The notes beneath the pieces were generated by a model, which was not told the DNA's origin, ran no database searches, and saw only the letters and a list, made by a program, of their open reading frames with translations. Source: Candidatus Rubrimentiphilum sp. (GTDB taxonomy: Bacteria > Vulcanimicrobiota > Vulcanimicrobiia > Vulcanimicrobiales > Vulcanimicrobiaceae). From it: 64,000 nucleotides of DNA. A program made the position numbers and the translations under genes. This document shows, one piece after another, positions 1 through 64,000 of this stretch (the stretch's first letter is position 1; each line of letters starts with the position of its first letter). Where the stretch lies: NCBI GenBank assembly GCA_035710515.1, contig DASTDE010000001.1:372001-436000 (forward strand), in the 5' to 3' direction.

Positions 1-702
1 GGCCAGGCCGGCTTCACGCGCAACCTGGAGGCAACCGAGATCTTCGACCAGGCGCGCTATTTTGCGCGCGAGCTCGCGGCTAAGGGCGAGCGGATCACCA
101 ACATCGTCTTTATGGGCATGGGCGAGCCGTTTCACAACTACGACGCGGTGATGGACGCGGTCGCGCTTCTGCACGATCCGCATGGATTGGGTTTGGGCCA
201 TCGGCATATCACGATTTCCACGGTCGGACTCGTGGATAAGATCGATTCCTTTGCCGACGAGCATCTGCAAGTGAACCTCGCAATCTCGCTTCACGCGCCG
301 AACGATGAGATCCGGAGTTCGATGATGCCGGTCAATCGCAAGTTTTCGCTCGAAGAAGTTATGGCCGCGTGCGATCGATATATCCGCAAGACCAAACGAA
401 AAGTCTTCTTTGAGTACGTGATGCTGCGCGGCGTCAACGACTCCGATGAAAATGCACGGGAGCTCGCGCGCCGTATGGCGGGGCACCTTTACCATGTGAA
501 TCTAATTCCCTACAACACTACGCCAGGTGCGTCATATGCCGGCACGGATCAGGAGCAGATCTGGCGGTTCGCGGCGATTCTGGAAGCTGCGGGCGTTCCG
601 GTGACCGTGCGCCAGAACATGGGACGCGATATCGCCGCTGCCTGCGGCCAGCTACGCGTGGAAACTCAGCCGAAGGTGCGGAAAGAAAATGCTCCCGTCT
701 GA
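1..702 (+). CDS. rlmN: 23S rRNA (adenine2503-C2)-methyltransferase RlmN, 5' truncated by window edge
   Basis: RlmN is a radical-SAM enzyme that methylates C2 of A2503 in 23S rRNA, and in many bacteria A37 of some tRNAs. The frame is open from base 1, so the gene begins upstream and the CxxxC iron-sulphur motif lies outside the window. Visible are the SAM-binding FMGMGEP motif (about codons 37-43 of the visible part), HVNLIPYN, and the C-terminal RQNMGRDIAAACGQL with the conserved Cys that carries the methyl group. The 3' end overlaps the next gene by 14 nt. Identification is firm; only the N-terminal third is missing. Confidence 0.95.
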   Translation, partial: GQAGFTRNLEATEIFDQARYFARELAAKGERITNIVFMGMGEPFHNYDAVMDAVALLHDPHGLGLGHRHITISTVGLVDKIDSFADEHLQVNLAISLHAPNDEIRSSMMPVNRKFSLEEVMAACDRYIRKTKRKVFFEYVMLRGVNDSDENARELARRMAGHLYHVNLIPYNTTPGASYAGTDQEQIWRFAAILEAAGVPVTVRQNMGRDIAAACGQLRVETQPKVRKENAPV

Positions 703-1132
703 ACTGACGCTGGTGCCGGTATCGCTCGCCCAAGTCCTTTCAAAGGACGGGAATAGAAGCGCGAAAGACTTCTTCGATTTTGTCATCGACGGCATTTCTC
801 TACGAGAAGTGTTGAAAACTGATGATGTTGCCGTCCTTAGCGATCAATGGGACAGCAGCGATTTTGCGCGTCAGCTCTTAAGCGAAGCTTCCGGCGATCA
901 GCGCCTTGAAGGCCGAGCGCAGATCTACGGCTGCCGCGAGTGCCTCGACATAGAATGCGGCGGCATTGCCGTCAGCGTCACGCGAGTCGGCGATCGCGTT
1001 CGCTGGGAGACCTTTGCAAAGTTCTGGCCCGATTATGAGTACGATCGCTTCACATTCGAGCCGGTCCTTGCCGGGCGCTACGAGTTTGACTTGTCGCAGT
1101 ACCGCGGGACGTTACAGCGCTTTATCGGCTAA
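689..1132 (+). CDS. Hypothetical 147-aa protein with a CxxCxxxxCGG motif
   Basis: I do not recognise this family. The protein is acidic, soluble and lacks a signal peptide or membrane segment. Residues around 80-92 read GCRECLDIECGG, a Cys cluster that could bind a metal or be redox active. The C-terminal half is rich in aromatic residues (WETFAKFWPDYEYDRF). It starts inside the last codons of rlmN in another frame, with a purine-rich GGAAAG just before the ATG, so it is probably translated together with rlmN. Length and codon use look like a real gene, but function is unknown. Confidence 0.65.
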   Translation: MLPSELTLVPVSLAQVLSKDGNRSAKDFFDFVIDGISLREVLKTDDVAVLSDQWDSSDFARQLLSEASGDQRLEGRAQIYGCRECLDIECGGIAVSVTRVGDRVRWETFAKFWPDYEYDRFTFEPVLAGRYEFDLSQYRGTLQRFIG

Positions 1133-1150
1133 CCGCGCTACAACAAAGAC

Positions 1151-1176
1151 GAGGCGCCGCATCACTGCAGCGCCTC
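1151..1176 (+). terminator. Possible terminator hairpin after the 147-aa gene
   Basis: A 7-bp perfect stem (GAGGCGC with GCGCCTC) with a 12-nt loop begins 18 nt after the stop codon. The following T tract is poor (GCGCGTTTC), so termination is uncertain. Confidence 0.35.
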
Positions 1177-1280
1177 GCGCGTTTCGATGTGTTGTCGGAA
1201 TGATACCCCTAGCGATCCGACGGTAGCACATCTCCTACGGCTTCGCAACAACTGAGTCGTCGCGGCTGGAGCGCCCGGGA

Positions 1281-1317
1281 GCCCCAGCACTGCTCTGTCA
1301 CGCGGTGGGGCGTTTTT
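1281..1317 (+). terminator. Terminator- or attenuator-like hairpin in the glyS leader
   Basis: GCCCCA pairs with TGGGGC across a 19-nt loop and is followed by GTTTTT. It lies about 50 nt before the glyS start, so it either ends upstream transcription or acts as an attenuator in the glyS leader. No regulatory RNA family was recognised in 1133-1364. Confidence 0.4.
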
Positions 1318-1364
1318 GGCAACGGCAAAGGACGGTTTCGCTTCCTGACCTAAACTCGGGGCCA

Positions 1365-2711
1365 ATGGAGAGCGGACCTTCCGGTGCACAAGCTTCGATG
1401 GAAGAGATCGCGGCGCTCGCGAAGCGCCGCGGCTTTATTTTTCAATCCAGCGAAATCTATGGCGGCATTGGCGGCTTCTATGACTATGGGCCGCTGGGCG
1501 CGATCCTCAAGAATAACGTAAAGCAGGCGTGGTGGCGCGACATGGTCGATCTGCGCGACGACGTCGTGCCGTTCGACTCGTCGATCATTATGCATCCCAC
1601 CACGTGGGAGGCATCCGGCCATCTCGAGGCGTTCAACGATCGCATGGTGGACTGCAAAGTCTGCAAGCACCGCTTTCGCGCCGATCAACTCAAGAATCGC
1701 GAGCAGTGCCCGGATTGCGGCAGCAAAAACTCATTCACTGAAGAGCGCAATTTTAATTTGATGCTGCGCACATTCGTGGGCCCGATGGAGGACTCGGCTG
1801 CGGCGGCGTATTTACGTCCGGAGACGGCTCAGGGCATCTTCGTGAACTTCAAGAACGTTTACCAGAGCGCGCGCAAGCGCCCGCCGTTCGGCATCGCCCA
1901 GATCGGCAAAGCCTTTCGCAACGAGATCACGCCCGGTAACTTTACCTATCGGTTACGCGAGTTCGAACAGGCCGAACTCGAGTACTTCGTTCCGGATGAC
2001 GGCCAAGATCTCAAACATTTCGAAGAATGGGTGCAGCTGCGCAAGGGGTGGTACTCGAAGTACGGCATTAACGCCGAGCGTCTGCGGTTTTACGAACTGA
2101 CCGCCGACGAGCGTCCGCACTACGCCAAAGCCGGCATCGACGTCGAATATCTCTTTCCGTGGGGTTGGGGCGAGCTCGAGTCGATCGCGCATCGCGGTAC
2201 GTACGACCTCGACGCGCACATGCGCGTGTCGGGTAAGGATCTCCGGTTCTACGACGAGGCGAGCAAGACGCACTACACGCCGCTGCTGATCGAAAGTTCG
2301 GCCGGCATGGACCGCACGACGCTGGTCATGCTGATCGATGCGTACGAAAAGGAAAAAGCCGTCGACCCGGCCGGCAAAGAAACCGAACGCATCGTCCTGC
2401 ACTTCCATCCCAGCATCGCTCCGGTGCAGGCCGCCGTGTTTTCGCTCGCGCGCAACAAGCCGGAGCTCGTGGAACTCGCTCGCTCGATCGAGGCGCGGCT
2501 GCGTCCGCTGTTTCGCACGCAATACGATGAAGGCAACATCGGGCAACTCTACCGGCGCCAGGACGAGATCGGAACGCCGTTCTGCCTGACGGTGGATTAT
2601 GAAACCTTAACCGACAAGGCCGTCACCGTGCGCGAGCGCGACTCGATGAAGCAGGAGCGCGTCCCGACAGAAGCGCTTGAGGCCTATTTGCGCGAACGTC
2701 TGATCCGATGA
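1365..2711 (+). CDS. glyS: Glycyl-tRNA synthetase, single-chain alpha2 type
   Basis: Class II aminoacyl-tRNA synthetase that charges tRNA-Gly; this is the single-polypeptide (GlyQS-like, archaeal/eukaryotic-type) form rather than the alpha2beta2 form. Seen: the N-terminal RRGFIFQSSEIYGG and YDYGPLG signatures, a CKVCKHRF...CPDCGSK zinc-finger-like insertion about 70 residues further on, RPETAQGIFVNF, FRNEITPGNF (motif 2) and GMDRTTLVMLIDAY (motif 3). An anticodon-binding domain follows. Two ATG starts are possible, 1365 (448 aa) and 1398 (437 aa); 1365 is chosen because a weak GGGG precedes it, but the conserved region begins right after 1398. The stop overlaps the ppdK start (ATGA). Confidence 0.95.
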   Translation: MESGPSGAQASMEEIAALAKRRGFIFQSSEIYGGIGGFYDYGPLGAILKNNVKQAWWRDMVDLRDDVVPFDSSIIMHPTTWEASGHLEAFNDRMVDCKVCKHRFRADQLKNREQCPDCGSKNSFTEERNFNLMLRTFVGPMEDSAAAAYLRPETAQGIFVNFKNVYQSARKRPPFGIAQIGKAFRNEITPGNFTYRLREFEQAELEYFVPDDGQDLKHFEEWVQLRKGWYSKYGINAERLRFYELTADERPHYAKAGIDVEYLFPWGWGELESIAHRGTYDLDAHMRVSGKDLRFYDEASKTHYTPLLIESSAGMDRTTLVMLIDAYEKEKAVDPAGKETERIVLHFHPSIAPVQAAVFSLARNKPELVELARSIEARLRPLFRTQYDEGNIGQLYRRQDEIGTPFCLTVDYETLTDKAVTVRERDSMKQERVPTEALEAYLRERLIR

Positions 2712-5377
2712 CCGTTTCGAACGCACTGGAAAAACCGATCTGGTTTTTTGAAGAGGGCAGCGCCGAGATGCGCGACTTGCTTGGCGGCAAGGGCGCGGGC
2801 CTGGCGGAGATGACGCGCGCCGGGCTGCCGGTGCCGCCGGGCTTTACCATCACCACGCAAACGTGCCTGCAGTACTACGACCTTGGACGCCGCGAGCCGC
2901 CGGGTTTGGAAGACGGCATCAAATCGGCGATGGCCGAATTGGAGCGCCGCACCGGCAAAGGTTTTGGCGATCCGGCCAATCCGCTGCTCGTCTCCGTGCG
3001 TAGCGGCGCGCGTGCGTCGATGCCAGGCATGATGGACACGATCCTCAATCTCGGCCTCAACGACATTACGGTCGAAGGATTGGCAAAGCTTTCGGGCAGC
3101 GACCGTTTTGCGTGGGATGCCTATCGCCGTTTTGTCATGATGTTTTCGAGCGTCGTGCTCGGCGTCGAAAAGGACTTGTTCGAAGAGCGCATTGCGGAAC
3201 GAAAGAAAAAACTGGGTGTTTCGACCGATCCCGAGATCGACGCGAAGAACTGGCGTGAGCTGGTCGCGGAGTTCAACGAAATCGTTCGCAAGCACGGACA
3301 GCGCGAATTCCCGCAGGACGTTCAAGAACAACTGAAGCTTGCGATTAACGCAGTGTTCGATTCCTGGTATTCCAAACGCGCGACCGACTACCGCCGCTAC
3401 AATAAGATCCCCGACGATTGGGGCACGGCCGTAAACGTAGTGGCCATGGTCTTCGGAAATCTCGGCGACGACTCGGGCACGGGCGTGGCATTTACGCGCG
3501 ATCCGAACACGGGTGAGAAGAAGCTCTTTGGCGAGTACTTACGCAATGCGCAGGGCGAAGACGTCGTCGCCGGCATCCGGACGCCCGAGAAGATCGCCGA
3601 CCTCCAACGCTCGCAGCCCGCGGTCTACGACCAATTCGTCGACATCGCCGATAAACTCGAGCGCCACTATCGCGATGTCCAGGATCTTGAATTTACGATC
3701 GAGCGCGGCACGCTGTACATGCTGCAGACGCGCAATGCGAAACGCACGGCAGAGGCTGCCGTCCGGATCGCGCTCGACCTCGTGCGGGAAGGCGTAATCG
3801 AAAAACGCGAGGCGCTGGGCCGCGTCAGCGCCGCTTCATTAGATCAGCTCTTTCATGCACGCATCGATCCGAAAGAGAAGTACGAAGTTGCCTGCAAGGG
3901 TTTGAACGCGTCGCCCGGAGCGGCCGCCGGGCAAGCCGTCTTTGACGCCGACACCGCCGAGAGTTGGGGAACCGCGGGCAAAGCTGTCGTCCTGGTGCGC
4001 GTCGAGACGAATCCCAACGACGTGCACGGCATGTTTGCCGCGCGCGGCGTGCTGACCGCAAAGGGTGGCGCGACGTCGCACGCTGCCGTCGTCGCGCGCG
4101 GAATGGGCAAGCCCTGCGTTGCCGGTTGCGAAGCGCTGCTTATCGACACGGCCAAAAAGCGTGCGACCCTTGGAAAGGCCGCGATAAAACAGGGTGATTG
4201 GATCACGATCGACGGCACGACCGGGGACGTCATCGCAAGCGAACTCAAGCTGATCGACCCGCCGTCGCAGTTGCCGGATTGGCTAGCCACGTTCTTGAGT
4301 TGGGCCGACGAGGAGCGCAAGCTCGAGGTTTGGGCCAACGCCGATACGCCGCCGGATGCGATCAAGGCGCGCGAGTTGGGCGCCACCGGTATCGGTCTCT
4401 GCCGCACGGAGCATATGTTCATGCAGCAAGAGCGGCTGCCGATCGTTCAGGAGATGATTCTCTCCGACACGCCGGAAGCGCGCGCGGAAGCGCTTGCCAA
4501 ATTGTTGCCGTTCCAGCGCGAGGACTTTCTCGGAATCTTGGAAGCGATGCAGGGCCTGCCGGTAACGATCCGGCTGCTCGACCCGCCCCTGCACGAGTTT
4601 TTGCCCTCGCTTCAGGACCTGTTGGTCGAGACGACCGAGCTGCGTTTAAAGAAGGGCAAGAAGTCGTCGAAGTACTTAAAGAAAATGGCCGTGCTCAAGC
4701 GCGTGCAGCAGTTGCACGAGCAAAATCCGATGCTCGGCTTGCGCGTCTGCCGGCTGGGAATTCTCTACCCGGAGATCTACGCGATGCAAGTGCGCGCGAT
4801 CTTCGAAGCGGCTTGCGAATTGAAGAATCGCGGCATCAACGTCCGGCCGGAAGTGATGATTCCCGGCGTCGGCACCAAAGAAGAGATGCAGTTTACGGGC
4901 GACGCCGCGCGCGCGGCTGCGGAAGAAGTGATGGCCGAGCGCGGTGTGAAGGTTCCTTATCACGTCGGCACGATGATCGAGTTGCCGCGTGCCTGCACTG
5001 TCGCGGACGAGTTGGCCGAACATGCCGAGTTCTTTTCGTTCGGCACCAACGACCTGACGCAGACGACGTACGGCTACAGCCGCGACGATGCCGAAGCGTC
5101 GTTTATTCCGCGTTATCTCGAGCTCAAGATCCTCAAAGACGATCCGTTTCAGGTGTTGGACCGCCAGGGCGTCGGTTCGCTGATGCAGGACGCCGTGCGC
5201 CGCGGGCGGGAGAAACAGAAGGATATGAAGATCGGCATTTGCGGCGAGCACGGCGGCGATCCGTCGAGCGTGGCATTTTGTCACGGCCTCGGGTTGAACT
5301 ACGTTTCGTGTTCGCCATACCGCGTGCCGATCGCGCGTCTCGCCGCCGCGCAAGCCGCGCTCGGTTCTCTGAAGTAA
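2708..5377 (+). CDS. ppdK: Pyruvate, phosphate dikinase
   Basis: Interconverts pyruvate, ATP and Pi with PEP, AMP and PPi, giving reversible glycolysis/gluconeogenesis at the PEP node. The 889-aa length is normal. Order: N-terminal ATP-grasp nucleotide-binding domain (GGKGAGLAEM near residue 28), swivelling phosphohistidine domain with GGATSHAAVVARG (catalytic His458), and C-terminal PEP/pyruvate TIM barrel with GLCRTEHMF, SFGTNDLTQTTYG and GICGEHGGDP containing catalytic Cys845. The start overlaps the glyS stop by 4 nt, so the two genes are probably translationally coupled. A malic enzyme encoded at 36.6 kb could supply pyruvate. Confidence 0.98.
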   Translation: MTVSNALEKPIWFFEEGSAEMRDLLGGKGAGLAEMTRAGLPVPPGFTITTQTCLQYYDLGRREPPGLEDGIKSAMAELERRTGKGFGDPANPLLVSVRSGARASMPGMMDTILNLGLNDITVEGLAKLSGSDRFAWDAYRRFVMMFSSVVLGVEKDLFEERIAERKKKLGVSTDPEIDAKNWRELVAEFNEIVRKHGQREFPQDVQEQLKLAINAVFDSWYSKRATDYRRYNKIPDDWGTAVNVVAMVFGNLGDDSGTGVAFTRDPNTGEKKLFGEYLRNAQGEDVVAGIRTPEKIADLQRSQPAVYDQFVDIADKLERHYRDVQDLEFTIERGTLYMLQTRNAKRTAEAAVRIALDLVREGVIEKREALGRVSAASLDQLFHARIDPKEKYEVACKGLNASPGAAAGQAVFDADTAESWGTAGKAVVLVRVETNPNDVHGMFAARGVLTAKGGATSHAAVVARGMGKPCVAGCEALLIDTAKKRATLGKAAIKQGDWITIDGTTGDVIASELKLIDPPSQLPDWLATFLSWADEERKLEVWANADTPPDAIKARELGATGIGLCRTEHMFMQQERLPIVQEMILSDTPEARAEALAKLLPFQREDFLGILEAMQGLPVTIRLLDPPLHEFLPSLQDLLVETTELRLKKGKKSSKYLKKMAVLKRVQQLHEQNPMLGLRVCRLGILYPEIYAMQVRAIFEAACELKNRGINVRPEVMIPGVGTKEEMQFTGDAARAAAEEVMAERGVKVPYHVGTMIELPRACTVADELAEHAEFFSFGTNDLTQTTYGYSRDDAEASFIPRYLELKILKDDPFQVLDRQGVGSLMQDAVRRGREKQKDMKIGICGEHGGDPSSVAFCHGLGLNYVSCSPYRVPIARLAAAQAALGSLK

Positions 5378-5381
5378 CAGC

Positions 5382-7103
5382 ATGAAAGCATTTAGCGTCG
5401 TCTTCGCCGCCATCGGGCTTCCGATAGCGCTGGTGCTGCTGATCGCCCCCGTAACGTGGGGATATGGCGGCCTCACGGTGCGTTTCAAAGCCGGCACAAC
5501 CGCGAACGATACGCGCGCCACCATTCGCAACATCGATGCCGGCGGAGTGGCCGCGCGCGCCGGATTGCGTGTCGGTACGCAGTTCTTCATTCCGTACCAA
5601 GACCGGGTAACGTGGAATTCGGGACGCGCAGGAGATGCGATAACGATTTTGGTTTTGCGCGGGAACCGGTGGCAGCCTATGAAGCTAACGTGGGGGCCGT
5701 TCACGCCGCCCCTTGCGACCGTGGAGGAGTGGCGCAAAACCGGTTATGCGATCACGGCTTTGCTGGCCTTCGTACTTGCGCTCCTGGTGGGAATGCGTGC
5801 GCGCGAGTCGCGGTTAGGGCCAATCGCTACGTTCGTGTTATTGGCGCTCGGATGGCGAGCGGTCGCCGGAGCGCTGACTTTGGCCGCGCCGACAACGGCG
5901 TTAAGCGAAGGTGCGCAGTACGCCGTTTGGCTGACCGACGGCGTCATTCTGGCCGCTATGCTGTTTCTTTTGGGAACGTTTCCGCCGAACCCGGGAATCG
6001 TTCGGCGTGTTCTGCAATACGCTGCAGTTCCCGCGGGAATACTCGCTTGGTTAGCGTCCACCATTCCATACGTAACGTTTTACGTGCCGTTAACGGCAGC
6101 TCAACACTTCAGAAGTTCGGTTGGAAACAATGGGATTGCGCTCGCCGGCCTCCTGCAATTATTGCTGGTGGCTGCGTGCGTCGATGCGCTTGTGCGCGCG
6201 CCGATCACCTATCGCGCTGCGACGCGCTGGCTGGCCGGCTCGTGGCTCATCGCTGCCGCATTAACGGCAGGCTACGGTCTAGCTTATGACTTAATCGCCG
6301 GCACCTTCGGAATCCATGCACTCGATCCGCTGCCTTTTATCGCCAACATTCTGTTTGCATTCGGCATCTCGTATCCGATCTTACGTCATCGTTTGACGGA
6401 TCTGAATATCTTCGTAACGCGTGCCACGATTTACGCGGTGGTCTTGCTTGTTATTGTAGCGCTCTTTGCCCTCGCCGAATGGCTAGTCGGTCGACTCTTT
6501 GAAAATGCGCCGCAAGTGGTCGCACTGATAATTGTTCTGATACTTGGCATTTCCGTGCGCTGGATTCATGCGATCGTTGAGAGCCGGCTCACCGCAGTCG
6601 TCTTTCACAAACGGATTGCGGGATTAAACGACATTCGTCGCGTCGCTCGCGAGGCGGATATTGCAACCGATTCGCACGCCATTATGCAGGTTGCGTGTGC
6701 AACGATGCATCGAGGGCTGGATATACCGTCAGTCGCTTTTTATCTGCGCGATGGGAACGAATACGTCATGCTGCGCGCGGCGGGCGATGCTCCGTGGCCG
6801 GAAGCGTTCGACATGAACAGCGCGTTGCTGCTGCGTTTGCGCCGCTGGAAAGAGCCGTTCGAAACCCTGGACGCCGGCGGCGAACACCACACGCTGGTTC
6901 TGCCGATGAACGCCCGCGGAGTGCTGGTTGGATTCGCGTGCTGCGGGCCCAAGGCCGATCGCACAGCGTATCTAACCGACGAAATAGATGCGCTGGCCTA
7001 TCTCGCTACAGAAGTTGGCGTGGCCTGCGCCTGGCTATCGCAAATGCAGGTTCCAGAGCCCGCAATTACGCGCAGCATGGTGCCGACCGAGCGATTAACC
7101 TAG
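5382..7103 (+). CDS. Membrane protein with PDZ domain, multi-TM region and C-terminal GAF-like domain
   Basis: A 573-aa protein that starts 4 nt after ppdK. An N-terminal membrane segment (about 5-27) is followed by an extracytoplasmic PDZ-like domain (about 40-105, GGVAARAGLRVG), then about eight or nine hydrophobic helices (about 119-380). A cytoplasmic tail of about 170 residues follows that looks like a GAF sensor domain (GLDIPSVAFYLRDG, RGVLVGFACCG). The layout resembles a sensor histidine kinase N-terminus, but there is no H-box, no ATPase and no other output domain before the stop. Probably a sensor or scaffold; the signal and partner are unknown. Confidence 0.8.
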   Translation: MKAFSVVFAAIGLPIALVLLIAPVTWGYGGLTVRFKAGTTANDTRATIRNIDAGGVAARAGLRVGTQFFIPYQDRVTWNSGRAGDAITILVLRGNRWQPMKLTWGPFTPPLATVEEWRKTGYAITALLAFVLALLVGMRARESRLGPIATFVLLALGWRAVAGALTLAAPTTALSEGAQYAVWLTDGVILAAMLFLLGTFPPNPGIVRRVLQYAAVPAGILAWLASTIPYVTFYVPLTAAQHFRSSVGNNGIALAGLLQLLLVAACVDALVRAPITYRAATRWLAGSWLIAAALTAGYGLAYDLIAGTFGIHALDPLPFIANILFAFGISYPILRHRLTDLNIFVTRATIYAVVLLVIVALFALAEWLVGRLFENAPQVVALIIVLILGISVRWIHAIVESRLTAVVFHKRIAGLNDIRRVAREADIATDSHAIMQVACATMHRGLDIPSVAFYLRDGNEYVMLRAAGDAPWPEAFDMNSALLLRLRRWKEPFETLDAGGEHHTLVLPMNARGVLVGFACCGPKADRTAYLTDEIDALAYLATEVGVACAWLSQMQVPEPAITRSMVPTERLT

Positions 7104-7134
7104 CAAAAAAGCGAGTGTCGGCGCCATGCAAGCA

Positions 7135-9624
7135 TCACTGACCGCGGTCTTTGAGATCGGCGATTACGTCCCAGGCTGCATTTCGTACGCCCGGTTCGGT
7201 GTCGTGCGTCTGTACGAATTGCAGCGCTGGGATAGCCGATTTCTGATTCAGCCTTCCGAGCGCGCGAATCGCGGACGACCGTGCACGGAAATACGGATCG
7301 CTCCTGGCAAGCGCGATAAGCGTACCCTCCACCAGCGTCGGATTCTTCTTGCCGATCGTGCCGAGAGACGAGATAGCCTCGAGGCGCTCGGCTTCATTTA
7401 CGCCGTACGCAGCGCGAGCTTTGATGAGCGGAATTGCGCGGAAGTCTCCAAGGTTCGCAAGCCCGGTCAGCGCGCCGATTGCAACCGGCTCACGGAACGC
7501 GTGCCGGTTCAGGCCTGCGACAAGGATCTCATATGCGCCGGCCATCTTGGTCGCGCCGAGCCCGCGCAGCGCCGCGCCCGCGATCAATGGATTTGACGAA
7601 GTGGTCAGCGCTTTGAGGTCATTCTGGAGCGCCGGGACCGATGGATGGTCGAGATTTTCGACAACCCCACCCGCTGCGATGACCACACGCGGATCCTTGT
7701 CGTGCAGAGCCAAGCGCACTGTCTCCGCATCGTCGAGCGACGATTCGGTATCGAGCGCATCAACGCGCACGCCATAGAACGGATCGCCGGTCACGACTTG
7801 GCGGATGAAGCCCGCCGCGGCAGCTTTGTCTTTGCCTTTTGCTCTGCCTAGGTTGGCGACTGCCCACAAGCGATCTCCGACGTACGGCGCATGCAGAGCC
7901 TGGTAGCCCAAATCCGCGATCGACTTATCGACGTGCAAGCCGCGCAGCACGTTGTTGTTGTAGTCGAATAACACCATCACGGGCTGCGACGCGACGTTCG
8001 GAATGGTCACGACCTGGTGGTTGGCGTTGGCCGTGAAGTGCGCGACGTTGGCCGCTCCTCCGGGCAACGCGTTGCTCGTCGAGCCTGCGATCCAAACGCC
8101 GACGTCAATCGGCATGGTGAACGGTTTACCGTCGTGGTTCTTCTGGGTGACGTCAAGCGTGAGCGTCTGAGCGGTCGCGTCATAGCTCTCCTTGACCCAA
8201 AAATCCGGATACGCCGGACGGTAGAACCACTCGTTTTCAAACCAGTCGAGGTTCGTACCCAGCGATTTTCCGATCGCGACGAAGAACTGATGCGTGTTGG
8301 CATTCTTGTGCTGGTAGGCTAGCAGATAATCGTGCAACGCGTGGAAGAATTTGGCGTCGCCGTACATCCAGCGCAGCATGTGCAGCACCTGTCCGGGCCG
8401 CGGATAGCCGCTTGAGTCGAACGAATCCATGGCGTTGGCGTACCTGTACTCGACGATCGGCCGCCAATAGCGTCTAGTTTCGCCGAAATACGCCTGTTGA
8501 GCGTGATAGCGCTCGTATTGGAACTGCGCTTCGCCGAAGTGATGCTGCGACCACAGCTCTTGGAAGTATGTCGCGTACCCTTCGTTGATCCAGACATTCG
8601 GCCAATCCGCCATCGTAACGTCATCGCCCCACCATTGGTGCGCGAGTTCGTGAGAGACGAGACCGTCACACGAGCGTTCGAGATCGTATTGCGGCGGATG
8701 AATGGCAAGTTCGGTCTGCGTCGTAGCCGACGCGTTTTCCATGCCGCCGGCGGTAAAGCGCTCAACGGCCGTTTGGTCGTATTTCTCCCACGGATACGGA
8801 ACGCCGATGATCTTTTGGAAAAACGCGACCATTTGATTGGTGCGGCCGAAGCAAATCGAGCCCCACTGCGCGTCGGCTTGCGACGTAAAGAAATCCACCG
8901 GCGTCGTGCCGTTTACGGTGTGAAAGCGGACGTACGGTCCGGCGCTAAAAGCGATGAGATACGTGGACAAAGGCGCCGGTTCGACCCAGTCCCATGTGCT
9001 GGTCGAGCCGTTGGCCGTGTAGGATTTCAAGTGGCCGTTGGCCGTCACGCGCCAGCCTTTTTGCACCGTGATGATCTGCTCAACTGGCGTTTTCTGGTTG
9101 GGCTCATCCCACGTCGGCAGCCAGAGGCGGTTATCCTCAGACTCGCCTTGCGACCAGATCTCGGGCTGGTAATTTGGATAATACTTGTCCGGACGGATGA
9201 AGTAGATGCCGCGCACCGGTTTCACGCTGTACTTCATCTCGATCGCGAGCGTATCGGTGGCTTTTGCCGGCTGCGCGAGATTGACGTACAGATGATCGTT
9301 GGCCACGTTGTAATGCGCCGGCGCGCCGTTCACCGTTACGCTTGAAAATTGCAGGCCTACGCTGTTGAACGGGACGACGCTCAAACCGTTCGCTTTGGGC
9401 GAGATGACGTTCGTCACATCGCCGTAAGCGATGCCCTTTGCAAAGTCGAACGACATTTTGATGAGCGTATTGTGGAAGCGATACGGCGCTATCGCGGTCT
9501 TGTGATAGTAGGCCTGCCCCCGGCCGTAGGGCCGCGGGTGAACTCTCGGTGGCGGCGCCGCAATCGCGGCGATAAAAACGATTCCCAATATCGCGGCAAC
9601 GGCCGCACGTCCGGCATTCTTCAT
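7135..9624 (-). CDS. Secreted M1-family aminopeptidase with C-terminal HEAT-like repeats
   Basis: Zinc metallopeptidase of the M1 (gluzincin) family, 829 aa. A signal peptide is visible (basic start, then AAVAAILGIVFIAAIAA), so it is exported. The M1 beta-domain is followed by the substrate-anchoring motif GGMENASATTQ, the zinc motif HELAHQWW (about residues 325-332) and the second zinc ligand in NEGYATYFQE. After about residue 600 the sequence becomes alpha-helical repeats resembling HEAT/ERAP-type arrays (VVIAAGGVVENLDHPSVPAL, ISSLGTIGK). It converges on the upstream PDZ/GAF gene with 31 nt between stops. A cytosolic paralogue lies at 32625-35117. Confidence 0.93.
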   Translation of the reverse strand: MKNAGRAAVAAILGIVFIAAIAAPPPRVHPRPYGRGQAYYHKTAIAPYRFHNTLIKMSFDFAKGIAYGDVTNVISPKANGLSVVPFNSVGLQFSSVTVNGAPAHYNVANDHLYVNLAQPAKATDTLAIEMKYSVKPVRGIYFIRPDKYYPNYQPEIWSQGESEDNRLWLPTWDEPNQKTPVEQIITVQKGWRVTANGHLKSYTANGSTSTWDWVEPAPLSTYLIAFSAGPYVRFHTVNGTTPVDFFTSQADAQWGSICFGRTNQMVAFFQKIIGVPYPWEKYDQTAVERFTAGGMENASATTQTELAIHPPQYDLERSCDGLVSHELAHQWWGDDVTMADWPNVWINEGYATYFQELWSQHHFGEAQFQYERYHAQQAYFGETRRYWRPIVEYRYANAMDSFDSSGYPRPGQVLHMLRWMYGDAKFFHALHDYLLAYQHKNANTHQFFVAIGKSLGTNLDWFENEWFYRPAYPDFWVKESYDATAQTLTLDVTQKNHDGKPFTMPIDVGVWIAGSTSNALPGGAANVAHFTANANHQVVTIPNVASQPVMVLFDYNNNVLRGLHVDKSIADLGYQALHAPYVGDRLWAVANLGRAKGKDKAAAAGFIRQVVTGDPFYGVRVDALDTESSLDDAETVRLALHDKDPRVVIAAGGVVENLDHPSVPALQNDLKALTTSSNPLIAGAALRGLGATKMAGAYEILVAGLNRHAFREPVAIGALTGLANLGDFRAIPLIKARAAYGVNEAERLEAISSLGTIGKKNPTLVEGTLIALARSDPYFRARSSAIRALGRLNQKSAIPALQFVQTHDTEPGVRNAAWDVIADLKDRGQ

Positions 9625-9663
9625 TTTTAAGGAGTTGTGAAGGGCTCTGGGCTATTCCTTGCC

Positions 9664-10413
9664 CTAGTCACTCAGGCAAGCGATGACGGTCTCAATTACG
9701 CGCTTGGATTCGTCCGGATCGCGCACTTGAATGCAGACGGCGCCCGTTTCACGCGCCGGATAATCATTGCCGCCCGGAAACAGGGCGTCGCCGACGTAGA
9801 GCATCTCCGAAATCGCGATCCCGAGAATGTCGCGCAGCTTCCGGATTCCGTAGGCTTTATCGATTCCAGGCTTGGTGACGTCAATCGACGTTGTGCCGCC
9901 CATATGCACGGAGAAATTCGGCAGCGTCTTGTCGAGCAGCGCTTTGATCGCCTTGCGTTTCGAGAAATCCGGATCCCACTTTTCCTTGGCGTCCAGCGGA
10001 GCTTGCTGGCCAAGCGCGGAGTACGTAATCTGGCTTCCGCGATCTTCGATCGTTTCGCCCCAAGTCTGCTGAACGGCGAAGCCGGATTCCGCGACCGCTT
10101 TTTGCAGCGCGCTAATGATCGTTGCTTTTTCGGCGTCGGTGAAATCCTCGGCGTAGAGCAGTTTCCAATCGCCGTCCTTATATTGATAGAACCTAGTGCC
10201 GCACGTCGGCAATAGCGATAGGTCCTTTAGGCGGTCGTCCTGAGGTAAATGCGCGACGACTTGCGTCTGGAATTGCGGATAGCCGCCGCCGGAGATGATT
10301 GCGACCTTGGCGACGCCTAGGAGCGAGGTGATAAGCTTTGCCATCTCATCGTCGATTGCCGATTTGCTGAGCGCCAAAGTTCCGTCGAGGTCAAAAACGA
10401 TAAGTTTTTTCAT
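9664..10413 (-). CDS. HAD-IIB family phosphatase, phosphomannomutase-like
   Basis: A 249-aa HAD-superfamily hydrolase. MKKLIVFDLDGTLA contains the nucleophile Asp8 and acid/base Asp10; IISGGG is motif II, and VGDALFPGGNDYPARETGA is a motif IV resembling that of eukaryotic-type phosphomannomutases (GDxxxPGGNDYE). A sugar-phosphate phosphatase or phosphomutase activity is likely, but the substrate cannot be read from sequence. The ATG at 10413 is preferred over an upstream in-frame codon because it overlaps the stop of the HD gene (ATGA) and starts directly at the HAD fold. Co-transcribed with the HD hydrolase upstream. Confidence 0.88.
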   Translation of the reverse strand: MKKLIVFDLDGTLALSKSAIDDEMAKLITSLLGVAKVAIISGGGYPQFQTQVVAHLPQDDRLKDLSLLPTCGTRFYQYKDGDWKLLYAEDFTDAEKATIISALQKAVAESGFAVQQTWGETIEDRGSQITYSALGQQAPLDAKEKWDPDFSKRKAIKALLDKTLPNFSVHMGGTTSIDVTKPGIDKAYGIRKLRDILGIAISEMLYVGDALFPGGNDYPARETGAVCIQVRDPDESKRVIETVIACLSD

Positions 10414-11615
10414 GAGTGCGTCGCCACGCGGCAAATCTGGCGCGCTTCGGTAACGTCGACGCGCGCACGCTCGACGAAAAGTTTGCGCCAGTAAGCTTTG
10501 CCGGAAAGTTTTGCGATTAAATCCGACGCTTCGCGCGCGTCAACGACCGCTCCCGAACTCGTGCTTACCCAGACGGTCGGCGCTTTGGGATCGGCTTGCA
10601 GCGGCAGACGGTGCATGAGCTGCGTCTGCTCGTCCGCCCACACGGCATCGCCGTAAGCTTTGCGGAGCGCCTTTTCGCAGCGCTCGAATGCGCGCAAGTC
10701 CTTCTCGGCATTGAATTCGGCGGCAAGCGCATAGAGCCGCACGCGCTCGCGCAGCGCCCGCGCGGCAGTCGTGTCGCGGTCGCGGAGTTCGTTGAGCACG
10801 CGAAAGTCGTCCCAGCGCAAGAATTCGTCGATCGAATCCAATGCGTGCGGGTCGGGCCACAGCTCCGTTAATGCCTGCTGCAAGATCCGTTCGAACATGC
10901 GCGTCGTGTGATGAAAATAGACCGAGGCAAACATCATATAGCGCGCCAGCAGAAACGATTCGAGCGCGACGACGCCGCGGCGGTCGATGCCCATAACGGC
11001 TTTCCCTTCGACTTCGAAGATGCGGAGCGAACTCAGCAGCTGGTCGGCATCATATCTTCCGCCCGCGACGCCGGTAAAGTACGCATCGCGCTGCAGGTAG
11101 TCCATGCGATCGGCGTCGAGGTTGGGGCCGCTGACGAGCTCCGCCAGCACGCCAAACTGCGCCTGCGGCTTGCCCAGAATGAGATCGCCGACGTGTTGTG
11201 AGTCGACGTCGAGATCGGCCAGGTGCGCTTGAATCTCGGGACGCTCGAGAATAGCTCGGGTGCGATCTTCGTGTCGCACGCCGAGGACGGCTTCGCACGC
11301 GTGGCTGAACGGACCGTGTCCGACGTCGTGCAAGATCAGAGCCGCGCGCACGAGCCGCCGCTGATAGCTGATGTCGACATCGTTTGTAAAGAATTGGCGC
11401 CCGTGACGGACCAGCTCGTCGAATGCGCGCGTCCCTACAGCGAGCGCTCCCAGCGCGTGTCCGAAGCGCGAATGTTCGGCGGAGGGAAAAGCGAGGTACG
11501 CCAGGCCGAGCTGCCTAAGCCGCCGCAGGCGCTGCAGCGCCGGCGTGTCCAAAAGACGAGCCTCGGCTGGCTCCAGCTCGATGAAATGATGGACCGGATC
11601 GTAAATTCGCTTCAT
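10410..11615 (-). CDS. HD-domain phosphohydrolase (dGTPase/YwfO-like)
   Basis: A 401-aa HD-superfamily protein. It begins KRIYDPVHHFIEL, typical of the YwfO/SAMHD1-like group, and carries the metal site H53 (RFGHALG), HD96-97 (LILHDVGHGPFSH) and a later Asp (NLDADRMDYLQRD). Members act on dNTPs or other nucleotides; the precise substrate here is unknown. The gene is divergent from dnaG with about 65 nt between starts, and is followed by the HAD phosphatase with a 4-nt overlap, suggesting a small nucleotide or phosphate housekeeping operon. Confidence 0.9.
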   Translation of the reverse strand: MKRIYDPVHHFIELEPAEARLLDTPALQRLRRLRQLGLAYLAFPSAEHSRFGHALGALAVGTRAFDELVRHGRQFFTNDVDISYQRRLVRAALILHDVGHGPFSHACEAVLGVRHEDRTRAILERPEIQAHLADLDVDSQHVGDLILGKPQAQFGVLAELVSGPNLDADRMDYLQRDAYFTGVAGGRYDADQLLSSLRIFEVEGKAVMGIDRRGVVALESFLLARYMMFASVYFHHTTRMFERILQQALTELWPDPHALDSIDEFLRWDDFRVLNELRDRDTTAARALRERVRLYALAAEFNAEKDLRAFERCEKALRKAYGDAVWADEQTQLMHRLPLQADPKAPTVWVSTSSGAVVDAREASDLIAKLSGKAYWRKLFVERARVDVTEARQICRVATHS

Positions 11616-11680
11616 ATAATACGTCCTGCGAGTTCTGCGGCAGCGGCGGAGACTCCGGCGCTGCGGCGAAGTTGCCGCTG

Positions 11681-13462
11681 ATGCCGGTCGACCAGGGAGC
11701 CATCAGCGAGATTCGCGCTCGCATCGACATCGGGAGTTTCATCGGCTCCTACGTTCAGCTGCGCAAGCGCGGAAACGATCTGGTCGGCCTCTGCCCGTTT
11801 CACAACGAGAAGACGCCGTCGTTTCACGTGCATCCCGACAAGGGCTTTTTCAAGTGCTTCGGCTGCGACGCCGCCGGCGACGTCTTCACATTTGTCGAGC
11901 GCCATGAAAATCTGAAGTTTCCGGACGCGTTGCGCATGCTGGCGCAGCGCGCCGGCGTGGAACTGGAACCCGAAAATCCGCAAGCCACGCGCGCGCGCAA
12001 CGAACGCGAAGCAATTCATGAGGCCAACCGCATCGCCACGGCGTTTTTCGAGCGCATGCTGCGTACCCCGGCGGGCGCCAAGGCCCGCGCATACTGCGAA
12101 GGACGCGGGCTGTCCGAAGCCACGATAGAGAAATTCCATCTGGGTTACGCGCCCGACGAATGGGAAGCGCTGGCGGGCGAACTCCGGCGCAACAATATCG
12201 ATCATGCACTTGCGGCCAAGGGCGGTTTGCTTAAGCGCGGCGAGCGCGGGTTCTACGATTTCTATCGCGGCCGCTTGATGGTGCCGACGTACTCGACGAC
12301 CGGCGAGGTAATCGCCTTCGGCGGACGCACGCTCGGCGATGGTGAGCCCAAATATTTGAATACGTCGACGACGCCCGCGTATGAGAAAGGCCGCCATCTC
12401 TTCGCTTTGAATATCGCGCGGCGCGCGGCCGCGCGCGATCGCACACTGATCGTCGTTGAGGGCTATCTCGACTGCATCGCGCTGCACCAAGCCGGTTTCG
12501 AAAACGCGGTGGCGGCGCTCGGTACGTCGTTCACGCAAGAGCAAGCCAAAGAGCTGCGCAAATATGCCGACGGCATCTTTTTGTGCTTCGATGCGGACAC
12601 AGCCGGAAAGTCGGCCGCCGACAAAGCCATCGAGACCGCCGCGCAAGTCATCGAACATGCCGGCTCGGGCGTTCGCATCGTGGAACTGCCTGAAGGCGCC
12701 GATCCGGACGGTTTCGTGCGCGAACACGGCGCCGAAGCATTCGCGACGCTGCTCAAGAACGCCAAGCCGGCGATCGAATTCCGCTTGGAGCGCGAGGTTG
12801 CGCGGCTGCAGGCCGGCTTCTCGTCGCCCGCGGTTATCGCGCGCGAGGCCGAGACGCTGATCCGGCGGCTCATTCCCAAGGCGGAGTGGGACCGCTGGCG
12901 CGTGTGGATCGCCCAGCGCCTGCAGCTCAACGTCGACGAACTGCGCAACAGCCGCTTTTTCGCCAACAGCGCAAACTTCGCGCCGCGCCAGTTGCCCGTC
13001 ACCGGGCACCGCACGCGCAGCGTGCACCCCTCGTCGTTCGAGCGCGACGTCCTGGCGATCGTTATCGAGGATCCGTCGCTTCTGCGCGAGTTTAAGGACC
13101 GGATTCCGCAAGAGCGGTTTCGCAACGAGGTCTACCGGCGGATTTACGACCGCCTGGCCGCCGCCGCGGAGCGCTTGAACCAGACGGCGGACGTATTCTC
13201 ACTCTTTACAGACGATAATGAAACCTTGGCCCTGCTTTCGGGGTTGAGTCAGCGGGACCGGAGTTCAACGCCGCCTTATACAGACTCTGACGAGCGGCGA
13301 GCCCACTTGGAACGGGTAGTCGAACGGCTGCAGCTCGACGATCAGCGGGAACGCTATCAGGAGCTGTCGCGCCGAATAGATGAACTGGCTACCGCCGGGC
13401 AAAACATTAGCACGGAGCTGCGCGGCGAGTACGACGCCCTGGTCTCCAAGCTCAAAAAATAA
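11681..13462 (+). CDS. dnaG: DNA primase
   Basis: Synthesises RNA primers for replication. From ATG 11681 the protein has 593 aa. The N-terminal zinc-binding domain has ligands C38, H41, C59 and C62 (GLCPFHNEKTPSFHV, FKCFGCDAAGDVF). The TOPRIM catalytic core follows, with VVEGYLDCIALHQ and FDADTAG. The C-terminal region (about 430-590), which normally binds DnaB helicase, is divergent and helical. A TTG nine bases earlier is possible, but the ATG aligns with the usual N-terminus. It is followed 25 nt later by rpoD, the conserved dnaG-rpoD macromolecular-synthesis arrangement. Confidence 0.97.
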   Translation: MPVDQGAISEIRARIDIGSFIGSYVQLRKRGNDLVGLCPFHNEKTPSFHVHPDKGFFKCFGCDAAGDVFTFVERHENLKFPDALRMLAQRAGVELEPENPQATRARNEREAIHEANRIATAFFERMLRTPAGAKARAYCEGRGLSEATIEKFHLGYAPDEWEALAGELRRNNIDHALAAKGGLLKRGERGFYDFYRGRLMVPTYSTTGEVIAFGGRTLGDGEPKYLNTSTTPAYEKGRHLFALNIARRAAARDRTLIVVEGYLDCIALHQAGFENAVAALGTSFTQEQAKELRKYADGIFLCFDADTAGKSAADKAIETAAQVIEHAGSGVRIVELPEGADPDGFVREHGAEAFATLLKNAKPAIEFRLEREVARLQAGFSSPAVIAREAETLIRRLIPKAEWDRWRVWIAQRLQLNVDELRNSRFFANSANFAPRQLPVTGHRTRSVHPSSFERDVLAIVIEDPSLLREFKDRIPQERFRNEVYRRIYDRLAAAAERLNQTADVFSLFTDDNETLALLSGLSQRDRSSTPPYTDSDERRAHLERVVERLQLDDQRERYQELSRRIDELATAGQNISTELRGEYDALVSKLKK

Positions 13463-13465
13463 ACG

Positions 13466-13476
13466 AAAGGAGGTGA
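13466..13476 (+). promoter_or_regulatory. Full-length Shine-Dalgarno before rpoD
   Basis: AAAGGAGGTGA is complementary over 11 nt to the canonical 3' end of bacterial 16S rRNA and ends 11 nt before the rpoD ATG. It is the strongest ribosome-binding site I see in the window, where most junctions have weak or no such site, and it fixes the rpoD start. Confidence 0.85.
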
Positions 13477-13487
13477 GATAGAAAATA

Positions 13488-14684
13488 ATGGCACGCAAGA
13501 AATCGCCGTCCGCGAACGGCACGGGCGCAGTCCTTGAAGCTCCGACCACATCGATCGAAGAGCTCAAGAAGCGCATACTCGAACGCGGGAAGAAGCGCGG
13601 TTCGGTTACGCTTGACGAGATCAATCTCGAGGTTGGCCGCCTGGCGGAGACGCGCGAGGAGCTCAACGAAGCCGAGATCTTTGAAGAATTGATGACGGAT
13701 CTCAACGCCGCAGGCATCGAGGTCGTCGAGGAAACCGAAGAAGAGAAAGCCGAAGCCGACGAAGAGGCCGCCGCTGAAGAAGCCGTAGCGGCCGGGCTGG
13801 CGCTGGACGATCCGGTACGCATGTATCTTAAGGAGATCGGCCGCGTTCCGCTGCTCTCCATGGACGACGAGAAGAATCTCGCGATGAAGATCGAGGCCGG
13901 CGAACGCGAACTCGAGCGCAACGGTTCGATCAACTCCACTATCGTCACCACCGGCGAAGAAGCCAAGCGCCAACTGACCGAAGCCAACCTGCGGCTCGTC
14001 GTGTCGATCGCGAAGAAGTATGTCGGCCGCGGCATGCTCTTCTTGGACTTGATCCAGGAAGGGAACCTCGGCTTGATTCGCGCGGTCGAAAAATTCGACT
14101 ACCGTAAAGGCTACAAGTTTTCGACGTACGCCACGTGGTGGATACGTCAGGCGATCACGCGCGCGCTGGCCGATCAGGCGCGCACGATTCGCATTCCCGT
14201 GCACATGGTCGAGACGATCAACCGGCTCATTAAGATCTCACGCCAGTTGCTGCAAGAGCTCGGGCGCGATCCATCTGTTGAAGAGATCGCCGCCGAGATG
14301 GGCCTCACGCCTGAAAAAGTTCGCGAAGTGATTAAGATCAGCCAAGAGCCTATCTCTCTCGAAACGCCGATCGGCGAAGAGGAAGACTCGCACTTGGGCG
14401 ACTTCATCGAAGATCAGGAAGCGGTGGCGCCGGCGGAAGCCGCCTCCGTGATGCTGCTCAAAGAAAAAATGCAGGACGTTCTACAAAACTTGACCGACCG
14501 CGAACGCAAAGTGCTCGTGCTGCGGTTCGGCTTGGAAGACGGCCATCAACGCACGCTCGAGGAAGTCGGCCAAGAGTTCGGCGTAACGCGCGAACGCATC
14601 CGCCAAATCGAAGCCAAAGCGTTACGCAAGCTGCGCCACCCGTCGCGCGGCAAAGCCCTCAAAGACTATTGGTCAAACGAATAA
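13488..14684 (+). CDS. rpoD: Primary RNA polymerase sigma factor (sigma-70/SigA)
   Basis: A 398-aa group 1 sigma factor. An acidic N-terminal region (about 60-100, Glu-rich) precedes region 1.2 ([17 protein letters not shown]), regions 2.1-2.4 ([46 protein letters not shown]), region 3 and region 4.2 ([20 protein letters not shown]). The long non-conserved insertion of E. coli RpoD is absent, as in SigA of Gram-positive bacteria and many other phyla. The start is fixed by a strong ribosome-binding site. Downstream lies a large inverted repeat rather than another gene on this strand. Confidence 0.98.
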
Positions 14685-14739
14685 GTTGATCGGCGGGGTT
14701 ACACTCCGTCCAGTTTACCCCAATTGATTTGACGCGAGG

Positions 14740-14835
14740 CCCAAGCGGGGGCTCGATCCGCGAAGTTATAAAGAACTTCGAAATGCTTTCGTACGGGCGT
14801 GTGCGCGCATTTCGCGGATCGAGTCCCCGCTTGGG
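14740..14835. repeat. 25-bp inverted repeat pair with nested hairpin between rpoD and a convergent gene
   Basis: The left arm 14740-14764 and right arm 14811-14835 are reverse complements at 24 of 25 positions; each contains CAAGCGGGG or its complement and CGATCCGCGAA or its complement. The 46-nt spacer holds a second hairpin (GAAGTT at 14762-14767 with AACTTC at 14774-14779) that overlaps the inner edge of the left arm. It may be a bidirectional terminator for the convergent genes, or a small palindromic mobile element; the sequence cannot decide. The rest of 14685-14848 shows nothing else. Confidence 0.85.
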
Positions 14836-14848
14836 ACGCGCGACAAAG

Positions 14849-15520
14849 CTACATCTCGCCTTTGGCGTTCTCCGTCGAAGGATGAACCAGCGGATTGGTC
14901 GCCGCAAACGCGCCCTTCGGATTAGGTGTCAGCCAAATCTCTGTGTCCCATTGAGCCGGGAAGAGAAAGATCTTCGCGACCTGTGAGGCGTCTTTGACTT
15001 TGCCCATCTTTACGAGGGTTGCGACTTGCGGATTGTTGATGTCGCCGCCGGCCGCGATCCAATCCTTGGCGCGCGCCGCCAGTCCGTAGCTCATCGTTCC
15101 GTCGGGATTCTTCAAAATCCAATGCACATGCGCGACGCGGAATTTGAACCAGCGGCCCGGACTCAGTCCCCACAGATGCGGTGTAACCGCCGGCATCGTG
15201 AGTGTGCGCGAGAAGTCCGCGCCGAGCAAACGGCCCTTGACGTCGTACCAGAGCTGAGAAGGATGCCGCGGGTCAACGCTGTTCCATTTCAGGTTCGCGT
15301 AGCTGATGGCGCCCGTCTTGTCCTCGTTGTTGTAGCGGAAGTAGCCGCCCTTGATCGCTGCGGCCGGATTGGGAAAGCGGGCGTTCAGATCTTTAGTAGC
15401 GTTTTGCACGAACGCCAGCTCGCTCGGGAGCGGCGTGTCGGGGAGCGGGGCCGGCGTCTGAGCCAGAACGGCCGACGCGGCGAAAAATGATAGCGCCAGT
15501 GCGAAAAGCGCACGTTTCAT
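14849..15520 (-). CDS. Secreted protein of unknown function, 223 aa
   Basis: A clear signal peptide (MKRALFALALSFFAASAVLAQ) predicts export. The mature part has many aromatic residues (GGYFRYNNEDK, LWGLSPGRWFKFRVAHVHWI, FLFPAQWDTEIWLTPNPKG) and looks like a compact beta-rich domain, but I do not recognise a family. No Cys pairs and no catalytic motif are evident. It is followed on the same strand, upstream, by another secreted protein whose stop is 21 nt before this ATG, so the two may be co-transcribed. Confidence 0.75.
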   Translation of the reverse strand: MKRALFALALSFFAASAVLAQTPAPLPDTPLPSELAFVQNATKDLNARFPNPAAAIKGGYFRYNNEDKTGAISYANLKWNSVDPRHPSQLWYDVKGRLLGADFSRTLTMPAVTPHLWGLSPGRWFKFRVAHVHWILKNPDGTMSYGLAARAKDWIAAGGDINNPQVATLVKMGKVKDASQVAKIFLFPAQWDTEIWLTPNPKGAFAATNPLVHPSTENAKGEM

Positions 15521-15541
15521 GGGTCAACACTCCGTCTTTAT

Positions 15542-16405
15542 TTACGTTGGTTGAGCGGTCGGTAGAACGCTTGGCGACGGCTTCGGCGTGGGCGGTGTGA
15601 ATCCCGGAGGCGTGGCCACCGAAGCCGGCCGGAACGGTGGGCGGGGCGTGTCGGCCGCTCCCGCGATGGGCTGGGGCGTTACGATCGCCACGGCGCCGGC
15701 AACCGAGCGTAATTCAGCGGCGATACGCGCGCGCATAACAGTGCCGGGGCGGAGATCGACCTCCATGCCCTTGCGCAGCATGTGATAGAGAAAGTGGTAC
15801 GGGATGAAGATGTCGCCGACCGTGTCGGTCACGTTGCGCGTCGAGGCCTGGCCCGCGGTTAAAGACGGATCGATGTGCGAGCTGGGAGTGACCAGCGGCA
15901 ACGATTGGCCGTTCGCAAGCGTGAACGGTTCAAAGTAAATGTCCACTGAGCCGTCGACGTTGGCCATCTGCGCACCCGACGTGTGCAGGATGCGAATCTG
16001 AACCGGCGCGCCGGCGGCGGCGACCGTCATGCCGCCCAGAATGATGGGATCGCGCAGATGTGCGCGCACAAAGGTTCCCTCTTGACCGCGCGAGCTAATG
16101 TCGCCGTCGAGAACGAAGAAGATGCTCGAGTTCAGTGGGAGGTCCGTTGTCGAACGGGATGGCTCCGGCGCCGGACTGGCCGATCCGACCGTGCGCGGAA
16201 CAACAATAGCGCGAGCCTCTTGTGGGCCCGCGCTCATTGCTGCGATAACGGATGCGGCTGCGAGCGCCAGTATTCCGGCGCGACCCAGCTTAGCTGGCTT
16301 TCTTTTGCTCTTCGGCGGCTGCAGCAGCGCGTTTGCCCTCTTCGATGAGTTGCTTAACTTTTTGGCCGCCTTTTTGCCCGATCGCCTCGTAGAAGCTTGG
16401 CCCAT
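15542..16405 (-). CDS. Exported Pro/Thr-tailed protein of unknown function; start uncertain
   Basis: The mature region (about 70-287) has a secretion signal (GILALAAASVIAAMSAGPQ), a beta-rich domain (NSSIFFVLDGDIS, HTSGAQMANVDGSVDIYFEP, DIFIPYHFLYHMLRKGM) and a Pro/Ala-rich tail that may span the periplasm or cell wall. Function is unknown. The only ATG that keeps the whole signal sequence is at 16405, inside the KGG gene in another frame, giving a 116-nt overlap and an N-terminus that is a frame-shifted reading of KGG repeats (basic, low complexity). No Shine-Dalgarno is seen there; a non-ATG start near 16300 is the alternative. Confidence 0.65.
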   Translation of the reverse strand: MGQASTRRSGKKAAKKLSNSSKRANALLQPPKSKRKPAKLGRAGILALAAASVIAAMSAGPQEARAIVVPRTVGSASPAPEPSRSTTDLPLNSSIFFVLDGDISSRGQEGTFVRAHLRDPIILGGMTVAAAGAPVQIRILHTSGAQMANVDGSVDIYFEPFTLANGQSLPLVTPSSHIDPSLTAGQASTRNVTDTVGDIFIPYHFLYHMLRKGMEVDLRPGTVMRARIAAELRSVAGAVAIVTPQPIAGAADTPRPPFRPASVATPPGFTPPTPKPSPSVLPTAQPT

Positions 16406-16628
16406 AGCGGTCGCGCGTTGCTTCGCCGCCCTTTTTGCCGCCCTTCTTACCGATCTGCTCGTAAAAGGCGTGGCCGTGGGCGTTTTTCGTAGCCTGGCCG
16501 CCCTTGCGGCCGATCTGCTCGTAAAACTCCGGGCCGTACTTTTTCTTGACGGTTTCGCCGCCTTTTTGCCCGGCTTCGCGGACGGTCATGCCGCCGGCTT
16601 TCTTGAGCGGGCCGTTTGGGGTGTTCAT
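16290..16628 (-). CDS. KGG-repeat stress-response protein (GsiB/Con-10-like)
   Basis: A 112-aa hydrophilic protein made of three near-identical repeats of about 22 residues, each with the pattern YGPxFYEQIGxKGG (KYGPEFYEQIGRKGG, HAFYEQIGKKGGKKGG, RYGPSFYEAIGQKGG). This is the KGG family (PF10685), which includes general-stress protein GsiB and Con-10, low-complexity proteins linked to desiccation or general stress. A Lys/Ala/Glu-rich tail follows. The gene is divergent from the HEAT-cyclophilin gene across about 100 bp and overlaps the downstream exported-protein frame. Confidence 0.92.
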   Translation of the reverse strand: MNTPNGPLKKAGGMTVREAGQKGGETVKKKYGPEFYEQIGRKGGQATKNAHGHAFYEQIGKKGGKKGGEATRDRYGPSFYEAIGQKGGQKVKQLIEEGKRAAAAAEEQKKAS

Positions 16629-16726
16629 AATAAGACTTCTACCTCGGTTCTTTGCGCCGCCCTAGAAGGACGGCAATCTCATGCTCCATATACTAGAACG
16701 CAAGTTCGGCCCGGAAAGTTGAGCAA

Positions 16727-18187
16727 ATGACCCTGATCCAAGCGGTTGCTTTTACCTTAGTATCGGCCGTGAGCACGGCTGCAGCCAATCCAAGCGTCCA
16801 AATCGAGCGCCTCGAGGCGGCCCGGAGCCTAGGCAACGGGGCCCTCGCCGGGTTTCTGAATTCAGGCGACCGCAGGGTGGCGGTACGCGCCGCGCTGGCC
16901 ATCGGCCGGACCAAAAAACCGGAAGGCATCGCTCTCTTAGCGCGGCACGCCGGCGATCGTGACACGGCTCTGCGTGCCATGAGCATCTACGGCCTGGGGC
17001 TCATCGGCGGCATCCCGGCGACAGGCCCGGTGCTCAACGCGCTGCTGCACGACCCAAGCGGGGCCGTACAAGTGGTGGCGCTCGACGCCACCGATCGCCT
17101 GGAGACCGCGCACATGCTCTCCGTCAATCAGGAACGCGCTGCCGGGCGGCGGGTCCGCGAGCTCCTGGGCGTGGCCGACGTCATCGTGCGCGGCCGCGCG
17201 GCCACCACACTCGAGGCCTTTCACGGGTCGTCGTTTGCGCAAGACGTCGTCGGTTCGCTGTCGCGCGCCTATGCGGGCGAACGCGATTCATACGTGCGCT
17301 GGCATATCATGTGGACGCTCTTCCGCGCATACGCTAAACGCGCGCCGGTTGAAACGCTGCAGGCCGGCCTGCACGATCGCAGCGACCTCGTGCGCATCGA
17401 GGCCGTGCGTGCTTTCGGACGGCGCGGCGACAAGGATGCGATCGCGTGGCTTCAGCCGTTGACCGCAGATCCGTCGTGGCGTGTGCAAGAGCAAGCGCTA
17501 GAGTCGATCAAAGTTTTGCAAGGCGGCGCGCTGACTGCACATCTGAAAGAAATGCCCGCCGGCATTCACACGCCCGCGCCGGAGCCGGATCGGTTCGCAT
17601 CCTTGGCCGCTTTGCCGCGCGCGGTCTCCTCCGCACGTCCGCAAAAACCGAGCCCCGACGCAATTCTGACTGCGCCGCCGCTCTATCCGACGACCATCGC
17701 TTTGGTTTCCGGACCCGCCAAAGGCCCGCATCCGCGTGTCCGGCTGGTCACGACCAAGGGCAACATTTACATCGAGCTCTTTCCGGAGTGGGCGCCGCTC
17801 ACGGTCGAAAACTTTCTCAACCTGACGAACTCCGGCTATTACGACAACAATCCATGGTTTCGCATCGTGCCCGACTTCGTCGTGCAGACCGGCGATCCAA
17901 AGGGTGACGGCAGCGGCGACGCCGGCTACACCATTCCGGCCGAAGAGAATCCGATTGAGCAGAACAGCTACATCATCTCCATGGGCATGAACTACACCGA
18001 TCCGCCGAACGCCCATGCTATCCGCGACTCGGCGGGCACGCAATTCTACATCACGCTTTCGCCGCAGCTGCATCTGGATCGCGACTTTACGGTCTTTGGG
18101 CGCGTGATCGGCGGCACGGATGTCTTGGGCCGGCTAATCGAGTCCGACAAAATCGTTCGCGCCGAATGCATCCCGGATTCACCGTAG
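16727..18187 (+). CDS. HEAT-repeat/cyclophilin fusion, exported peptidyl-prolyl isomerase
   Basis: A 486-aa protein with an N-terminal secretion-like segment (TLIQAVAFTLVSAVSTAAA). Residues about 25-280 are HEAT/PBS-lyase-type helical repeats (RVAVRAALAIGRTKKPEG, VRIEAVRAFGRRGDKDAI). A Pro-rich linker leads to a cyclophilin domain (about 338-480): RLVTTKGNIYIELFPEWAP, NPWFRIVPDFVVQTGDPKG including the active-site Arg, GTQFYITLSPQLHLDRDF and FGRVIGGTDVL. Cyclophilins isomerise Xaa-Pro bonds; the repeat array probably holds partners, so an extracytoplasmic folding role is inferred. The next gene starts at its stop codon. Confidence 0.92.
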   Translation: MTLIQAVAFTLVSAVSTAAANPSVQIERLEAARSLGNGALAGFLNSGDRRVAVRAALAIGRTKKPEGIALLARHAGDRDTALRAMSIYGLGLIGGIPATGPVLNALLHDPSGAVQVVALDATDRLETAHMLSVNQERAAGRRVRELLGVADVIVRGRAATTLEAFHGSSFAQDVVGSLSRAYAGERDSYVRWHIMWTLFRAYAKRAPVETLQAGLHDRSDLVRIEAVRAFGRRGDKDAIAWLQPLTADPSWRVQEQALESIKVLQGGALTAHLKEMPAGIHTPAPEPDRFASLAALPRAVSSARPQKPSPDAILTAPPLYPTTIALVSGPAKGPHPRVRLVTTKGNIYIELFPEWAPLTVENFLNLTNSGYYDNNPWFRIVPDFVVQTGDPKGDGSGDAGYTIPAEENPIEQNSYIISMGMNYTDPPNAHAIRDSAGTQFYITLSPQLHLDRDFTVFGRVIGGTDVLGRLIESDKIVRAECIPDSP

Positions 18188-18552
18188 TGCGCATTGCGCT
18201 TGTGGCGCTTGCGCTGATCCTTTCGGGCTGCGGGACGCCGCAACAGCTCCCCATCGAGATTCCGTCGTGCGATACCGTGGTCGGCTCGCACGGTGTCACC
18301 CTAACTGCCGTCGTGAAGAACGACTCCTACAAACCCGTTAGCGGCCTGTCGATAGCGGCCGATTTCTACCGCGACTTTCGCACGACGCATCTCACCGGCA
18401 CAACAAAGATCCCGCTGGCGCTAAACCCGGGCGAAGAACGGAATGTGACGTTCGAGATTCCTACAAAGGTTTCAGGGAGTTTGGGCCGCGCGATGCGCTG
18501 TTTTGCCACGCGCGTGGTTTATCAGGACGGAACCTCGCAAACGGTCAAATAG
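18187..18552 (+). CDS. Small lipoprotein with FxLYD-like domain
   Basis: The GTG at 18187 overlaps the preceding stop (TAGTG) and gives VRIALVALALILSGC, a compact lipoprotein signal with lipobox LSGC; an ATG at 18166 would add seven residues without a better signal. The mature part is a beta-sandwich-like domain (VTLTAVVKNDSYKPVSGL, IPLALNPGEERNVTFEIP, CFATRVVYQDG) resembling FxLYD/DUF3426-type domains of bacterial lipoproteins. No catalytic function is expected. It is probably co-transcribed with the HEAT-cyclophilin gene. Its 3' end overlaps the convergent coiled-coil gene by 8 nt. Confidence 0.8.
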   Translation: MRIALVALALILSGCGTPQQLPIEIPSCDTVVGSHGVTLTAVVKNDSYKPVSGLSIAADFYRDFRTTHLTGTTKIPLALNPGEERNVTFEIPTKVSGSLGRAMRCFATRVVYQDGTSQTVK

Positions 18553-18913
18553 CGAGCCGGGTTTCGAGCCGCTCGACGCGATTGTTGAGGCCGTCAAATT
18601 TTGAGTCCATCTGATCGAACCGCGCATCGACCCGGTCGAAGCGCCGGTCCATCTCTTCGAAGCGCAGATCGACCTGTCCGAAGCGTCGGTCGACCTGTTC
18701 GAAACGTCGATCGACCTGTTCGAAACGCTCGTCAATCTTGTCGAACTTGTCGAAGACGAGAATAAAACGGCGATTGACGTCGTTTCTAAAATCTTCCAGG
18801 CGGCCATCCAAAGCTCTGATTTCGCCTTCCACCCGGGCAAAGCCGAGCGACACGGCGTCACGAAGTTCGAGGACGGCGTCCATCACTTCGCGCGTTGTAG
18901 GGTCCCTCTCCAT
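18545..18913 (-). CDS. Heptad-repeat coiled-coil protein, 122 aa
   Basis: Nearly the whole protein is a long coiled coil. A central array of seven-residue units (ERFEQVD, RRFEQVD, RRFGQVD, LRFEEMD, RRFDRVD, ARFDQMD) follows an N-terminal helical part (TREVMDAVLELRDAVSLGFA). There is no signal peptide or membrane helix. Such proteins usually oligomerise as scaffolds; nothing indicates a specific partner. The repeat is also visible in DNA as 21-bp units, consistent with expansion by unequal recombination or slippage. It stands upstream of dtd on the same strand. Confidence 0.75.
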   Translation of the reverse strand: MERDPTTREVMDAVLELRDAVSLGFARVEGEIRALDGRLEDFRNDVNRRFILVFDKFDKIDERFEQVDRRFEQVDRRFGQVDLRFEEMDRRFDRVDARFDQMDSKFDGLNNRVERLETRLAI

Positions 18914-18966
18914 GCCGGCATACGATACACTGCGATTGTTTCCGGAATGTTTCCTTGTGAAGAACT

Positions 18967-19416
18967 CTAGAAGACTTTTTTCGTGTCGAGCAAGATCGTG
19001 ACGGGCCCGTCGTTCACCAGTTCGACTTCCATCATCGCGCCGAACTCACCATACTCTACGTGCAAGCCGTCGCGCTTTAAGAGCACCCCGACGCGTTCGT
19101 AGAGCGGCTTCGCTTGCTCTTCGCGCGCCGCGGCAACAAATGAAGGGCGGCGGCCTTTGCGCGCATCGCCGTGCAGAGTGAATTGAGAGATCAACAATAT
19201 GCCACCGCCGGCTTCGGCGGCGCTTCGGTTCATAAGGCCCTCGTCGTCGCGAAAGATTCGCAGGGTGGCGATCTTTTCGGCCATCTGCTCGGCATCGCGT
19301 TCGCCGTCGTCCACGCCGACGCTCAGCAGGACGGCCAGCCCGCCGGCGATCGAGCCGGTGACTCGTCCGTCCACGCGCACCTCCGCGCGGGAAACGCGTT
19401 GAACAACGGCTCGCAT
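18967..19416 (-). CDS. dtd: D-aminoacyl-tRNA deacylase
   Basis: Hydrolyses D-aminoacyl-tRNA (and mischarged Gly-tRNA-Ala), protecting translation from D-amino acids. From ATG 19416 the protein is 149 aa, normal for the family. Seen: [13 protein letters not shown] at the start, the Ser-Gln motif [17 protein letters not shown] near residue 78, and the C-terminal [11 protein letters not shown] cross-subunit GlyPro motif. It starts one base after the stop of the proline dehydrogenase gene, so they form one transcript. An upstream in-frame codon would extend into that gene and is not favoured. Confidence 0.96.
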
Positions 19417-19417
19417 C

Positions 19418-20311
19418 TTAGCGCGAAAAGATGCTGGAGAGCGCGAAGAGCAGGTTCTCTTTGCGCTCGGCAACGCGGCGGTAGAAATACGCCGCCCAGT
19501 GCGTGCCGAACGGCACGTAGACGCGCAGGCGATAGCCGTCTTGCACGAGTTGACGCTGAAGGTGCGGGCGCACGCCGTAGATCATCTGGAACTCGAAGCG
19601 GTCGCGCGCTATGCCTTCAGCTGCGACGAATTCCTTGACTGCGGCGATGAGCCGGCGGTCGTGGGTGGCGATGCCGGGATAGTTTCCGCGCGTTAAGAGC
19701 TCGCGCGCGCATTGCAAGTACTGCTCGCGAATCTTGGGCATCTCTTTGTACGCGATCGCCGCGGGTTCGTTGTAGGCGCCTTTGCAAAGACGCACGCGAG
19801 CGTTCAACTCGATGGTGCGTTCGACGTCTCGCGGCGTCCGTTTTAAATACGCTTGAAGGACGGGGCCGATGTTCTTGTGCTCCGCGTAGGCTCGTTCAAA
19901 GACGCGCAGCGTGGACTCGGTAACCGCCGAGCCTTCCATGTCGATGCGCACGAACGGATCGGCGTTCGACTGCGCCCGCTCCAAGATTGCCGCCAGATTG
20001 TCAAACGCGAAGTCTTCATCGATCAGCAATCCGAGGGCGGTCAGCTTTACCGAAACGTTGCTTTGCGCGCCGGTCGCCTTGATGGCGTCGAGTATCTGCA
20101 TGTATGCATCGCGCGTTTTGAGCGCCGCCTCGCGCTCGAGGACGTCTTCACCCAAGAAGTCGAGCGAAGCGGTCATACCGGCGACGTTCAGCTCCCGAAC
20201 CGCCGCCATCGCGGCATCGATCGTTTTCCCGGCGACGAAGCGCTTGGCTAGAAAGAAAAAACGGCGTTGGAAGGTCGAGTCGGGCGCGAAGAAACGGTCG
20301 AGAACTGCCAC
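19418..20311 (-). CDS. Proline dehydrogenase (monofunctional)
   Basis: FAD enzyme that oxidises proline to pyrroline-5-carboxylate. Its 297 aa match the short monofunctional PRODH type. Seen: the (beta-alpha)8 barrel motifs [29 protein letters not shown] (substrate/FAD region), IATHD, and the C-terminal signature [11 protein letters not shown] with [20 protein letters not shown], whose paired Arg residues bind the proline carboxylate. No P5C dehydrogenase is in the window. Followed 1 nt later by dtd; the co-location with a D-amino-acid proofreading enzyme has no obvious metabolic meaning. Confidence 0.95.
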
Positions 20312-20318
20312 AGAGCCG

Positions 20319-21089
20319 CTATACGACGCGCCGCCTCAGAGCCCATTGAAGTGCGATGGCGAGCGCCGCCAACACAACGAAGCCGTAGCTCAGCGCGAGC
20401 GCGGCGGCGATCCCTTGGGCGGAGAGCGTTACGTAGAGCTGCACCGGCAATGCCGTTGGGTGGTACGCGACGATAGACGTGGCTCCATACTCGCCGATGG
20501 CGCGCATCCACGTGAGCACCACGCCCGCCAGTACGTTCGGCGCGGCAAGCGGCAGCGCGATGCGAAAGAAGATGGTGGCCGTGCCGGCGCCGAGCGTTCG
20601 CGCTGACTCCTCGTAGATTGGATCGATGGTTGCGAATGCGGCCGTCGATACGATTGCAACAAACGAGCCGGCTACAAAAAATTCGGCGAGCGCGACACCC
20701 CACAGCGAGTCGGCGAAGATCAGCCCGTGCGCGGCGAGCGCCGCGCCGAGCGGCGTGCGGGTTCCGATCGTTTGCAAAAGCATGATGCCCGAGGCAACGG
20801 GCGGGAACGCCAGCGGCAGCGCGAGCAGAGCCAGCGCGATCGCACGCGGTGCGGCGGGAGCATGTGCGAGCGCGTAGGCGGCCGGAACGCCGAGCAGCGT
20901 TGCAACGGCGACCGCAATGCTCGAAGCGATCAGCGACACCGTCAGCGCGTCGCGCGCTTGAGGCTGCGCAAACGCGCCGATAACGTCGCCCGGCTTGACC
21001 GCCGCGAACATCGCGATGACGGGGCCAAGCATTACGACGACGAGCACCGCCGCGGCGAGATGAAAGAAGGAGATTCGGCTAAATTTCAA
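20319..21089 (-). CDS. ABC transporter permease of the molybdate/sulfate (ModB/CysT) type
   Basis: A 256-aa inner-membrane permease with six hydrophobic helices and the EAA loop that contacts the ATPase (EESARTLGAGTATIFF, LPLAAPNVLAG). The IGEYGATSIVA segment is typical of ModB, CysT and WtpB permeases, so an oxyanion substrate is likely. No substrate-binding protein or ATPase gene lies nearby, so it is an orphan here. The start is a TTG. It is divergent from the mntP-like gene, also TTG-initiated, with only 14 nt between them, so each promoter must lie in the neighbour's coding region. Confidence 0.88.
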   Translation of the reverse strand: MKFSRISFFHLAAAVLVVVMLGPVIAMFAAVKPGDVIGAFAQPQARDALTVSLIASSIAVAVATLLGVPAAYALAHAPAAPRAIALALLALPLAFPPVASGIMLLQTIGTRTPLGAALAAHGLIFADSLWGVALAEFFVAGSFVAIVSTAAFATIDPIYEESARTLGAGTATIFFRIALPLAAPNVLAGVVLTWMRAIGEYGATSIVAYHPTALPVQLYVTLSAQGIAAALALSYGFVVLAALAIALQWALRRRVV

Positions 21090-21103
21090 GACCCGTCCTC
21101 GAG

Positions 21104-21664
21104 TTGAACTTCCTCAAAATTCTCGTCATCGCCCTCTCGTTGGGGCTCGACGTCTTCGCAGTCGGAGTCGGGGTTGGGATGCGCGGCATCTCGCGCGGGC
21201 TCAAGGTGCGTATCGGCCTGGCTTTTGCAACCGCCGAGGTCGTGATGAATCTCGCCGGCGTGGGTTTGGGAAAACTCGCTGGGCATCTGCTCGGCGACGT
21301 GGCCGGATACATCGGGTTCGCGGCGCTGATCGGTTTGGGCGCGTACATGATCTTCGAAGCGGTGCGTGAATCCGAGCTGAAAACTCCGCTCGACATGTCG
21401 CGCGGTTGGGGACTCTTGATCGGATCGCTGTCGATCAGTCTGGACTCGCTAGGCATCGGTTTCTCAATTCTGTACATCGGCGTGCCGCTCTATCTTTCGC
21501 TGGGCGTAATATTCGTGGTGTCGATCTGTTCGACCGCGTTGGGCTTAACACTCGGACGCGTTGTAGGACGGCGTGCTGAAGAGAGTGCGGAACTTTGGGC
21601 CGGCATCGTGCTGGCGTTGACCGGTATCGCCTTCACGCTGGCAAAAGCCTTGCTTCCGGCGTGA
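21104..21664 (+). CDS. MntP-family (putative manganese exporter) membrane protein
   Basis: A 186-aa protein with six transmembrane helices in two repeated halves. The first half has SLGLDVFAVGVGVGMRG and the second has SISLDSLGIGFSILYIG; the paired Asp-bearing motifs are the metal site of MntP-type exporters. A TTG start at 21104 is the only suitable one. Its stop overlaps the GTG of the next gene (GTGA), so it is the first member of a tight five-gene string with a KamB-like protein, a beta-keto-acid cleavage enzyme and two peptide-transporter permeases. Why a metal exporter heads that string is unclear. Confidence 0.85.
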   Translation: MNFLKILVIALSLGLDVFAVGVGVGMRGISRGLKVRIGLAFATAEVVMNLAGVGLGKLAGHLLGDVAGYIGFAALIGLGAYMIFEAVRESELKTPLDMSRGWGLLIGSLSISLDSLGIGFSILYIGVPLYLSLGVIFVVSICSTALGLTLGRVVGRRAEESAELWAGIVLALTGIAFTLAKALLPA

Positions 21665-22572
21665 AAACCGGAGATGCGCTGCTCGACCTTGCGCGCGCAA
21701 ACGGTCGCACCTCACTCTTCGTTGTCGGCACGGGAAAAAACGCGGGAAAGACGGTGGCGATGCGCGCGATCGCAACGGCCGCTGCGCGCCGCGGCATTTC
21801 GCTCGGGTTAACGTCCGCCGGCCGCGACGGTGAAACGTTCGACGCGGTTGACGCTGCCGCGAAGCCGAGGCTCTTTCTCGATGCCGGCACGATTGTCGCG
21901 ACCGCGCCCATGCTCTTGCCCGCTCACTCGGATTTTGACGTGCTTGAGGAAACTAATTGGCAGACGGCGGCGGGCGCCGTTGTGTTTGCTCGCGTTCGGC
22001 GTCCGGCGTTCTACGAGTTGGCAGGTCCACCGAAAGCATCGGAGCTTCGCCGTTGCGTCGAACGCCTGCGCGAGTTGGGCTGTGAACAAGTGATTGTGGA
22101 CGGCGCGATCGATCGCGTCGCGGCGTTAGCCGGCGGTGACGATGCGGTCGTCATTGCAGTAGGGGCCGACGCGGGTACTTCGATCGAAGAAGCGGCTGCA
22201 TACGCGCGCGCGCTCGTCGAGCGCCTGTGCATTCAATCGTACGATCCACAGCAGCCGTTTGTGAAGATCGAAGGCGGCCTGACTTCCGCTTCGGCCCGCA
22301 GGCTGCTCGAACTGGGTGAGAAGCGGCAAGTAGTCGTGCGCGATCCAACGCAAGTCGTGATTCATGGAAAAGAGTTCTTGCGGTTTGTGGAGCGCGTTGC
22401 GCTGCGATGCGAGCGTCCGCTGCATGTCGTCGCGGTGACGGTTGCACCGATGGGCCGCGAGCGGGATTTTGACGCCGAGGCGTTTCGCACGGCGGTAGCG
22501 CGCGAAACCGGGTTGCCGGTCTTCGACGTGTATGCCGACGCGGTGTCAGGCGCCGAAGCGTCGAAAGAATAA
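21661..22572 (+). CDS. P-loop protein resembling lysine 5,6-aminomutase reactivase subunit KamB
   Basis: A 303-aa nucleotide-binding protein starting at GTG 21661 (overlaps the previous stop by 4 nt). The P-loop VVGTGKNAGKT at residues 21-31 is atypical because the first Gly of the Walker A consensus is Thr24. It continues with GISLGLTSAGRDGETFD, GTIVATAPMLLP and VIVDGAIDRVAALAGGDDAV. From memory this pattern matches proteins annotated as KamB, the ATPase-like subunit that reactivates adenosylcobalamin-dependent lysine 5,6-aminomutase. The next gene encodes a Kce-type enzyme of the same lysine pathway, which supports the idea. The aminomutase itself is not in the window. Other MobB-like P-loop roles remain possible. 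Confidence 0.65.
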   Translation: MKTGDALLDLARANGRTSLFVVGTGKNAGKTVAMRAIATAAARRGISLGLTSAGRDGETFDAVDAAAKPRLFLDAGTIVATAPMLLPAHSDFDVLEETNWQTAAGAVVFARVRRPAFYELAGPPKASELRRCVERLRELGCEQVIVDGAIDRVAALAGGDDAVVIAVGADAGTSIEEAAAYARALVERLCIQSYDPQQPFVKIEGGLTSASARRLLELGEKRQVVVRDPTQVVIHGKEFLRFVERVALRCERPLHVVAVTVAPMGRERDFDAEAFRTAVARETGLPVFDVYADAVSGAEASKE

Positions 22573-22578
22573 CGCTAA

Positions 22579-23421
22579 ATGGACCCGCTGATCGTCACGG
22601 TCGCGCCTGTCGGCGCGGAGCTCACGCCGGAGCAGACGCCGCATCTGGCCGTGAAGCCGCAACAACTCGGTGAGGTGGCGGAGCGATGCCGTCAAGCCGG
22701 TGCGTCGATCATTCACGTTCATTGCCGCGAAGACGACGGCAGCAATACGCACGACAAAGGCCGTTTCAAAGAAGCCTATGCCGAGATCAGCGCGCGCAGC
22801 GATTTGATCGTACAGTTTTCTACCGGTGGTGCGATCGGCATGACGCCGGAAGAGCGCGCCGGCGTGCTCGATTTGCGCCCGGAGATGGCAACGCTCACGT
22901 GCGGCTCGGTAAACTTCGGCGACGATATTTTTGAAAACAGTTTTCCGATCATGCGCGCCATCCTAAAGTGTATGAACGAACTCGAGATCCGGCCCGAGCT
23001 CGAAATTTTCGATAAGGGCCATCTCTCCAACGCGCGCCGCTTGGAACGCGAAGGCTTGCTGAAGTTTCCGCAACACGTTGATTTTGTATTGGGCGTGCCG
23101 GGCGGATTGGACGCAAGCGTTGCCAACCTATGCGATCTGGTGGATGCGCTTCCGGCGGGATGCACGTGGTCCGTGGCCGGCATCGGCCGCGCGCAGCTCC
23201 CGATGGCGATGGCGGCGATCGCGATGGGCGGACACGTGCGCGTCGGGCTCGAGGACAACATCTATTATTCGAAGGGTAAGCTCGCCACCAATGACGAGCT
23301 CGTGGCGCGCGTCGTTCGCATTGCGGCCGAACTGGGACGGCCCGCGGCGACACCCGCCCAAGCCCGCGAAATGCTTGGCTTGCCGCCGCTACAGGAGCAC
23401 GCCCGCAGAGCTTTAATGTAG
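22579..23421 (+). CDS. Beta-keto acid cleavage enzyme (BKACE, Kce-type; DUF849)
   Basis: Zinc enzyme that condenses a beta-keto acid with acetyl-CoA, giving acetoacetate and a new CoA ester; the founding member Kce acts on 3-keto-5-aminohexanoate in lysine fermentation. The 280-aa TIM-barrel protein has VAPVGAE (Glu14), the zinc motif HVHCRE (His46, His48), STGGAIG (from Ser80), TCGSVNFG and RVGLEDNIYY (zinc ligand Glu225), all diagnostic. Within BKACE the substrate cannot be fixed from sequence alone. It lies 6 nt after the KamB-like gene and 6 nt before dppB, in a single operon. Confidence 0.92.
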   Translation: MDPLIVTVAPVGAELTPEQTPHLAVKPQQLGEVAERCRQAGASIIHVHCREDDGSNTHDKGRFKEAYAEISARSDLIVQFSTGGAIGMTPEERAGVLDLRPEMATLTCGSVNFGDDIFENSFPIMRAILKCMNELEIRPELEIFDKGHLSNARRLEREGLLKFPQHVDFVLGVPGGLDASVANLCDLVDALPAGCTWSVAGIGRAQLPMAMAAIAMGGHVRVGLEDNIYYSKGKLATNDELVARVVRIAAELGRPAATPAQAREMLGLPPLQEHARRALM

Positions 23422-23427
23422 CGAATC

Positions 23428-24402
23428 TTGTTTACGTACGTCGCGCGGCGGACGTTCCAGGCGGTTCCGCTGCTGTTGCTGATCTCGCTGATTCTCTTCC
23501 TGATCGTGCACAGCGCGCCGGGCGGCGGTCTGGGCCCGTACTTGCAGAATCCGCACATCACGCCGGCGGACATCGCGCGCCTGAAGCACAACCTTGGCCT
23601 CGATCAGCCGCTGTATAAGCAGTACGTCGCGTGGCTCGGCGAAGTGCTTCGCGGCGATTTCGGGTACTCGACCAGTAACTCCGAGCCGGTCTTCAACGCG
23701 ATCGTCGAGCGCTTGCCGTCAACGCTCCTGTTGATGGGCACCGCCATCACGATCGCCTTCATCATCGGCGTGTCGGCCGGACTCTTCGCCGCCGTTCATC
23801 CGTACTCGACGTGGGACTACTTCATCACGACGTTCGCCTTCTTCGGTCAGTCCATGCCGGTGTTTTGGCTGGCGCTGATGCTGCAGCTCGCGTTTGCGGT
23901 GCACGGAATACCGCTGCCGTTCGGGTACGTGATCCAATTGCCGTCCGCGGGAATATCGAGTTCCGACACGTTCGATTTCGGCGATCGAATTACGCATTTG
24001 ATTCTACCGGCGACAGCGCTGGCGTTTTTGAACATCGCGCTGTACAGCCGGTTCATGCGCAGCTCGATGCTCGAAGTGATCAACACCGATTATATGCGCA
24101 CCGCATCAGCCAAGGGTTTGAGCCGGCGCGTCGTGCTTTTTAAACACGGTCTGAAGAACGCGCTGATTCCACTCGTCACGGTAACGGCACTGTCGCTGCC
24201 GGCGCTCTTCGGCGGCGCGATCGTCACCGAGACCATCTTCGCATGGCCCGGCGAGGGGCGGCTGTTCATCAACGCGCTCGGGCAAGAAGACATCGCCGTG
24301 CTGATGGGCTATTTGATCGTGAACGCGTTTTTGGTGGTGTTCTTTAATCTGTTAGCCGACGTGTTGTACGCTTGGCTCGACCCGCGGGTAAAATACGACT
24401 GA
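23428..24402 (+). CDS. Dipeptide/oligopeptide ABC transporter permease, DppB type
   Basis: A 324-aa inner-membrane permease with a TTG start and the standard DppB N-terminus (TYVARRTFQAVPLLLLIS). It has six hydrophobic helices and the EAA loop (YMRTASAKGLSRRVVLFKHG, ending in NALIPL), followed by GGAIVTETIFAWPGEGRLF, diagnostic for DppB/OppB. It pairs with the next gene (DppC) to form the membrane channel. No substrate-binding protein or DppD/F ATPase is in the window, so these components must be elsewhere. In this operon it may import lysine-derived, peptide or opine substrates for the BKACE branch; that link is inference. Confidence 0.93.
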   Translation: MFTYVARRTFQAVPLLLLISLILFLIVHSAPGGGLGPYLQNPHITPADIARLKHNLGLDQPLYKQYVAWLGEVLRGDFGYSTSNSEPVFNAIVERLPSTLLLMGTAITIAFIIGVSAGLFAAVHPYSTWDYFITTFAFFGQSMPVFWLALMLQLAFAVHGIPLPFGYVIQLPSAGISSSDTFDFGDRITHLILPATALAFLNIALYSRFMRSSMLEVINTDYMRTASAKGLSRRVVLFKHGLKNALIPLVTVTALSLPALFGGAIVTETIFAWPGEGRLFINALGQEDIAVLMGYLIVNAFLVVFFNLLADVLYAWLDPRVKYD

Positions 24403-25346
24403 TGGCTATTTCAGCGCCGCTGCCCGCGCCGTTCATCGCCGAAGACGACAGCACCGTCTATAGCAAGGTCACGGTATGGAAACGTTTCCGCCGCCACCGT
24501 ATGGCGATGGCGGGTGCGGTGGTTTTGCTCATCATGATTTTGGTCGCGATATTTGCTTGGAAGCTCGCGCCGTTCGATCCCAACGCGATCGACGAAGTGC
24601 ACTGGCAGGGCAACCCCGTTGCGCCGTGCTTCCAAAACGCGGCGCAGTGCGGCGGCCACCTTTTAGGCTTGGACGAAAACGGCCGCGACGAGCTCTCGCG
24701 CCTGATGTTCGGCGCGCAGATCTCGCTGACGGTTGCGGTTTCGGCGGTGCTGATGGAGTTGGTCATCGGGACGCTGCTCGGGGCGCTGGCCGGCTATTAC
24801 GGGGGCTGGGTCGACTACATTTTGATGCGCGTCACCGACGTATTTTTGTCTATTCCGCTCTTGCCGTTGCTCTTGGTGTTGACCGGCATCGTGGCGGCGA
24901 GCTCGACGAAAGCGGCGCTCAGTTTTTACGTCATTGTGATCATCATCGGGGGACTCTCTTGGCCCAGTGTGGCCCGTTTGGTGCGCGCCTCGTTCCTCTC
25001 GCTGCGCGAACGCGAGTACGCTGAGGCTGCTCGAGCCGTCGGCAACGGCGATCTGCGCATCATGCTGCGTCATCTGCTGCCCAACGCGATGGCCCCGCTT
25101 ATCGTTCAGGCGACGCTCGACGTCGCCAACGTCATCATCGTGGAGTCCGTGCTCTCGTTCCTGGGCTTCGGCATTCAGCCGCCGACGGCGTCCTGGGGAA
25201 ATATGCTCTCCAACGCCGAGGCGACGCTCCAGGACCAGTGGTGGGCGGCGGTCTTCCCCGGCCTGTGCATTCTCTTCACCGTCCTCGCCATCAACTACAT
25301 CGGCGACGGCTTGCGTGATGCGCTCGATCCGAACGCAATAAAATAG
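24402..25346 (+). CDS. Dipeptide/oligopeptide ABC transporter permease, DppC type
   Basis: A 314-aa partner of the preceding permease. The ATG at 24402 shares its A with the dppB stop (TGATG). Seen: N-terminal WKRFRRHRMAMAGAVVLL, the periplasmic loop ending in HLLGLDENGRDELSRLMFG (classic DppC/OppC signature), and the EAA loop EYAEAARAVGNGDLRIMLRH followed by LLPNAMAPLIV, then SFLGFGIQPPTASWG. The C-terminus is ALDPNAIK. The same eight codons plus stop recur, with only third-position changes, 122 nt downstream. Confidence 0.94.
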   Translation: MAISAPLPAPFIAEDDSTVYSKVTVWKRFRRHRMAMAGAVVLLIMILVAIFAWKLAPFDPNAIDEVHWQGNPVAPCFQNAAQCGGHLLGLDENGRDELSRLMFGAQISLTVAVSAVLMELVIGTLLGALAGYYGGWVDYILMRVTDVFLSIPLLPLLLVLTGIVAASSTKAALSFYVIVIIIGGLSWPSVARLVRASFLSLREREYAEAARAVGNGDLRIMLRHLLPNAMAPLIVQATLDVANVIIVESVLSFLGFGIQPPTASWGNMLSNAEATLQDQWWAAVFPGLCILFTVLAINYIGDGLRDALDPNAIK

Positions 25347-25377
25347 ACACCAACTCTGCCAGCGCATCACGCGGGGA

Positions 25378-25402
25378 GCCCTGCGAGCTTTGCTCGTAGG
25401 GG
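25378..25402 (+). terminator. Strong hairpin after dppC
   Basis: CCCTGCGAGC (25379-25388) pairs with GCTCGTAGGG (25392-25401) through a three-base TTT loop, 10 bp with one G-T pair. No T tract follows, so it is either a Rho-independent terminator without a U-run or part of a palindromic repeat. A smaller GCACC-AAAA-GGTGC hairpin follows at 25410-25423. Confidence 0.45.
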
Positions 25403-25441
25403 GCGCGCAGCACCAAAAGGTGCGGAGTGCCGGTTAAATGG

Positions 25442-25468
25442 GCCCTTGACCCGAACGCTATTAAGTAG
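25442..25468 (+). pseudogene. Relic of a second dppC 3' end (eight codons plus stop)
   Basis: Read in frame, these 27 bases encode ALDPNAIK and a TAG stop, identical to the C-terminus of the intact dppC at 25320-25346. The six differences all fall at third codon positions. That pattern is expected from divergence under protein-level selection, not from chance or from a recent DNA copy. Upstream sequence in the same frame does not match dppC. It looks like the tail of a lost paralogue left beside the tRNA gene. Part of it also overlaps the putative tRNA promoter. Confidence 0.6.
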
Positions 25469-25475
25469 ATAGACT
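25446..25475 (+). promoter_or_regulatory. Putative sigma-70 promoter of tRNA-Leu
   Basis: TTGACC (25446-25451, five of six matches to the -35 consensus) and TAGACT (25470-25475, four of six to the -10 consensus) are 18 nt apart. The predicted transcription start falls about 11 nt before the tRNA 5' end. Sequence match only. Confidence 0.4.
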
Positions 25476-25492
25476 GGCCGGGCACCCTCCAC

Positions 25493-25576
25493 GCGCGAGT
25501 GGCGAAATTGGTAGACGCACTAGCTTGAGGGGCTAGCGCCCGCAAGGGCGTGCTGGTTCGAGTCCAGTCTCGCGCA
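25493..25576 (+). tRNA. tRNA-Leu(GAG)
   Basis: The acceptor stem GCGCGAG pairs with CTCGCGC, with discriminator base A at 25576. The D arm contains TGGCGAAATTGGTAGACGCA as in other leucine tRNAs. The anticodon stem CTAGC/GCTAG encloses loop TTGAGGG, giving anticodon GAG (reads CUC/CUU). A long variable arm (GCCCGCAAGGGC) marks it as class II, and the T arm CTGG-TTCGAGT-CCAG closes the fold. The 3' CCA is not encoded. The 3' end is partly repeated at 26274-26289. Confidence 0.95.
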
Positions 25577-25580
25577 AGAA
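25564..25580 (+). repeat. attL-like repeat: 3' end of tRNA-Leu
   Basis: CCAGTCTCGCGCAAGAA at the tRNA 3' end is repeated as CCAGTCTCGCGAAGAA at 26274-26289, with one base deleted. The pair brackets the CVNH gene, as att sites bracket an integrated element. No integrase is present. Confidence 0.45.
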
Positions 25581-25626
25581 AATAAGGCCGGCAGGGCTCC
25601 CCACCGGTCCCGCGCATTTAACGGTC

Positions 25627-26214
25627 ATGAATCGTTTTTGGGCTTTGGCCCCGATGTTCGCCTTAATCGCGACGCTTAGTCCTGTGAAGGCTTTCGCGCA
25701 AAGCATTCCGCCTGGGTCGTATCGCGACTCATGCCGGAATATTAGAGTCAGCAATGGCGTGCTCAGCGCCGAGTGTGCGGTGCCCGACGGGCGGATGCAT
25801 CGCAAGACGAGCATCGAGCTATCGAAATGTGCCGGCCGCGACATCGAAAACAATAGCGGGCGGCTCGAGTGCTGGTTGTCGCCGGCCGAGCCTGGACGCT
25901 TTACGTTGAACATACGCGGCGGTGGCGGCGACTTCGCGGTGGAAGTTTTGGGTGTGGACGTCAACAAAAAGCCCTTCCATCTTTCTGAAACGCGGAAAGG
26001 TGCAGGGCCTCTTGTGTTCCACCACACGGCGTTTCCGCTGCGGGGGATTGCTATCACCGGCGAACAGCGCTTCGAGGTAGAGCGTCCGCGGAAACTTTCC
26101 GTCACCTGCGACTATAAGTGGATTTTCCTCAAAATAACGAACGGGGAAACTCTAACCCTTAATGCCTGGAAGTATGACAGCAACCCCAATTCCTGCGATG
26201 AAAAGCCTCATTAG
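25627..26214 (+). CDS. Secreted cyanovirin-N homology (CVNH) domain protein
   Basis: A 195-aa exported protein with a signal peptide ending near AFAQ (residue 25). The mature N-terminal part matches the CVNH lectin pattern: PPGSYRDSCRNIRV, NGVLSAECAVPDG, SIELSKCAGRDIENNSGRLEC, including the paired Cys residues and the RDIxNNxGxLxC repeat end. CVNH proteins bind mannose-rich glycans. The C-terminal half (about 90-195) is beta-rich and not recognised; it contains GGGGDFAVEVLGVDV and CDYKWIFLKI. The gene stands alone between tRNA-Leu and a partial copy of the tRNA 3' end, suggesting acquisition by integration. Confidence 0.8.
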   Translation: MNRFWALAPMFALIATLSPVKAFAQSIPPGSYRDSCRNIRVSNGVLSAECAVPDGRMHRKTSIELSKCAGRDIENNSGRLECWLSPAEPGRFTLNIRGGGGDFAVEVLGVDVNKKPFHLSETRKGAGPLVFHHTAFPLRGIAITGEQRFEVERPRKLSVTCDYKWIFLKITNGETLTLNAWKYDSNPNSCDEKPH

Positions 26215-26273
26215 CATCCCCGGCGCGTAGGCGTCCGCAGGTGCCGGCGGGTGCTTGCTGTGCCGGAGCAGGG

Positions 26274-26289
26274 CCAGTCTCGCGAAGAA
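26274..26289 (+). repeat. attR-like repeat of the tRNA-Leu 3' end
   Basis: CCAGTCTCGCGAAGAA matches the tRNA-Leu 3' end and its flank with 16 of 17 positions, 710 bp downstream on the same strand. It lies in the spacer between the CVNH gene and the RND pump. Confidence 0.45.
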
Positions 26290-26374
26290 GGCCCGCCCGG
26301 GGTGAAACCGCCAAGGCCTCGGAGCCGTATGGTGAGGTAGCAAGGCTTAGAAGGCAGCGAAGGATTCTTTCATT
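26290..26374 (+). other. GC-rich spacer before the RND pump, possibly a structured leader
   Basis: Short inverted repeats are visible: CCGGC/GCCGG at about 26242-26266, GGGCC/GGCCC at about 26271-26294, and AAGGCCT with AAGGCTT further down. A GGTGAAACCGCC stretch and GAGGTAGCAAGG give it the look of a structured RNA, but I could not match it to cobalamin, c-di-GMP, c-di-AMP, manganese or TPP riboswitches. A purine-rich site (GAAGGA) precedes the RND start codon. Confidence 0.25.
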
Positions 26375-29300
26375 ATGTGGTTGACCCGGTTCGCGATCAA
26401 TCGGCCCATCATCACCGCGGTGGTCTTCATAGGCCTCGCGATTTTTGGCATTATTTCGTTCCTCCAGCTCGGGCGCAGCTCGAACCCGCCGGGAACGGAC
26501 TTTCCGGTGGTGGTCGTCGTCGCGTACTATCCCGGTGCATCGCCCCAAGACATGGAGCGAATGGTCGTCAAGCCGATCGAAGACCAGATGGCCGGCATCG
26601 ACAACCTCGATCATATCTCTGCCACCGCGCAGGAAAGCACCGCGACGGTCGGCGTCGTTTTCAACCTCGGAACGAACATCGATTTGGCGGCAGTCGACGT
26701 GCAGCGCCGCACCGACACCGCTCGCGTCTTCATGCCCAACGATTTGGATCCGCCGAGCGTCATAAAGGCGGGGACGTCGGAGCCGCCGCTGCTCGACATC
26801 GCGGTCAGCTCCGCTAAACTGTCGCAAGCGCAGATCGCCGACGTCATCAACAGCCAAGTCAAGCCGTTGATTGAAGCAATTCCCAACGTCCAGTCGGTCG
26901 ACGTGTACGGATCGGCCAGCCGCGAGTTTCATGTCGAGCCGCTGCCCGGCCAATTGCTTGGGACGAACGCAACCTTAAACGACATCTTTTCTGCAGTTGC
27001 AAACGACAACCTGAACGTGCCGGGCGGCATGATGACTCAGCCGACGCAGGAGTCGACCATTGCGTTGCATTCGTACATTAATAATGTAGGCGACATTCTG
27101 GCCATTCCGCTTGCGGTGCCCAACGGCGCAGGCCAGGGCATGAAGATTGCCGACGTGGCTCACGTCTACGACAGCCACCAGGAGATGCGAACGATCTCGC
27201 ACTTCAACGGCAAGCCGCGCGTCTATATCGGCATAAACCCGGTGCTCAACGCCGATCAAATCAAGGCCACGCAAGTCGCGCGCCAGCAAATGGCGATCAT
27301 CGAGGCGCGCTTTCCGCAACTGAAGTTCACCGAAGAAGACGCCCAAGCAGACCTCACAGCAAAGCAACTCTGGGGCGTCGGTCAGTCGCTGATCGAAGGC
27401 ATTTTCTTGACGGCAATCGTCATGATGCTGTTCTTGCACGCGTGGCGCAACGCCATCGTCGTGCTGATCGCGATACCGAGCTCGATTCTCTCGACGTTCA
27501 TTCTGATGCGGGCGTTCGGCTTCCACATCGACAGCCTGTCCATGATGGGATTGTCGCTTATCATCGGTATCTTGGTCGACGACTCGATCGTGGTGCTTGA
27601 GAATATCGCACGACATCGAGATCTCGGGCAGAAGCCGGTCGACGCCGCGATCAACGGCCGCTCCGAAATCGGCAACGCGGCAGTTGCGATCACGATGGTT
27701 GACGTCGTCGTCTTTTTACCGATCGCGTTTATGCCCGGATTGGTGGGCACGTATTTGAAAGAATACGGGGCAGTGGTCGTCACGGCGACACTGTTCTCGC
27801 TGTTCGTTTCGTTCACGCTCACGCCGCTGCTGGCCGCCAAATGGAGCATGCTGAAACGTTCGGAAGGCGACCCGGGCTGGGTTCGCGCGCTGGACAACAG
27901 GGTTATGGATATCGCGCTCGTCGCGACTGCCCTCGGCATGTTCGTTCTGGGCAACGTGACCGGCTGGTTCTTGCTCAATGTCTTCGCCGTCTTCATCGTC
28001 GCGTTGCTGATTCTCAATTTCATCGTGCACCGCTATGAGGCGTTCACGGAGTATTACTTCGATAAACTGCTGCCGTTTGCGCTTACGCACGGAAGCTTCG
28101 TTGTCTTCGTCTGCGTGGCGTTGCTGCTGAATGCATTCTCGCTCTTGGGCGGCGGCGGCATCGCAACCGCTTTCGTCGACGGGTTCCTCTTTGCGGTGAC
28201 CGGCATTACGTACGTACTCGCGATCTTTTTCCGCGCTTTCGGCTGGAATAAAGTGAGCAGCGAAAACCGCGCGCTGGATTGGCTGATTTGCATGCCGCTG
28301 CGCTGGTACAGTTCGCTCGGGACCTATCCTCCGCTCACGCTGGCAAGTCTGGGTTTCCCAATCGTGGCCGCACTTACCATCGGTTTGCTGGGCGGCGTCA
28401 ACTTCGACTTCTTCCCGGCGCAGCAGACCGGCGTCATCAGCATGACGGTGAGTTATGCTTCGGGGACGCCGATCGCAACGACGAACCGGTTCGTCGGTCA
28501 GCTCGAAACCGCCATTATGAAGCTGCCGGGCGTCAAGTCCGTAAGTTCGACGGTCGGCCGTAAGCCTGCGAGCTTCAGCGGAATAACGGGCGGAAACTTC
28601 GCGCAACTTACCGCGCAAATGGACGACGGTCATATCAAGGACACCAACAAAACCGTCGCCACTATTCGCAAGTTGGGTTACCTTGTGCCAGGCGGCGACT
28701 TTGAGGTTGCGCAAGAGAGCGGCAACGGCTCAGCGGTGCAGTATTCGATGACCGGCCCCGAAGATCAGATCGGGCCGGCGGCCGAGAAAGTGGCGCGCTT
28801 CCTGCGGACAGTTCCGGGCGCGATCAACGTCCAGACCTCCGCCGAGATTGCCGCACCTCGCTTAAACGTGGACATCAATCAGTCGAAAGCCTCGCTGCTC
28901 GGCGTCGCACCCTCGGCAGCGGCGAACGTCGCGCGCATCGCCGTCGGCGGGGCGGTCGCAACCAAAGTGCGCACACCCAACGGCCTTGTTGACGTGCGCG
29001 TGCAATTTCCGCCCGCCGATCGCAATTCGGTCGATAACTTAAAGAACGTCCGAGTGCGCGCGAACAATGGAATGCTCGTTCCGCTCGGATCTATCGCGGA
29101 CTTCACGTGGACGAAAGCGCCGACACGCGTCGAGCGCTACAACCGCCAGCGCGTCGTCAACGTTTTCTCCGACATGTTGCCCGGCTACTCATCCGGTCAG
29201 CTTATCGGACCGCTCACGAAGAAGATGCGCGAACCCGGTTTCTTACCGGCCGGTGTGGCGCCGGCGGCTCAGGGCAATGCGCTCTGGGTAGGCCAAGCGA

Positions 29301-29887
29301 TGACGAATCTGGGAATCGCGGTTATAACTTCGGCCGTCCTCATTTACGCGCTGATGGTGATCCTGTACGGTTCGTTCGTAGAACCGCTGATCGTCATGTT
29401 CTCGGTGCCGCTGGCGCTGATCGGTGCGCTCTTGTTCCTGGGTTTGATGGGCCGCATTCAGCCGGAGCAAGGACAGTCGCTGAACATCATCTCGCTGCTC
29501 GGTGTCATCATGCTCTTCGGCTTGGTCGCCAAGAACGGAATATTGCTCGTCGATTATTCGAACACGCTGGTCAAGCGCGGCATGCGTGTGCGCGATGCGG
29601 TGCTCCGTGCGGCTGCGACGCGATTCCGTCCGATTTTGATGACCACCGCTGCGATGATCTTCGGCATGCTGCCGCTCTCTTTGGGATATGCCGAGGGTGG
29701 CGAGTGGCGCCAAGCGATGGGCACGGTCATTATCGGAGGGCTGCTGAGCTCGCTCGCGCTGACGATCTTCATCGTTCCGATGATCTACAACACCTGGATG
29801 GGTTACTTCGAGCGGCTCGCCGATGCAAAGGCGGTCCGGGAAGAATTGCGGCCGCAGGGCGTCGGCGCGGGAGTTCCCGCCTCGTAA
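26375..29887 (+). CDS. RND-family multidrug/HAE1-type efflux permease with an enlarged central region
   Basis: A 1170-aa proton-driven inner-membrane exporter. Seen: N-terminal WLTRFAINRPIITAVV, the porter domain beginning PVVVVVAYYPGASPQDME, the TM4 proton-relay pair Asp402-Asp403 in GILVDDSIVVLENI, TM10 Lys1053 in LVAKNGILLVDYSN, and LMTTAAMIFGMLPLSLG. Usual HAE1 pumps have about 1030-1050 residues; the extra ~120 lie between TM6 and TM7 (about 505-640) and contain about four further hydrophobic segments. No membrane-fusion protein or outer-membrane channel gene is adjacent, so those partners must be encoded elsewhere. Confidence 0.93.
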   Translation: MWLTRFAINRPIITAVVFIGLAIFGIISFLQLGRSSNPPGTDFPVVVVVAYYPGASPQDMERMVVKPIEDQMAGIDNLDHISATAQESTATVGVVFNLGTNIDLAAVDVQRRTDTARVFMPNDLDPPSVIKAGTSEPPLLDIAVSSAKLSQAQIADVINSQVKPLIEAIPNVQSVDVYGSASREFHVEPLPGQLLGTNATLNDIFSAVANDNLNVPGGMMTQPTQESTIALHSYINNVGDILAIPLAVPNGAGQGMKIADVAHVYDSHQEMRTISHFNGKPRVYIGINPVLNADQIKATQVARQQMAIIEARFPQLKFTEEDAQADLTAKQLWGVGQSLIEGIFLTAIVMMLFLHAWRNAIVVLIAIPSSILSTFILMRAFGFHIDSLSMMGLSLIIGILVDDSIVVLENIARHRDLGQKPVDAAINGRSEIGNAAVAITMVDVVVFLPIAFMPGLVGTYLKEYGAVVVTATLFSLFVSFTLTPLLAAKWSMLKRSEGDPGWVRALDNRVMDIALVATALGMFVLGNVTGWFLLNVFAVFIVALLILNFIVHRYEAFTEYYFDKLLPFALTHGSFVVFVCVALLLNAFSLLGGGGIATAFVDGFLFAVTGITYVLAIFFRAFGWNKVSSENRALDWLICMPLRWYSSLGTYPPLTLASLGFPIVAALTIGLLGGVNFDFFPAQQTGVISMTVSYASGTPIATTNRFVGQLETAIMKLPGVKSVSSTVGRKPASFSGITGGNFAQLTAQMDDGHIKDTNKTVATIRKLGYLVPGGDFEVAQESGNGSAVQYSMTGPEDQIGPAAEKVARFLRTVPGAINVQTSAEIAAPRLNVDINQSKASLLGVAPSAAANVARIAVGGAVATKVRTPNGLVDVRVQFPPADRNSVDNLKNVRVRANNGMLVPLGSIADFTWTKAPTRVERYNRQRVVNVFSDMLPGYSSGQLIGPLTKKMREPGFLPAGVAPAAQGNALWVGQAMTNLGIAVITSAVLIYALMVILYGSFVEPLIVMFSVPLALIGALLFLGLMGRIQPEQGQSLNIISLLGVIMLFGLVAKNGILLVDYSNTLVKRGMRVRDAVLRAAATRFRPILMTTAAMIFGMLPLSLGYAEGGEWRQAMGTVIIGGLLSSLALTIFIVPMIYNTWMGYFERLADAKAVREELRPQGVGAGVPAS

Positions 29888-29965
29888 CCTGGCGGGCGCT
29901 CCGCCGTTAGGCGCCTGCACTCTGGGTAAGCAACCTGTTGAGACAAATTCTCGGAGGTTGCAAAA

Positions 29966-30733
29966 ATGATCATCGCCAGACGGCTCGCCGCAGCAGCGTT
30001 AGCCGCGTCCCTTCTTGCGGGCTTCGCAATTATGCCCGTATCCGCGCAGAACGTGAGCGTTGTGGTGAACGGTGCGACGGTTACGTTCGATCAGCCGCCG
30101 GTCGAACGGGCAGGACGCGTTTTCGTTCCGTTACGCGGCGTCTTCGAACGTTTAGGTGCCAGCGTGGTATATGCCAACGGCGTCATTAACGCGCAGGGCA
30201 ATGGCCGCAGCGTTCACTTGCAGATCGGTTCGACGCAGGCGACGGTCAACGGGCAGACGCTCACCATGGACGTCGCGCCGTTTGTGATCGGCGCGCGCAC
30301 GCTGGTGCCATTGCGCTTTGTGGCGCAGTCGCTTGGCGCGGCTGTGAACTGGAGTCAGTCCAACAATACCGTCTACATTCAGGGGAACGGCAGCGCGGTT
30401 GTGCCTCCGCCGAATGGTAATCCCGCCACCAACGTCATTAACCGGTTGAATCCTGCGCCGAACACGCATGTCGGCGGAACCTTCACGCTCTCCGGCCACA
30501 CTCGTCCCGGCTCGGCCGTGCACGTGGTGGTGACCGCGACCGCAAGCGTGCTTGGCGGTGTGATCGGTGTCGCCACCGGAACCAACAATTACGACGCGGT
30601 CGCCAACGCGAGCGGCAATTTCAGCGTCCCGGTGAGCATCAACGCGGTTTCGGGTGGCTCGTTGCGGATTGCGATAACGTCAACCTCACCCACCGGCGCA
30701 GTCGCACAAAGAACTGTCGCATACTCGACGTAG
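29966..30733 (+). CDS. Secreted stalk-domain protein (copper amine oxidase N-terminal-like, PF07833)
   Basis: A 255-aa exported protein with a signal peptide ending at VSAQ. The first domain (about 30-145) is the stalk/Cu-amine-oxidase-N fold: VVVNGATVTFDQPPVERAG, RVFVPLRGVFERLGASV, ARTLVPLRFVAQSLGAAVNW. A Pro/Asn linker leads to an Ig-like beta-sandwich (about 165-255, TFTLSGHTRPGSAVHVVV). These domains usually act as extracellular adhesive or wall-binding modules rather than enzymes. A clear GGAGG lies 8 nt before the ATG. It is the first of two tandem paralogues. Confidence 0.88.
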   Translation: MIIARRLAAAALAASLLAGFAIMPVSAQNVSVVVNGATVTFDQPPVERAGRVFVPLRGVFERLGASVVYANGVINAQGNGRSVHLQIGSTQATVNGQTLTMDVAPFVIGARTLVPLRFVAQSLGAAVNWSQSNNTVYIQGNGSAVVPPPNGNPATNVINRLNPAPNTHVGGTFTLSGHTRPGSAVHVVVTATASVLGGVIGVATGTNNYDAVANASGNFSVPVSINAVSGGSLRIAITSTSPTGAVAQRTVAYST

Positions 30734-30772
30734 CGGGCACAGTTGTTGTGCCTCGGAGGAGCTAAAAGAACT

Positions 30773-31813
30773 ATGATTATTGCAAAGCGCTTCGGCGCAT
30801 GGGTGCTGACCGCGGCCCTGGCCGCCGGTTTCGTTATGGCCCCCGTGCAAGCCCAAGGGGTTAACGTCGTGGTAAACGGCGCAACCATTACTTTCGACCA
30901 GCCGCCGATCGAGCGCGCGGGCCGCGTCTTCGTTCCGCTGCGCGGCGTCTTCGAGCGGCTCGGCGCCAGCGTCGTGTTCGCCAATAACGACATCAATGCG
31001 CAAGGCAACGGCCGCAGCGTTCATCTGCACATCGGGTCGACACAGGCAACCGTAAACGGACAAGCCGTCTTTATGGACGTTGCTCCATTCCTGGTCGGCG
31101 CGCGCACGCTCGTACCGCTGCGCTTTGTCGCGCAGGCCTTGGGCGCCAGCGTAAACTGGAACCAATCGAACAATACCGTCTACATCCAGGGCAGCGGAGC
31201 CTCAACGGTAATCCCGCCTACGAACGGTTCGTTCTCGCTCACGAACAAGCGACCGGCGACGAATTCGAACACGACGGAGCCGAATATTCGTGCGTCCTTC
31301 AGCGAGCCGGTCAATCGCGACACGCTGCACGTGTACGTTGATGGGCAGGATGTCAGCGGCTCGACCGAAGCGAGCGCGAGCAGCTTCAACGTAACGCCAA
31401 GCTTCGCGCTGAATTCGGGAACGCACACGGTGCGCGTTACCGGAACGACGGTGGCCGGGGCGTCGTTCGATACGGGCTGGTCGTTTACGACAAGCGCGAC
31501 CGCAACGAGCAACATCCTGAACGGAATCACTCCGCCCAACGGCAGCACGGTCGGTAGTTCGTTCACGCTAACCGGACACACGCGCGCAGGTGCGGCCGTG
31601 CATATCGCCGCGACGGCCAGCGCGACGGCGTTCGGAATCATTCCGGTCGGCACCGGCACCTTCCAAACCGACGTCACCGCAGACGGGGCCGGCAACTTCA
31701 GCGTTCCCGTCAACATCAATACGACGTCGGGCGGACGCGTCACGGTCATCATTACATCGACCCAGAGCAACGGCGCCTCGGTCTCGCGAACGCTGAACTA
31801 CACGGCCGGCTAA
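30773..31813 (+). CDS. Second stalk-domain protein with an extra Ig-like domain
   Basis: A 346-aa paralogue of the preceding gene, about 40 nt downstream. The ATG at 30773 follows GGAGGAG and gives a matching signal peptide (MIIAKRFGAWVLTAALAAGF). The stalk domain is nearly the same (VERAG becomes IERAG; ARTLVPLRFVAQALGASVNW). Between the stalk and the shared C-terminal Ig-like domain lies an added domain of about 85 residues (about 145-235; NIRASFSEPVNRDTLHVYVD, GTHTVRVTGTT) resembling Big/SbsA-type Ig domains. A strong terminator follows, so these two genes form their own unit. Confidence 0.88.
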   Translation: MIIAKRFGAWVLTAALAAGFVMAPVQAQGVNVVVNGATITFDQPPIERAGRVFVPLRGVFERLGASVVFANNDINAQGNGRSVHLHIGSTQATVNGQAVFMDVAPFLVGARTLVPLRFVAQALGASVNWNQSNNTVYIQGSGASTVIPPTNGSFSLTNKRPATNSNTTEPNIRASFSEPVNRDTLHVYVDGQDVSGSTEASASSFNVTPSFALNSGTHTVRVTGTTVAGASFDTGWSFTTSATATSNILNGITPPNGSTVGSSFTLTGHTRAGAAVHIAATASATAFGIIPVGTGTFQTDVTADGAGNFSVPVNINTTSGGRVTVIITSTQSNGASVSRTLNYTAG

Positions 31814-31836
31814 ACTGGAACGCGTCTGATGCGCGG

Positions 31837-31863
31837 AAGGCGCCGGGGAACCGGCGCCTTTTT
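31837..31863 (+). terminator. Rho-independent terminator after the stalk-domain genes
   Basis: A perfect 10-bp stem, AAGGCGCCGG with CCGGCGCCTT, closed by a GGAA tetraloop and followed by TTTTT. It separates the stalk-domain pair from the SDR gene that begins 15 nt later. Confidence 0.92.
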
Positions 31864-31878
31864 CCTTAAGTGGTTCGC

Positions 31879-32628
31879 ATGCGGATTTTGATCACCGGCG
31901 CCGCGGCGGGACTCGCCCAGCGGATCGCGGTGACCCTGGCCGAGGACGGCCACGACATCGTTTTCACGTTTCGCCCGGAGGGTACGCCGCCCGACCGGAC
32001 GCTCGAATTGCTGCGCGCGGCGGGCCGCGATGCCGTCGCGTATCCGGTCGAGTTTTTGGGCGAGGAAGAAACGGTCGATGCCGCGATGCGCGCCGCGCTG
32101 AAGGAGCCGGTGGACGCGCTCGTGCACGCCGTCGGTCCGATGGTCATCAAGCGTTTCGAAGAGTCAACGCCGCAAGAATATCGCGAGATGATCGACGGCA
32201 ATCTACGCAGCGCGGTGATCGCTTCCCGTGCCGTTCTGCCCGAGATGCGCGAACGCGGCTTCGGCCGGTTAGTTTTCTTCGCCCTCAATGGCTCGAGCGT
32301 CACGCGTCCGGTGCGCGGCTTGTCGCTTCACGTCGCGGCGAAAGCGGGCTTGGTTGCCTTCGCGCGTTCGCTCGCCGTCGAGGAAGCCAAGCGGGCAATC
32401 ACTGTCAACGTCATCGAGCTCGGCGACATCCGGCAGAAGACAATTACGCGGCAAGAAGCGCTGACGATGACGGCCCAAAATCCGCGCGGCCGCCCCGGCA
32501 CCGCCGATGACGTAGCCGGTGCGGTGCGATTTTTTCTGGAACCGGCAAATGATTTTGTCACCGGCGCGGTCCTCGCGGTTACAGGCGGGTTGACCGAACC
32601 GTACGAGCGAACCGCCAAACCCTCATGA
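31879..32628 (+). CDS. SDR-family protein with His in place of the catalytic Tyr
   Basis: A 249-aa Rossmann-fold short-chain dehydrogenase/reductase homologue. The nucleotide-binding loop reads RILITGAAAGLAQRIA (the last Gly of TGxxxGxG is Ala). Ser is present (NGSSV), but the active-site YxxxK segment reads SLHVAAKAGL, so Lys is kept while the Tyr proton donor is His. The C-terminus GAVLAVTGGLTEPY is normal. Either the enzyme uses another donor, as some enoyl-ACP reductases do at shifted positions, or it is a non-catalytic SDR. GTG 31870 is an alternative start. Its stop overlaps the next ATG by 4 nt. Confidence 0.85.
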   Translation: MRILITGAAAGLAQRIAVTLAEDGHDIVFTFRPEGTPPDRTLELLRAAGRDAVAYPVEFLGEEETVDAAMRAALKEPVDALVHAVGPMVIKRFEESTPQEYREMIDGNLRSAVIASRAVLPEMRERGFGRLVFFALNGSSVTRPVRGLSLHVAAKAGLVAFARSLAVEEAKRAITVNVIELGDIRQKTITRQEALTMTAQNPRGRPGTADDVAGAVRFFLEPANDFVTGAVLAVTGGLTEPYERTAKPS

Positions 32629-35117
32629 TCCACGACGATGCGAACGGGCGCCGCGCCTTCGCGCTGCCCGGCTCGACGCTGCACTACGGCCCCGACAAAA
32701 CCGTTGACGTCGAGCACATCGACCTTCGATTAACTCCGGATCTCGAGCAGCGCCGCCTTGACGCCGTGTGCACGACGACAGTGCGCGCGCTCGACGAACC
32801 GGTGAGCATTCTGTCGCTGGACGCGGTGGATCTGGACGTCACGTCGGTCGAGCGCGACGGCAAGGCGCTGCGCTTCACGCCGCGGGGCGGCCGGCTCGAC
32901 GTTTCTTTCGAGCCGCCGATTGCCGCCGAGCAGCAGGCGACGTTCGCAATTACGTACAGCGCCACCAAGCCACGCCATGGACTCTTTTTCGTCGAGCCGT
33001 CGGCTGAATATCCGGACAAAGTCCCCCACGCCTGGACCCAGTGCCAGGATCAAAACGCGCGCTATTGGTTTCCGTGTCTTGACTATCCGGACGAAAAACA
33101 GACGACGTCGGCCACCATCACCGTTCCGAAAGGGCAGTTCGCGTTGTCGAATGGGACGCTCGTCGAACGGCGAGACGACGGCGCGAAAACGATCTTTCGC
33201 TACAAACATGACACGCCGCATTCGACCTATCTGGTGACGATGGTCGCCGGACCATTTGTGGAAGTCGAACAGGCGGGTGCGAGCGTTCCGGTTTATTATT
33301 ACGTGCTGCCGGGCCGCGAAGCCGACGGCGAACGATCGTTCGGCAAAACGCCGCAGATGGTGAACGTTTTCGAAGAGCGCCTGGCGGCGCCGTACCCGTA
33401 CCCGCGGTACTCGCAGATCGCGGTCTCGGATTTTATCTTCGGCGGGATGGAAAACACAACGGCCACGACGCAGACGGATCGCACGCTGCACGACGAGCGC
33501 GCGCATCTCGATTTTTCTTCCGACCCGCTGGTGGCGCACGAACTCGCGCACCAGTGGTTCGGCGACCTGCTTACCTGCCGCGACTGGTCGCAGGCGTGGC
33601 TGAACGAAAGCTTCGCCACGTTTTTCGAGGGCGTATTTCGCGAAGCCGATCTCGGCTATGACGAATACGTGTACGACGTCTTCGAGTGGGTCAAACGTTA
33701 TCTCGAAGAGGATAAGGAACGCTACCGGCGCCCGATCGTCTGCAACGACTATCGCGACCCCGTCGAACTCTTCGATCGCCATCTTTATGAAAAGGGCGGC
33801 GCCGTCTTACACATGTTGCGCGGCGAACTCGGCGAGGCGCGGTTTTGGCGGTCGATGCGCCGTTACGTGCGCGATAACAACGGCCGTAGCGTAGAGACGA
33901 TCGATCTGATTCGCGCGATCGAGCAGGCCACCGGCCGCAACATGCGCGCGTTTTTCGACCGTTGGGTCTTCGGAGCCGGGCATCCGCAACTGAAGGTCGG
34001 CGCCGAATATGACGGCACGCGCCGCGTCTTGACGGTAACTATGGATCAGCTCCAAAAAGTCGATGCAGAGAATCGGGCTTTTGCATTTGACGTTGACATC
34101 GAAGTAGACGGCCGTCGCATTCGCGTTCACGTCGAGCGCGAGCATGAAACGGTGACGATCCCGCTCGATTCCGAACCTGCTCTCGTGCGGTTCGATCCCG
34201 GCGCATTCATTTTGGCAGACGTTGCCTACGCATTCGGCGTTCGTTTGGCGTCCGCGTCGCTCGCGGACGATCCGTCCGTCATAGCGCGCATCCGCGCGGG
34301 ACGAGAGCTTGTAAAGGAAGGCTCAGCGCAGGCGCGATCCGCGATCGCAGCGGCGTTCGAACGCGAATCCTTCTGGGGCGTACTGGCCGAGCTGGCCGAG
34401 GCGCTCGGAAAATCGCACGCCGCGTGGGCGCGCGACGTGCTCCTCGGCGCGATGAAACACAAGCATCCCAAGGTGCGGCGCGCGGCTGCGGCCGCGCTGG
34501 GTGAGTTCAAAGACGAAGCCGCGGAAGCGCTTACTGGTCCGGCAAAGGATGATGAATCGTATTTCGTCCGGCGGGCGGCGCTGCACGCGCTGGGAAAAAC
34601 GCGTGATAAGCGCGCGTTTAAGATTTTAAGCGACGCAGCCAAAGGCACGTCGTGGAACGGCGTCGTTGAATCGGGCGCGGCTGCGGGACTTGGCGAGCTG
34701 GGCGATGCGCGTGCCACCGCCGTGCTTATCGAATTGACCAAGCCGGGAAAGAACGATGCGATACGCGCTGCCGCTCTGCTTGCGTTGGCGCGTCAAGCCC
34801 AAGTGCTGGAGTCCGAACGCGCCGCCGCCGTCGACACGATCGCGCGTGCGCTGGATGATGAAAGCTTTGCAATCTTGCGCGGCGCTATTGACGCTGCCGA
34901 GCATTTGGATGACAAGCATTTTCTCCCCGCGCTGGACCGCTCGGCCGAAAATGCATTCGACGGCCGGCTGCGGCGGGACGCGGCCGAAGCCGCGCTGCGC
35001 ATCCGCGAATCACAAAAAACGCCCGCGCAAGTCACCGGCTTGCGCACCGACCTCGACGCGCTTCGTGCAGAACACCGCCGGCTCCAGGAGAAGCTCGAAA
35101 CCCTCTCGCGCGCTTAG
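32625..35117 (+). CDS. M1-family aminopeptidase with C-terminal HEAT-like repeats, no signal peptide
   Basis: An 830-aa zinc aminopeptidase. No export signal is visible (starts MIHDDANGRRAFALPG), so it is probably cytosolic. Motifs: GGMENTTATTQ, zinc site HELAHQWFGD (His305 to His309) and NESFATFFEG with the third ligand near Glu328. From about residue 540 a HEAT-like array follows (ARDVLLGAMKHKHPKVRRAA, YFVRRAALHALGKTRDKRAF), ending in a short coiled coil (LRTDLDALRAEHRRLQEKLE). It is a paralogue of the secreted protein at 7135-9624. It overlaps the SDR gene by 4 nt and the DacB gene by about 50 nt. Confidence 0.95.
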   Translation: MIHDDANGRRAFALPGSTLHYGPDKTVDVEHIDLRLTPDLEQRRLDAVCTTTVRALDEPVSILSLDAVDLDVTSVERDGKALRFTPRGGRLDVSFEPPIAAEQQATFAITYSATKPRHGLFFVEPSAEYPDKVPHAWTQCQDQNARYWFPCLDYPDEKQTTSATITVPKGQFALSNGTLVERRDDGAKTIFRYKHDTPHSTYLVTMVAGPFVEVEQAGASVPVYYYVLPGREADGERSFGKTPQMVNVFEERLAAPYPYPRYSQIAVSDFIFGGMENTTATTQTDRTLHDERAHLDFSSDPLVAHELAHQWFGDLLTCRDWSQAWLNESFATFFEGVFREADLGYDEYVYDVFEWVKRYLEEDKERYRRPIVCNDYRDPVELFDRHLYEKGGAVLHMLRGELGEARFWRSMRRYVRDNNGRSVETIDLIRAIEQATGRNMRAFFDRWVFGAGHPQLKVGAEYDGTRRVLTVTMDQLQKVDAENRAFAFDVDIEVDGRRIRVHVEREHETVTIPLDSEPALVRFDPGAFILADVAYAFGVRLASASLADDPSVIARIRAGRELVKEGSAQARSAIAAAFERESFWGVLAELAEALGKSHAAWARDVLLGAMKHKHPKVRRAAAAALGEFKDEAAEALTGPAKDDESYFVRRAALHALGKTRDKRAFKILSDAAKGTSWNGVVESGAAAGLGELGDARATAVLIELTKPGKNDAIRAAALLALARQAQVLESERAAAVDTIARALDDESFAILRGAIDAAEHLDDKHFLPALDRSAENAFDGRLRRDAAEAALRIRESQKTPAQVTGLRTDLDALRAEHRRLQEKLETLSRA

Positions 35118-36531
35118 TTGCGCGCCGGCCGTTTTTGTAGCGCTGCTGGCGGCCTGCGGTCACGCGAGCGCGCCGTCAAAGCCCCCGGTCGCGGCTCCGC
35201 AGCGCACTCCCGCGCCGGCGTGGGGCAGCGCCGCTAAAAGCGATCTGCAAAACACGATCCGCCAGGCTCTTTCGCCCGCGCTCGCGCGCGCCTACGACTG
35301 GAGCTGCGCCGTCATTGCTGAAGACGGAACGCTGCTGTATGACGACCACAGCACGCGTGCTGTCGTGCCGGCTTCGGCTCAGAAGTTGATCGTCGGCGAC
35401 GTTGTGTTGACGCGCCTGCGTCCCCACTATCGCTTTCACACGTTGCTTGCTGCCGCGGAGGCGCCGCGCGACGGAACCATCGGCGGCGACTTGTGGCTCG
35501 TCGGCTCGGGCGATCCATCGCTGCGCAGCGACGACTTGCGCCGCGGCGTGACAAAGATGCAGTCGGCCGGACTGCGCGCCGTTACGGGCGGCGTCGCAGT
35601 TGACGGCAGCGCGCTCGCCGGCGCCGAGCTCAATCCGCATTGGAATCCCGGCGACGCCAACGAGGATTTTATGGCTGCGATCAGCGGCGTTTCGATCGAC
35701 GAAGACACCGTCGAGTTCAGGATTGCGGGCACGTCGGCCGGACAGCCGGCGCAGGTGCGCATCAAACCCCAAAGTGCGGCCGTTATCTATTACGGGTCGA
35801 TTGCGACCGGTAATGCCGATGACGTCATTGTCGCGGCTACGGGTACGCCCAACGTCTTTCGTTTGGCCGGCACCATTCCACCAGGTGTGCGAGAGATTTT
35901 TTACTTGCCGGTGCACGGCATCCCGCATTATGCGGGAACGGTCTTGACACGTTTTTTGCGCGACGCGCAAATTACGGTTGCGCGCGGCCCGTCCGTTCGG
36001 CGCGTTCCGCAAGACGCGGCGATCCTGTGGGATCATCCGTCGCCCGAGCTGATGCAGCTCGTCCATCACATGATGATCTTTTCCGATAACCATTTTGCCG
36101 AGCAGTTCTTGCGCGCGCTCGGCGCATCGGCCGGCGGCCCCGCCGACGACGCGACCGGATTGGCAACCGAACGTGCCGTTTTGCGCGGGAAAGGCATTCC
36201 AACTCCGGGGCTGCACCTCGTCGACGGCAGCGGTCTCTCGGATGCAAACCGCGTTGCAGCGATCACCTTGGCGCGCATTCTGGCAATGGACGATCTCTAT
36301 CCGATGCTCGCTCGCGGCGGTCTGGACGGAACCCTGAAGTGGTATCACTTCGCGCAAGCAAATGGGCGCGTGCGCGCCAAGAGCGGCCACCTTTCGTCGG
36401 TCTCGTCGCTCGCGGGCTACGTCAACACGCGCCGCCACGGGCGCGTCGTCTTCGCATTCCTGATCAATGGGCCACCCGACCCATCCGATCGGGCCATCGT
36501 CGCGGCCGTCGATCGTATAGCGCAGCGGTGA
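35065..36531 (+). CDS. dacB: D-alanyl-D-alanine carboxypeptidase/endopeptidase (PBP4, S13 family), probable lipoprotein
   Basis: Peptidoglycan hydrolase of the PBP4/DacB class that trims or opens peptide cross-links in the periplasm. Catalytic motifs are complete: SAQK (Ser104, Lys107), FSDN (SxN) and AKSGH (KTG-equivalent). The ~488-aa length and the inserted domains between SxxK and SxN fit class C PBPs. The only usable start that keeps an export signal is GTG 35065 inside the M1 gene, which gives a basic region (RRSSKPSR) then APAVFVALLAACG, a lipobox-like cleavage site. The 53-nt overlap makes this start less certain than the protein itself. Confidence 0.9.
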   Translation: MQNTAGSRRSSKPSRALSCAPAVFVALLAACGHASAPSKPPVAAPQRTPAPAWGSAAKSDLQNTIRQALSPALARAYDWSCAVIAEDGTLLYDDHSTRAVVPASAQKLIVGDVVLTRLRPHYRFHTLLAAAEAPRDGTIGGDLWLVGSGDPSLRSDDLRRGVTKMQSAGLRAVTGGVAVDGSALAGAELNPHWNPGDANEDFMAAISGVSIDEDTVEFRIAGTSAGQPAQVRIKPQSAAVIYYGSIATGNADDVIVAATGTPNVFRLAGTIPPGVREIFYLPVHGIPHYAGTVLTRFLRDAQITVARGPSVRRVPQDAAILWDHPSPELMQLVHHMMIFSDNHFAEQFLRALGASAGGPADDATGLATERAVLRGKGIPTPGLHLVDGSGLSDANRVAAITLARILAMDDLYPMLARGGLDGTLKWYHFAQANGRVRAKSGHLSSVSSLAGYVNTRRHGRVVFAFLINGPPDPSDRAIVAAVDRIAQR

Positions 36532-36567
36532 GCGGGGTGCGCCCGGCGCAAGGAAGAAGCGGCTCCG

Positions 36568-37995
36568 ATGGTCCCGATTAGTTTCACCCTCATCATGCGG
36601 GTTGAGATGCCGAAGAGTCCGGGCGCCTTCAGCCAGCTCGCGGCGGCCATCGGCGACGCCGGCGGCGTTATCGCCGCGGTTGACATGCGTCCGCCGGGCA
36701 AGTCTACGGTGGTGCGCGACGTCACCGTCAACGTCAGCTCCGAATCGATCGGCAGAGCGGTGCGCGAAGCGGTGGAGGCGATCGAGGGCGTCAACCTCGT
36801 CTTCGTTTCGGACAGCACGTTTTTGGCGCACCTCGGCGGCAAGATCTCGATCGACCCGAAGTTTCCGGTGAAGACGCGCCAAGATCTTTCGACCGTCTAC
36901 ACGCCGGGCGTTGCGCGCGTCTCGATGGCGATTGCCGCCGATCCGAGCAAGGCGTTCAATCTTACGATCAAGCGGAATTCAGTCGCCGTCGTCTCGGACG
37001 GCACTGCGGTTCTGGGATTGGGAGACATCGGTCCATTCGGCGCGCTCCCGGTGATGGAAGGCAAGGCGATGCTGTTCAAGCAGTTCGCCGGCATCGATGC
37101 GTTTCCGATCTGCTTGGACACCAAAGACGTGGACGAGATCGTCGAGACCGTCATCCACATCGCGCCGGTTTTCGGCGGCATCAATTTAGAAGACATCTCC
37201 GCGCCACGCTGCTTCGACGTGGAAGAGCGTCTAATCGAAGCGTTGGATATTCCGGTTATGCACGACGATCAACACGGCACCGCGGTCGTGATTCTGGCCG
37301 CGCTTATCAACGCGTCGCGCGTAGTCGGTAAAGAACTCAGCGAACTGCAAGTCGTCGTCGCCGGCAGCGGCGCCGCGGGCACTGCGACGATCAAGATGCT
37401 GCTCGAGGCCGGCGTGCGCGACGTGATTCCGGTCGATCGGCCCGGCGCGCTGAACCGCACCGACCGCTATGAGAATTCGCACTGGCGCTGGCTTGCCGAA
37501 CATACGAACCGCGAAAACCGGCGCGGGACGCTGGCGGAGGTGCTCAAGGGCTCGGACGTCTTCATCGGCGTTTCGGCTCCCGGCATTCTGAAGCCGGAAG
37601 ACATTCAAGGGATGGCGCGCGATCCGATTGTGCTGGCCATGGCCAACCCGACGCCGGAGATCATGCCCGACGTGGCCGCTCCGTTCGTCGGCGTGATCGC
37701 GACCGGACGATCGGATTTTCCGAATCAAGTGAACAATCTGCTGGCGTTTCCCGGAATCTTCCGCGGGGCGCTCGATTCGCGCGCGCGGCGCATTACGGAT
37801 CGAATGAAATTGGCGGCGGCGCATGCGATTGCGTCGATTGTTGGGGAAGAATGCAGTGCGGAGTACATTCTGCCAAGCGTCTTCGACGTGCGGGTGGTAG
37901 AGGCGGTGGCCAAAGCGGTATCAGCCGCCGCTATGGAAGACGGGGTGGCCCGGCGGCACGTCGTGAGCGAAGGGGAACCGGCGCAGTGGCATTAG
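36568..37995 (+). CDS. NAD(P)-dependent malic enzyme with N-terminal ACT domain
   Basis: Oxidatively decarboxylates malate to pyruvate. Residues about 5-80 form an ACT regulatory domain (MRVEMPKSPGAFSQLAAAIG, DVTVNVSS), which in related enzymes binds amino acids or other effectors. The catalytic part has VYTPGVARV, SDGTAVLGLGDIGPFGALPV, GINLEDISAPRCF, PVMHDDQHGTAVV and the Rossmann loop VVVAGSGAAGTATIK. The compact 475-aa size matches bacterial short-form malic enzymes without the phosphotransacetylase extension. It feeds the same pyruvate pool as PPDK. It overlaps the response-regulator start by 10 nt. Confidence 0.95.
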   Translation: MVPISFTLIMRVEMPKSPGAFSQLAAAIGDAGGVIAAVDMRPPGKSTVVRDVTVNVSSESIGRAVREAVEAIEGVNLVFVSDSTFLAHLGGKISIDPKFPVKTRQDLSTVYTPGVARVSMAIAADPSKAFNLTIKRNSVAVVSDGTAVLGLGDIGPFGALPVMEGKAMLFKQFAGIDAFPICLDTKDVDEIVETVIHIAPVFGGINLEDISAPRCFDVEERLIEALDIPVMHDDQHGTAVVILAALINASRVVGKELSELQVVVAGSGAAGTATIKMLLEAGVRDVIPVDRPGALNRTDRYENSHWRWLAEHTNRENRRGTLAEVLKGSDVFIGVSAPGILKPEDIQGMARDPIVLAMANPTPEIMPDVAAPFVGVIATGRSDFPNQVNNLLAFPGIFRGALDSRARRITDRMKLAAAHAIASIVGEECSAEYILPSVFDVRVVEAVAKAVSAAAMEDGVARRHVVSEGEPAQWH

Positions 37996-38678
37996 CGAAG
38001 ATGCTCGTCATCGAAGACGACGAGGACGTCTCAAAACTTGAAACGACGGTGCTGGAACGCGCGGGCTATGAAGTGCGCTCGACGCGCAGCGGCGCCGAAG
38101 GTCTGGAGCTGGCGGACTCGTACAAGCCGGACGTCGTGATCCTGGACATCGGCTTGCCGGACATCTCCGGGCTCGACGTTTGCACCACGCTCTCGAATTC
38201 GACCAGCGCATTCATCCTTATGGTCAGCGGTCACTCGCGCGAGCAAGACGTGCTGCTCGGCTTGGGTTTAGGTGCGGACGATTACATTACCAAACCGTTT
38301 TCCGGCAACGAACTGGTGGCGCGGGTCGCGTCGTTCTTGCGGCGCCGCGAAAAGTACTTACAGAAAAAAGACGAGGCCGGCGTTCTGCAAGTCGGCAAAG
38401 CGCAATTGGTGCGCGACTTCCACACGCTGAATAACGAGGGCATCACCGTTACGCTGACCGCGCTCGAATTCCGGCTGCTGTGGTTCTTGGCGGAAGGCGA
38501 GGGACGCTTGCTGACGCGCGCGCAGATTCTAGAACAAGTGTGGAACGATACGTCGGGCGTGCCGACGCGCGTCGTGGACGTGCACATCGCGGCACTGCGC
38601 AAAAAACTTTCGGAGGTCGGTGCTCCGGTAGAGATCGCGAGCGTCCGGGGCATTGGCTACCGGCTCGACACGAAGTAA
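37986..38678 (+). CDS. OmpR/PhoB-family response regulator
   Basis: A 230-aa two-domain regulator. The receiver has EDDED (residues 10-14), phospho-acceptor Asp54 (VVILDIGLPD) and Lys in DDYITKPFSG. The DNA-binding domain is the winged helix of OmpR/PhoB type (LTALEFRLLWFLAEGEGRLL, TRVVDVHIAALRKKL, IASVRGIGYRLD). The GTG at 37986 overlaps the malic enzyme stop by 10 nt; ATG 38001 is an alternative start. No histidine kinase gene is adjacent, so it is an orphan that may be co-transcribed with malic enzyme and a MocR regulator. Confidence 0.93.
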   Translation: MALAKMLVIEDDEDVSKLETTVLERAGYEVRSTRSGAEGLELADSYKPDVVILDIGLPDISGLDVCTTLSNSTSAFILMVSGHSREQDVLLGLGLGADDYITKPFSGNELVARVASFLRRREKYLQKKDEAGVLQVGKAQLVRDFHTLNNEGITVTLTALEFRLLWFLAEGEGRLLTRAQILEQVWNDTSGVPTRVVDVHIAALRKKLSEVGAPVEIASVRGIGYRLDTK

Positions 38679-40116
38679 CGGGCTCAAGCTCGAACCGAAT
38701 GACACGCGTCCGCTCTACGTGCAGATTGCGGACCAACTTGCCGATGCCATCGAAGACGAGCGCCTGCGTCCGGGAGACCGGTTGCCGGCGATGCGCGACC
38801 TGGCGCGCGAGCTGGGCTGCGCACTTGTCACCGTTTCCCAAGCCTACGAATTACTGACGGCCCGCGGCCGCGCGCACGCGCGCGTCGGCAAGGGCACATT
38901 CGTTGCGGAGCCGGTCGATCGCCGCGAACCGTTCGCACGCCGCTGGGAGCCCGACCTCGGGCGACTGACGCGCGCCGAACGCATGGAAGGCGTGATGGAG
39001 CAATTGACCCGCGCTTCCGCGCCCGGCGCCATCACGCTGGCGACCGGACATCCCGCGCCGGAAACCTTTCCGCTGCAAGACTTCGCGCGCGCCTTTCATC
39101 GCACGCTGGTTGAAGATCCGCCCGACTTAATGCAGTACCGCGCGGCGAGCGGCGATCCCGATCTCTGTGAAACGCTGGCGGCCGCGTTGCGCACGCGGGG
39201 CTGCGCCGCGACGGCGGACGACATCATCGTTTGCTCGGGTGCGCAGCAAGCCGCGGACTTGGCCGGTACGGTTTTGTTGGAAGATCGCAGCGTCGTCGCG
39301 GCGGAAAGCCCGACCTACTCCGGCACGCTCGGCGTTTTTGATGCGCGCGGCGTTTCATATGTTGAAGTTGCCGGCGACGCGGACGGCGTGCGGCCCGACG
39401 ACGTCGAGCGCGTTTTTGCCGAGTACCGACCGCGCCTGTTGTACGTCAATCCGATCGCGCAGAATCCGACGGGCGCCGTGCTTCCGGTGCGGCGTGCGAA
39501 ACAAGTCGTCGCGCTGGCGCGGCGTTACGACGTCGTGATCCTCGAAGATCAAACCGGCTGGCAGCTGACGTATGACGCACCCGCTCCGTCGCCGCTGGCC
39601 GCATTCGACACGGATGGCCGCGTGATTCTCATGGAGAGTCTGTCGAAATCGATCTTCCCGGCGCTACGGATCGGGTATCTGTACTGCAAGGGCGCGGTGG
39701 CGGAGGCGCTCGAACTCGCCAAAGCTCGCACCGATGTCTTTACGTCGACGCTCACGCAACGCGCGCTCTGGCGTTTCATGAACGGGCCGGCCTATGCGCG
39801 GCATCTTCGGTCGGCGCGCGCGCTGTACCGCGAACGCCGCGATGCATTCGTCGACGCGCTCACGCAAGCGGTGCCCTGGTCGGAGTCGCGTCCGCCCGCA
39901 GCCGGGATGAACGTTTGGCTGCGGCTGCCGCCCCGCATCTCGACGCAAGCCGCCTTTGACGCGTGTGCCCGTCAAGGCGTGCTGGTGATGCCGGCGGAGC
40001 CCTTTTATCCCACGCGGCAGGGGCCGTCCGCGTTGCGCCTATCGTTCGGGCATATTCCCAGCGAGCTCGCCACAGAGGGCGTGCGCCGCCTCGGCGTGGC
40101 GCTGGAACGGGTCTAA
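38653..40116 (+). CDS. MocR/PdxR-type regulator: GntR winged helix fused to PLP aminotransferase
   Basis: A 487-aa fusion. Residues about 15-85 are a GntR winged helix (PLYVQIADQLADAIEDERL, LPAMRDLARELGCALVTVSQ). The rest is a fold-type I aminotransferase domain with PTYSGTLGVFDARG, NPIAQNPTGAVL and the PLP lysine Lys332 in ESLSKSIFPALRIGYL. Such proteins act either as PLP-sensing transcription factors or as aminotransferases of the AadR/LysN type. The TTG at 38653, inside the end of the response-regulator gene, is the only start that keeps the full DNA-binding domain. The target is unknown; the downstream phosphoesterase operon is 43 nt away. Confidence 0.9.
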   Translation: MATGSTRSNGLKLEPNDTRPLYVQIADQLADAIEDERLRPGDRLPAMRDLARELGCALVTVSQAYELLTARGRAHARVGKGTFVAEPVDRREPFARRWEPDLGRLTRAERMEGVMEQLTRASAPGAITLATGHPAPETFPLQDFARAFHRTLVEDPPDLMQYRAASGDPDLCETLAAALRTRGCAATADDIIVCSGAQQAADLAGTVLLEDRSVVAAESPTYSGTLGVFDARGVSYVEVAGDADGVRPDDVERVFAEYRPRLLYVNPIAQNPTGAVLPVRRAKQVVALARRYDVVILEDQTGWQLTYDAPAPSPLAAFDTDGRVILMESLSKSIFPALRIGYLYCKGAVAEALELAKARTDVFTSTLTQRALWRFMNGPAYARHLRSARALYRERRDAFVDALTQAVPWSESRPPAAGMNVWLRLPPRISTQAAFDACARQGVLVMPAEPFYPTRQGPSALRLSFGHIPSELATEGVRRLGVALERV

Positions 40117-40159
40117 CCGGTCGAGGGGAGCGGCAGTCAAGCGCCGTAACCCAAGTCAG

Positions 40160-42940
40160 GTGCCCCTGCGACTCCTAGCCTTGGCGCTGACCCTCACCCT
40201 GGTCGGCGCGGCGCCCGCACTCACCGTATACTCCTCGCCCGCCGGCAATCGCATCGCCGGCGCGCCGAATTCGAATAACCCATACAATGTGATTCTGCCG
40301 AACGGCCGGACCGTTTCGCCGTTCGGAAAGAGCGTCGTGGTCGGCATGAATGCGCTGGGCGTTGCGCTGTCTCCTGACGGAAAATACGCGATCGTTAGCA
40401 ACGACGACGAACGCGAGGGCGTTGCGACGAGCCGCTACTCGCCGGTGCACGGCGGCTACTCGTTAACCGTGGTCAACACCGCGACGATGCGTGTCACCGA
40501 TAACTTTACCGCCAACAATGCCAAATTTTTTATCGGCGTGGCGGCGGTGCGCGATCCGGCGCACGCCGGACAGACGCTCGTGATCGCAGCCGGCGGCGGC
40601 AGCGACGTTATCTATTTCTTTCAGCTGGACGCGTCCGGAAAGCTGAAGCAAGAGCCGCCGCCGCTGCAGACGATGCCGCCCGTACCGCTGCCGTCGCATC
40701 CGCTGAACGCTAACGCGAATCATGCGTTTCCGGGCTGGATTGCGTTGTCAGCCGACCAGCGCAAAGCGTACGTCGTTAATAATCTCGGTAACGCGGTGTC
40801 GGCCGTCGATCTTGTGACCCGCTCGCTCTTGCATAACACTTCAGTCGGATACTTTCCGTATGCTGCGGCCATCGCCGGCCGCCGGCTTTACGTGACGAAT
40901 CCTGGCTTGGCGCTCTATCAAAATCTGCCGCAGCCGGTGCGCTATCCGGAGTTTGCAGCCGTCGCGTCGTCGCCGGAAAATGCATCGTCGCTGAGCATCC
41001 TCAGCTTCATGCCGTCAGGTGATCTCGCTCCGCCGGCCACGCCTTCGCTGAGCCTGGACGCAACGCCCGATGGCGTGCAAAACATCGGCGGCGCCGGGCC
41101 CAGCGCAATTGCGATCTCCAAGAACGGCCGGTACGCGTACATCTGCATGACGAATGTCGACCGCCTGTCGATAGTGGATCTGTTGGGCACTCCGCATGCC
41201 GTGGGCGGCGTCGATCTGCGCCTCTTCGACAAGTCGCCGTATGGGATGCAGCCCAACGCTATCGTGCTGAGCCCGGATGGAAAACGCGCGTACGTCGCTT
41301 TGGCGGGAGTCAACGCGATCGCGGTGCTGGATGCTCGTAAGCCCGCGCAGTTACACCGCCTCGGATTGATTCAAACCGGCTGGTATCCCACGGCGCTTGC
41401 AATCTCGCGCGACGGGCGCTACCTGTTTGTTACGAATGCCAAAGGATTTGGCCAAGAACCGGGATTCGAGGGTTCGATGCCTTCACGAACCGGCGCGAAC
41501 GGACACGTCTTCCAGGTTGGCGAGGACAGCAACGTCATCTGGGCCACGCTGCAGAAGATCGATCTGCTCAAGCTGCCGCTGAAAGCCACGACGCTTTCGA
41601 CGCTGAAATACACCCGCGTGCCGATGCGCGCGCCCGCCAACGAGATGGTGCCGCCGCTGCGCTCCCTGACACGCAGCACGTACATCAAGCACGTGGTCTT
41701 CATTCTGCAAGAGAACAAAACGTACGATTCGATGCTCGGCGATCTGACTGACGCGCAAGGTCAGCCGTACGGCAAGGGCGATCCGTCGCTCGTATCGTTC
41801 GGTCAGGACATCACGCCGAATCTGCACGCGCTCGCACGCGAATTCGGTTTGGCCGTGAACATGTACGCCGACTCCGACGAATCCGATGCGGGTCATCAAT
41901 TCGCCGCCGCCGGTATTGCCACGGCGTACTCCGAAAAGACGCTGCTCGTCAAAGGCGGGCGGTATCCGATGGTCAACAAGAATGAAGACGCCGAAGACTA
42001 TCCGCGTGCCGGCTACATTTTCAACAATGCCGCGCGCGCCGGCTTGACCTATCGCGACTACGGCGACCTGGTTCGTCTCTCAGGCTACGACGAAGGCAAC
42101 GCATCCGACCCGCGCGCCGACGATCCCAACTTTCGCGACGTGAACGATCAAACGGCGCCCACCAGCGGCCTCGGCGGATTGTACTCGCTGAACGTCGTCG
42201 CGCCCGCAGTTTTGCGCGATCATATCGATCTCAACTATCCCGGCTGGAATCTTCGAATTCGCGACGTCCGTCGCGCCAACGAATATATCAGCGATTTTCG
42301 CAATCACCCGATGCCCGACTTCACCTACATATGGCTGCCGGCCAACCACGGCGGAGCAGGTCCCGACATCCCGCCGCTGCCCGAAGAGGTGGCTGACGGT
42401 GACCGCGCGCTGGGCGCGATCGTCGAGTTCTTGAGCCATCAGCCCGAATGGGATTCGACCGCGATCTTTATTACGCCGGACGACGCGCAGAGTTCGCGCG
42501 ACCACGTCAGCGAGCATCGTACGTACACGATCGTCGTTTCTCCGTTCGCGCGCCGACATTTCACCGGCTCGGCGCACCTATCAACCGTCAGCATCTTGAA
42601 GACGGAAGAAGAGTTGCTCGGTTTGCCGGCGCTCTCGCTGGGGGACCTACTGGCCACGGACATGGCGGATTTCTTTACGACAAGTGCAGCCGACGCGGCG
42701 CCGTACAATGCCATTCCAGTGCCTACGCAGACTGCCAGCGTGGAAGGGCGGCGCATCGCCGCGCTGCTGGCATACACCGATCAGAGCGGGCCGGATGCGG
42801 ACGTGCAGCGCTCTGCACGGCTCATCGATCTCTCACGCCAAGCCGACAACTTGGCCTTGCGGCGAGCGATGCTGTCTCCCAAATACTATGAAGCCGCGCA
42901 GCAAGCACTCTACGCGGCCGCCTTGCGAGTCGTGAAATGA
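40160..42940 (+). CDS. Exported beta-propeller/phosphoesterase fusion
   Basis: A 926-aa protein with a GTG start and a signal peptide (LRLLALALTLTLVGAAPAL). Residues about 40-460 are YVTN/Lgl-like propeller blades (LGVALSPDGKYAIVSND, PNAIVLSPDGKRAYVALAGV, PTALAISRDGRYLFVTNAKG). Residues about 510-870 are the alkaline-phosphatase-like phosphoesterase family that includes phospholipase C and acid phosphatases (HVVFILQENKTYDSMLGD, FAVNMYADSD-like segment, WDSTAIFITPDDAQSSRDHV). Substrate could be a phospholipid or other phosphoester. The stop overlaps the next ATG by 4 nt. Confidence 0.87.
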   Translation: MPLRLLALALTLTLVGAAPALTVYSSPAGNRIAGAPNSNNPYNVILPNGRTVSPFGKSVVVGMNALGVALSPDGKYAIVSNDDEREGVATSRYSPVHGGYSLTVVNTATMRVTDNFTANNAKFFIGVAAVRDPAHAGQTLVIAAGGGSDVIYFFQLDASGKLKQEPPPLQTMPPVPLPSHPLNANANHAFPGWIALSADQRKAYVVNNLGNAVSAVDLVTRSLLHNTSVGYFPYAAAIAGRRLYVTNPGLALYQNLPQPVRYPEFAAVASSPENASSLSILSFMPSGDLAPPATPSLSLDATPDGVQNIGGAGPSAIAISKNGRYAYICMTNVDRLSIVDLLGTPHAVGGVDLRLFDKSPYGMQPNAIVLSPDGKRAYVALAGVNAIAVLDARKPAQLHRLGLIQTGWYPTALAISRDGRYLFVTNAKGFGQEPGFEGSMPSRTGANGHVFQVGEDSNVIWATLQKIDLLKLPLKATTLSTLKYTRVPMRAPANEMVPPLRSLTRSTYIKHVVFILQENKTYDSMLGDLTDAQGQPYGKGDPSLVSFGQDITPNLHALAREFGLAVNMYADSDESDAGHQFAAAGIATAYSEKTLLVKGGRYPMVNKNEDAEDYPRAGYIFNNAARAGLTYRDYGDLVRLSGYDEGNASDPRADDPNFRDVNDQTAPTSGLGGLYSLNVVAPAVLRDHIDLNYPGWNLRIRDVRRANEYISDFRNHPMPDFTYIWLPANHGGAGPDIPPLPEEVADGDRALGAIVEFLSHQPEWDSTAIFITPDDAQSSRDHVSEHRTYTIVVSPFARRHFTGSAHLSTVSILKTEEELLGLPALSLGDLLATDMADFFTTSAADAAPYNAIPVPTQTASVEGRRIAALLAYTDQSGPDADVQRSARLIDLSRQADNLALRRAMLSPKYYEAAQQALYAAALRVVK

Positions 42941-43764
42941 GCGCCGTACATTTTGGCCCGCACTTGATCTCCAGCCCCGCCGGCATGCTGCGGCGCGCGG
43001 TGATCGTGATGCCGCCGCCGGCGATCGAAAACGCCGCCCCCATTCAAGGCGAACCGAGTGCGATTCATTCGCGCGCGTGCGCCGAGTTGCGTGTTCTGGC
43101 GAAGACGTTGCGCTTCATCGGCTGCGATGTGATCGAACTGCAGAGTCATTCCGCCGACCCGTTCGCGAGCGCGGTCGTGGATGCGGCCATCGTCTTCGAG
43201 AGCGGCGCCGCAATGTTGCGCCCGTCATCGCCGGGTCGCCGTTCCGACGTGGCCTGGCTCGAAAAAGAGTTCGAAAAGCACGATGTTCCGATTGCCGCGC
43301 ACATTTCGGCGCCGGGTCTGCTCGACGGCAGCGACGTTGTGCTGGTGGGCACGACGGCATTCATCGGCGTCAGCGCTCGCAGCAATGCGCTCGGACGCGA
43401 GGGCTTCGCGCGCATCGCCAAAGCGCACGGCTTTGCGGCTGTCGAGGTACGGTTGGCTGCAAACGTCCCATCGCTGCGCTCGGTCTGCGGCGTTCTTTCG
43501 GACGACGCACTCGTGATCGCGCCGGAGCGTCTCGACCGCGCCGCTTTCGCCGGCTTCAAGACGATCGCGGTCGAGCGCGGCGACGAGCTGGGCGCCGGCG
43601 TACTCAATGTTGGCCCGCACCATGTGATTGCCGACGTTCGTTTTCCGCGCGTTATCAACGCGCTGCGCGACTCGGGCACGCGCGTCGAAGCGATCGATGT
43701 CTACGATTTCGAACGCATCGGACTCACTCCCTCAACGCTGGCGGTCGATCTCAAACGTGTCTAA
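42937..43764 (+). CDS. DDAH/arginine-deiminase-fold protein lacking the usual catalytic residues
   Basis: A 275-aa protein resembling N(G),N(G)-dimethylarginine dimethylaminohydrolase: RRAVIVMPPP, VDAAIVFESGAAMLRPSSPG, VVLVGTTAFIGVSARSNALG, VLNVGPHHVIADVRFP. In active DDAH the catalytic Cys sits in a C-terminal segment like GGLTCxS, with a His in LHLKS and a Glu before the GRSxRTN region. Here those places read GLTPSTLAV, SLRSVC and LLDGSD, so Cys, His and Glu all appear lost. It is either a pseudoenzyme or has a changed mechanism. Tightly coupled to the phosphoesterase upstream and the metallophosphoesterase downstream. Confidence 0.75.
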   Translation: MSAVHFGPHLISSPAGMLRRAVIVMPPPAIENAAPIQGEPSAIHSRACAELRVLAKTLRFIGCDVIELQSHSADPFASAVVDAAIVFESGAAMLRPSSPGRRSDVAWLEKEFEKHDVPIAAHISAPGLLDGSDVVLVGTTAFIGVSARSNALGREGFARIAKAHGFAAVEVRLAANVPSLRSVCGVLSDDALVIAPERLDRAAFAGFKTIAVERGDELGAGVLNVGPHHVIADVRFPRVINALRDSGTRVEAIDVYDFERIGLTPSTLAVDLKRV

Positions 43765-44506
43765 GCAACTGCGGATCGCGATCTTTTCGGACATCCACGG
43801 GAACCTCGCGGGGCTCGATGCATGCTTGGCCGATCTGCAAGCGCAGGGCGGCGCCGACATTCATGTAGCCGCGGGCGATTTGTGCATGGACGGCCCGAAG
43901 CCGAAGAAGGTGTTGCAGCGGCTCCAAGAGATCGGTGCGCAGTGCGTGCGCGGTAACACCGATCGTTACATCGGCGCGCAAACGGAAGAAGACATGCACG
44001 GCGCCGACCCGGCGGATCGCAAGCAAGTCGAGTGGCAGCGCAAAGAGATCGGCGAAAAATGGGTCTCATGGCTGCGCGAGTTGCCGTTTTCGCTTCGCTT
44101 TGGAGAGAAACACAACCAACTGCTGGTCGTGCACGCGAATCCGACCAACGACGACGAACATCTCTGGCCCGGCGCCGAGGATGACGTTCTTAAACGGCTC
44201 ATCGGCAAGGAAGGCGCGGGAACCATTGCGTTCGGCCATCTGCACATTCCGTACGTGCGGGCGTGGCGCGGCAAGACGCTCGTAAACGTTTCGTCCGCGG
44301 GTTTGCCGAAAGACGGCGATCCGCGCGCGGGTTACGCCATTCTCACCGAACGCACCGGAGGCTGGGAAGTGCGGCACCGTCGCGCCGCGTTTGATGTGAA
44401 GAAAGTCGCGACGGCGCTGGCTGACTGCGGCATTCCCGGGAGTTCGGATTTAATCTCGACTTTGCGCCGCCACCGTTACAAACGGTTAAAATCGCTGATT
44501 CCTTGA
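43757..44506 (+). CDS. Calcineurin-like metallophosphoesterase
   Basis: A 249-aa binuclear metal phosphoesterase starting at GTG 43757, which overlaps the preceding stop by 8 nt. Metal-binding motifs are complete: FSDIHGN, AAGDLCMDGP, VRGNTDR, VVHANPTND and FGHLHIPY, in the order of the YfcE/DUF2436 group. Members hydrolyse phosphodiesters or phosphomonoesters, or diadenosine polyphosphates; the substrate is not evident. No signal peptide, so cytosolic. The stop overlaps the TTG start of the ABC ATPase gene (TTGA). Confidence 0.9.
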   Translation: MSKQLRIAIFSDIHGNLAGLDACLADLQAQGGADIHVAAGDLCMDGPKPKKVLQRLQEIGAQCVRGNTDRYIGAQTEEDMHGADPADRKQVEWQRKEIGEKWVSWLRELPFSLRFGEKHNQLLVVHANPTNDDEHLWPGAEDDVLKRLIGKEGAGTIAFGHLHIPYVRAWRGKTLVNVSSAGLPKDGDPRAGYAILTERTGGWEVRHRRAAFDVKKVATALADCGIPGSSDLISTLRRHRYKRLKSLIP

Positions 44507-45264
44507 ACGGCGCGCCTAACCAAGAATTCGCGCTCGAGATTTCGGGCATCGTCAAGCGCTATGGGGACTTCACCGCCGTCGACGGCGTGTCGCTGCAGGT
44601 GCGCGCCGGCGATTTCTTTGGATTCTTGGGCCCGAACGGCGCCGGCAAGACGACGACGATCAACGCAATCGTCGGATTGGCGCGGCTGAACGCCGGCTCG
44701 ATTCGCGTCTTCGGCTACGACAACGCCACGCAGTGGCGCGAAGCGCGGCGCTGTATCGGCCTTGCTCCGCAGGAATACAACTTCGATCGCTATCTCTCGA
44801 TTCGCGATATTTTGATATACCAAGCGGGGTATTTCGGCATTCGCGCGCGAGAGGTTACGGAGCGTGCGGACGAGCTGCTCGATCGGTTCGGCCTCGCTTC
44901 CAAGGCGAAACTGGATTACATGAAGCTCTCGGGCGGTCAGAAGCGACGCCTGACGCTGGCGCGAGCGCTGATCAATTCGCCGCGGCTGCTGATTTTAGAC
45001 GAACCTACCGCGGGCGTCGACGTCGAGTTGCGTTTGGAGCTCTGGGACCTCTTGCGCAAGCTCAACGGCGAGGGCATGACGGTTTTCCTGACGACGCATT
45101 ACTTGGAGGAGGCCGAAGCGCTCTGCCGCGACGTCGGGATCATTCGCGCAGGAAAACTGGTTGCGCTGGAGCCGACGCACGAGCTGCTCGCCCGTAAGGG
45201 CAAGGGCTTGCAAGAGGTTTTCCTGGATCTGACACGATCCGGCTCGACGGAGCCCGTGCTATGA
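44503..45264 (+). CDS. ABC-2 type exporter ATP-binding protein
   Basis: A 253-aa ATPase (CcmA/NodI-like, export type). Walker A GPNGAGKTTT, Q-loop region LAPQEYNF, signature LSGGQKRRLTLARALI, Walker B LLILDEPTAGVD and switch His in LTTHYLEEAEAL are all intact. It pairs with the permease encoded next (ATGA overlap). The TTG start overlaps the previous stop by 4 nt. The substrate is unknown; the family includes drug, lipid and polysaccharide exporters. Confidence 0.95.
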   Translation: MNGAPNQEFALEISGIVKRYGDFTAVDGVSLQVRAGDFFGFLGPNGAGKTTTINAIVGLARLNAGSIRVFGYDNATQWREARRCIGLAPQEYNFDRYLSIRDILIYQAGYFGIRAREVTERADELLDRFGLASKAKLDYMKLSGGQKRRLTLARALINSPRLLILDEPTAGVDVELRLELWDLLRKLNGEGMTVFLTTHYLEEAEALCRDVGIIRAGKLVALEPTHELLARKGKGLQEVFLDLTRSGSTEPVL

Positions 45265-46022
45265 ACACCGTCGGGATGTTCACGCTGATGAAGCGCGAGA
45301 TGGTGCGCAGCCTCAAGATCATCAATCAGGTAATTTGGCCGCCGATGATCACCACGGCGCTCTACGTTTTCGTGTTCGGCGTGGCGCTGGGCAGCCGCGT
45401 GAAGGCGCCGCATGGCATGTCGTATTCGGTCTTCCTTATTCCGGGGCTCATCATGCTGCAAGTCATCGACTCGTCTTACGGCGAGTGCAGCAGTTCGGTC
45501 TTCCAAGCGCGATTCATGAATTGGATCCAGGAGATGCTCATCGCGCCGATGTCGGCGTATGAGATCGTCTTCGGCTATATCTTGGGCAGCATCGTGCGCG
45601 CGTTGTTGATCGCGTGCCTCATTATGGGGCTCGGGTTTGCGTTAGTGCACACGCTGCCGCATGACTGGCCGCTGTATTTCGGCGTGATTATCGACGTAGG
45701 GTTGTTGTTCTCGGCGCTCGGAGTGATCTTCGGACTCATGGCCGAGAAGTTCGACCATCTGGCCGTGCTAACGACGTTTGCGATTACGCCGCTCGTCTTT
45801 GTGGGAAGCGCGTTCACGCCGGCGCAGTTCTTGCCGCCGAGCATCTTGCGCTTCGAATACTTCAATCCGATGTTTTACGCGATCGATGCGTTCCGTTACA
45901 GCTATACGAATGCGGGCTACTTGCCGCTGTGGCTCTCCCTCACGGTTATAACGGGCCTGGCAGTTCTTGCGCTATCGATTGCATTACGGATGGCACTTGT
46001 TGGGTACAAACTACGAACATAG
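45261..46022 (+). CDS. ABC-2 type exporter permease
   Basis: A 253-aa inner-membrane protein with six hydrophobic helices. The N-terminus TLMKREMVRSLKIINQVIWP is the amphipathic coupling region, and the C-terminal part has LTTFAITPLVFVGSAFTPAQ and YFNPMFYAIDAFRY, typical of NodJ/DrrB-like permeases. It forms a homodimer with two copies of the preceding ATPase. It is the last gene of the overlapping series that starts with the beta-propeller/phosphoesterase. A repeat array begins immediately after its stop codon. Confidence 0.94.
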   Translation: MNTVGMFTLMKREMVRSLKIINQVIWPPMITTALYVFVFGVALGSRVKAPHGMSYSVFLIPGLIMLQVIDSSYGECSSSVFQARFMNWIQEMLIAPMSAYEIVFGYILGSIVRALLIACLIMGLGFALVHTLPHDWPLYFGVIIDVGLLFSALGVIFGLMAEKFDHLAVLTTFAITPLVFVGSAFTPAQFLPPSILRFEYFNPMFYAIDAFRYSYTNAGYLPLWLSLTVITGLAVLALSIALRMALVGYKLRT

Positions 46023-46147
46023 TTGTCATCGTGAATATGATTGTCATCGTGAATATGATTGTCATCGTGAGGTATCGAGTCCTGAGCCCGGGTCGAAGGG
46101 GCGCGAGCCGCAGCGAGCGGCCCTGAGCGAAGCGAAGGGAAACCACT
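46022..46147 (+). repeat. Dispersed intergenic repeat, copy A, with 18-bp tandem units
   Basis: Three cores TGTCATCGTGA start at 46024, 46042 and 46060 (period 18, linker ATATGAT). They lead into GGTATCGAGTCC, then GCAGCGAGCGGCCCTGAG and CGAAGCGAAGGG. The same architecture occurs in the opposite orientation at 49079-49203, and single-core copies occur at 49785 and 56859. The 18-bp period keeps frames open through it, but the resulting peptides are low-complexity and not genes. Confidence 0.85.
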
Positions 46148-46149
46148 AA

Positions 46150-46485
46150 ATGCTATTTGCGCTTATTACCGTCTTGCTCTCAGCCTGGCATGGCCCCGCG
46201 TTGCCTTCCGCCCCGATCGGCAATTATGTTGCGTCATGGTCTATGAGCGTCCATGGCGTTCCTAACGAGCGAGTTGACTTGCGAGCCGATGGCGTTTCGA
46301 AAGGCTGGATCGCTGCTTTTTGTACGCCAACCCTATGCGCACCGTTTAGAAAAACGTTAGTGCTTGACAGCCATGGATCGGCACGCCTGCAATTCGACCT
46401 CGTCCGCTCGGATCGAAAGGCTCCGCCTCACACGAAGGTTACGATTCGGGCGAATAACCGAGCCGTCGCACACGCCTCACGCTGA
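46150..46485 (+). CDS. Small secreted protein of unknown function, 111 aa
   Basis: A hydrophobic start (LFALITVLLSAWHGPALPSA) suggests a signal peptide. The mature ~85 residues have two Cys residues (AFCTPTLCAPF) that could form a disulphide, in a beta-rich context (YVASWSMSVHGVPNERVDLR, ARLQFDLVRSD). I do not recognise the family. It directly follows repeat copy A and converges on the next gene, the two stops flanking a small hairpin. Base composition is slightly lower in GC than its neighbours. Confidence 0.55.
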   Translation: MLFALITVLLSAWHGPALPSAPIGNYVASWSMSVHGVPNERVDLRADGVSKGWIAAFCTPTLCAPFRKTLVLDSHGSARLQFDLVRSDRKAPPHTKVTIRANNRAVAHASR

Positions 46486-46499
46486 GCTGAATCGCTCAG
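46482..46499. terminator. Hairpin shared by two convergent genes
   Basis: CTGAGC (46482-46487) pairs with GCTCAG (46494-46499) around a 6-nt loop, exactly at the two converging stop codons. No long T tract. Confidence 0.35.
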
Positions 46500-47233
46500 A
46501 TACAGTTTAGGCTATCAGGTGCGGCTAGCAGTAACTTAGCGAGAACCTGAGGCGTGAGGTCCAGACGCAAGTAGGTCGGGTCTCCGGAAAGCGTTTCCTC
46601 CGGAACCCGCAACGTAACTTGGACGAAACGTGCGGCACCCGAAGGCCAAACCACCTTTAACAGATTTGGCGGATTAGGGTTTTCGTACTCGTAATTGCTA
46701 GCGTAGTATGCTGTCCCATCATCTTCGACGGTAGTTGTCGTCGCTTCAACCTTTTGGAGGTCAACAGCAGCGCCGCAGTTCAGTGAGCCTACAACGCGGA
46801 AAAATGTGACAGCAAAGCCTTTTGGTTTAAACCCGGCGACGAGCATGGGTGTGAGCGGGTCGCCAATCACCATTTGGAGGTCGTCATGGAGTTGTCGTTG
46901 GAGACCCGGCAAAAGAACCACGTAGGAATTCCACCCACAGGTGGCGCGTCGCATATCGGAGATGCTAACCCCGTAATGATATGCACCGTTGGGAATATCG
47001 AAATGAAACTTGCGCTTGGCAATAGCTGCGGATGAGCCGCTTACGGAAACAGAAAAAACCCCAGGGCCGTCAACCTGATGCCCCGAGACGTTCAGCTTGA
47101 CGGTAGTGTTCGCTGGAAATGAACACGAGAAAGAAAGAACCAGATGCGCTAATGGCTCGCTCGCTACTGCCGCGCCTCTCGCGTGACCACTAGACAATGA
47201 CAGTACGATCAACAATAGAGCCGTAGTACGCAT
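46496..47233 (-). CDS. Secreted protein of unknown function, 245 aa
   Basis: Starts at ATG 47233, one base after the stop of the MBL gene, with signal peptide RTTALLLIVLSLSSGHARG. The mature protein contains five Cys residues (SFSCSF, ATCGWN, LNCGAA, SLNCI) and beta-rich segments; no known domain is recognised. It may be an exported binding protein or structural protein. It is probably co-transcribed with the upstream XRE-MBL fusion. GC content is visibly lower than that gene, suggesting a different history. Confidence 0.65.
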   Translation of the reverse strand: MRTTALLLIVLSLSSGHARGAAVASEPLAHLVLSFSCSFPANTTVKLNVSGHQVDGPGVFSVSVSGSSAAIAKRKFHFDIPNGAYHYGVSISDMRRATCGWNSYVVLLPGLQRQLHDDLQMVIGDPLTPMLVAGFKPKGFAVTFFRVVGSLNCGAAVDLQKVEATTTTVEDDGTAYYASNYEYENPNPPNLLKVVWPSGAARFVQVTLRVPEETLSGDPTYLRLDLTPQVLAKLLLAAPDSLNCI

Positions 47234-47234
47234 T

Positions 47235-48062
47235 CTAGGTATTTTCGAAAAACGGGTTGTGCGCTTTCTCCCATTGCACTTTGCTCGGCGGCCCGTGTCC
47301 CGGCATGAGGACGGTGTCATCCGGTAGCGTAAAGATCTTCGAGCGCACGCTGTTGAGGATGTCCTCGTAGGTCGAAGCGTCGCCGTACGCGCCGCCGACG
47401 CTACCCGCAAAAAGTGTGTCTCCCGTGAAGAGCGTCGATTTGAAGAGATACGACGACGAGCCGTCGGTATGGCCCGGCGTGTGGAGTAGCCGAATACGCA
47501 CGTCGCCGAAGGGCAACTCCTCGCCGTCCTTCACTAACAGCGCCGTGCTCGCGAGCGAGCCGATCGCGTGGACGTCCGCTTTGTGCATGACGATTTTTGC
47601 GCGCGGAAAACTTGCGGCGACGTCGGCGGTCGCGTCGCAATGATCCGCGTGCTTGTGCGTGACGAAAATGTATTCCAAATGGTACGCGCCGTCGCGCAGA
47701 ATGCGGAGCAGGTTTGCCGGCAAGCCGGCCGGGTCGACCAGCGCAGCGCGCTTTCCGCCGTCCAAAAAGAAGACGTAGCCATTGCTGGGATGCGGGTGCT
47801 GCGGATGGTGACGCACGTCCGGCAGCATGATGGGATCGGGGTGCCAGCGCACCGCCGCCGCGTCGGCCAGCTTTCCGGGATCGAGCTTTAAAGGTGCCGC
47901 CAGCGCGCGGGCTTGCTCGTCGGTGGGCACGCCCTGCCCGCGGCGCCATGCGTCAATCTCGGCGGCCTGCAAGCCCGTCGCGCGGGCCAATCCGGAGGCG
48001 CTGGCTCGCGTTCCGCGCATCGCCTTGGTCAGGACGTCGCAGAATTCGTCCTCGAGCGGCAT
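47235..48062 (-). CDS. XRE-type HTH fused to metallo-beta-lactamase-fold hydrolase
   Basis: A 275-aa protein. Residues about 5-65 look like a Cro/C1-type helix-turn-helix (SASGLARATGLQAAEIDAWR, GVPTDEQARALAAPLKLDP). Residues about 75-270 are a metallo-beta-lactamase fold of the glyoxalase II/persulfide dioxygenase type: FVTHKHADHCDATADV (HxHxDH), LLHTPGHTDGSSSY, FTGDTLFAG, LMPGHGP. A regulator that senses or hydrolyses its own ligand is one reading. ATG 48062 is chosen because it starts just before the HTH. It is divergent from trxB with 77 bp between starts. Confidence 0.87.
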   Translation of the reverse strand: MPLEDEFCDVLTKAMRGTRASASGLARATGLQAAEIDAWRRGQGVPTDEQARALAAPLKLDPGKLADAAAVRWHPDPIMLPDVRHHPQHPHPSNGYVFFLDGGKRAALVDPAGLPANLLRILRDGAYHLEYIFVTHKHADHCDATADVAASFPRAKIVMHKADVHAIGSLASTALLVKDGEELPFGDVRIRLLHTPGHTDGSSSYLFKSTLFTGDTLFAGSVGGAYGDASTYEDILNSVRSKIFTLPDDTVLMPGHGPPSKVQWEKAHNPFFENT

Positions 48063-48139
48063 GGAAATCGGCTTCTGCGCGCCGGGGCCCGGCGCCCGTC
48101 GCAACCGGAGGCCACAAGCGGGCGGTCGAAACGAGCGGC

Positions 48140-49078
48140 ATGGAACGCGTCATCATCATCGGATCGGGCCCGGCCGGGCTCACGGCCGCCATTTACGCGG
48201 CGCGCGCGAATCTGCGCCCGCTGGTGCTCGCGGGCGGCATGTACGGCGGCCAGCTGATGCTGACGACCGACGTCGAGAATTATCCAGGCTTCCCCGACGG
48301 CATCATGGGTCCGGACTTGATGATCAAGTTCCGCGAACAGGCCGAACGCTTTGGCGCGCGGATCGAAAACGTCGACGTGATTTCGGTCGATTTTCAGTCG
48401 CGTCCGCTCATCGTGCGCACCGCGGAGGCCGAATTCAAAGCCAAGAGCGTTATCGTCGCGACCGGCGCGAACGCGCGCTGGCTGAACATTCCGGGCGAAG
48501 AAAAACTGCGCGGGCGCGGGATATCCACATGCGCCACGTGTGACGGCGCTTTCTTTCGCGAGAAGCATATCGTTGTGGTCGGCGGCGGCGACTCGGCGAT
48601 GGAAGAAGCGCTGTTCCTAACGCGCTTCGGTTACAAAGTCACCGTCATCCATCGGCGCGACACGCTGCGTGCGAGCAAAATCATGGCCGATCGCGCTTTC
48701 GGGCACGATAAGATTTCGTTCATTTGGAACACGGCGGTAGAGGAAGCGATTGGCGACGAAAAATTACGTGCGCTGAAACTGAAGAACCTAGTGGACGGAA
48801 CGCGCACCGAACTCGAGGCGGACGCGCTGTTCATCGCGATCGGACACGATCCGAATACCGAGATTTTCAAGGGTCAGCTCGATCTCGACAAAATGGGCTA
48901 CATCGTCGCGGCCGACGGCGTATCAACTAACGTCGAAGGCGTCTTTGTAGCGGGCGATGTCAACGATATCCGCTACAAACAGGCCGTCACCGCGGCGGGT
49001 GCCGGATGCCGCGCGGCCATGGACGCCGAGAAATACCTGGAAGCGCTCGAGTTTCCGATAGAAGAAGCGATCGCCTAA
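48140..49078 (+). CDS. trxB: Thioredoxin reductase
   Basis: FAD/NADPH enzyme that keeps thioredoxin reduced. 312 aa, normal length. N-terminal FAD loop RVIIIGSGPAGLTAAIYAAR, redox pair Cys131-Cys134 in TCATCDGAFF, NADPH loop IVVVGGGDSAMEEALFL with HRRDTLRASK, and C-terminal VFVAGDVNDIRYKQAVTAAG. Frames upstream of ATG 48140 stay open but are the antisense of the divergent MBL gene. No thioredoxin gene is adjacent. A repeat array (copy B) follows the stop directly. Confidence 0.97.
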   Translation: MERVIIIGSGPAGLTAAIYAARANLRPLVLAGGMYGGQLMLTTDVENYPGFPDGIMGPDLMIKFREQAERFGARIENVDVISVDFQSRPLIVRTAEAEFKAKSVIVATGANARWLNIPGEEKLRGRGISTCATCDGAFFREKHIVVVGGGDSAMEEALFLTRFGYKVTVIHRRDTLRASKIMADRAFGHDKISFIWNTAVEEAIGDEKLRALKLKNLVDGTRTELEADALFIAIGHDPNTEIFKGQLDLDKMGYIVAADGVSTNVEGVFVAGDVNDIRYKQAVTAAGAGCRAAMDAEKYLEALEFPIEEAIA

Positions 49079-49203
49079 GAGCCCTTCGGCTGCGCCTCAG
49101 GGCCGCTCGCTTACGCTCGCGGTCCTTCGATACCTCAGGATGACACGTTGCCTCACGATGACACGTTGCCTCAGGATGACACGTTGCCTCACGATGACAG
49201 TTG
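49079..49203 (-). repeat. Dispersed intergenic repeat, copy B, with four 18-bp tandem units
   Basis: On the minus strand the core TGTCATC(G/C)TGA occurs four times, with + strand starts at 49135, 49153, 49171 and 49189 (exact 18-bp period, linker GGCAACG), then TATCGAAGGACC, GCGAGCGGCCCTGAG and GCAGCCGAAGGG. It fills the whole space between the stops of trxB and the convergent secreted-protein gene. Same structure as copy A, but with a different 7-base linker. Confidence 0.88.
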
Positions 49204-49204
49204 G

Positions 49205-49762
49205 TTAGTTCCAGGCTGTCATGACAAAAAACGTGCGCTTGTTCTTGACGCTCATTGGGCCGGTCGGCGTACCGCACTGCACGACGTAGGCTCCCGGCAA
49301 TTTTGAAGGCTGCGGTGCCGAGCACACGATGTTGCCGTCGCAGTAGTACGGGTAATTCGCGATGACCGTTCCGGTACCGGCGCTGCACATGATTCCGCTG
49401 CCGCCCGCGACCTGATAGCGCCACGGCTTGTTGCCCTTCCACCCTTTGTTCATGGGTAAGGGTTTGGTCAGGTTAATGACCGTGCCGGTATTGGCCGCAA
49501 GATCTTGCGGACAGTTCACGACTTTGTTCGAGACAAAGAAACACGGATCCATGATGTTGTTGCCGACCATGCAGCGATACGCGTTCGCGCTCGACGACGC
49601 GATTGACCCGGTCCAGCAATAACCATTAACGGCTTTGCCTGAGGCCTTCATGCCGGCGGCTTTATAAGTTATCATCTGCGTTTTTGCCGGCGAGGCGCCG
49701 GCGAGGTGAAACGCCAGGAGCGCTACTACAAGAACGATTGCGGCCGCGAGTACGTATTTCAT
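49205..49762 (-). CDS. Cys-rich secreted protein of unknown function, 185 aa
   Basis: Signal peptide or membrane anchor at the start (MKYVLAAAIVLVVALLAFHL). The mature part has seven Cys residues spread through it (NGYCWTG, AYRCMVG, DPCFFVS, VNCPQDL, IMCSAGT, YYCDGN, IVCSAPQ) and further one near the C-terminus, compatible with a disulphide-bonded extracellular domain. No family recognised. Flanked by repeat copies B and C. The proximity to trxB is not evidence of a shared role, since they converge. Confidence 0.65.
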   Translation of the reverse strand: MKYVLAAAIVLVVALLAFHLAGASPAKTQMITYKAAGMKASGKAVNGYCWTGSIASSSANAYRCMVGNNIMDPCFFVSNKVVNCPQDLAANTGTVINLTKPLPMNKGWKGNKPWRYQVAGGSGIMCSAGTGTVIANYPYYCDGNIVCSAPQPSKLPGAYVVQCGTPTGPMSVKNKRTFFVMTAWN

Positions 49763-49784
49763 GCGATTTCCTCTTAGTGCGTCC

Positions 49785-49826
49785 CCTCGTTACCTCGGGG
49801 TCCTTCGATACCTCAGGATGACAATA
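49785..49826 (-). repeat. Dispersed intergenic repeat, copy C (single core)
   Basis: On the minus strand it reads TTGTCATCCTGAGG, TATCGAAGGACC and CCGAGGTAACGAGG. Its core forms the last two codons and TGA stop of the epimerase gene (stop at 49813-49815). Confidence 0.75.
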
Positions 49827-50658
49827 ATTCCTTAAGCGCTGATTCGAGTGTCGGATACTTGAAAGTAAAGCCTTCTGCCTGCGCGCGTTCGGGAAGCACG
49901 CGCTGGCCCTGAAGCGCTACCTCGGCACCTTCCCCCAGCATCATTTTCAACGCAAAATTCGGCACCGGCAGAGCGGCCGGACGGTGCAGCCCACTTCCGA
50001 GAGCCTCGGTGAAGTCCTTATTGCGCACGGGATTGGGTGCGGTTCCGTTGGCCGCGCCGTCGAGTTTGTCGATGGCAAGCAGATAGATACCGACGAGATC
50101 GTCGATATGAATCCACGAGTACCATTGGTTGCCGCTTCCCAAGCGCCCGCCGGTCCCGCTCTTGAAGATCGGCAGAATCTTCGCGAACACACCGCCGTCG
50201 CGCCCGAGCGCCAGGCCGTTGCGAACGCAGGCCACGCGCATTCCGTAATCCCGACCGCGTTTCGCCACACTCTCCCACTCTTCGCAGACCTGCGCCAGAA
50301 AATCCATGCCGCACGGGCTGCTTTCGGTGAACGTACCGTCCTCGCTCGTTCCGTAATAGCCGATGGCGGAGGCCGAAATGTAGGCTTGGGGCTTTGGTTC
50401 GACGTGCTCGAGCGCATCGAAGAATTTCGAAGGAAGCGTGGTGCGGCTCTCGCGGATCTTGCGTTTGACGTCGGAATTCCAGCGCTGTGCGATCGGTTCA
50501 CCCGCCAGGTTGACGATCGCGTCCATCCCGCCCGCCGCCGCCGCGGCGGCATGCGGCTCGCGCATTGATGCCGCCCGCACGTCGTCGCCGCGCGCTCGTA
50601 AGGCGGCCACCAAGTGGCTGCCGATGAAGCCGCTAGCGCCGAAGACGGCGATGCGCAT
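49813..50658 (-). CDS. TIGR01777-family NAD-dependent epimerase/SDR protein (YfcH-like)
   Basis: A 281-aa extended-SDR protein with Rossmann loop AVFGASGFIGSHLV, AIVNLAGEPIAQRW (signature of the YfcH/TIGR01777 group), SASAIGYYGTSEDG with the YxxxK-region Tyr, and a SWIHIDDLVG motif. These proteins are linked to cell-division or nucleoside-sugar metabolism in some bacteria but remain poorly defined. ATG 50658 shares its A with the glcE stop (TGATG). It is the last gene of the queD-to-epimerase string. The stop codon is provided by repeat copy C. Confidence 0.92.
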   Translation of the reverse strand: MRIAVFGASGFIGSHLVAALRARGDDVRAASMREPHAAAAAAGGMDAIVNLAGEPIAQRWNSDVKRKIRESRTTLPSKFFDALEHVEPKPQAYISASAIGYYGTSEDGTFTESSPCGMDFLAQVCEEWESVAKRGRDYGMRVACVRNGLALGRDGGVFAKILPIFKSGTGGRLGSGNQWYSWIHIDDLVGIYLLAIDKLDGAANGTAPNPVRNKDFTEALGSGLHRPAALPVPNFALKMMLGEGAEVALQGQRVLPERAQAEGFTFKYPTLESALKELLSS

Positions 50659-51860
50659 CAAATACCGCCTATAAATCTCCCGGGATTAAGCGTTCCATGA
50701 GGGTCGAAGCGCGCCTTCAACGCGCGCATTTTTTCGATACCCGGCGGGACGGCGCCCCACGGTTCGAACGAAGCACGCGCCGCCGAGTCGCCGGCCACGA
50801 TGGCGCAGCGCGGCTCGAGTTCGCGCAGCTCGGCATGGCACGTAGCAATCTTTTCGCTGAAGCGGGTCGCGTCGCGCTCGCTCGCTCGCACGAACACGTC
50901 GCCGTTCATCACGTCGAACAACACGTCGGTGAAGAGCTCGTGGCGGTTGCATGCGTCGCGCAGTCTGACGGCGCGCTCCTCAACCGTGCCGGGCAAACCG
51001 AAGAGCCGGTAGGTGATGGAGCGTCCGCGTTTATTGGCGATGCATGCGTCCAGTGTACGGTCGAAACTCTCAGACGCGCCGGTATCGATGATCGTGGTTT
51101 CGGGCACGCCGGCTTTTCCGAGCGCCGAACGCGCGTCGAGCGTGGCGCGCTCCAGCAGCTCTTCGGTTCCTTCGAAGTACAGAAGGACGCGACCGTCGAT
51201 GTCGTCGGACCCATCGACGTTTTTTCCGAAGCCTTCCACACAGAACGCTGCGGCAGGTACAACGGCCATCGACGCGATCTGGGCAATCGCGCGCGGGCGC
51301 GTGGCTTCAGGCAGCGGGGCGATGAGAGCGCGCCGCTTCTTTGGAATGGGAAGCGTCTTAAAATTCAGGTGCGTGAAGACCGCAAGTGTTCCGAACGAAC
51401 CGATGTAGAGTTTGTCCATGTTGTAGCCGCTGACGTTTTTCACGACCATGCCGCCTGCGGATGCCAGCGTGCCGTCCGCGAGGCAGACTTGCGAACCGAT
51501 TACGAAGTCACGCGCGCGTCCATAGAAATGGCGGCGCGGCCCGGGCCAGCCTGCGGCGAGCGATCCGCCAATGGTCGCTTTCTTACGCAGCGGAACGTCG
51601 ATCGGAACAAACTGACCGTGCTTGGCTAGCGCCTCGTTGAGATGCGCGACGCGCATTCCGCTTTGCGCCGAACAGGTAAGGTCGGCGGATTCGTGCGCAA
51701 GCATTTTGTTGAGTCCGGTGGTAGCGATAGAGACGTCCGCGCGCGGCAAGGCAGGTCCCATTCCTGCCAGCGTCTTGCCGCCCTCGATCAGAACTTTCAA
51801 TCCCTCGCGATCGCAACGCTCGAGCGTTTCGCGCAAGGCGTCAATCGATTTGACGATCAT
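50658..51860 (-). CDS. glcE: Glycolate oxidase subunit GlcE (FAD-binding)
   Basis: A 400-aa FAD-binding (PCMH-type) oxidase subunit. Seen: GLNKMLAHESADLTCSAQSG, KATIGGSLAAGWPGPRRHFY, DFVIGSQVCLADG and KNVSGYNMDKLYIGSFG, with the C-terminal DPHGTLNPGRF common to the family. With GlcD and the iron-sulphur subunit GlcF it oxidises glycolate to glyoxylate, passing electrons to quinone. GlcF is not in the immediate string. The start overlaps the glcD stop by 4 nt (ATGA). Confidence 0.93.
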   Translation of the reverse strand: MIVKSIDALRETLERCDREGLKVLIEGGKTLAGMGPALPRADVSIATTGLNKMLAHESADLTCSAQSGMRVAHLNEALAKHGQFVPIDVPLRKKATIGGSLAAGWPGPRRHFYGRARDFVIGSQVCLADGTLASAGGMVVKNVSGYNMDKLYIGSFGTLAVFTHLNFKTLPIPKKRRALIAPLPEATRPRAIAQIASMAVVPAAAFCVEGFGKNVDGSDDIDGRVLLYFEGTEELLERATLDARSALGKAGVPETTIIDTGASESFDRTLDACIANKRGRSITYRLFGLPGTVEERAVRLRDACNRHELFTDVLFDVMNGDVFVRASERDATRFSEKIATCHAELRELEPRCAIVAGDSAARASFEPWGAVPPGIEKMRALKARFDPHGTLNPGRFIGGI

Positions 51861-53236
51861 TGGACCTCCGCGCAGCCGATACCGGCCGGGAAGATCTTCT
51901 CAGGATTGAGCCGCCGCTTGGGATCGAAGACTTCGCGCACGCGCGACATTGTCGCGAGATCGTCGGTGGAGAAGATGCGCCGCAGCGTATCGCGTTTCTC
52001 GTAGCCGATGCCGTGCTCGCCACTAATGGTGCCGCCGAGGTCGACCGCCGCTCCCAATATCTGATTGCCCGCCTCGATTACCGCCGCGACTTGCTTGGGA
52101 TCGCCACGATCGTACATCAGGAGCGGATGCAGGTTGCCGTCGCCGGCGTGGAAGACGTTGCCGGCGATAATCCCTTGCGGTTCGCAGGCATCCGCGACCG
52201 CTTGCAGCGCCTGCGGCAGTTTGGTGCGCGGCACGACGACGTCTTGAATGTAGTAGTTCGGCGCAATGCGCCCGGTTGCGCCCAACGCGCCCTTGCGCCC
52301 GGCCCAAAGCGCGTCTCGCTCGGCTTCGGATTTTGCGGCGCGCCACGTGGTTGCGTGATGCTCCTTCACGACGCGGCTAATCTCACTCTCGTGTAAGTTC
52401 ATCTCGTCTTCGAAGCCGGCGCTTTCAATTAACAGAACCGCGGCCGCGTCCGTGGGATAGCCGGCGTGAAAGGCAGCTTCGATCGCGGGCAGCATGACTT
52501 GATCCATCATCTCGAGCGCAGTCGGAATAATGCCGGCTCCGATGATTCCCGTGACGGCGGCCGAGGCGGCGTGGACGTCGTCGAAGGCGGCGAGCCACAC
52601 ACGGACGGTTTCCGGCTGGCGCAGCAAACGCACCCAGGCGGACGTCACGATGCCGAGCGTACCTTCGCTGCCGACCAGCACGCCGGTGAGGTCGTAGCCG
52701 ATGTCATCCAGCGACGTGAGAATCACATCGCCGTTTTCGTCGACAATCTCGAGCTCGAGGACGTGATTTACGGTTGTGCCGTACGAAAGACAGTGCGGAC
52801 CGCCGGCGTTCGTGCCGATGTTGCCGCCGATCGTTGAGACTTTTTGCGAGGACGGATCGGGCGCGTAGAACATGCCGGCCTTCGCAACATGTTTTGAAAG
52901 GTCAAGGTTGATGAGACCCGGCTGCACGCGGGCGCGGCGATTACGCGCGTCCACTTCAAGGACGCGATTCATTCGCGCAAAGCTGAAGATGACGCCACCG
53001 CGCGCGGGAATCGCGCCGCCGCACAAACCGGTGCCGGCGCCGCGCGGAATAACCGGTTCGCCGCAATCGTTGGCGATTTTCACGGCCGCAGCGACTTCTC
53101 GCGTCGAAGCCGGCAGTACAACAGCGGCCGGCATCACGCCCTGCGAGTATGCGTCGAAGGCGTAGACGGCGAGATCTTCGGGCGCGGTTTTGACGGCATC
53201 CGTGCCGAGGGCCTCAATCAGCCGTTGCTGCAGCAT
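51857..53236 (-). CDS. glcD: Glycolate oxidase subunit GlcD
   Basis: A 459-aa FAD-linked oxidase. The PCMH FAD domain has VVLPASTREVAAAVKIAN, PVIPRGAGTGLCGGAIP, STIGGNIGTNAGGPHCLSYG and LVGSEGTLGIVTSAWV; the C-terminal domain has NVFHAGDGNLHPLLMYD and SGEHGIGYEKRD. Acts with GlcE on glycolate or D-lactate; the exact hydroxy acid is not fixed by sequence. ATG 53236 is preferred; the frame is open further upstream but only as antisense of other coding. It starts 11 nt after the namZ stop. Confidence 0.94.
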   Translation of the reverse strand: MLQQRLIEALGTDAVKTAPEDLAVYAFDAYSQGVMPAAVVLPASTREVAAAVKIANDCGEPVIPRGAGTGLCGGAIPARGGVIFSFARMNRVLEVDARNRRARVQPGLINLDLSKHVAKAGMFYAPDPSSQKVSTIGGNIGTNAGGPHCLSYGTTVNHVLELEIVDENGDVILTSLDDIGYDLTGVLVGSEGTLGIVTSAWVRLLRQPETVRVWLAAFDDVHAASAAVTGIIGAGIIPTALEMMDQVMLPAIEAAFHAGYPTDAAAVLLIESAGFEDEMNLHESEISRVVKEHHATTWRAAKSEAERDALWAGRKGALGATGRIAPNYYIQDVVVPRTKLPQALQAVADACEPQGIIAGNVFHAGDGNLHPLLMYDRGDPKQVAAVIEAGNQILGAAVDLGGTISGEHGIGYEKRDTLRRIFSTDDLATMSRVREVFDPKRRLNPEKIFPAGIGCAEVQ

Positions 53237-53247
53237 CGGCTGGACTT

Positions 53248-54453
53248 TCAACGATAGAGCAAATACTTCTGCCGGATGGCCAGAAAGCGCTGTACCGCGG
53301 GCGCCCATTGCGCCTCGATCTGCTGTGCGGAACGGCCGGCTTGCAGCGCGTTCGCGAATGTGTCGGTTCCCCAATCGGTGGCCGTGGTTTTTTCGGACAA
53401 TTTCAACGTGCGCGGTGAAACCATGCGCACAGCGGTGGCAATCTCGACTGCGGTTCGCACCGACGGGAATGCTTTCGGATCGAAGACGTCGAGCTCGACG
53501 CCTGACAATTGGTCGCCCGATAGGCCGCCGAAAAACGGCGTCCAATACGCGGGCCGGAAGTACACGCCGGGAATGTTGCGCCCGTTTAATTCGTCCGCCA
53601 GGCCGTAGGCGTCGACGTTTTGTCCGCCGACATATTTGAAGGGCTTAGTCGTTCCGATCCCGCCGTTCAATCCGATACTGTCAAGCAGTCCCGTGCACGG
53701 ATAGACGACGGTCGTGCTCCACTCCGGAATATTCGGCGAGGTTTGCACCCACTGCAGGCCGGTGTCCGGCCACACCATCGAACGCTTCCAGCCGACCATT
53801 TTAATGACGCGCAAGTTCGCGCCGATGCCGAACTGATTGTTGAAGAGGCGCGCAAGTTCGCCGACGGTCATGCCGTGGCGCATTGGTATCGGATAGAGGC
53901 CGATAAACGATTTGAATTTCGGATCGAGCACCGGACCCTCGACCATCGCGCCGCCGATCGGATTCGGGCGGTCGAGCACCCAGATCTCTTTGCCGAATTG
54001 TTTGGCAGCTTGCATGGCGTACGCCATCGTGGAGACGTAGGTGTACGGCCGCGCGCCGACGTCTTGGATGTCGAAAAGCAGCACGTCAACGCCCGCCAGC
54101 ATCGCCGCGGTCGGATGACGTTGCGGGCCGTATAAACTGTAGACCGGCAAGCCGGTGCGCGAGTCGGTGTACGACGCCACGTACGCTCCGGCCGGCCGAT
54201 CGCCGCGCAAGCCGTGCTCCGGCGAGTAGAGCGCTTTTATGCAAATGCCCGGATTCTCGCGAATCGCGTCGACGATGTGTACTAGGCGCGACGTCACGCC
54301 GGTTTGATTCGTGACTACGCCGACGCAGCGGCCGTTCAGGTCATGCCAGGCCGATTGCAGGAAGACTTCGTCGCCGAGCGTCACGCGCGCGGGCGGTAGT
54401 GATGCGCCGAGTAAAACGGAGGCGAGCAGTGCGCCGCCGAGCGCCTTAAACAA
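53248..54453 (-). CDS. namZ: Exo-beta-N-acetylmuramidase NamZ-like (DUF1343), exported
   Basis: A 401-aa protein of the DUF1343 family; its characterised member NamZ (Bacillus subtilis YbbC) removes terminal N-acetylmuramic acid from peptidoglycan fragments. TTG start at 54453 gives signal peptide KALGGALLASVLLGASLPPA. Motifs: VGVVTNQTGVTS, LYSPEHGLRGDRPAGAY, LFDIQDVGARPYTYVSTMAY, LDRPNPIGG, and the long C-terminal domain ending RQKYLLYR. Probably periplasmic muropeptide recycling. Overlaps the mqnD stop by 8 nt, an unexpected partner for menaquinone genes. Confidence 0.9.
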   Translation of the reverse strand: MFKALGGALLASVLLGASLPPARVTLGDEVFLQSAWHDLNGRCVGVVTNQTGVTSRLVHIVDAIRENPGICIKALYSPEHGLRGDRPAGAYVASYTDSRTGLPVYSLYGPQRHPTAAMLAGVDVLLFDIQDVGARPYTYVSTMAYAMQAAKQFGKEIWVLDRPNPIGGAMVEGPVLDPKFKSFIGLYPIPMRHGMTVGELARLFNNQFGIGANLRVIKMVGWKRSMVWPDTGLQWVQTSPNIPEWSTTVVYPCTGLLDSIGLNGGIGTTKPFKYVGGQNVDAYGLADELNGRNIPGVYFRPAYWTPFFGGLSGDQLSGVELDVFDPKAFPSVRTAVEIATAVRMVSPRTLKLSEKTTATDWGTDTFANALQAGRSAQQIEAQWAPAVQRFLAIRQKYLLYR

Positions 54454-55282
54454 AACGGGCCTCGGCGGCCTCGGGGATTATTTTTTGTGCTCGAGCGCGC
54501 TTAAAAAGCTCGCTGACGGCCGCGATGCCTTCGTCGCCGACCTCGTCGGTGAATTCGTTCACATAGAGTTCGATGTGCTTGCGCATGATCGTCTCGTCCA
54601 TCTCGTCGGCGTGTTCGCGAACGTATTTCATGACGTCTTTTTCGTTCTCGCGGGCGTAGCCGAGACTGCGCCGGATGGCCTCATTGAGCTCGGGCGCGCG
54701 CTCGGCGAGATCTTCGCGTATCAAGATCGCGCCCAGTGGTACCGGCAATTGCGTTTCGGCCTCCCACCATTCGCCCAAATCGGCGATGCTCACCAGGTCC
54801 GATTCTTTGTACGTGAAGCGCGATTCGTGAATGATGAGGCCCGCGTCTGCCGTGCCGCTGGCAACCGACTCGATGATCTTATCGAAACGCATCGAGAGCG
54901 TTTGCGGACGAGCTCCCATCGCGAGGTTCAGCAGCATGAACGCGGTCGTGCGTTCACCCGGAATGGCGATGATCTTGTCTTTGAAATCTTCCAGCGTTTT
55001 GCCCGTCCCGGGACGCGCCACCAAGAGTGGGCCGCAGCCATGACCGAGCGCGCCGCCGGCGCGCAGTACGCGATACTTGTCGTAAAGATCGGGAACAGCG
55101 CCGTAGCTGACCTTCGTCAATTCGTAGTCGCCTTGCATCGCAGAATTGTTGAGATTCTCGATATCTTCGAGTGCCACGCGAACCTCGGGCACGTCTTTTA
55201 GGAGCCCATTCGTCAGCGCGGCAAAGATGTAGGTATCGTTCGGGCATGGCGAGTAGGCAAGTGTAAGCGGTTTGTTATCCAT
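54446..55282 (-). CDS. mqnD: 1,4-dihydroxy-6-naphthoate synthase MqnD (futalosine menaquinone pathway)
   Basis: A 278-aa periplasmic-binding-protein-fold enzyme that converts cyclic dehypoxanthine futalosine to 1,4-dihydroxy-6-naphthoate. Seen: LAYSPCPNDTYIFAAL, DIENLNNSAMQGDYELTKVS, GHGCGPLLVARPG, IAIPGERTTAF and GLIIHESRFTY, all diagnostic of MqnD rather than MqnA. Overlaps mqnB by 8 nt. MqnA, MqnE and MqnC are not in the window and are expected elsewhere. Confidence 0.96.
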   Translation of the reverse strand: MDNKPLTLAYSPCPNDTYIFAALTNGLLKDVPEVRVALEDIENLNNSAMQGDYELTKVSYGAVPDLYDKYRVLRAGGALGHGCGPLLVARPGTGKTLEDFKDKIIAIPGERTTAFMLLNLAMGARPQTLSMRFDKIIESVASGTADAGLIIHESRFTYKESDLVSIADLGEWWEAETQLPVPLGAILIREDLAERAPELNEAIRRSLGYARENEKDVMKYVREHADEMDETIMRKHIELYVNEFTDEVGDEGIAAVSELFKRARAQKIIPEAAEARFV

Positions 55283-55883
55283 CCTTCGTTCCTACCAGCG
55301 AAAGCAACGCGTTTAAAACGCGCTGCAGCCCGAGCACGCCGGCATCAAAATCCCAGCCGCTACGGCTGCGATCGCCGGCAATATTGGATATACCCCGAAC
55401 TTCGATGGCCGGCACGCCTGCGATTTCAGCGGCGCGCAGCACGGCAAAACCCTCCATCGTTTCGATGGCGACGCCTTGCGAAGCAAGGCGAGCTGCCGTT
55501 CCGTCGATCGCGGTTACTTGCGTGACCGTCACGCCCCGCACGCTGCGAAATCCGAGTTCGACGAGGCGATCGACGAGCGCTAAATCCGAACTCGCGCGAT
55601 CGACGACACTGGCGCCGTCGGGCAAACCGATTGGCGCGCCGGTTTCCAAACACAAGGCGAGCGAGTCGTCCGAAACGACGACACCCTCGCCGATCTCCGC
55701 GCAGTCCTTGAATGCGCCCGCAATGCCGGCGTTGATGACGAGCTCCGGGCGGCTTTGCGCGAGCGCGCGCGAGACCGATGCGGCGGCTTCAACCGGTCCG
55801 ACGCCGGTCACCAGCATCTCGACGTGCGGCCGCGACTCGAAGAACGCCAGCTCTTTATTGACCGCGCAGGTTACCAGGATCAC
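55275..55883 (-). CDS. mqnB: Futalosine hydrolase MqnB
   Basis: A 202-aa nucleoside phosphorylase-fold enzyme that removes hypoxanthine from futalosine (or adenine from aminofutalosine). GTG start at 55883 overlaps the queE stop (GTGA). Seen: VTGVGPVEAAASVSRAL, LVINAGIAGAF, VVVSDDS, and the C-terminal VAIETMEGFAVLRAAEIAGV with IEVRGISNIAGDR, the purine/ribose pocket. Co-transcription with mqnD supports the specific assignment over 5'-methylthioadenosine nucleosidase. Confidence 0.95.
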   Translation of the reverse strand: MILVTCAVNKELAFFESRPHVEMLVTGVGPVEAAASVSRALAQSRPELVINAGIAGAFKDCAEIGEGVVVSDDSLALCLETGAPIGLPDGASVVDRASSDLALVDRLVELGFRSVRGVTVTQVTAIDGTAARLASQGVAIETMEGFAVLRAAEIAGVPAIEVRGISNIAGDRSRSGWDFDAGVLGLQRVLNALLSLVGTKDG

Positions 55884-56455
55884 GGAACACCGATGAACTT
55901 ATGCGTCTGGAGGGAGAGGCGGAAGCGGCCTGGGTGCGCTTTCGCGTATTCGAGCGCAAGCGCGACATTTTTCGGCTTGTTGCCTTCGGGCTGCAATAAC
56001 ACGCGCGGCTTGTCGGCAAAAAGTTCGAGCCACTGTTCCGGCACGCCGCCGTCTACGATAAGCTTTACCTCGTTTGCGCGTTTGGCCATGCGCGCATCAA
56101 CCCGTTCCTTGGGGGAGACGCAGAGCCAGACGTCGGCCGGAAGTTCTGTCGCTATCGTTCCGTTCGATTCTATGTGCACGCGGCGTCCGTCACGCCGGAG
56201 CGCTTCGATTAGATTGGCTGCCTCGCGCTGCGCGAGCGGTTCACCGCCCGTGAGTACGACCATCGGACAATCTTTGCCCAGCTCGCGCACCTTCGCGACG
56301 ACTTCGTCGACGCTCGCGAAGAACTTGAGCGAATAATCCGTATCGCAGAAATCGCATGAGAGATTGCAACCCGCCAGGCGTACGAAAACGGCGGGCGTTC
56401 CGGTGAACTCGCCTTCGCCTTGAATGCTGTAGAAGATCTCCGCGAGTTGCAGCAT
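55880..56455 (-). CDS. queE: 7-carboxy-7-deazaguanine synthase QueE
   Basis: A 191-aa radical-SAM enzyme that makes the 7-deazaguanine core of queuosine from carboxytetrahydropterin. The cluster motif is C30xxxC34xxC37 (CNLSCDFCD), preceded by EIFYSIQGEGEFTGTPA and followed by VVLTGGEPLAQ. Adjacent to queD with no gap. QueC and GTP cyclohydrolase are not in the window. Overlaps the mqnB GTG by 4 nt, so the queuosine and menaquinone genes share a transcript. Confidence 0.97.
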   Translation of the reverse strand: MLQLAEIFYSIQGEGEFTGTPAVFVRLAGCNLSCDFCDTDYSLKFFASVDEVVAKVRELGKDCPMVVLTGGEPLAQREAANLIEALRRDGRRVHIESNGTIATELPADVWLCVSPKERVDARMAKRANEVKLIVDGGVPEQWLELFADKPRVLLQPEGNKPKNVALALEYAKAHPGRFRLSLQTHKFIGVP

Positions 56456-56821
56456 TTATGAAAAGTCGCTCTTGCGCAAGATGGCGCGCGCCGTGTCGGT
56501 TTCCCATAGAACGAGTTCGTCGAGCGCCGGTAGTACGGGATGCAGGCGCTTCCAAATCCACATGATGATATGCTCGCACGTTGGGTTTTCGATCGTGTCG
56601 TTGAGCGACGTATGGTCGAGCGCGTCGATGACGTGCCGGTTGACGATGGCCTCGAGCACGTCGAAATCCTCAATCATTCCGCGAGCTGCGCCCTCGGTCT
56701 GCAGCGGCCCGCGCACGGCTACCTCAAGCCGGTACGAATGGCCGTGCGGCCGTGCGCATTTTCCCAAGTGGAACGGCAGCGTGTGCGCAGCCTCAAATCT
56801 AAAACTCTTCCGGATTTGCAT
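56456..56821 (-). CDS. queD: 6-carboxy-5,6,7,8-tetrahydropterin synthase QueD
   Basis: A 121-aa PTPS-fold enzyme converting dihydroneopterin triphosphate to carboxytetrahydropterin. ATG 56821 gives QIRKSFRFEAAHTLPF with the first zinc His, then CARPHGHSYRLEV with the second and third zinc His and the catalytic-Cys region, and later LDHTSLND and CEHIIMWIW. It is the first gene of the eight-gene minus-strand string. Repeat copy D lies 37 nt upstream, in the divergent spacer. Confidence 0.96.
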   Translation of the reverse strand: MQIRKSFRFEAAHTLPFHLGKCARPHGHSYRLEVAVRGPLQTEGAARGMIEDFDVLEAIVNRHVIDALDHTSLNDTIENPTCEHIIMWIWKRLHPVLPALDELVLWETDTARAILRKSDFS

Positions 56822-56858
56822 AATACAGGAATCGTGGGCTTGGCTATGCGCCCTCACG

Positions 56859-56950
56859 TGTCATCCTGAGCAGCGTTCGCAAGGCGAACGCCCCGTCGAA
56901 GGGCGCCCGAGCTTGTCGAGGGCCGCAGATTCGGAATCAAAGGGGTTAGC
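56859..56950 (+). repeat. Dispersed intergenic repeat, copy D
   Basis: Single core TGTCATCCTGA at 56859-56869, then CAGCGTTCGCAAGG, CCGTCGAAGGGC and CTTGTCGAGGGCCGCAG. It occupies the divergent region between queD and the 243-aa gene. One frame reads CHPEQRS, close to the CHPERSEG peptide I recall being common in spurious translations from uncultured bacteria. Confidence 0.7.
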
Positions 56951-56974
56951 GAAGGTGCCTAGCAAGGCCCTCGA

Positions 56975-57706
56975 GTGCAAGCGGGATTGACCCCAAGTTC
57001 AGTTCGGGTGATACGAGCGACGATCATAATCGCAACTAGCGCTCTGATTATTCTCGTGGCTGTCGTGGGCGTGAATAGAAAATATCTCTTTCACTCGGAA
57101 AATTCGAGTTTGAGCATTCACGTCCTTGGCTACGACCCCAATTTGACTGCTGCTCGAGCGCAGTTTAAGAACTCCTGGGCGTTTACCCAACAATTTATGG
57201 CTCGGCATCCGTTATATGCAAGCAAGGTACGCATCACTGGAATCAGTCTTACGCGGCTTGTCAACCCGAAAACGTTACAAGTTAGCTATCGGATCGAGCG
57301 ACGCATTGACATTTATGGCCGAGACTGGAATAAGCTTTATGCTTACCACAACTCACTCGGCTTAACGCAGCCGTCAACGGTGCTCGTTGAACCTGACCTG
57401 CCGCGGTTTATCTCGACGTACGGCGACTTCCTTATCATACTCACATTCGCGCTTGCCGCAATCTGCGCCGGGCCGTTGCGTTATGTTCGCGAAGGATATT
57501 TCCCAATTGGAATGCACCCGGTTACGATAAGCCTGCATCTGGCGCTTGCTGCGTCGGCTATCGTATCGCTATGGTACTTGGCCGAGCAAGAACACCCATC
57601 TCCCGCTCTGGTGTTGATACCCGGCCTGTGTGCAGCGCTGCTTATAGGCCGCTGGCTGGTCGCGACCAGAACTCAATGGACTACGGTCGTCATGGCCGGC
57701 GCATGA
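56975..57706 (+). CDS. Membrane protein of unknown function, 243 aa
   Basis: A GTG at 56975 or 57008 starts the frame. One N-terminal membrane helix (IIIATSALIILVAVVGV) precedes an extracytoplasmic region of about 110 residues (LGYDPNLTAARAQFKNSWAF, LQVSYRIERRIDIYGRDW). Three more helices follow (DFLIILTFALAAICAGPLRY, LHLALAASAIVSLWYLA, ALVLIPGLCAALLIGRWLVA). I do not recognise the family. GC content is lower than that of the neighbouring operons, as in the next gene. No obvious partner. Confidence 0.6.
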   Translation: MQAGLTPSSVRVIRATIIIATSALIILVAVVGVNRKYLFHSENSSLSIHVLGYDPNLTAARAQFKNSWAFTQQFMARHPLYASKVRITGISLTRLVNPKTLQVSYRIERRIDIYGRDWNKLYAYHNSLGLTQPSTVLVEPDLPRFISTYGDFLIILTFALAAICAGPLRYVREGYFPIGMHPVTISLHLALAASAIVSLWYLAEQEHPSPALVLIPGLCAALLIGRWLVATRTQWTTVVMAGA

Positions 57707-57787
57707 TCCAATCGTCGGCAGCGAGCTTGCGCTCCTTTAGTTAGGAGTGCGGGGTCACGTCGAGAGCTGGCGAAACGCTAGGGCGTC

Positions 57788-59248
57788 ATGCGCGAATTCC
57801 TCCTGGCGCTGCTCGTGGTGGCGTCTATGCCCGTATTCCCGCAAGTGCTGCCGGTGGATGCGTCGGGCGTGGTGATTCTGAAGATTGATTGCGCAGTCGC
57901 GCAGCAGAACGCGAATCGCATCGCGCAAGGGTTGGGTTTTTCGCAAGCTCGCGTAACGTGCATGGGAGGTACGGCGCGCGCGACGCTCTACGGAGCGCAT
58001 GCGCCTCTCGCGGCGTCGGTACCTACTCTGATCGGCTACAGTATTGCGGAGCCGCGATCGTTTTCTCCGCCGACCATCGCAACAACGTTTCGAGTGCCGG
58101 CCGACATTCCGTGGGTTTCCACTTCCGGCGAAATAGTTGCATGGGTAAAAACCGACGCGCTCCTGCTTGAAATTCCAACAAACAATCCGTTGCCGGCTGC
58201 CTTCGCTCTTGAGAACGCGGGGATCTCTCGTAACGACATGGTAGCCGAGCGTTCGGATGAGGGAGCGTTATACATCCGTGTTCGCCCGCTAAACATTGCG
58301 CAGGTGTTGAAGATTGCGCGAATTGCCCGGCAGAGCCCTATAAACTCCTACGTCAGAACGAAAACGGCATTTGTCCGGAATTGCGACGATAAAATCGCCA
58401 CGCTGACCGGCCTCGCTCTCGGCGTAGCGCGCGACCGGGCGAGCCTTATGGCGCGAGCTGCGCGGACTGCGCTGGGCACGCCTCTGGGCGTCGTCGATCC
58501 GGGCGGCTATGTTCTTGACGCGAGGTGCGACCTGGGCGCTGATGCATCGGCGAAGCAGCTTGCAGATATCGTGAATGCTTCCCCGGACGTTCGGTTTGCC
58601 AATGGGGGATTAGGGGCGACGGTCGTTCGTTCAGTCCACGTTGCGTGGCGGCTAAGATTACCGCCAAATCCCGCGGGGCAGCCGTGGAACGAGCAGCCAG
58701 ACTTCAACGGGTTGTGGGATGGAACTGCTCAGGGACCGGCATTTCTCGCGGACGGTCAGCGGGCGCATGCGGATGCGGTATCTCCGCCGGATGGAATCGT
58801 TCCCGATCGCGTGACGATTCTGACTCCGGATTGGGCTTACGGTGCATTGCGGAATTCTCACTACAGGACGTCCGTGAGCCTTGTAACGGATCCGTTGCAA
58901 CCGGCCGTCGTGCTGCGCGCGGCAACCACGGCAAAACTTCAGAAACGCGTCTCCGAGTTTCAGGAATACATAACGCGGTTAGCTGCACGAGTGGGAAAGC
59001 ATCCTGGCTTGCAATTCTACTACAGCCGAGATGACTGCCGGCATGCTACAGATGCCGCACTATTGCGCGCAACGGGCGATGCAATCGAAGGGCTTCATGG
59101 AGCCCCTATCCGGTACTTGCAGGAGACGTCGATTTCTACGACGGGCTATGTTTCCTGTAACTACAAACCGATAGAGGGCGACGTGACGCCGAATTCGCAT
59201 TTCGGCATTGACGGCGCTGCGGTCGCGTCGGTCGTTGTCGGATATTAG
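57788..59248 (+). CDS. Exported protein of unknown function, possibly SIMPL-like, 486 aa
   Basis: Signal peptide REFLLALLVVASMPVFPQ. The first 230 residues are beta-alpha repeats; a segment near 205-250 (IATLTGLALGVARDRASLMA, LGTPLGVVDPGGY) weakly resembles SIMPL/DUF541 domains, in which a long helix with Lys/Arg-Ala repeats is followed by a beta strand. The C-terminal half (about 300-486) is not recognised; it contains paired Cys (DDCRHAT, YVSCNYK). Function unknown. The gene stands alone, with a convergent GNAT gene two bases beyond its stop. GC is lower than average for the window. Confidence 0.65.
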   Translation: MREFLLALLVVASMPVFPQVLPVDASGVVILKIDCAVAQQNANRIAQGLGFSQARVTCMGGTARATLYGAHAPLAASVPTLIGYSIAEPRSFSPPTIATTFRVPADIPWVSTSGEIVAWVKTDALLLEIPTNNPLPAAFALENAGISRNDMVAERSDEGALYIRVRPLNIAQVLKIARIARQSPINSYVRTKTAFVRNCDDKIATLTGLALGVARDRASLMARAARTALGTPLGVVDPGGYVLDARCDLGADASAKQLADIVNASPDVRFANGGLGATVVRSVHVAWRLRLPPNPAGQPWNEQPDFNGLWDGTAQGPAFLADGQRAHADAVSPPDGIVPDRVTILTPDWAYGALRNSHYRTSVSLVTDPLQPAVVLRAATTAKLQKRVSEFQEYITRLAARVGKHPGLQFYYSRDDCRHATDAALLRATGDAIEGLHGAPIRYLQETSISTTGYVSCNYKPIEGDVTPNSHFGIDGAAVASVVVGY

Positions 59249-59250
59249 GC

Positions 59251-59751
59251 TTAGCCCAAAGTTAGAGACTTGATCATTCGCCGCTCCGGCGGCTCGCCTC
59301 CGGCGATAGTCGGATCCGGGCCGGCGTCGATGAATCCATGGCGAGCATAAAGCGCGATTGCGCGCGCGTTGTCATTCCTGACAGAGAGTACGAGCCGGTC
59401 GGCGTGCTGTTTTTCCGCCCACGGGACTATTGCTTGAATTAGCGCGTCGCCGACACCGCGTCCCCGCGCAAACGGCGCAACCCACATCGATATAAGTTCG
59501 ACAGTATTCCCATCGGCAACTAAAGCGCCGACCATCCCTGCCGGCGTGCTATCAAGTAGCGCGATTATGTTAAGCGGAACGTTAGTGAAGCGTTCTCTCC
59601 AGCGGGCTTCGGTGTCACCCGCTCCTTGCCAGTCGCTTAGTGGCGCACCGAACGCATAAGGCGCCTCGCGCAGCGCTTCTAAGCGAAGGTCGCGCCATAA
59701 GCGCCAGTCGTCGGCGCTTAAGACGCTTAACGCTATCGAGCCGCTTGGCAA
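59251..59751 (-). CDS. GNAT-family N-acetyltransferase
   Basis: A 166-aa acetyl-CoA-dependent acetyltransferase. Motif A is ISMWVAPFARGRGVGDALIQ (the R/Q-x-x-G-x-G/A acetyl-CoA loop is RGRGVG), and motif B contains VRNDNARAIALYARHGFI. The N-terminal DWRLWRDLRLEALREAPYAF is typical of the broad RimI/YhbS-like groups. The acceptor substrate is unknown. The start overlaps the VOC gene by 19 nt, and the gene ends 2 nt from the convergent 486-aa gene. Confidence 0.92.
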   Translation of the reverse strand: MPSGSIALSVLSADDWRLWRDLRLEALREAPYAFGAPLSDWQGAGDTEARWRERFTNVPLNIIALLDSTPAGMVGALVADGNTVELISMWVAPFARGRGVGDALIQAIVPWAEKQHADRLVLSVRNDNARAIALYARHGFIDAGPDPTIAGGEPPERRMIKSLTLG

Positions 59752-60149
59752 AGGAGCTCGATAGTATTCCCTGAGGGGTCGCGCACGTAGAGCGACAGTG
59801 ACTTGCCTTGCGGGCCATCCTCGTCGCGCTCTTCGACGATCGAAACATTGTTTGAGGCGAGGTGCTCACGCAGCGCGCGCACGTCGCTAGGCGCAACCGC
59901 GAGCGCAACATGATCGACGTTGCGTCCTTTGCCTGCGGACTCTTTGGCCCACGCTCCCTCACTTGAGTCGACATCAACAAGGCCGATATGAGACGCGCCT
60001 GCGCGCAATTCGGCCATGCCGAACTGCGGCATGCGCCCCTCTAAAGCGCAACCTAGCACCGTTTCGTAGAATTTCAGCGAATCGGTCATGCCGTTAACAT
60101 GGAGCAGTACGTGATCGATCCGCTCAATGGTAAATGGCGGAGCCGCCAT
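59733..60149 (-). CDS. VOC-family (glyoxalase/bleomycin-resistance fold) protein
   Basis: A 138-aa single VOC domain (RIDHVLLHVNGMTDSLKFYE, NVDHVALAVAPSDVRALREH, LYVRDPSGNTIELL) with the conserved His and Glu metal ligands at both ends. Possible activities include lactoylglutathione lyase, dioxygenase and fosfomycin resistance; the sequence does not decide. It follows the E2 gene by one base, so it belongs to the dehydrogenase operon. Confidence 0.9.
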   Translation of the reverse strand: MAAPPFTIERIDHVLLHVNGMTDSLKFYETVLGCALEGRMPQFGMAELRAGASHIGLVDVDSSEGAWAKESAGKGRNVDHVALAVAPSDVRALREHLASNNVSIVEERDEDGPQGKSLSLYVRDPSGNTIELLCQAAR

Positions 60150-60150
60150 G

Positions 60151-61533
60151 TTAGAGGGCGCCGCGCGGTCCCATTGATTCGAGGCGCTTCTTGAGATCCG
60201 CTAAGAAGCCGCTCGCGACGTAACCGTCCACAACCCGATGATCCAACGATAAGCAAGAGTTCATCATGTAGCGGATAGCGATCGAATCATCGTCCTGCAC
60301 CATGGGGCGCTTTACGACGGTTTCCATCGTAACGATCCCGGCTTGGCCCGCATTAATGATCGGCGCAGAGGCCACCGACCCATTGGCCCCGGTGTTGTTG
60401 ACCGTGAACGTTCCCTCTTTAAGATCGTCGGTCGAAAGTTTATTCTTTCGCGCGCGCTCGATGAGATCGCCGGCGGCCAGCGCAATGCCCTTGATCGAAA
60501 GCTTGTCCGCGTGCTTGATGACCGGCACGACGAGATTGGCCGGCAAGCCGATTGCGATACCGATGTTGACGTCCTTTTCGACGTAAATCGACGGGCCTTC
60601 GCTCACGAACTTTGCATTCATCAACGGAAAGACGGCGAGCGATTCGACTACCGCGCGGATGAAGAACGGAAGAAGCGTCAGCTTGACGCCGGTGTCGCGT
60701 TCGAAGCGATCTTTCTCGCGCTTGCGCCACTCCCAGACATTGGTGACGTCAACCTCGACCATCGACCACGCATGCGGCGCCGTACGGCGCGATTCGACCA
60801 TGCGCTCGGCGATGATGCGGCGCATGCTGCTGAGGTGAATCGTCGTTCCCGGAATCGGATCCGCGTACGTGCTGGTGTTGCCGGGGCCCGGTTTGGCGGG
60901 CGTTCGCGGCGTTTCGGCCGGCGGCGCGGAAACGGCACCGCTCGGAACGAGCTTCGCAGCTGCTAATACGTCGTCCGCAGTAACACGCCCGTTCGCGCCC
61001 GAGCCGCGCACGTTGCGAACGTCGATATGATGCTCGCGCGCCAAACGGCGAACAGCCGGCGAGACGCCGCGCAAAGCGGCTTCTTCGCGCTGGCCGTTGC
61101 TGCGCGGTGGGACCATCGCTGGCGCGCCGGATGAAGCGGCGGCCGACTTCACCTCGAGTTGCGGAATGTTGAAGCCGGGCACGGGTTCTTGGTTGGCGCT
61201 TTCCGCCATCGCGTCGCGCGACTTGGGCGGCGCGGTGTCGCGGTCTTCCTTCGTCTCCGGCGGCTTTGTGGCCGGCGCAGCTTTACTTGCTGCTCCGACG
61301 TCGTCGATAACCGCAATCGGCGTGCCTACCGCAACGGTCGTGCCTTCTTGCACCAACAGTTCGCGAATCGTCCCGGTAATCGGTGAGGGAACTTCGGAGT
61401 TCACCTTGTCGGTCGAAACTTCCAGAAACGCTTCGTATTTTTCAACGGGCTCGCCGGCTTTCTTGAGCCAGCGCTCGACGGTACCTTCGGTGACCGTCTC
61501 GCCGAGTTGGGGCATCGTGATCGTCGTCGGCAT
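60151..61533 (-). CDS. 2-oxoacid dehydrogenase E2 (dihydrolipoamide acyltransferase)
   Basis: A 460-aa E2 core of a 2-oxoacid dehydrogenase complex. Lipoyl domain 1-80 with Lys43 in VSTDKVNSEVPS; Pro/Ala linker; peripheral-subunit-binding domain about 155-192 (SPAVRRLAREHHIDVRNVRG, GRVTADDVL); acyltransferase domain about 230-455 with MRRIIAERMVESRRTAPHA and the active-site HRVVDGYV. E1 subunits just upstream on the same strand are the alpha/beta type, so a branched-chain or pyruvate complex is most likely. E3 is not in the window. Confidence 0.94.
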   Translation of the reverse strand: MPTTITMPQLGETVTEGTVERWLKKAGEPVEKYEAFLEVSTDKVNSEVPSPITGTIRELLVQEGTTVAVGTPIAVIDDVGAASKAAPATKPPETKEDRDTAPPKSRDAMAESANQEPVPGFNIPQLEVKSAAASSGAPAMVPPRSNGQREEAALRGVSPAVRRLAREHHIDVRNVRGSGANGRVTADDVLAAAKLVPSGAVSAPPAETPRTPAKPGPGNTSTYADPIPGTTIHLSSMRRIIAERMVESRRTAPHAWSMVEVDVTNVWEWRKREKDRFERDTGVKLTLLPFFIRAVVESLAVFPLMNAKFVSEGPSIYVEKDVNIGIAIGLPANLVVPVIKHADKLSIKGIALAAGDLIERARKNKLSTDDLKEGTFTVNNTGANGSVASAPIINAGQAGIVTMETVVKRPMVQDDDSIAIRYMMNSCLSLDHRVVDGYVASGFLADLKKRLESMGPRGAL

Positions 61534-61535
61534 CG

Positions 61536-62540
61536 TTAGAACTTCACCATGTCGCGCATCGCGTCGGCCATTTTCGCGGGCGAACTCATGTACGCTTCCT
61601 CGAGCGGCATGGCGTAGCCCATCGCGGGAACGTCGGGCGCGGCTAGCCGGCGAATCGGCGCATCCAAATCGAAGAGCGCTTCCTCGGCAACCATCGCGCT
61701 GATCTCCGCGCCGATGCCGCCGAATTTGTTGTCCTCGTGAATGACCAGCAGCTTGCGCGTCTTGCGCACGCTCTGCAAAATCAACGTCCGATCCATCGGA
61801 CGGACCGAACGCAGATCGATCACTTCGACCGACATGCCTTCACTTTCGAGCTGATTCGCGGCTTCGAGCGCCCAGTGTACGTACAATCCGTACGACACGA
61901 CCGTCAGCTGCGAGCCCTCTTTCTTCACGTCCGCTTTGCCGATCGGAATGACGTAATGCCCATCGGGCACCTCGCCCTTGATCAAGCGATACGTTTTCTT
62001 GTGCTCGAGGAACAACACTGGATCGGGGTCGTCGATCGCCGCGTTGAGCAAGCCTTTGACGTCGGCCGGAAATGACGGCACAACAATTTTTAAGCCGGGG
62101 ACGTGATAAAAGAGGGCTTCGACCGAAACCGAGTGCGAAAGCGCGCCGCGCACGCCGCCGCCGTACGGCGTGCGGATGACCATCGGACACGTGTACTCCC
62201 CGTTGGAACGATAGCGCGTCTTGGCGGCTTCACCGACGATCTGATTGAACGACGGATAGATGAAGTCGGCGAACTGAATCTCGGCGATCGGGCGCAGGCC
62301 TTCCATGGCCATGCCGACCGCGATGCCGACGATCGACGCCTCGGCAATCGGCGTGTCGATGATGCGTTCTGTGCCGAATTCTTTGGCGAAATCTTTGGTA
62401 ATCAAAAAGACGTTGCCGCGCGCGCCGACGTCTTCGCCCAAAATGACAACCCGATCGTCGTTCTTTAGCGCTTCATAGAGCGTGTCGCGCACGGCCTCAA
62501 CGTTGTTGAGCACCTTCGAGGAAGAAGTCGCTACTGCCAC
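61536..62540 (-). CDS. 2-oxoacid dehydrogenase E1 component, beta subunit
   Basis: A 334-aa transketolase-like beta subunit with GTG start overlapping the alpha stop by 10 nt. Seen: VVILGEDVGARGNVFLITKD, DTPIAEASIVGIAVGMAMEG, QFADFIYPSFNQIVGEAAKT, GGVRGALSHSVSVEALFYHV and the C-terminal SVEVIDLRSVRPMDRTLI. It forms the alpha2beta2 TPP-dependent decarboxylase with E1-alpha. The sequence pattern is nearer the branched-chain/pyruvate (BkdB/PdhB) group than 2-oxoglutarate dehydrogenase. Confidence 0.95.
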   Translation of the reverse strand: MAVATSSSKVLNNVEAVRDTLYEALKNDDRVVILGEDVGARGNVFLITKDFAKEFGTERIIDTPIAEASIVGIAVGMAMEGLRPIAEIQFADFIYPSFNQIVGEAAKTRYRSNGEYTCPMVIRTPYGGGVRGALSHSVSVEALFYHVPGLKIVVPSFPADVKGLLNAAIDDPDPVLFLEHKKTYRLIKGEVPDGHYVIPIGKADVKKEGSQLTVVSYGLYVHWALEAANQLESEGMSVEVIDLRSVRPMDRTLILQSVRKTRKLLVIHEDNKFGGIGAEISAMVAEEALFDLDAPIRRLAAPDVPAMGYAMPLEEAYMSSPAKMADAMRDMVKF

Positions 62541-63559
62541 GGTTCCCAGGCCCCTTCGTAAACATGTTTGTAAAGATCGTCGGCCGTCGGAAACGGCATC
62601 GCTTCGGCTTTGTCGGTCGCTTCGTTGGTTTCGCGCAGCACGTCTTTCTTGAACGCGGCGACTTCGTCGGCCGTAATCACGCCGGAATCCAGCAGCAAGT
62701 TCTCAAAGCGCGGCAGCGGATCGTCCTTGCGATGCTCGTCGACGTCCTCGCGCGTGCGATAGGTTAAGTCGTTGTCGTCGGTTGAGTGCGCGAGGAAGCG
62801 ATAGCAGACGCCTTCGAGCAACGTCGGGCCGCCGCCGTTGCGCGCCCGGTCCATTGCGCGCTTGACCGCGTCGTAAGTCGCCAGCGGATCGAATCCGTCG
62901 AACTGCTCGCCCGGCATGCCGTAGCCTTCGGCGCGTTTGTAGATGTCGGGTTGGCCCATCTGCAGCGAAAGCGGCGTCGAGATCGCCCACTGATTGTTCT
63001 CGCACAAAAAGACGATCGGCAGTTTGTGCACGGCCGCGAAGTTCATCGACTCGTGCCACTCGCCTTCGCTGGTAGTGCCGTCGCCGAACGTCACTAGAAC
63101 GGCGCGTCCGTTTTCCTTGCGATATTGCAATGCATACGCCGCACCAACGGCATGCGGAATGTGCGCGGCCAAAATCGACGAGAACGACATCAGCCCCGCG
63201 CGCTTGGAAGAATAGTGATTCGGAAACTGCCGGCCGCCGTTATGATCGGCTGCGCGCGCGAAGATCGAAAGCATGATTTCGTACGGCGTTAAGCCGATGC
63301 CGATCGACAAACCGAGATCGCGATAATACGGCGCCAGAATATCTTTGCCGCGCGCGAATGCCATGGCCGCGCCGGCTTGCAGCGCTTCGTGGCCCTCGCT
63401 GCCGAGCGCGAACGGCACCTTGCCCTGACGGTTCAGCTGAAAACCGCGATTGTCGAGCTGCCGCTGCAACAGCATCGTGCGGAAGATGGTCTTCAGTTGC
63501 TCGTCGGAAAGCCCGTGGCGTTCCAGCGATTTGCGCGTCTGCGTTGGGGTGTTGGCCAT
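62531..63559 (-). CDS. 2-oxoacid dehydrogenase E1 component, alpha subunit
   Basis: A 342-aa TPP-binding subunit. The TPP motif is VTFGDGTTSEGEWHESMNFA ending in CENNQWAIS; the N-terminal LQRQLDNRGFQLNRQGKVPF and SKRAGLMSFSSIL are typical of BkdA/PdhA. The phosphorylation-loop-like segment is RFLAHSTDDNDLTYR. ATG 63559 is favoured over a GTG one codon earlier. It is a close tandem paralogue of the truncated gene at 63571, both ending EPWQ. Confidence 0.95.
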   Translation of the reverse strand: MANTPTQTRKSLERHGLSDEQLKTIFRTMLLQRQLDNRGFQLNRQGKVPFALGSEGHEALQAGAAMAFARGKDILAPYYRDLGLSIGIGLTPYEIMLSIFARAADHNGGRQFPNHYSSKRAGLMSFSSILAAHIPHAVGAAYALQYRKENGRAVLVTFGDGTTSEGEWHESMNFAAVHKLPIVFLCENNQWAISTPLSLQMGQPDIYKRAEGYGMPGEQFDGFDPLATYDAVKRAMDRARNGGGPTLLEGVCYRFLAHSTDDNDLTYRTREDVDEHRKDDPLPRFENLLLDSGVITADEVAAFKKDVLRETNEATDKAEAMPFPTADDLYKHVYEGAWEPWQ

Positions 63560-63570
63560 CACACCTTAAG

Positions 63571-64000
63571 TTATTGCCACGGCTCCCACGGACCCTCGTA
63601 AACCCGGCTGAGCAGGTCCTCAGGGCGGGGGTAGGCGACGGCCTCGGCCCGGTCGGTTGCTTCGTTGGTTTCCGCCAGAATCGAGGCTTTGAGGTCCTCG
63701 AGGCCCTGCGGTGTGAGCACGTCCTGCTCGACCAGCAGCCGCTCGAACTTCGGAACCGGGTCGTCCTTGCGCCGCTCTTCGACCTCCTCGCGCGTGCGGT
63801 AGGCGCGGTCGTCGTCGTCGGTGGTGTGCGAGAGAAAGCGGTAGCATTTGGCCTCGATCAGCGTCGGGCCGCCGCCGTGCCGCGCGCGATCCAGCGCTTC
63901 CTTCGTGACCGCATAACATGCGATGGGGTCGAAGCCGTCAACCTTAACGCCTGGCATGCCGTAGCCGGCGGCGCGCTTCCAAACGTCGGGCTGACCCATT
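63571..64000 (-). CDS. Second 2-oxoacid dehydrogenase E1-alpha paralogue, truncated by window edge
   Basis: Only the C-terminal ~142 residues are visible; the gene continues past base 64000. It aligns with residues about 200-342 of the neighbouring E1-alpha: GQPDVWKRAAGYGMPG, ARHGGGPTLIEAKCYRFLSH, ETNEATDRAEAVAYPRPEDL and the same C-terminal GPWEPWQ. The stop is 11 nt before the start of the next E1-alpha, so both are in one operon. Whether it has its TPP motif cannot be seen here. Confidence 0.9.
   Translation of the reverse strand, partial: MGQPDVWKRAAGYGMPGVKVDGFDPIACYAVTKEALDRARHGGGPTLIEAKCYRFLSHTTDDDDRAYRTREEVEERRKDDPVPKFERLLVEQDVLTPQGLEDLKASILAETNEATDRAEAVAYPRPEDLLSRVYEGPWEPWQ

Follow-up and report, generated by a model that had tools for sequence, protein, structure and literature searches.

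The window (the whole stretch of DNA analysed, 64,000 nucleotides, C1:372001-436000) belongs to the genome of a soil bacterium of the phylum Eremiobacterota (G000; 2.54 Mb, 2,541,139 bases in 5 contigs). The nearest named relatives of its RND gene are found in the Candidatus Eremiobacterota MAGs fen_1528 (PLLF01000061.1, 88% identical), palsa_1523 (PLWS01), and bin6A (JAAXCW01). A gene for a CVNH-domain protein lies between tRNA-Leu(GAG) and this RND gene, and the locus contains the following features.

24372..25346, + strand: dppC-type permease gene (PF00528), the conserved left-hand neighbour
25320..25469, + strand: duplicated dppC 3' end, with 79% identity between the copies 25320-25347 and 25442-25469
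25493..25576, + strand: tRNA-Leu(GAG) (ARAGORN), intact, the left edge, its 3' end the presumed attachment site; upstream of RND in 73 genomes including G000
25564..25580, + strand: left copy of the 17-nt repeat CCAGTCTCGCGCAAGAA, 13 nt of tRNA and 4 nt of flank
25581..26273, + strand: insert between the repeat copies, 693 bp, missing from the empty-site congeners and without relation to the G001 insert
25627..26214, + strand: gene for a CVNH-domain protein of 195 aa (Pfam PF08881)
26274..26289, + strand: right repeat copy CCAGTCTCGCGAAGAA, one base deleted, located at the tRNA-end position of empty-site relatives
26303..26329, + strand: RND promoter-like motif TGAAAC-N17-CGTA, intact 3' of the insert and present in 67 of 73 genomes
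26375..29887, + strand: RND efflux pump gene (PF00873), the conserved right-hand neighbour

As the preliminary description had claimed, the only gene between the repeat copies is CVNH-like. Residues 32 to 93 of the product align to positions 1 to 53 of the PF08881 profile (28.9 bits, against a cut-off of 24.5). The protein is like CVNH lectins in that the first half of the profile scores above the cut-off and unlike them in that the second half of the full two-repeat domain (102 profile positions) is unmatched and the C-terminal part of ∼100 aa is nearly without relatives (one weak match, E of 0.005, in 117 genomes). Sequence matches to solved CVNH proteins are weak (5k79, E of 0.032; 2jzj, E of 0.033), and the single-sequence fold was uninformative (pLDDT of 36) and was not used. 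An N-terminal hydrophobic leader was read by eye, and, judging from its domain, the lectin is probably secreted to bind carbohydrates. The base composition of the gene (GC, 0.562; GC3, 0.662) compared with that of six neighbouring genes (0.594 to 0.637 and 0.677 to 0.818, respectively) may be taken as suggestive only. A phage, plasmid, or viral origin was rejected, as tblastn searches against phages and plasmids found nothing, and pattern scans of viral and genome contig collections gave no relative of the lectin gene.

A survey of 117 genomes of the class yielded 73 tRNA-Leu(GAG)-RND pairs for comparison, with G000 among them. G078 was excluded because no tRNA-Leu was found upstream of its RND gene, G119 was not counted because a contig end interrupts it, and G003, the sixth congener (completeness, 56%), was unusable, as it gave no match to the RND N terminus at an E value of 1e-48 or better; the RND orthologues in the pairs of G034 and G036 are less certain. 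CVNH relatives are present in 22 of the 117 genomes, including G000, and are absent from the other 72 tRNA-RND spacers. By contig names, none of the other 21 CVNH-bearing genomes has its CVNH gene on the contig of the tRNA-RND pair, and among the 25 CVNH loci elsewhere that were scanned by ARAGORN (L015 and L118 being the same gene), a tRNA was found at L005 only. The congeners G002, G005, and G006 carry a different CVNH gene elsewhere, beside a conserved 400-aa gene and with 38 to 39% identity; relocation of this gene was rejected on the grounds of its low identity and different place. That the CVNH gene is ancestral at the site and has been lost in all relatives is extremely improbable: its presence in G000, and nothing beyond, favours this reading, while the 72 spacers without it, the position and divergence of the congeners' gene, and parsimony all argue against it.

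The repeat CCAGTCTCGCGCAAGAA (25564 to 25580) is found again as CCAGTCTCGCGAAGAA at 26274 to 26289, 710 bp on and minus one C, which bears out the imperfect copy of the tRNA-Leu 3' end previously reported there. The right copy might be a chance match, with the CVNH gene a lineage-specific gene in a variable intergenic region, given that the copy is just 16 to 17 nt long with an indel and that ∼3 one-mismatch 11-mer matches are expected by chance per 64 kb. Several lines of evidence make this very unlikely. First, the pattern CCAGTCTCGCGN{0,1}AAGAA has exactly two matches in the 2,541,139-base genome, both at this locus and on the same strand, and the reversed-pattern control has none. Second, the score of the copy was reached in 1 of 200 shuffles of the whole spacer (0 of 200 with a shorter tRNA query) and, within the 56 nt just before the RND promoter where the copy is expected, in 1 of 5,000. 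Third, a homologous copy is present in the sister species G001 and an independent case in G002. The chance-match reading was rejected on the genome-wide pattern count and the position test. Among the 46 tRNAs of G000, tRNA-Leu(GAG) alone is followed, within 0.8 kb, by a direct repeat of its 3' end with a score as high as 13.5. The next-best direct scores (Tyr, 12.0; Gln, 11.0; Lys, 11.0) come from matches in the T-loop regions of apparent neighbouring tRNA genes, and tRNA-Cys has an inverted match with a score of 13.0.

The gene order dppB, dppC, tRNA-Leu(GAG), RND is kept in all 18 relatives first fetched. Within the genus, the distance from tRNA to RND is 71 bp in G006, 72 bp in G004, 73 bp in G005, 122 bp in G002, and 236 bp in G001, compared with 798 bp in G000. 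G004, G005, and G006 represent the empty sites that the preliminary description had proposed to look for in related genomes: in each, the RND leader follows immediately on the tRNA end. In G000, G001, and G002, the place of this tRNA end is occupied by a second tRNA end, 85, 75, and 67 bp before the RND start, respectively. In the junction alignment, the right copy of G000 falls exactly at the tRNA/RND-leader junction of the empty-site congeners, and its orientation and side are those expected for a displaced tRNA end. The closest relative, the sister species G001, has an undeleted right copy at the same place and an unrelated 0.14-kb insert without CVNH; no similarity above chance level was found between the G000 and G001 inserts (score judged by eye, without shuffles). 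In a nine-row RND tree, G000 and G001 fall together with a support of 90/90, as do G002 and G004 to G006 with one of 99/99. Since the G001 copy retains the base missing in G000, the deletion postdates the split of the two species, whereas the G002 copy matches the altered tRNA sequence of G002 itself and therefore has a separate origin.

Across the 73 pairs, the shortest gap between tRNA and RND is 45 bp and the longest 27 kb. Insertions are unevenly distributed between the two sides of the tRNA: of the 53 pairs with dppC in the fetched sequence (the other 20, which gave no usable dppC hit there, were excluded), 30 have a spacer of >300 bp on the 3' side and 3 have one on the 5' side. Spacer contents include a cobyrinate-synthase-like gene with an SPFH gene (G030 and, by position and sequence, G084), a Phd/PIN toxin-antitoxin-like pair (G010), SnoaL-like and cNMP-binding-like genes (G016), and peptidase, kinase, and hydrolase genes. 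An integrase-bearing version of the element, a further check proposed earlier, was found in another genus of the family: in G112, a 9.0-kb island between the tRNA and a 57-nt identical tRNA-end copy contains a tyrosine integrase (PF00589; E of 2.2e-20) adjoining the tRNA, plus a resolvase. In G036, 67-nt identical repeats 0.9 kb apart enclose a single 213-aa ORF (a DUF2442 match below the Pfam cut-off). As both an empty site and an integrase-bearing version exist, the tRNA-Leu(GAG) end is an integration site of the family, at which the CVNH segment has been inserted.

Direct tRNA-end copies scoring at least 13 were found in 13 of the 73 spacers and inverted copies in 11. Direct copies lie >300 nt from the tRNA in G000, G036, G070, G076, G085, and G112, that of G085 being weak (13.5) and stopping short of the tRNA end. 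Ten of the 11 inverted copies lie within about 31 nt of the tRNA, mostly starting 12 to 31 nt away, and look like extended terminator hairpins or variable-arm copies; the eleventh (G021) is weak (14.0) and 3.6 kb from the tRNA. The spacers of G018 (L069), G064 (L179), and G075 (L182) share a ∼120-bp element downstream of tRNA-Leu, in which an inverted variable-arm piece and hairpins are followed by a direct copy of the tRNA 3' half; G019 has the inverted variable-arm piece alone.

Two further observations concern tRNA-Leu ends elsewhere. A G000 island of about 27 kb at tRNA-Leu(CAG) (G000:C4:548652-575997; L204 and L206) has an intact 396-aa tyrosine integrase beside the tRNA and a 23-nt tRNA-end copy 27.2 kb away. 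The IMG/VR contig L251 (IMGVR_UViG_3300047171_000035) carries a tRNA-Leu(GAG) 3' fragment that starts from the anticodon loop and has no 5' half, an attP-like arrangement; a search of this contig for PF00589 gave no match.

The best reading of these results is that an integration hotspot 3' of tRNA-Leu(GAG), common to the family, is now occupied by the CVNH segment in this species alone. More specifically, we assign a probability of roughly 0.6 to the segment being a decayed integrative element at this tRNA. In an ancestor shared by the G000 species and G001, a tyrosine-integrase element would have integrated into the 3' end of the tRNA. The tRNA would have been restored in the process and its former 3' end shifted rightward, to survive as the degraded copy before the RND promoter. 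Later, the integrase and most of the other contents of the element would have disappeared, and its interior would have diverged to leave one lectin gene in G000 and a short hairpin-rich remnant in G001. Such insertions may be tolerated because they leave a restored tRNA and because RND has a promoter of its own, which lies to the right of where they enter. In 67 of 73 genomes, the motif TGAAAC (or CGAAAC)-N17-CGTA, which we take to resemble an ECF-sigma promoter, is found before the RND start, mostly at a distance of 53 to 94 bp. It does not occur in shuffles, and in the empty-site genomes it begins right at the tRNA end.

The preliminary description had gone further in proposing that a minimal or decayed element delivered the lectin gene. 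Insertion at an integration site stands, given the empty sites and the island of G112, but delivery is not supported, as G001 has the same right copy with different content and gene-less tRNA-end copies are common at this locus. Other points also speak against a decayed element. The CVNH segment shows neither an integrase or its relic nor evidence of excision: its sole Pfam-assigned ORF is the CVNH gene, and the four PF00589 matches of the genome lie elsewhere. The repeat is short and damaged, and its score of 13.5 is no better than those of the weak matches in the much longer gaps of G085 and G021. Inverted copies, which are not made by integration, are almost as frequent as direct ones (11 versus 13 of 73), and CVNH relatives elsewhere are not tRNA linked.

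The common occurrence of cargo-less copies means that the G000 repeat could be an older scar, generated by replication template switching or tandem duplication at the tRNA and terminator hairpins, and that the CVNH gene could have entered a permissive spacer later by an unrelated insertion rather than having been brought by the repeat. We consider this possible but rather unlikely. It is favoured by the copies with no gene between them and the tRNA in G001 (which has no CVNH), G002, G018, G064, G075, and G084, several with inverted partners and that of G084 repeating the tRNA end and flank in the manner of a tandem duplication, and by the duplicated dppC 3' end of G000. The latter represents a further insertion-like event, this one 5' of the tRNA, so that something other than tRNA integration duplicates DNA at this locus, and it further weakens the delivery claim. 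Against a scar stand the position of the copy, precisely where inserted DNA meets conserved DNA, and the clear integrase-bearing and long-repeat cases at the same site.

With regard to the dppC side itself, the stretch from 25344 to 25470 has no second copy in the G000 genome, and a dispersed repeat was therefore rejected as the source of the insert. A 12-nt perfect inverted repeat at the dppC end (window positions 25313 to 25372; GCGTGATGCGCT / AGCGCATCACGC) suggests fold-back copying. The dppC genes of L056 (G001) and L060 (G005) are split by ∼310 bp near residues 130 to 144 (tblastn), as if by an insertion inside the gene.

A more speculative proposal, which we regard as doubtful, is that Eremiobacterota carry a class of very small integrase-less cassettes of ∼0.5 to 1 kb, each flanked by repeats of the tRNA-Leu(GAG) 3' end and mobilised in trans by integrases like that of G112, with the tRNA serving as a single-gene docking site. 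The cassettes, often holding one gene or none, would include the G000 lectin, the DUF2442-like gene of G036, and the inserts of G070 and G076.

Our preferred reading, a decayed element in a tRNA integration hotspot, is of a known kind. Integration is described as a general source of tRNA fragments (PMC9897764). Islander islands, as outlined in PMC4383910, are defined by a displaced tRNA fragment in addition to the intact tRNA, by an integrase, and by a length of at least 2 kb (range, 2 to 200 kb). The G000 locus has both tRNA parts: the tRNA is intact, and a 3' fragment of it, one base short, lies downstream with the same orientation. Damaged 3' fragments are noted in that account too (PMC4383910), the damage lying 3 bp upstream of the discriminator, compared with the base lost next to the discriminator in G000. 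The CVNH interval differs from the islands of that outline (PMC4383910) in having no integrase and in measuring 710 bp from copy to copy. An empty site in relatives, the general mark of a tRNA island, is present in G004, G005, and G006. Lacking the integrase and the length, the segment is best called a decayed tRNA-island remnant. CIMEs, in the description given by PMC5704250, retain attL and attR after gene loss. The CVNH segment has no recombination genes either, and its degraded repeats may correspond to attL and attR; G001 shares the right copy with other content. Unlike the CIMEs so described (PMC5704250), it is far smaller and has no active neighbour element at this tRNA. Tycheposons, known from Prochlorococcus and, in PMC10872708, from Methylophilaceae, are likewise cargo islands bordered by a tRNA, and recurring tRNA-end repeats mark another island in the latter account. 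Tycheposons measure 4 to 200 kb and carry a tyrosine recombinase (PMC10872708), in contrast to the integrase-less 0.7-kb segment of G000.

For a phylum that has received little study, the locus documents a hotspot of chromosomal integration at which a single tRNA gene is seen in empty, decayed, and integrase-bearing states, with the lectin gene as lineage-specific cargo. Should the small cassettes prove to move in trans, they would rank as hitchhiking elements of unusually small size.
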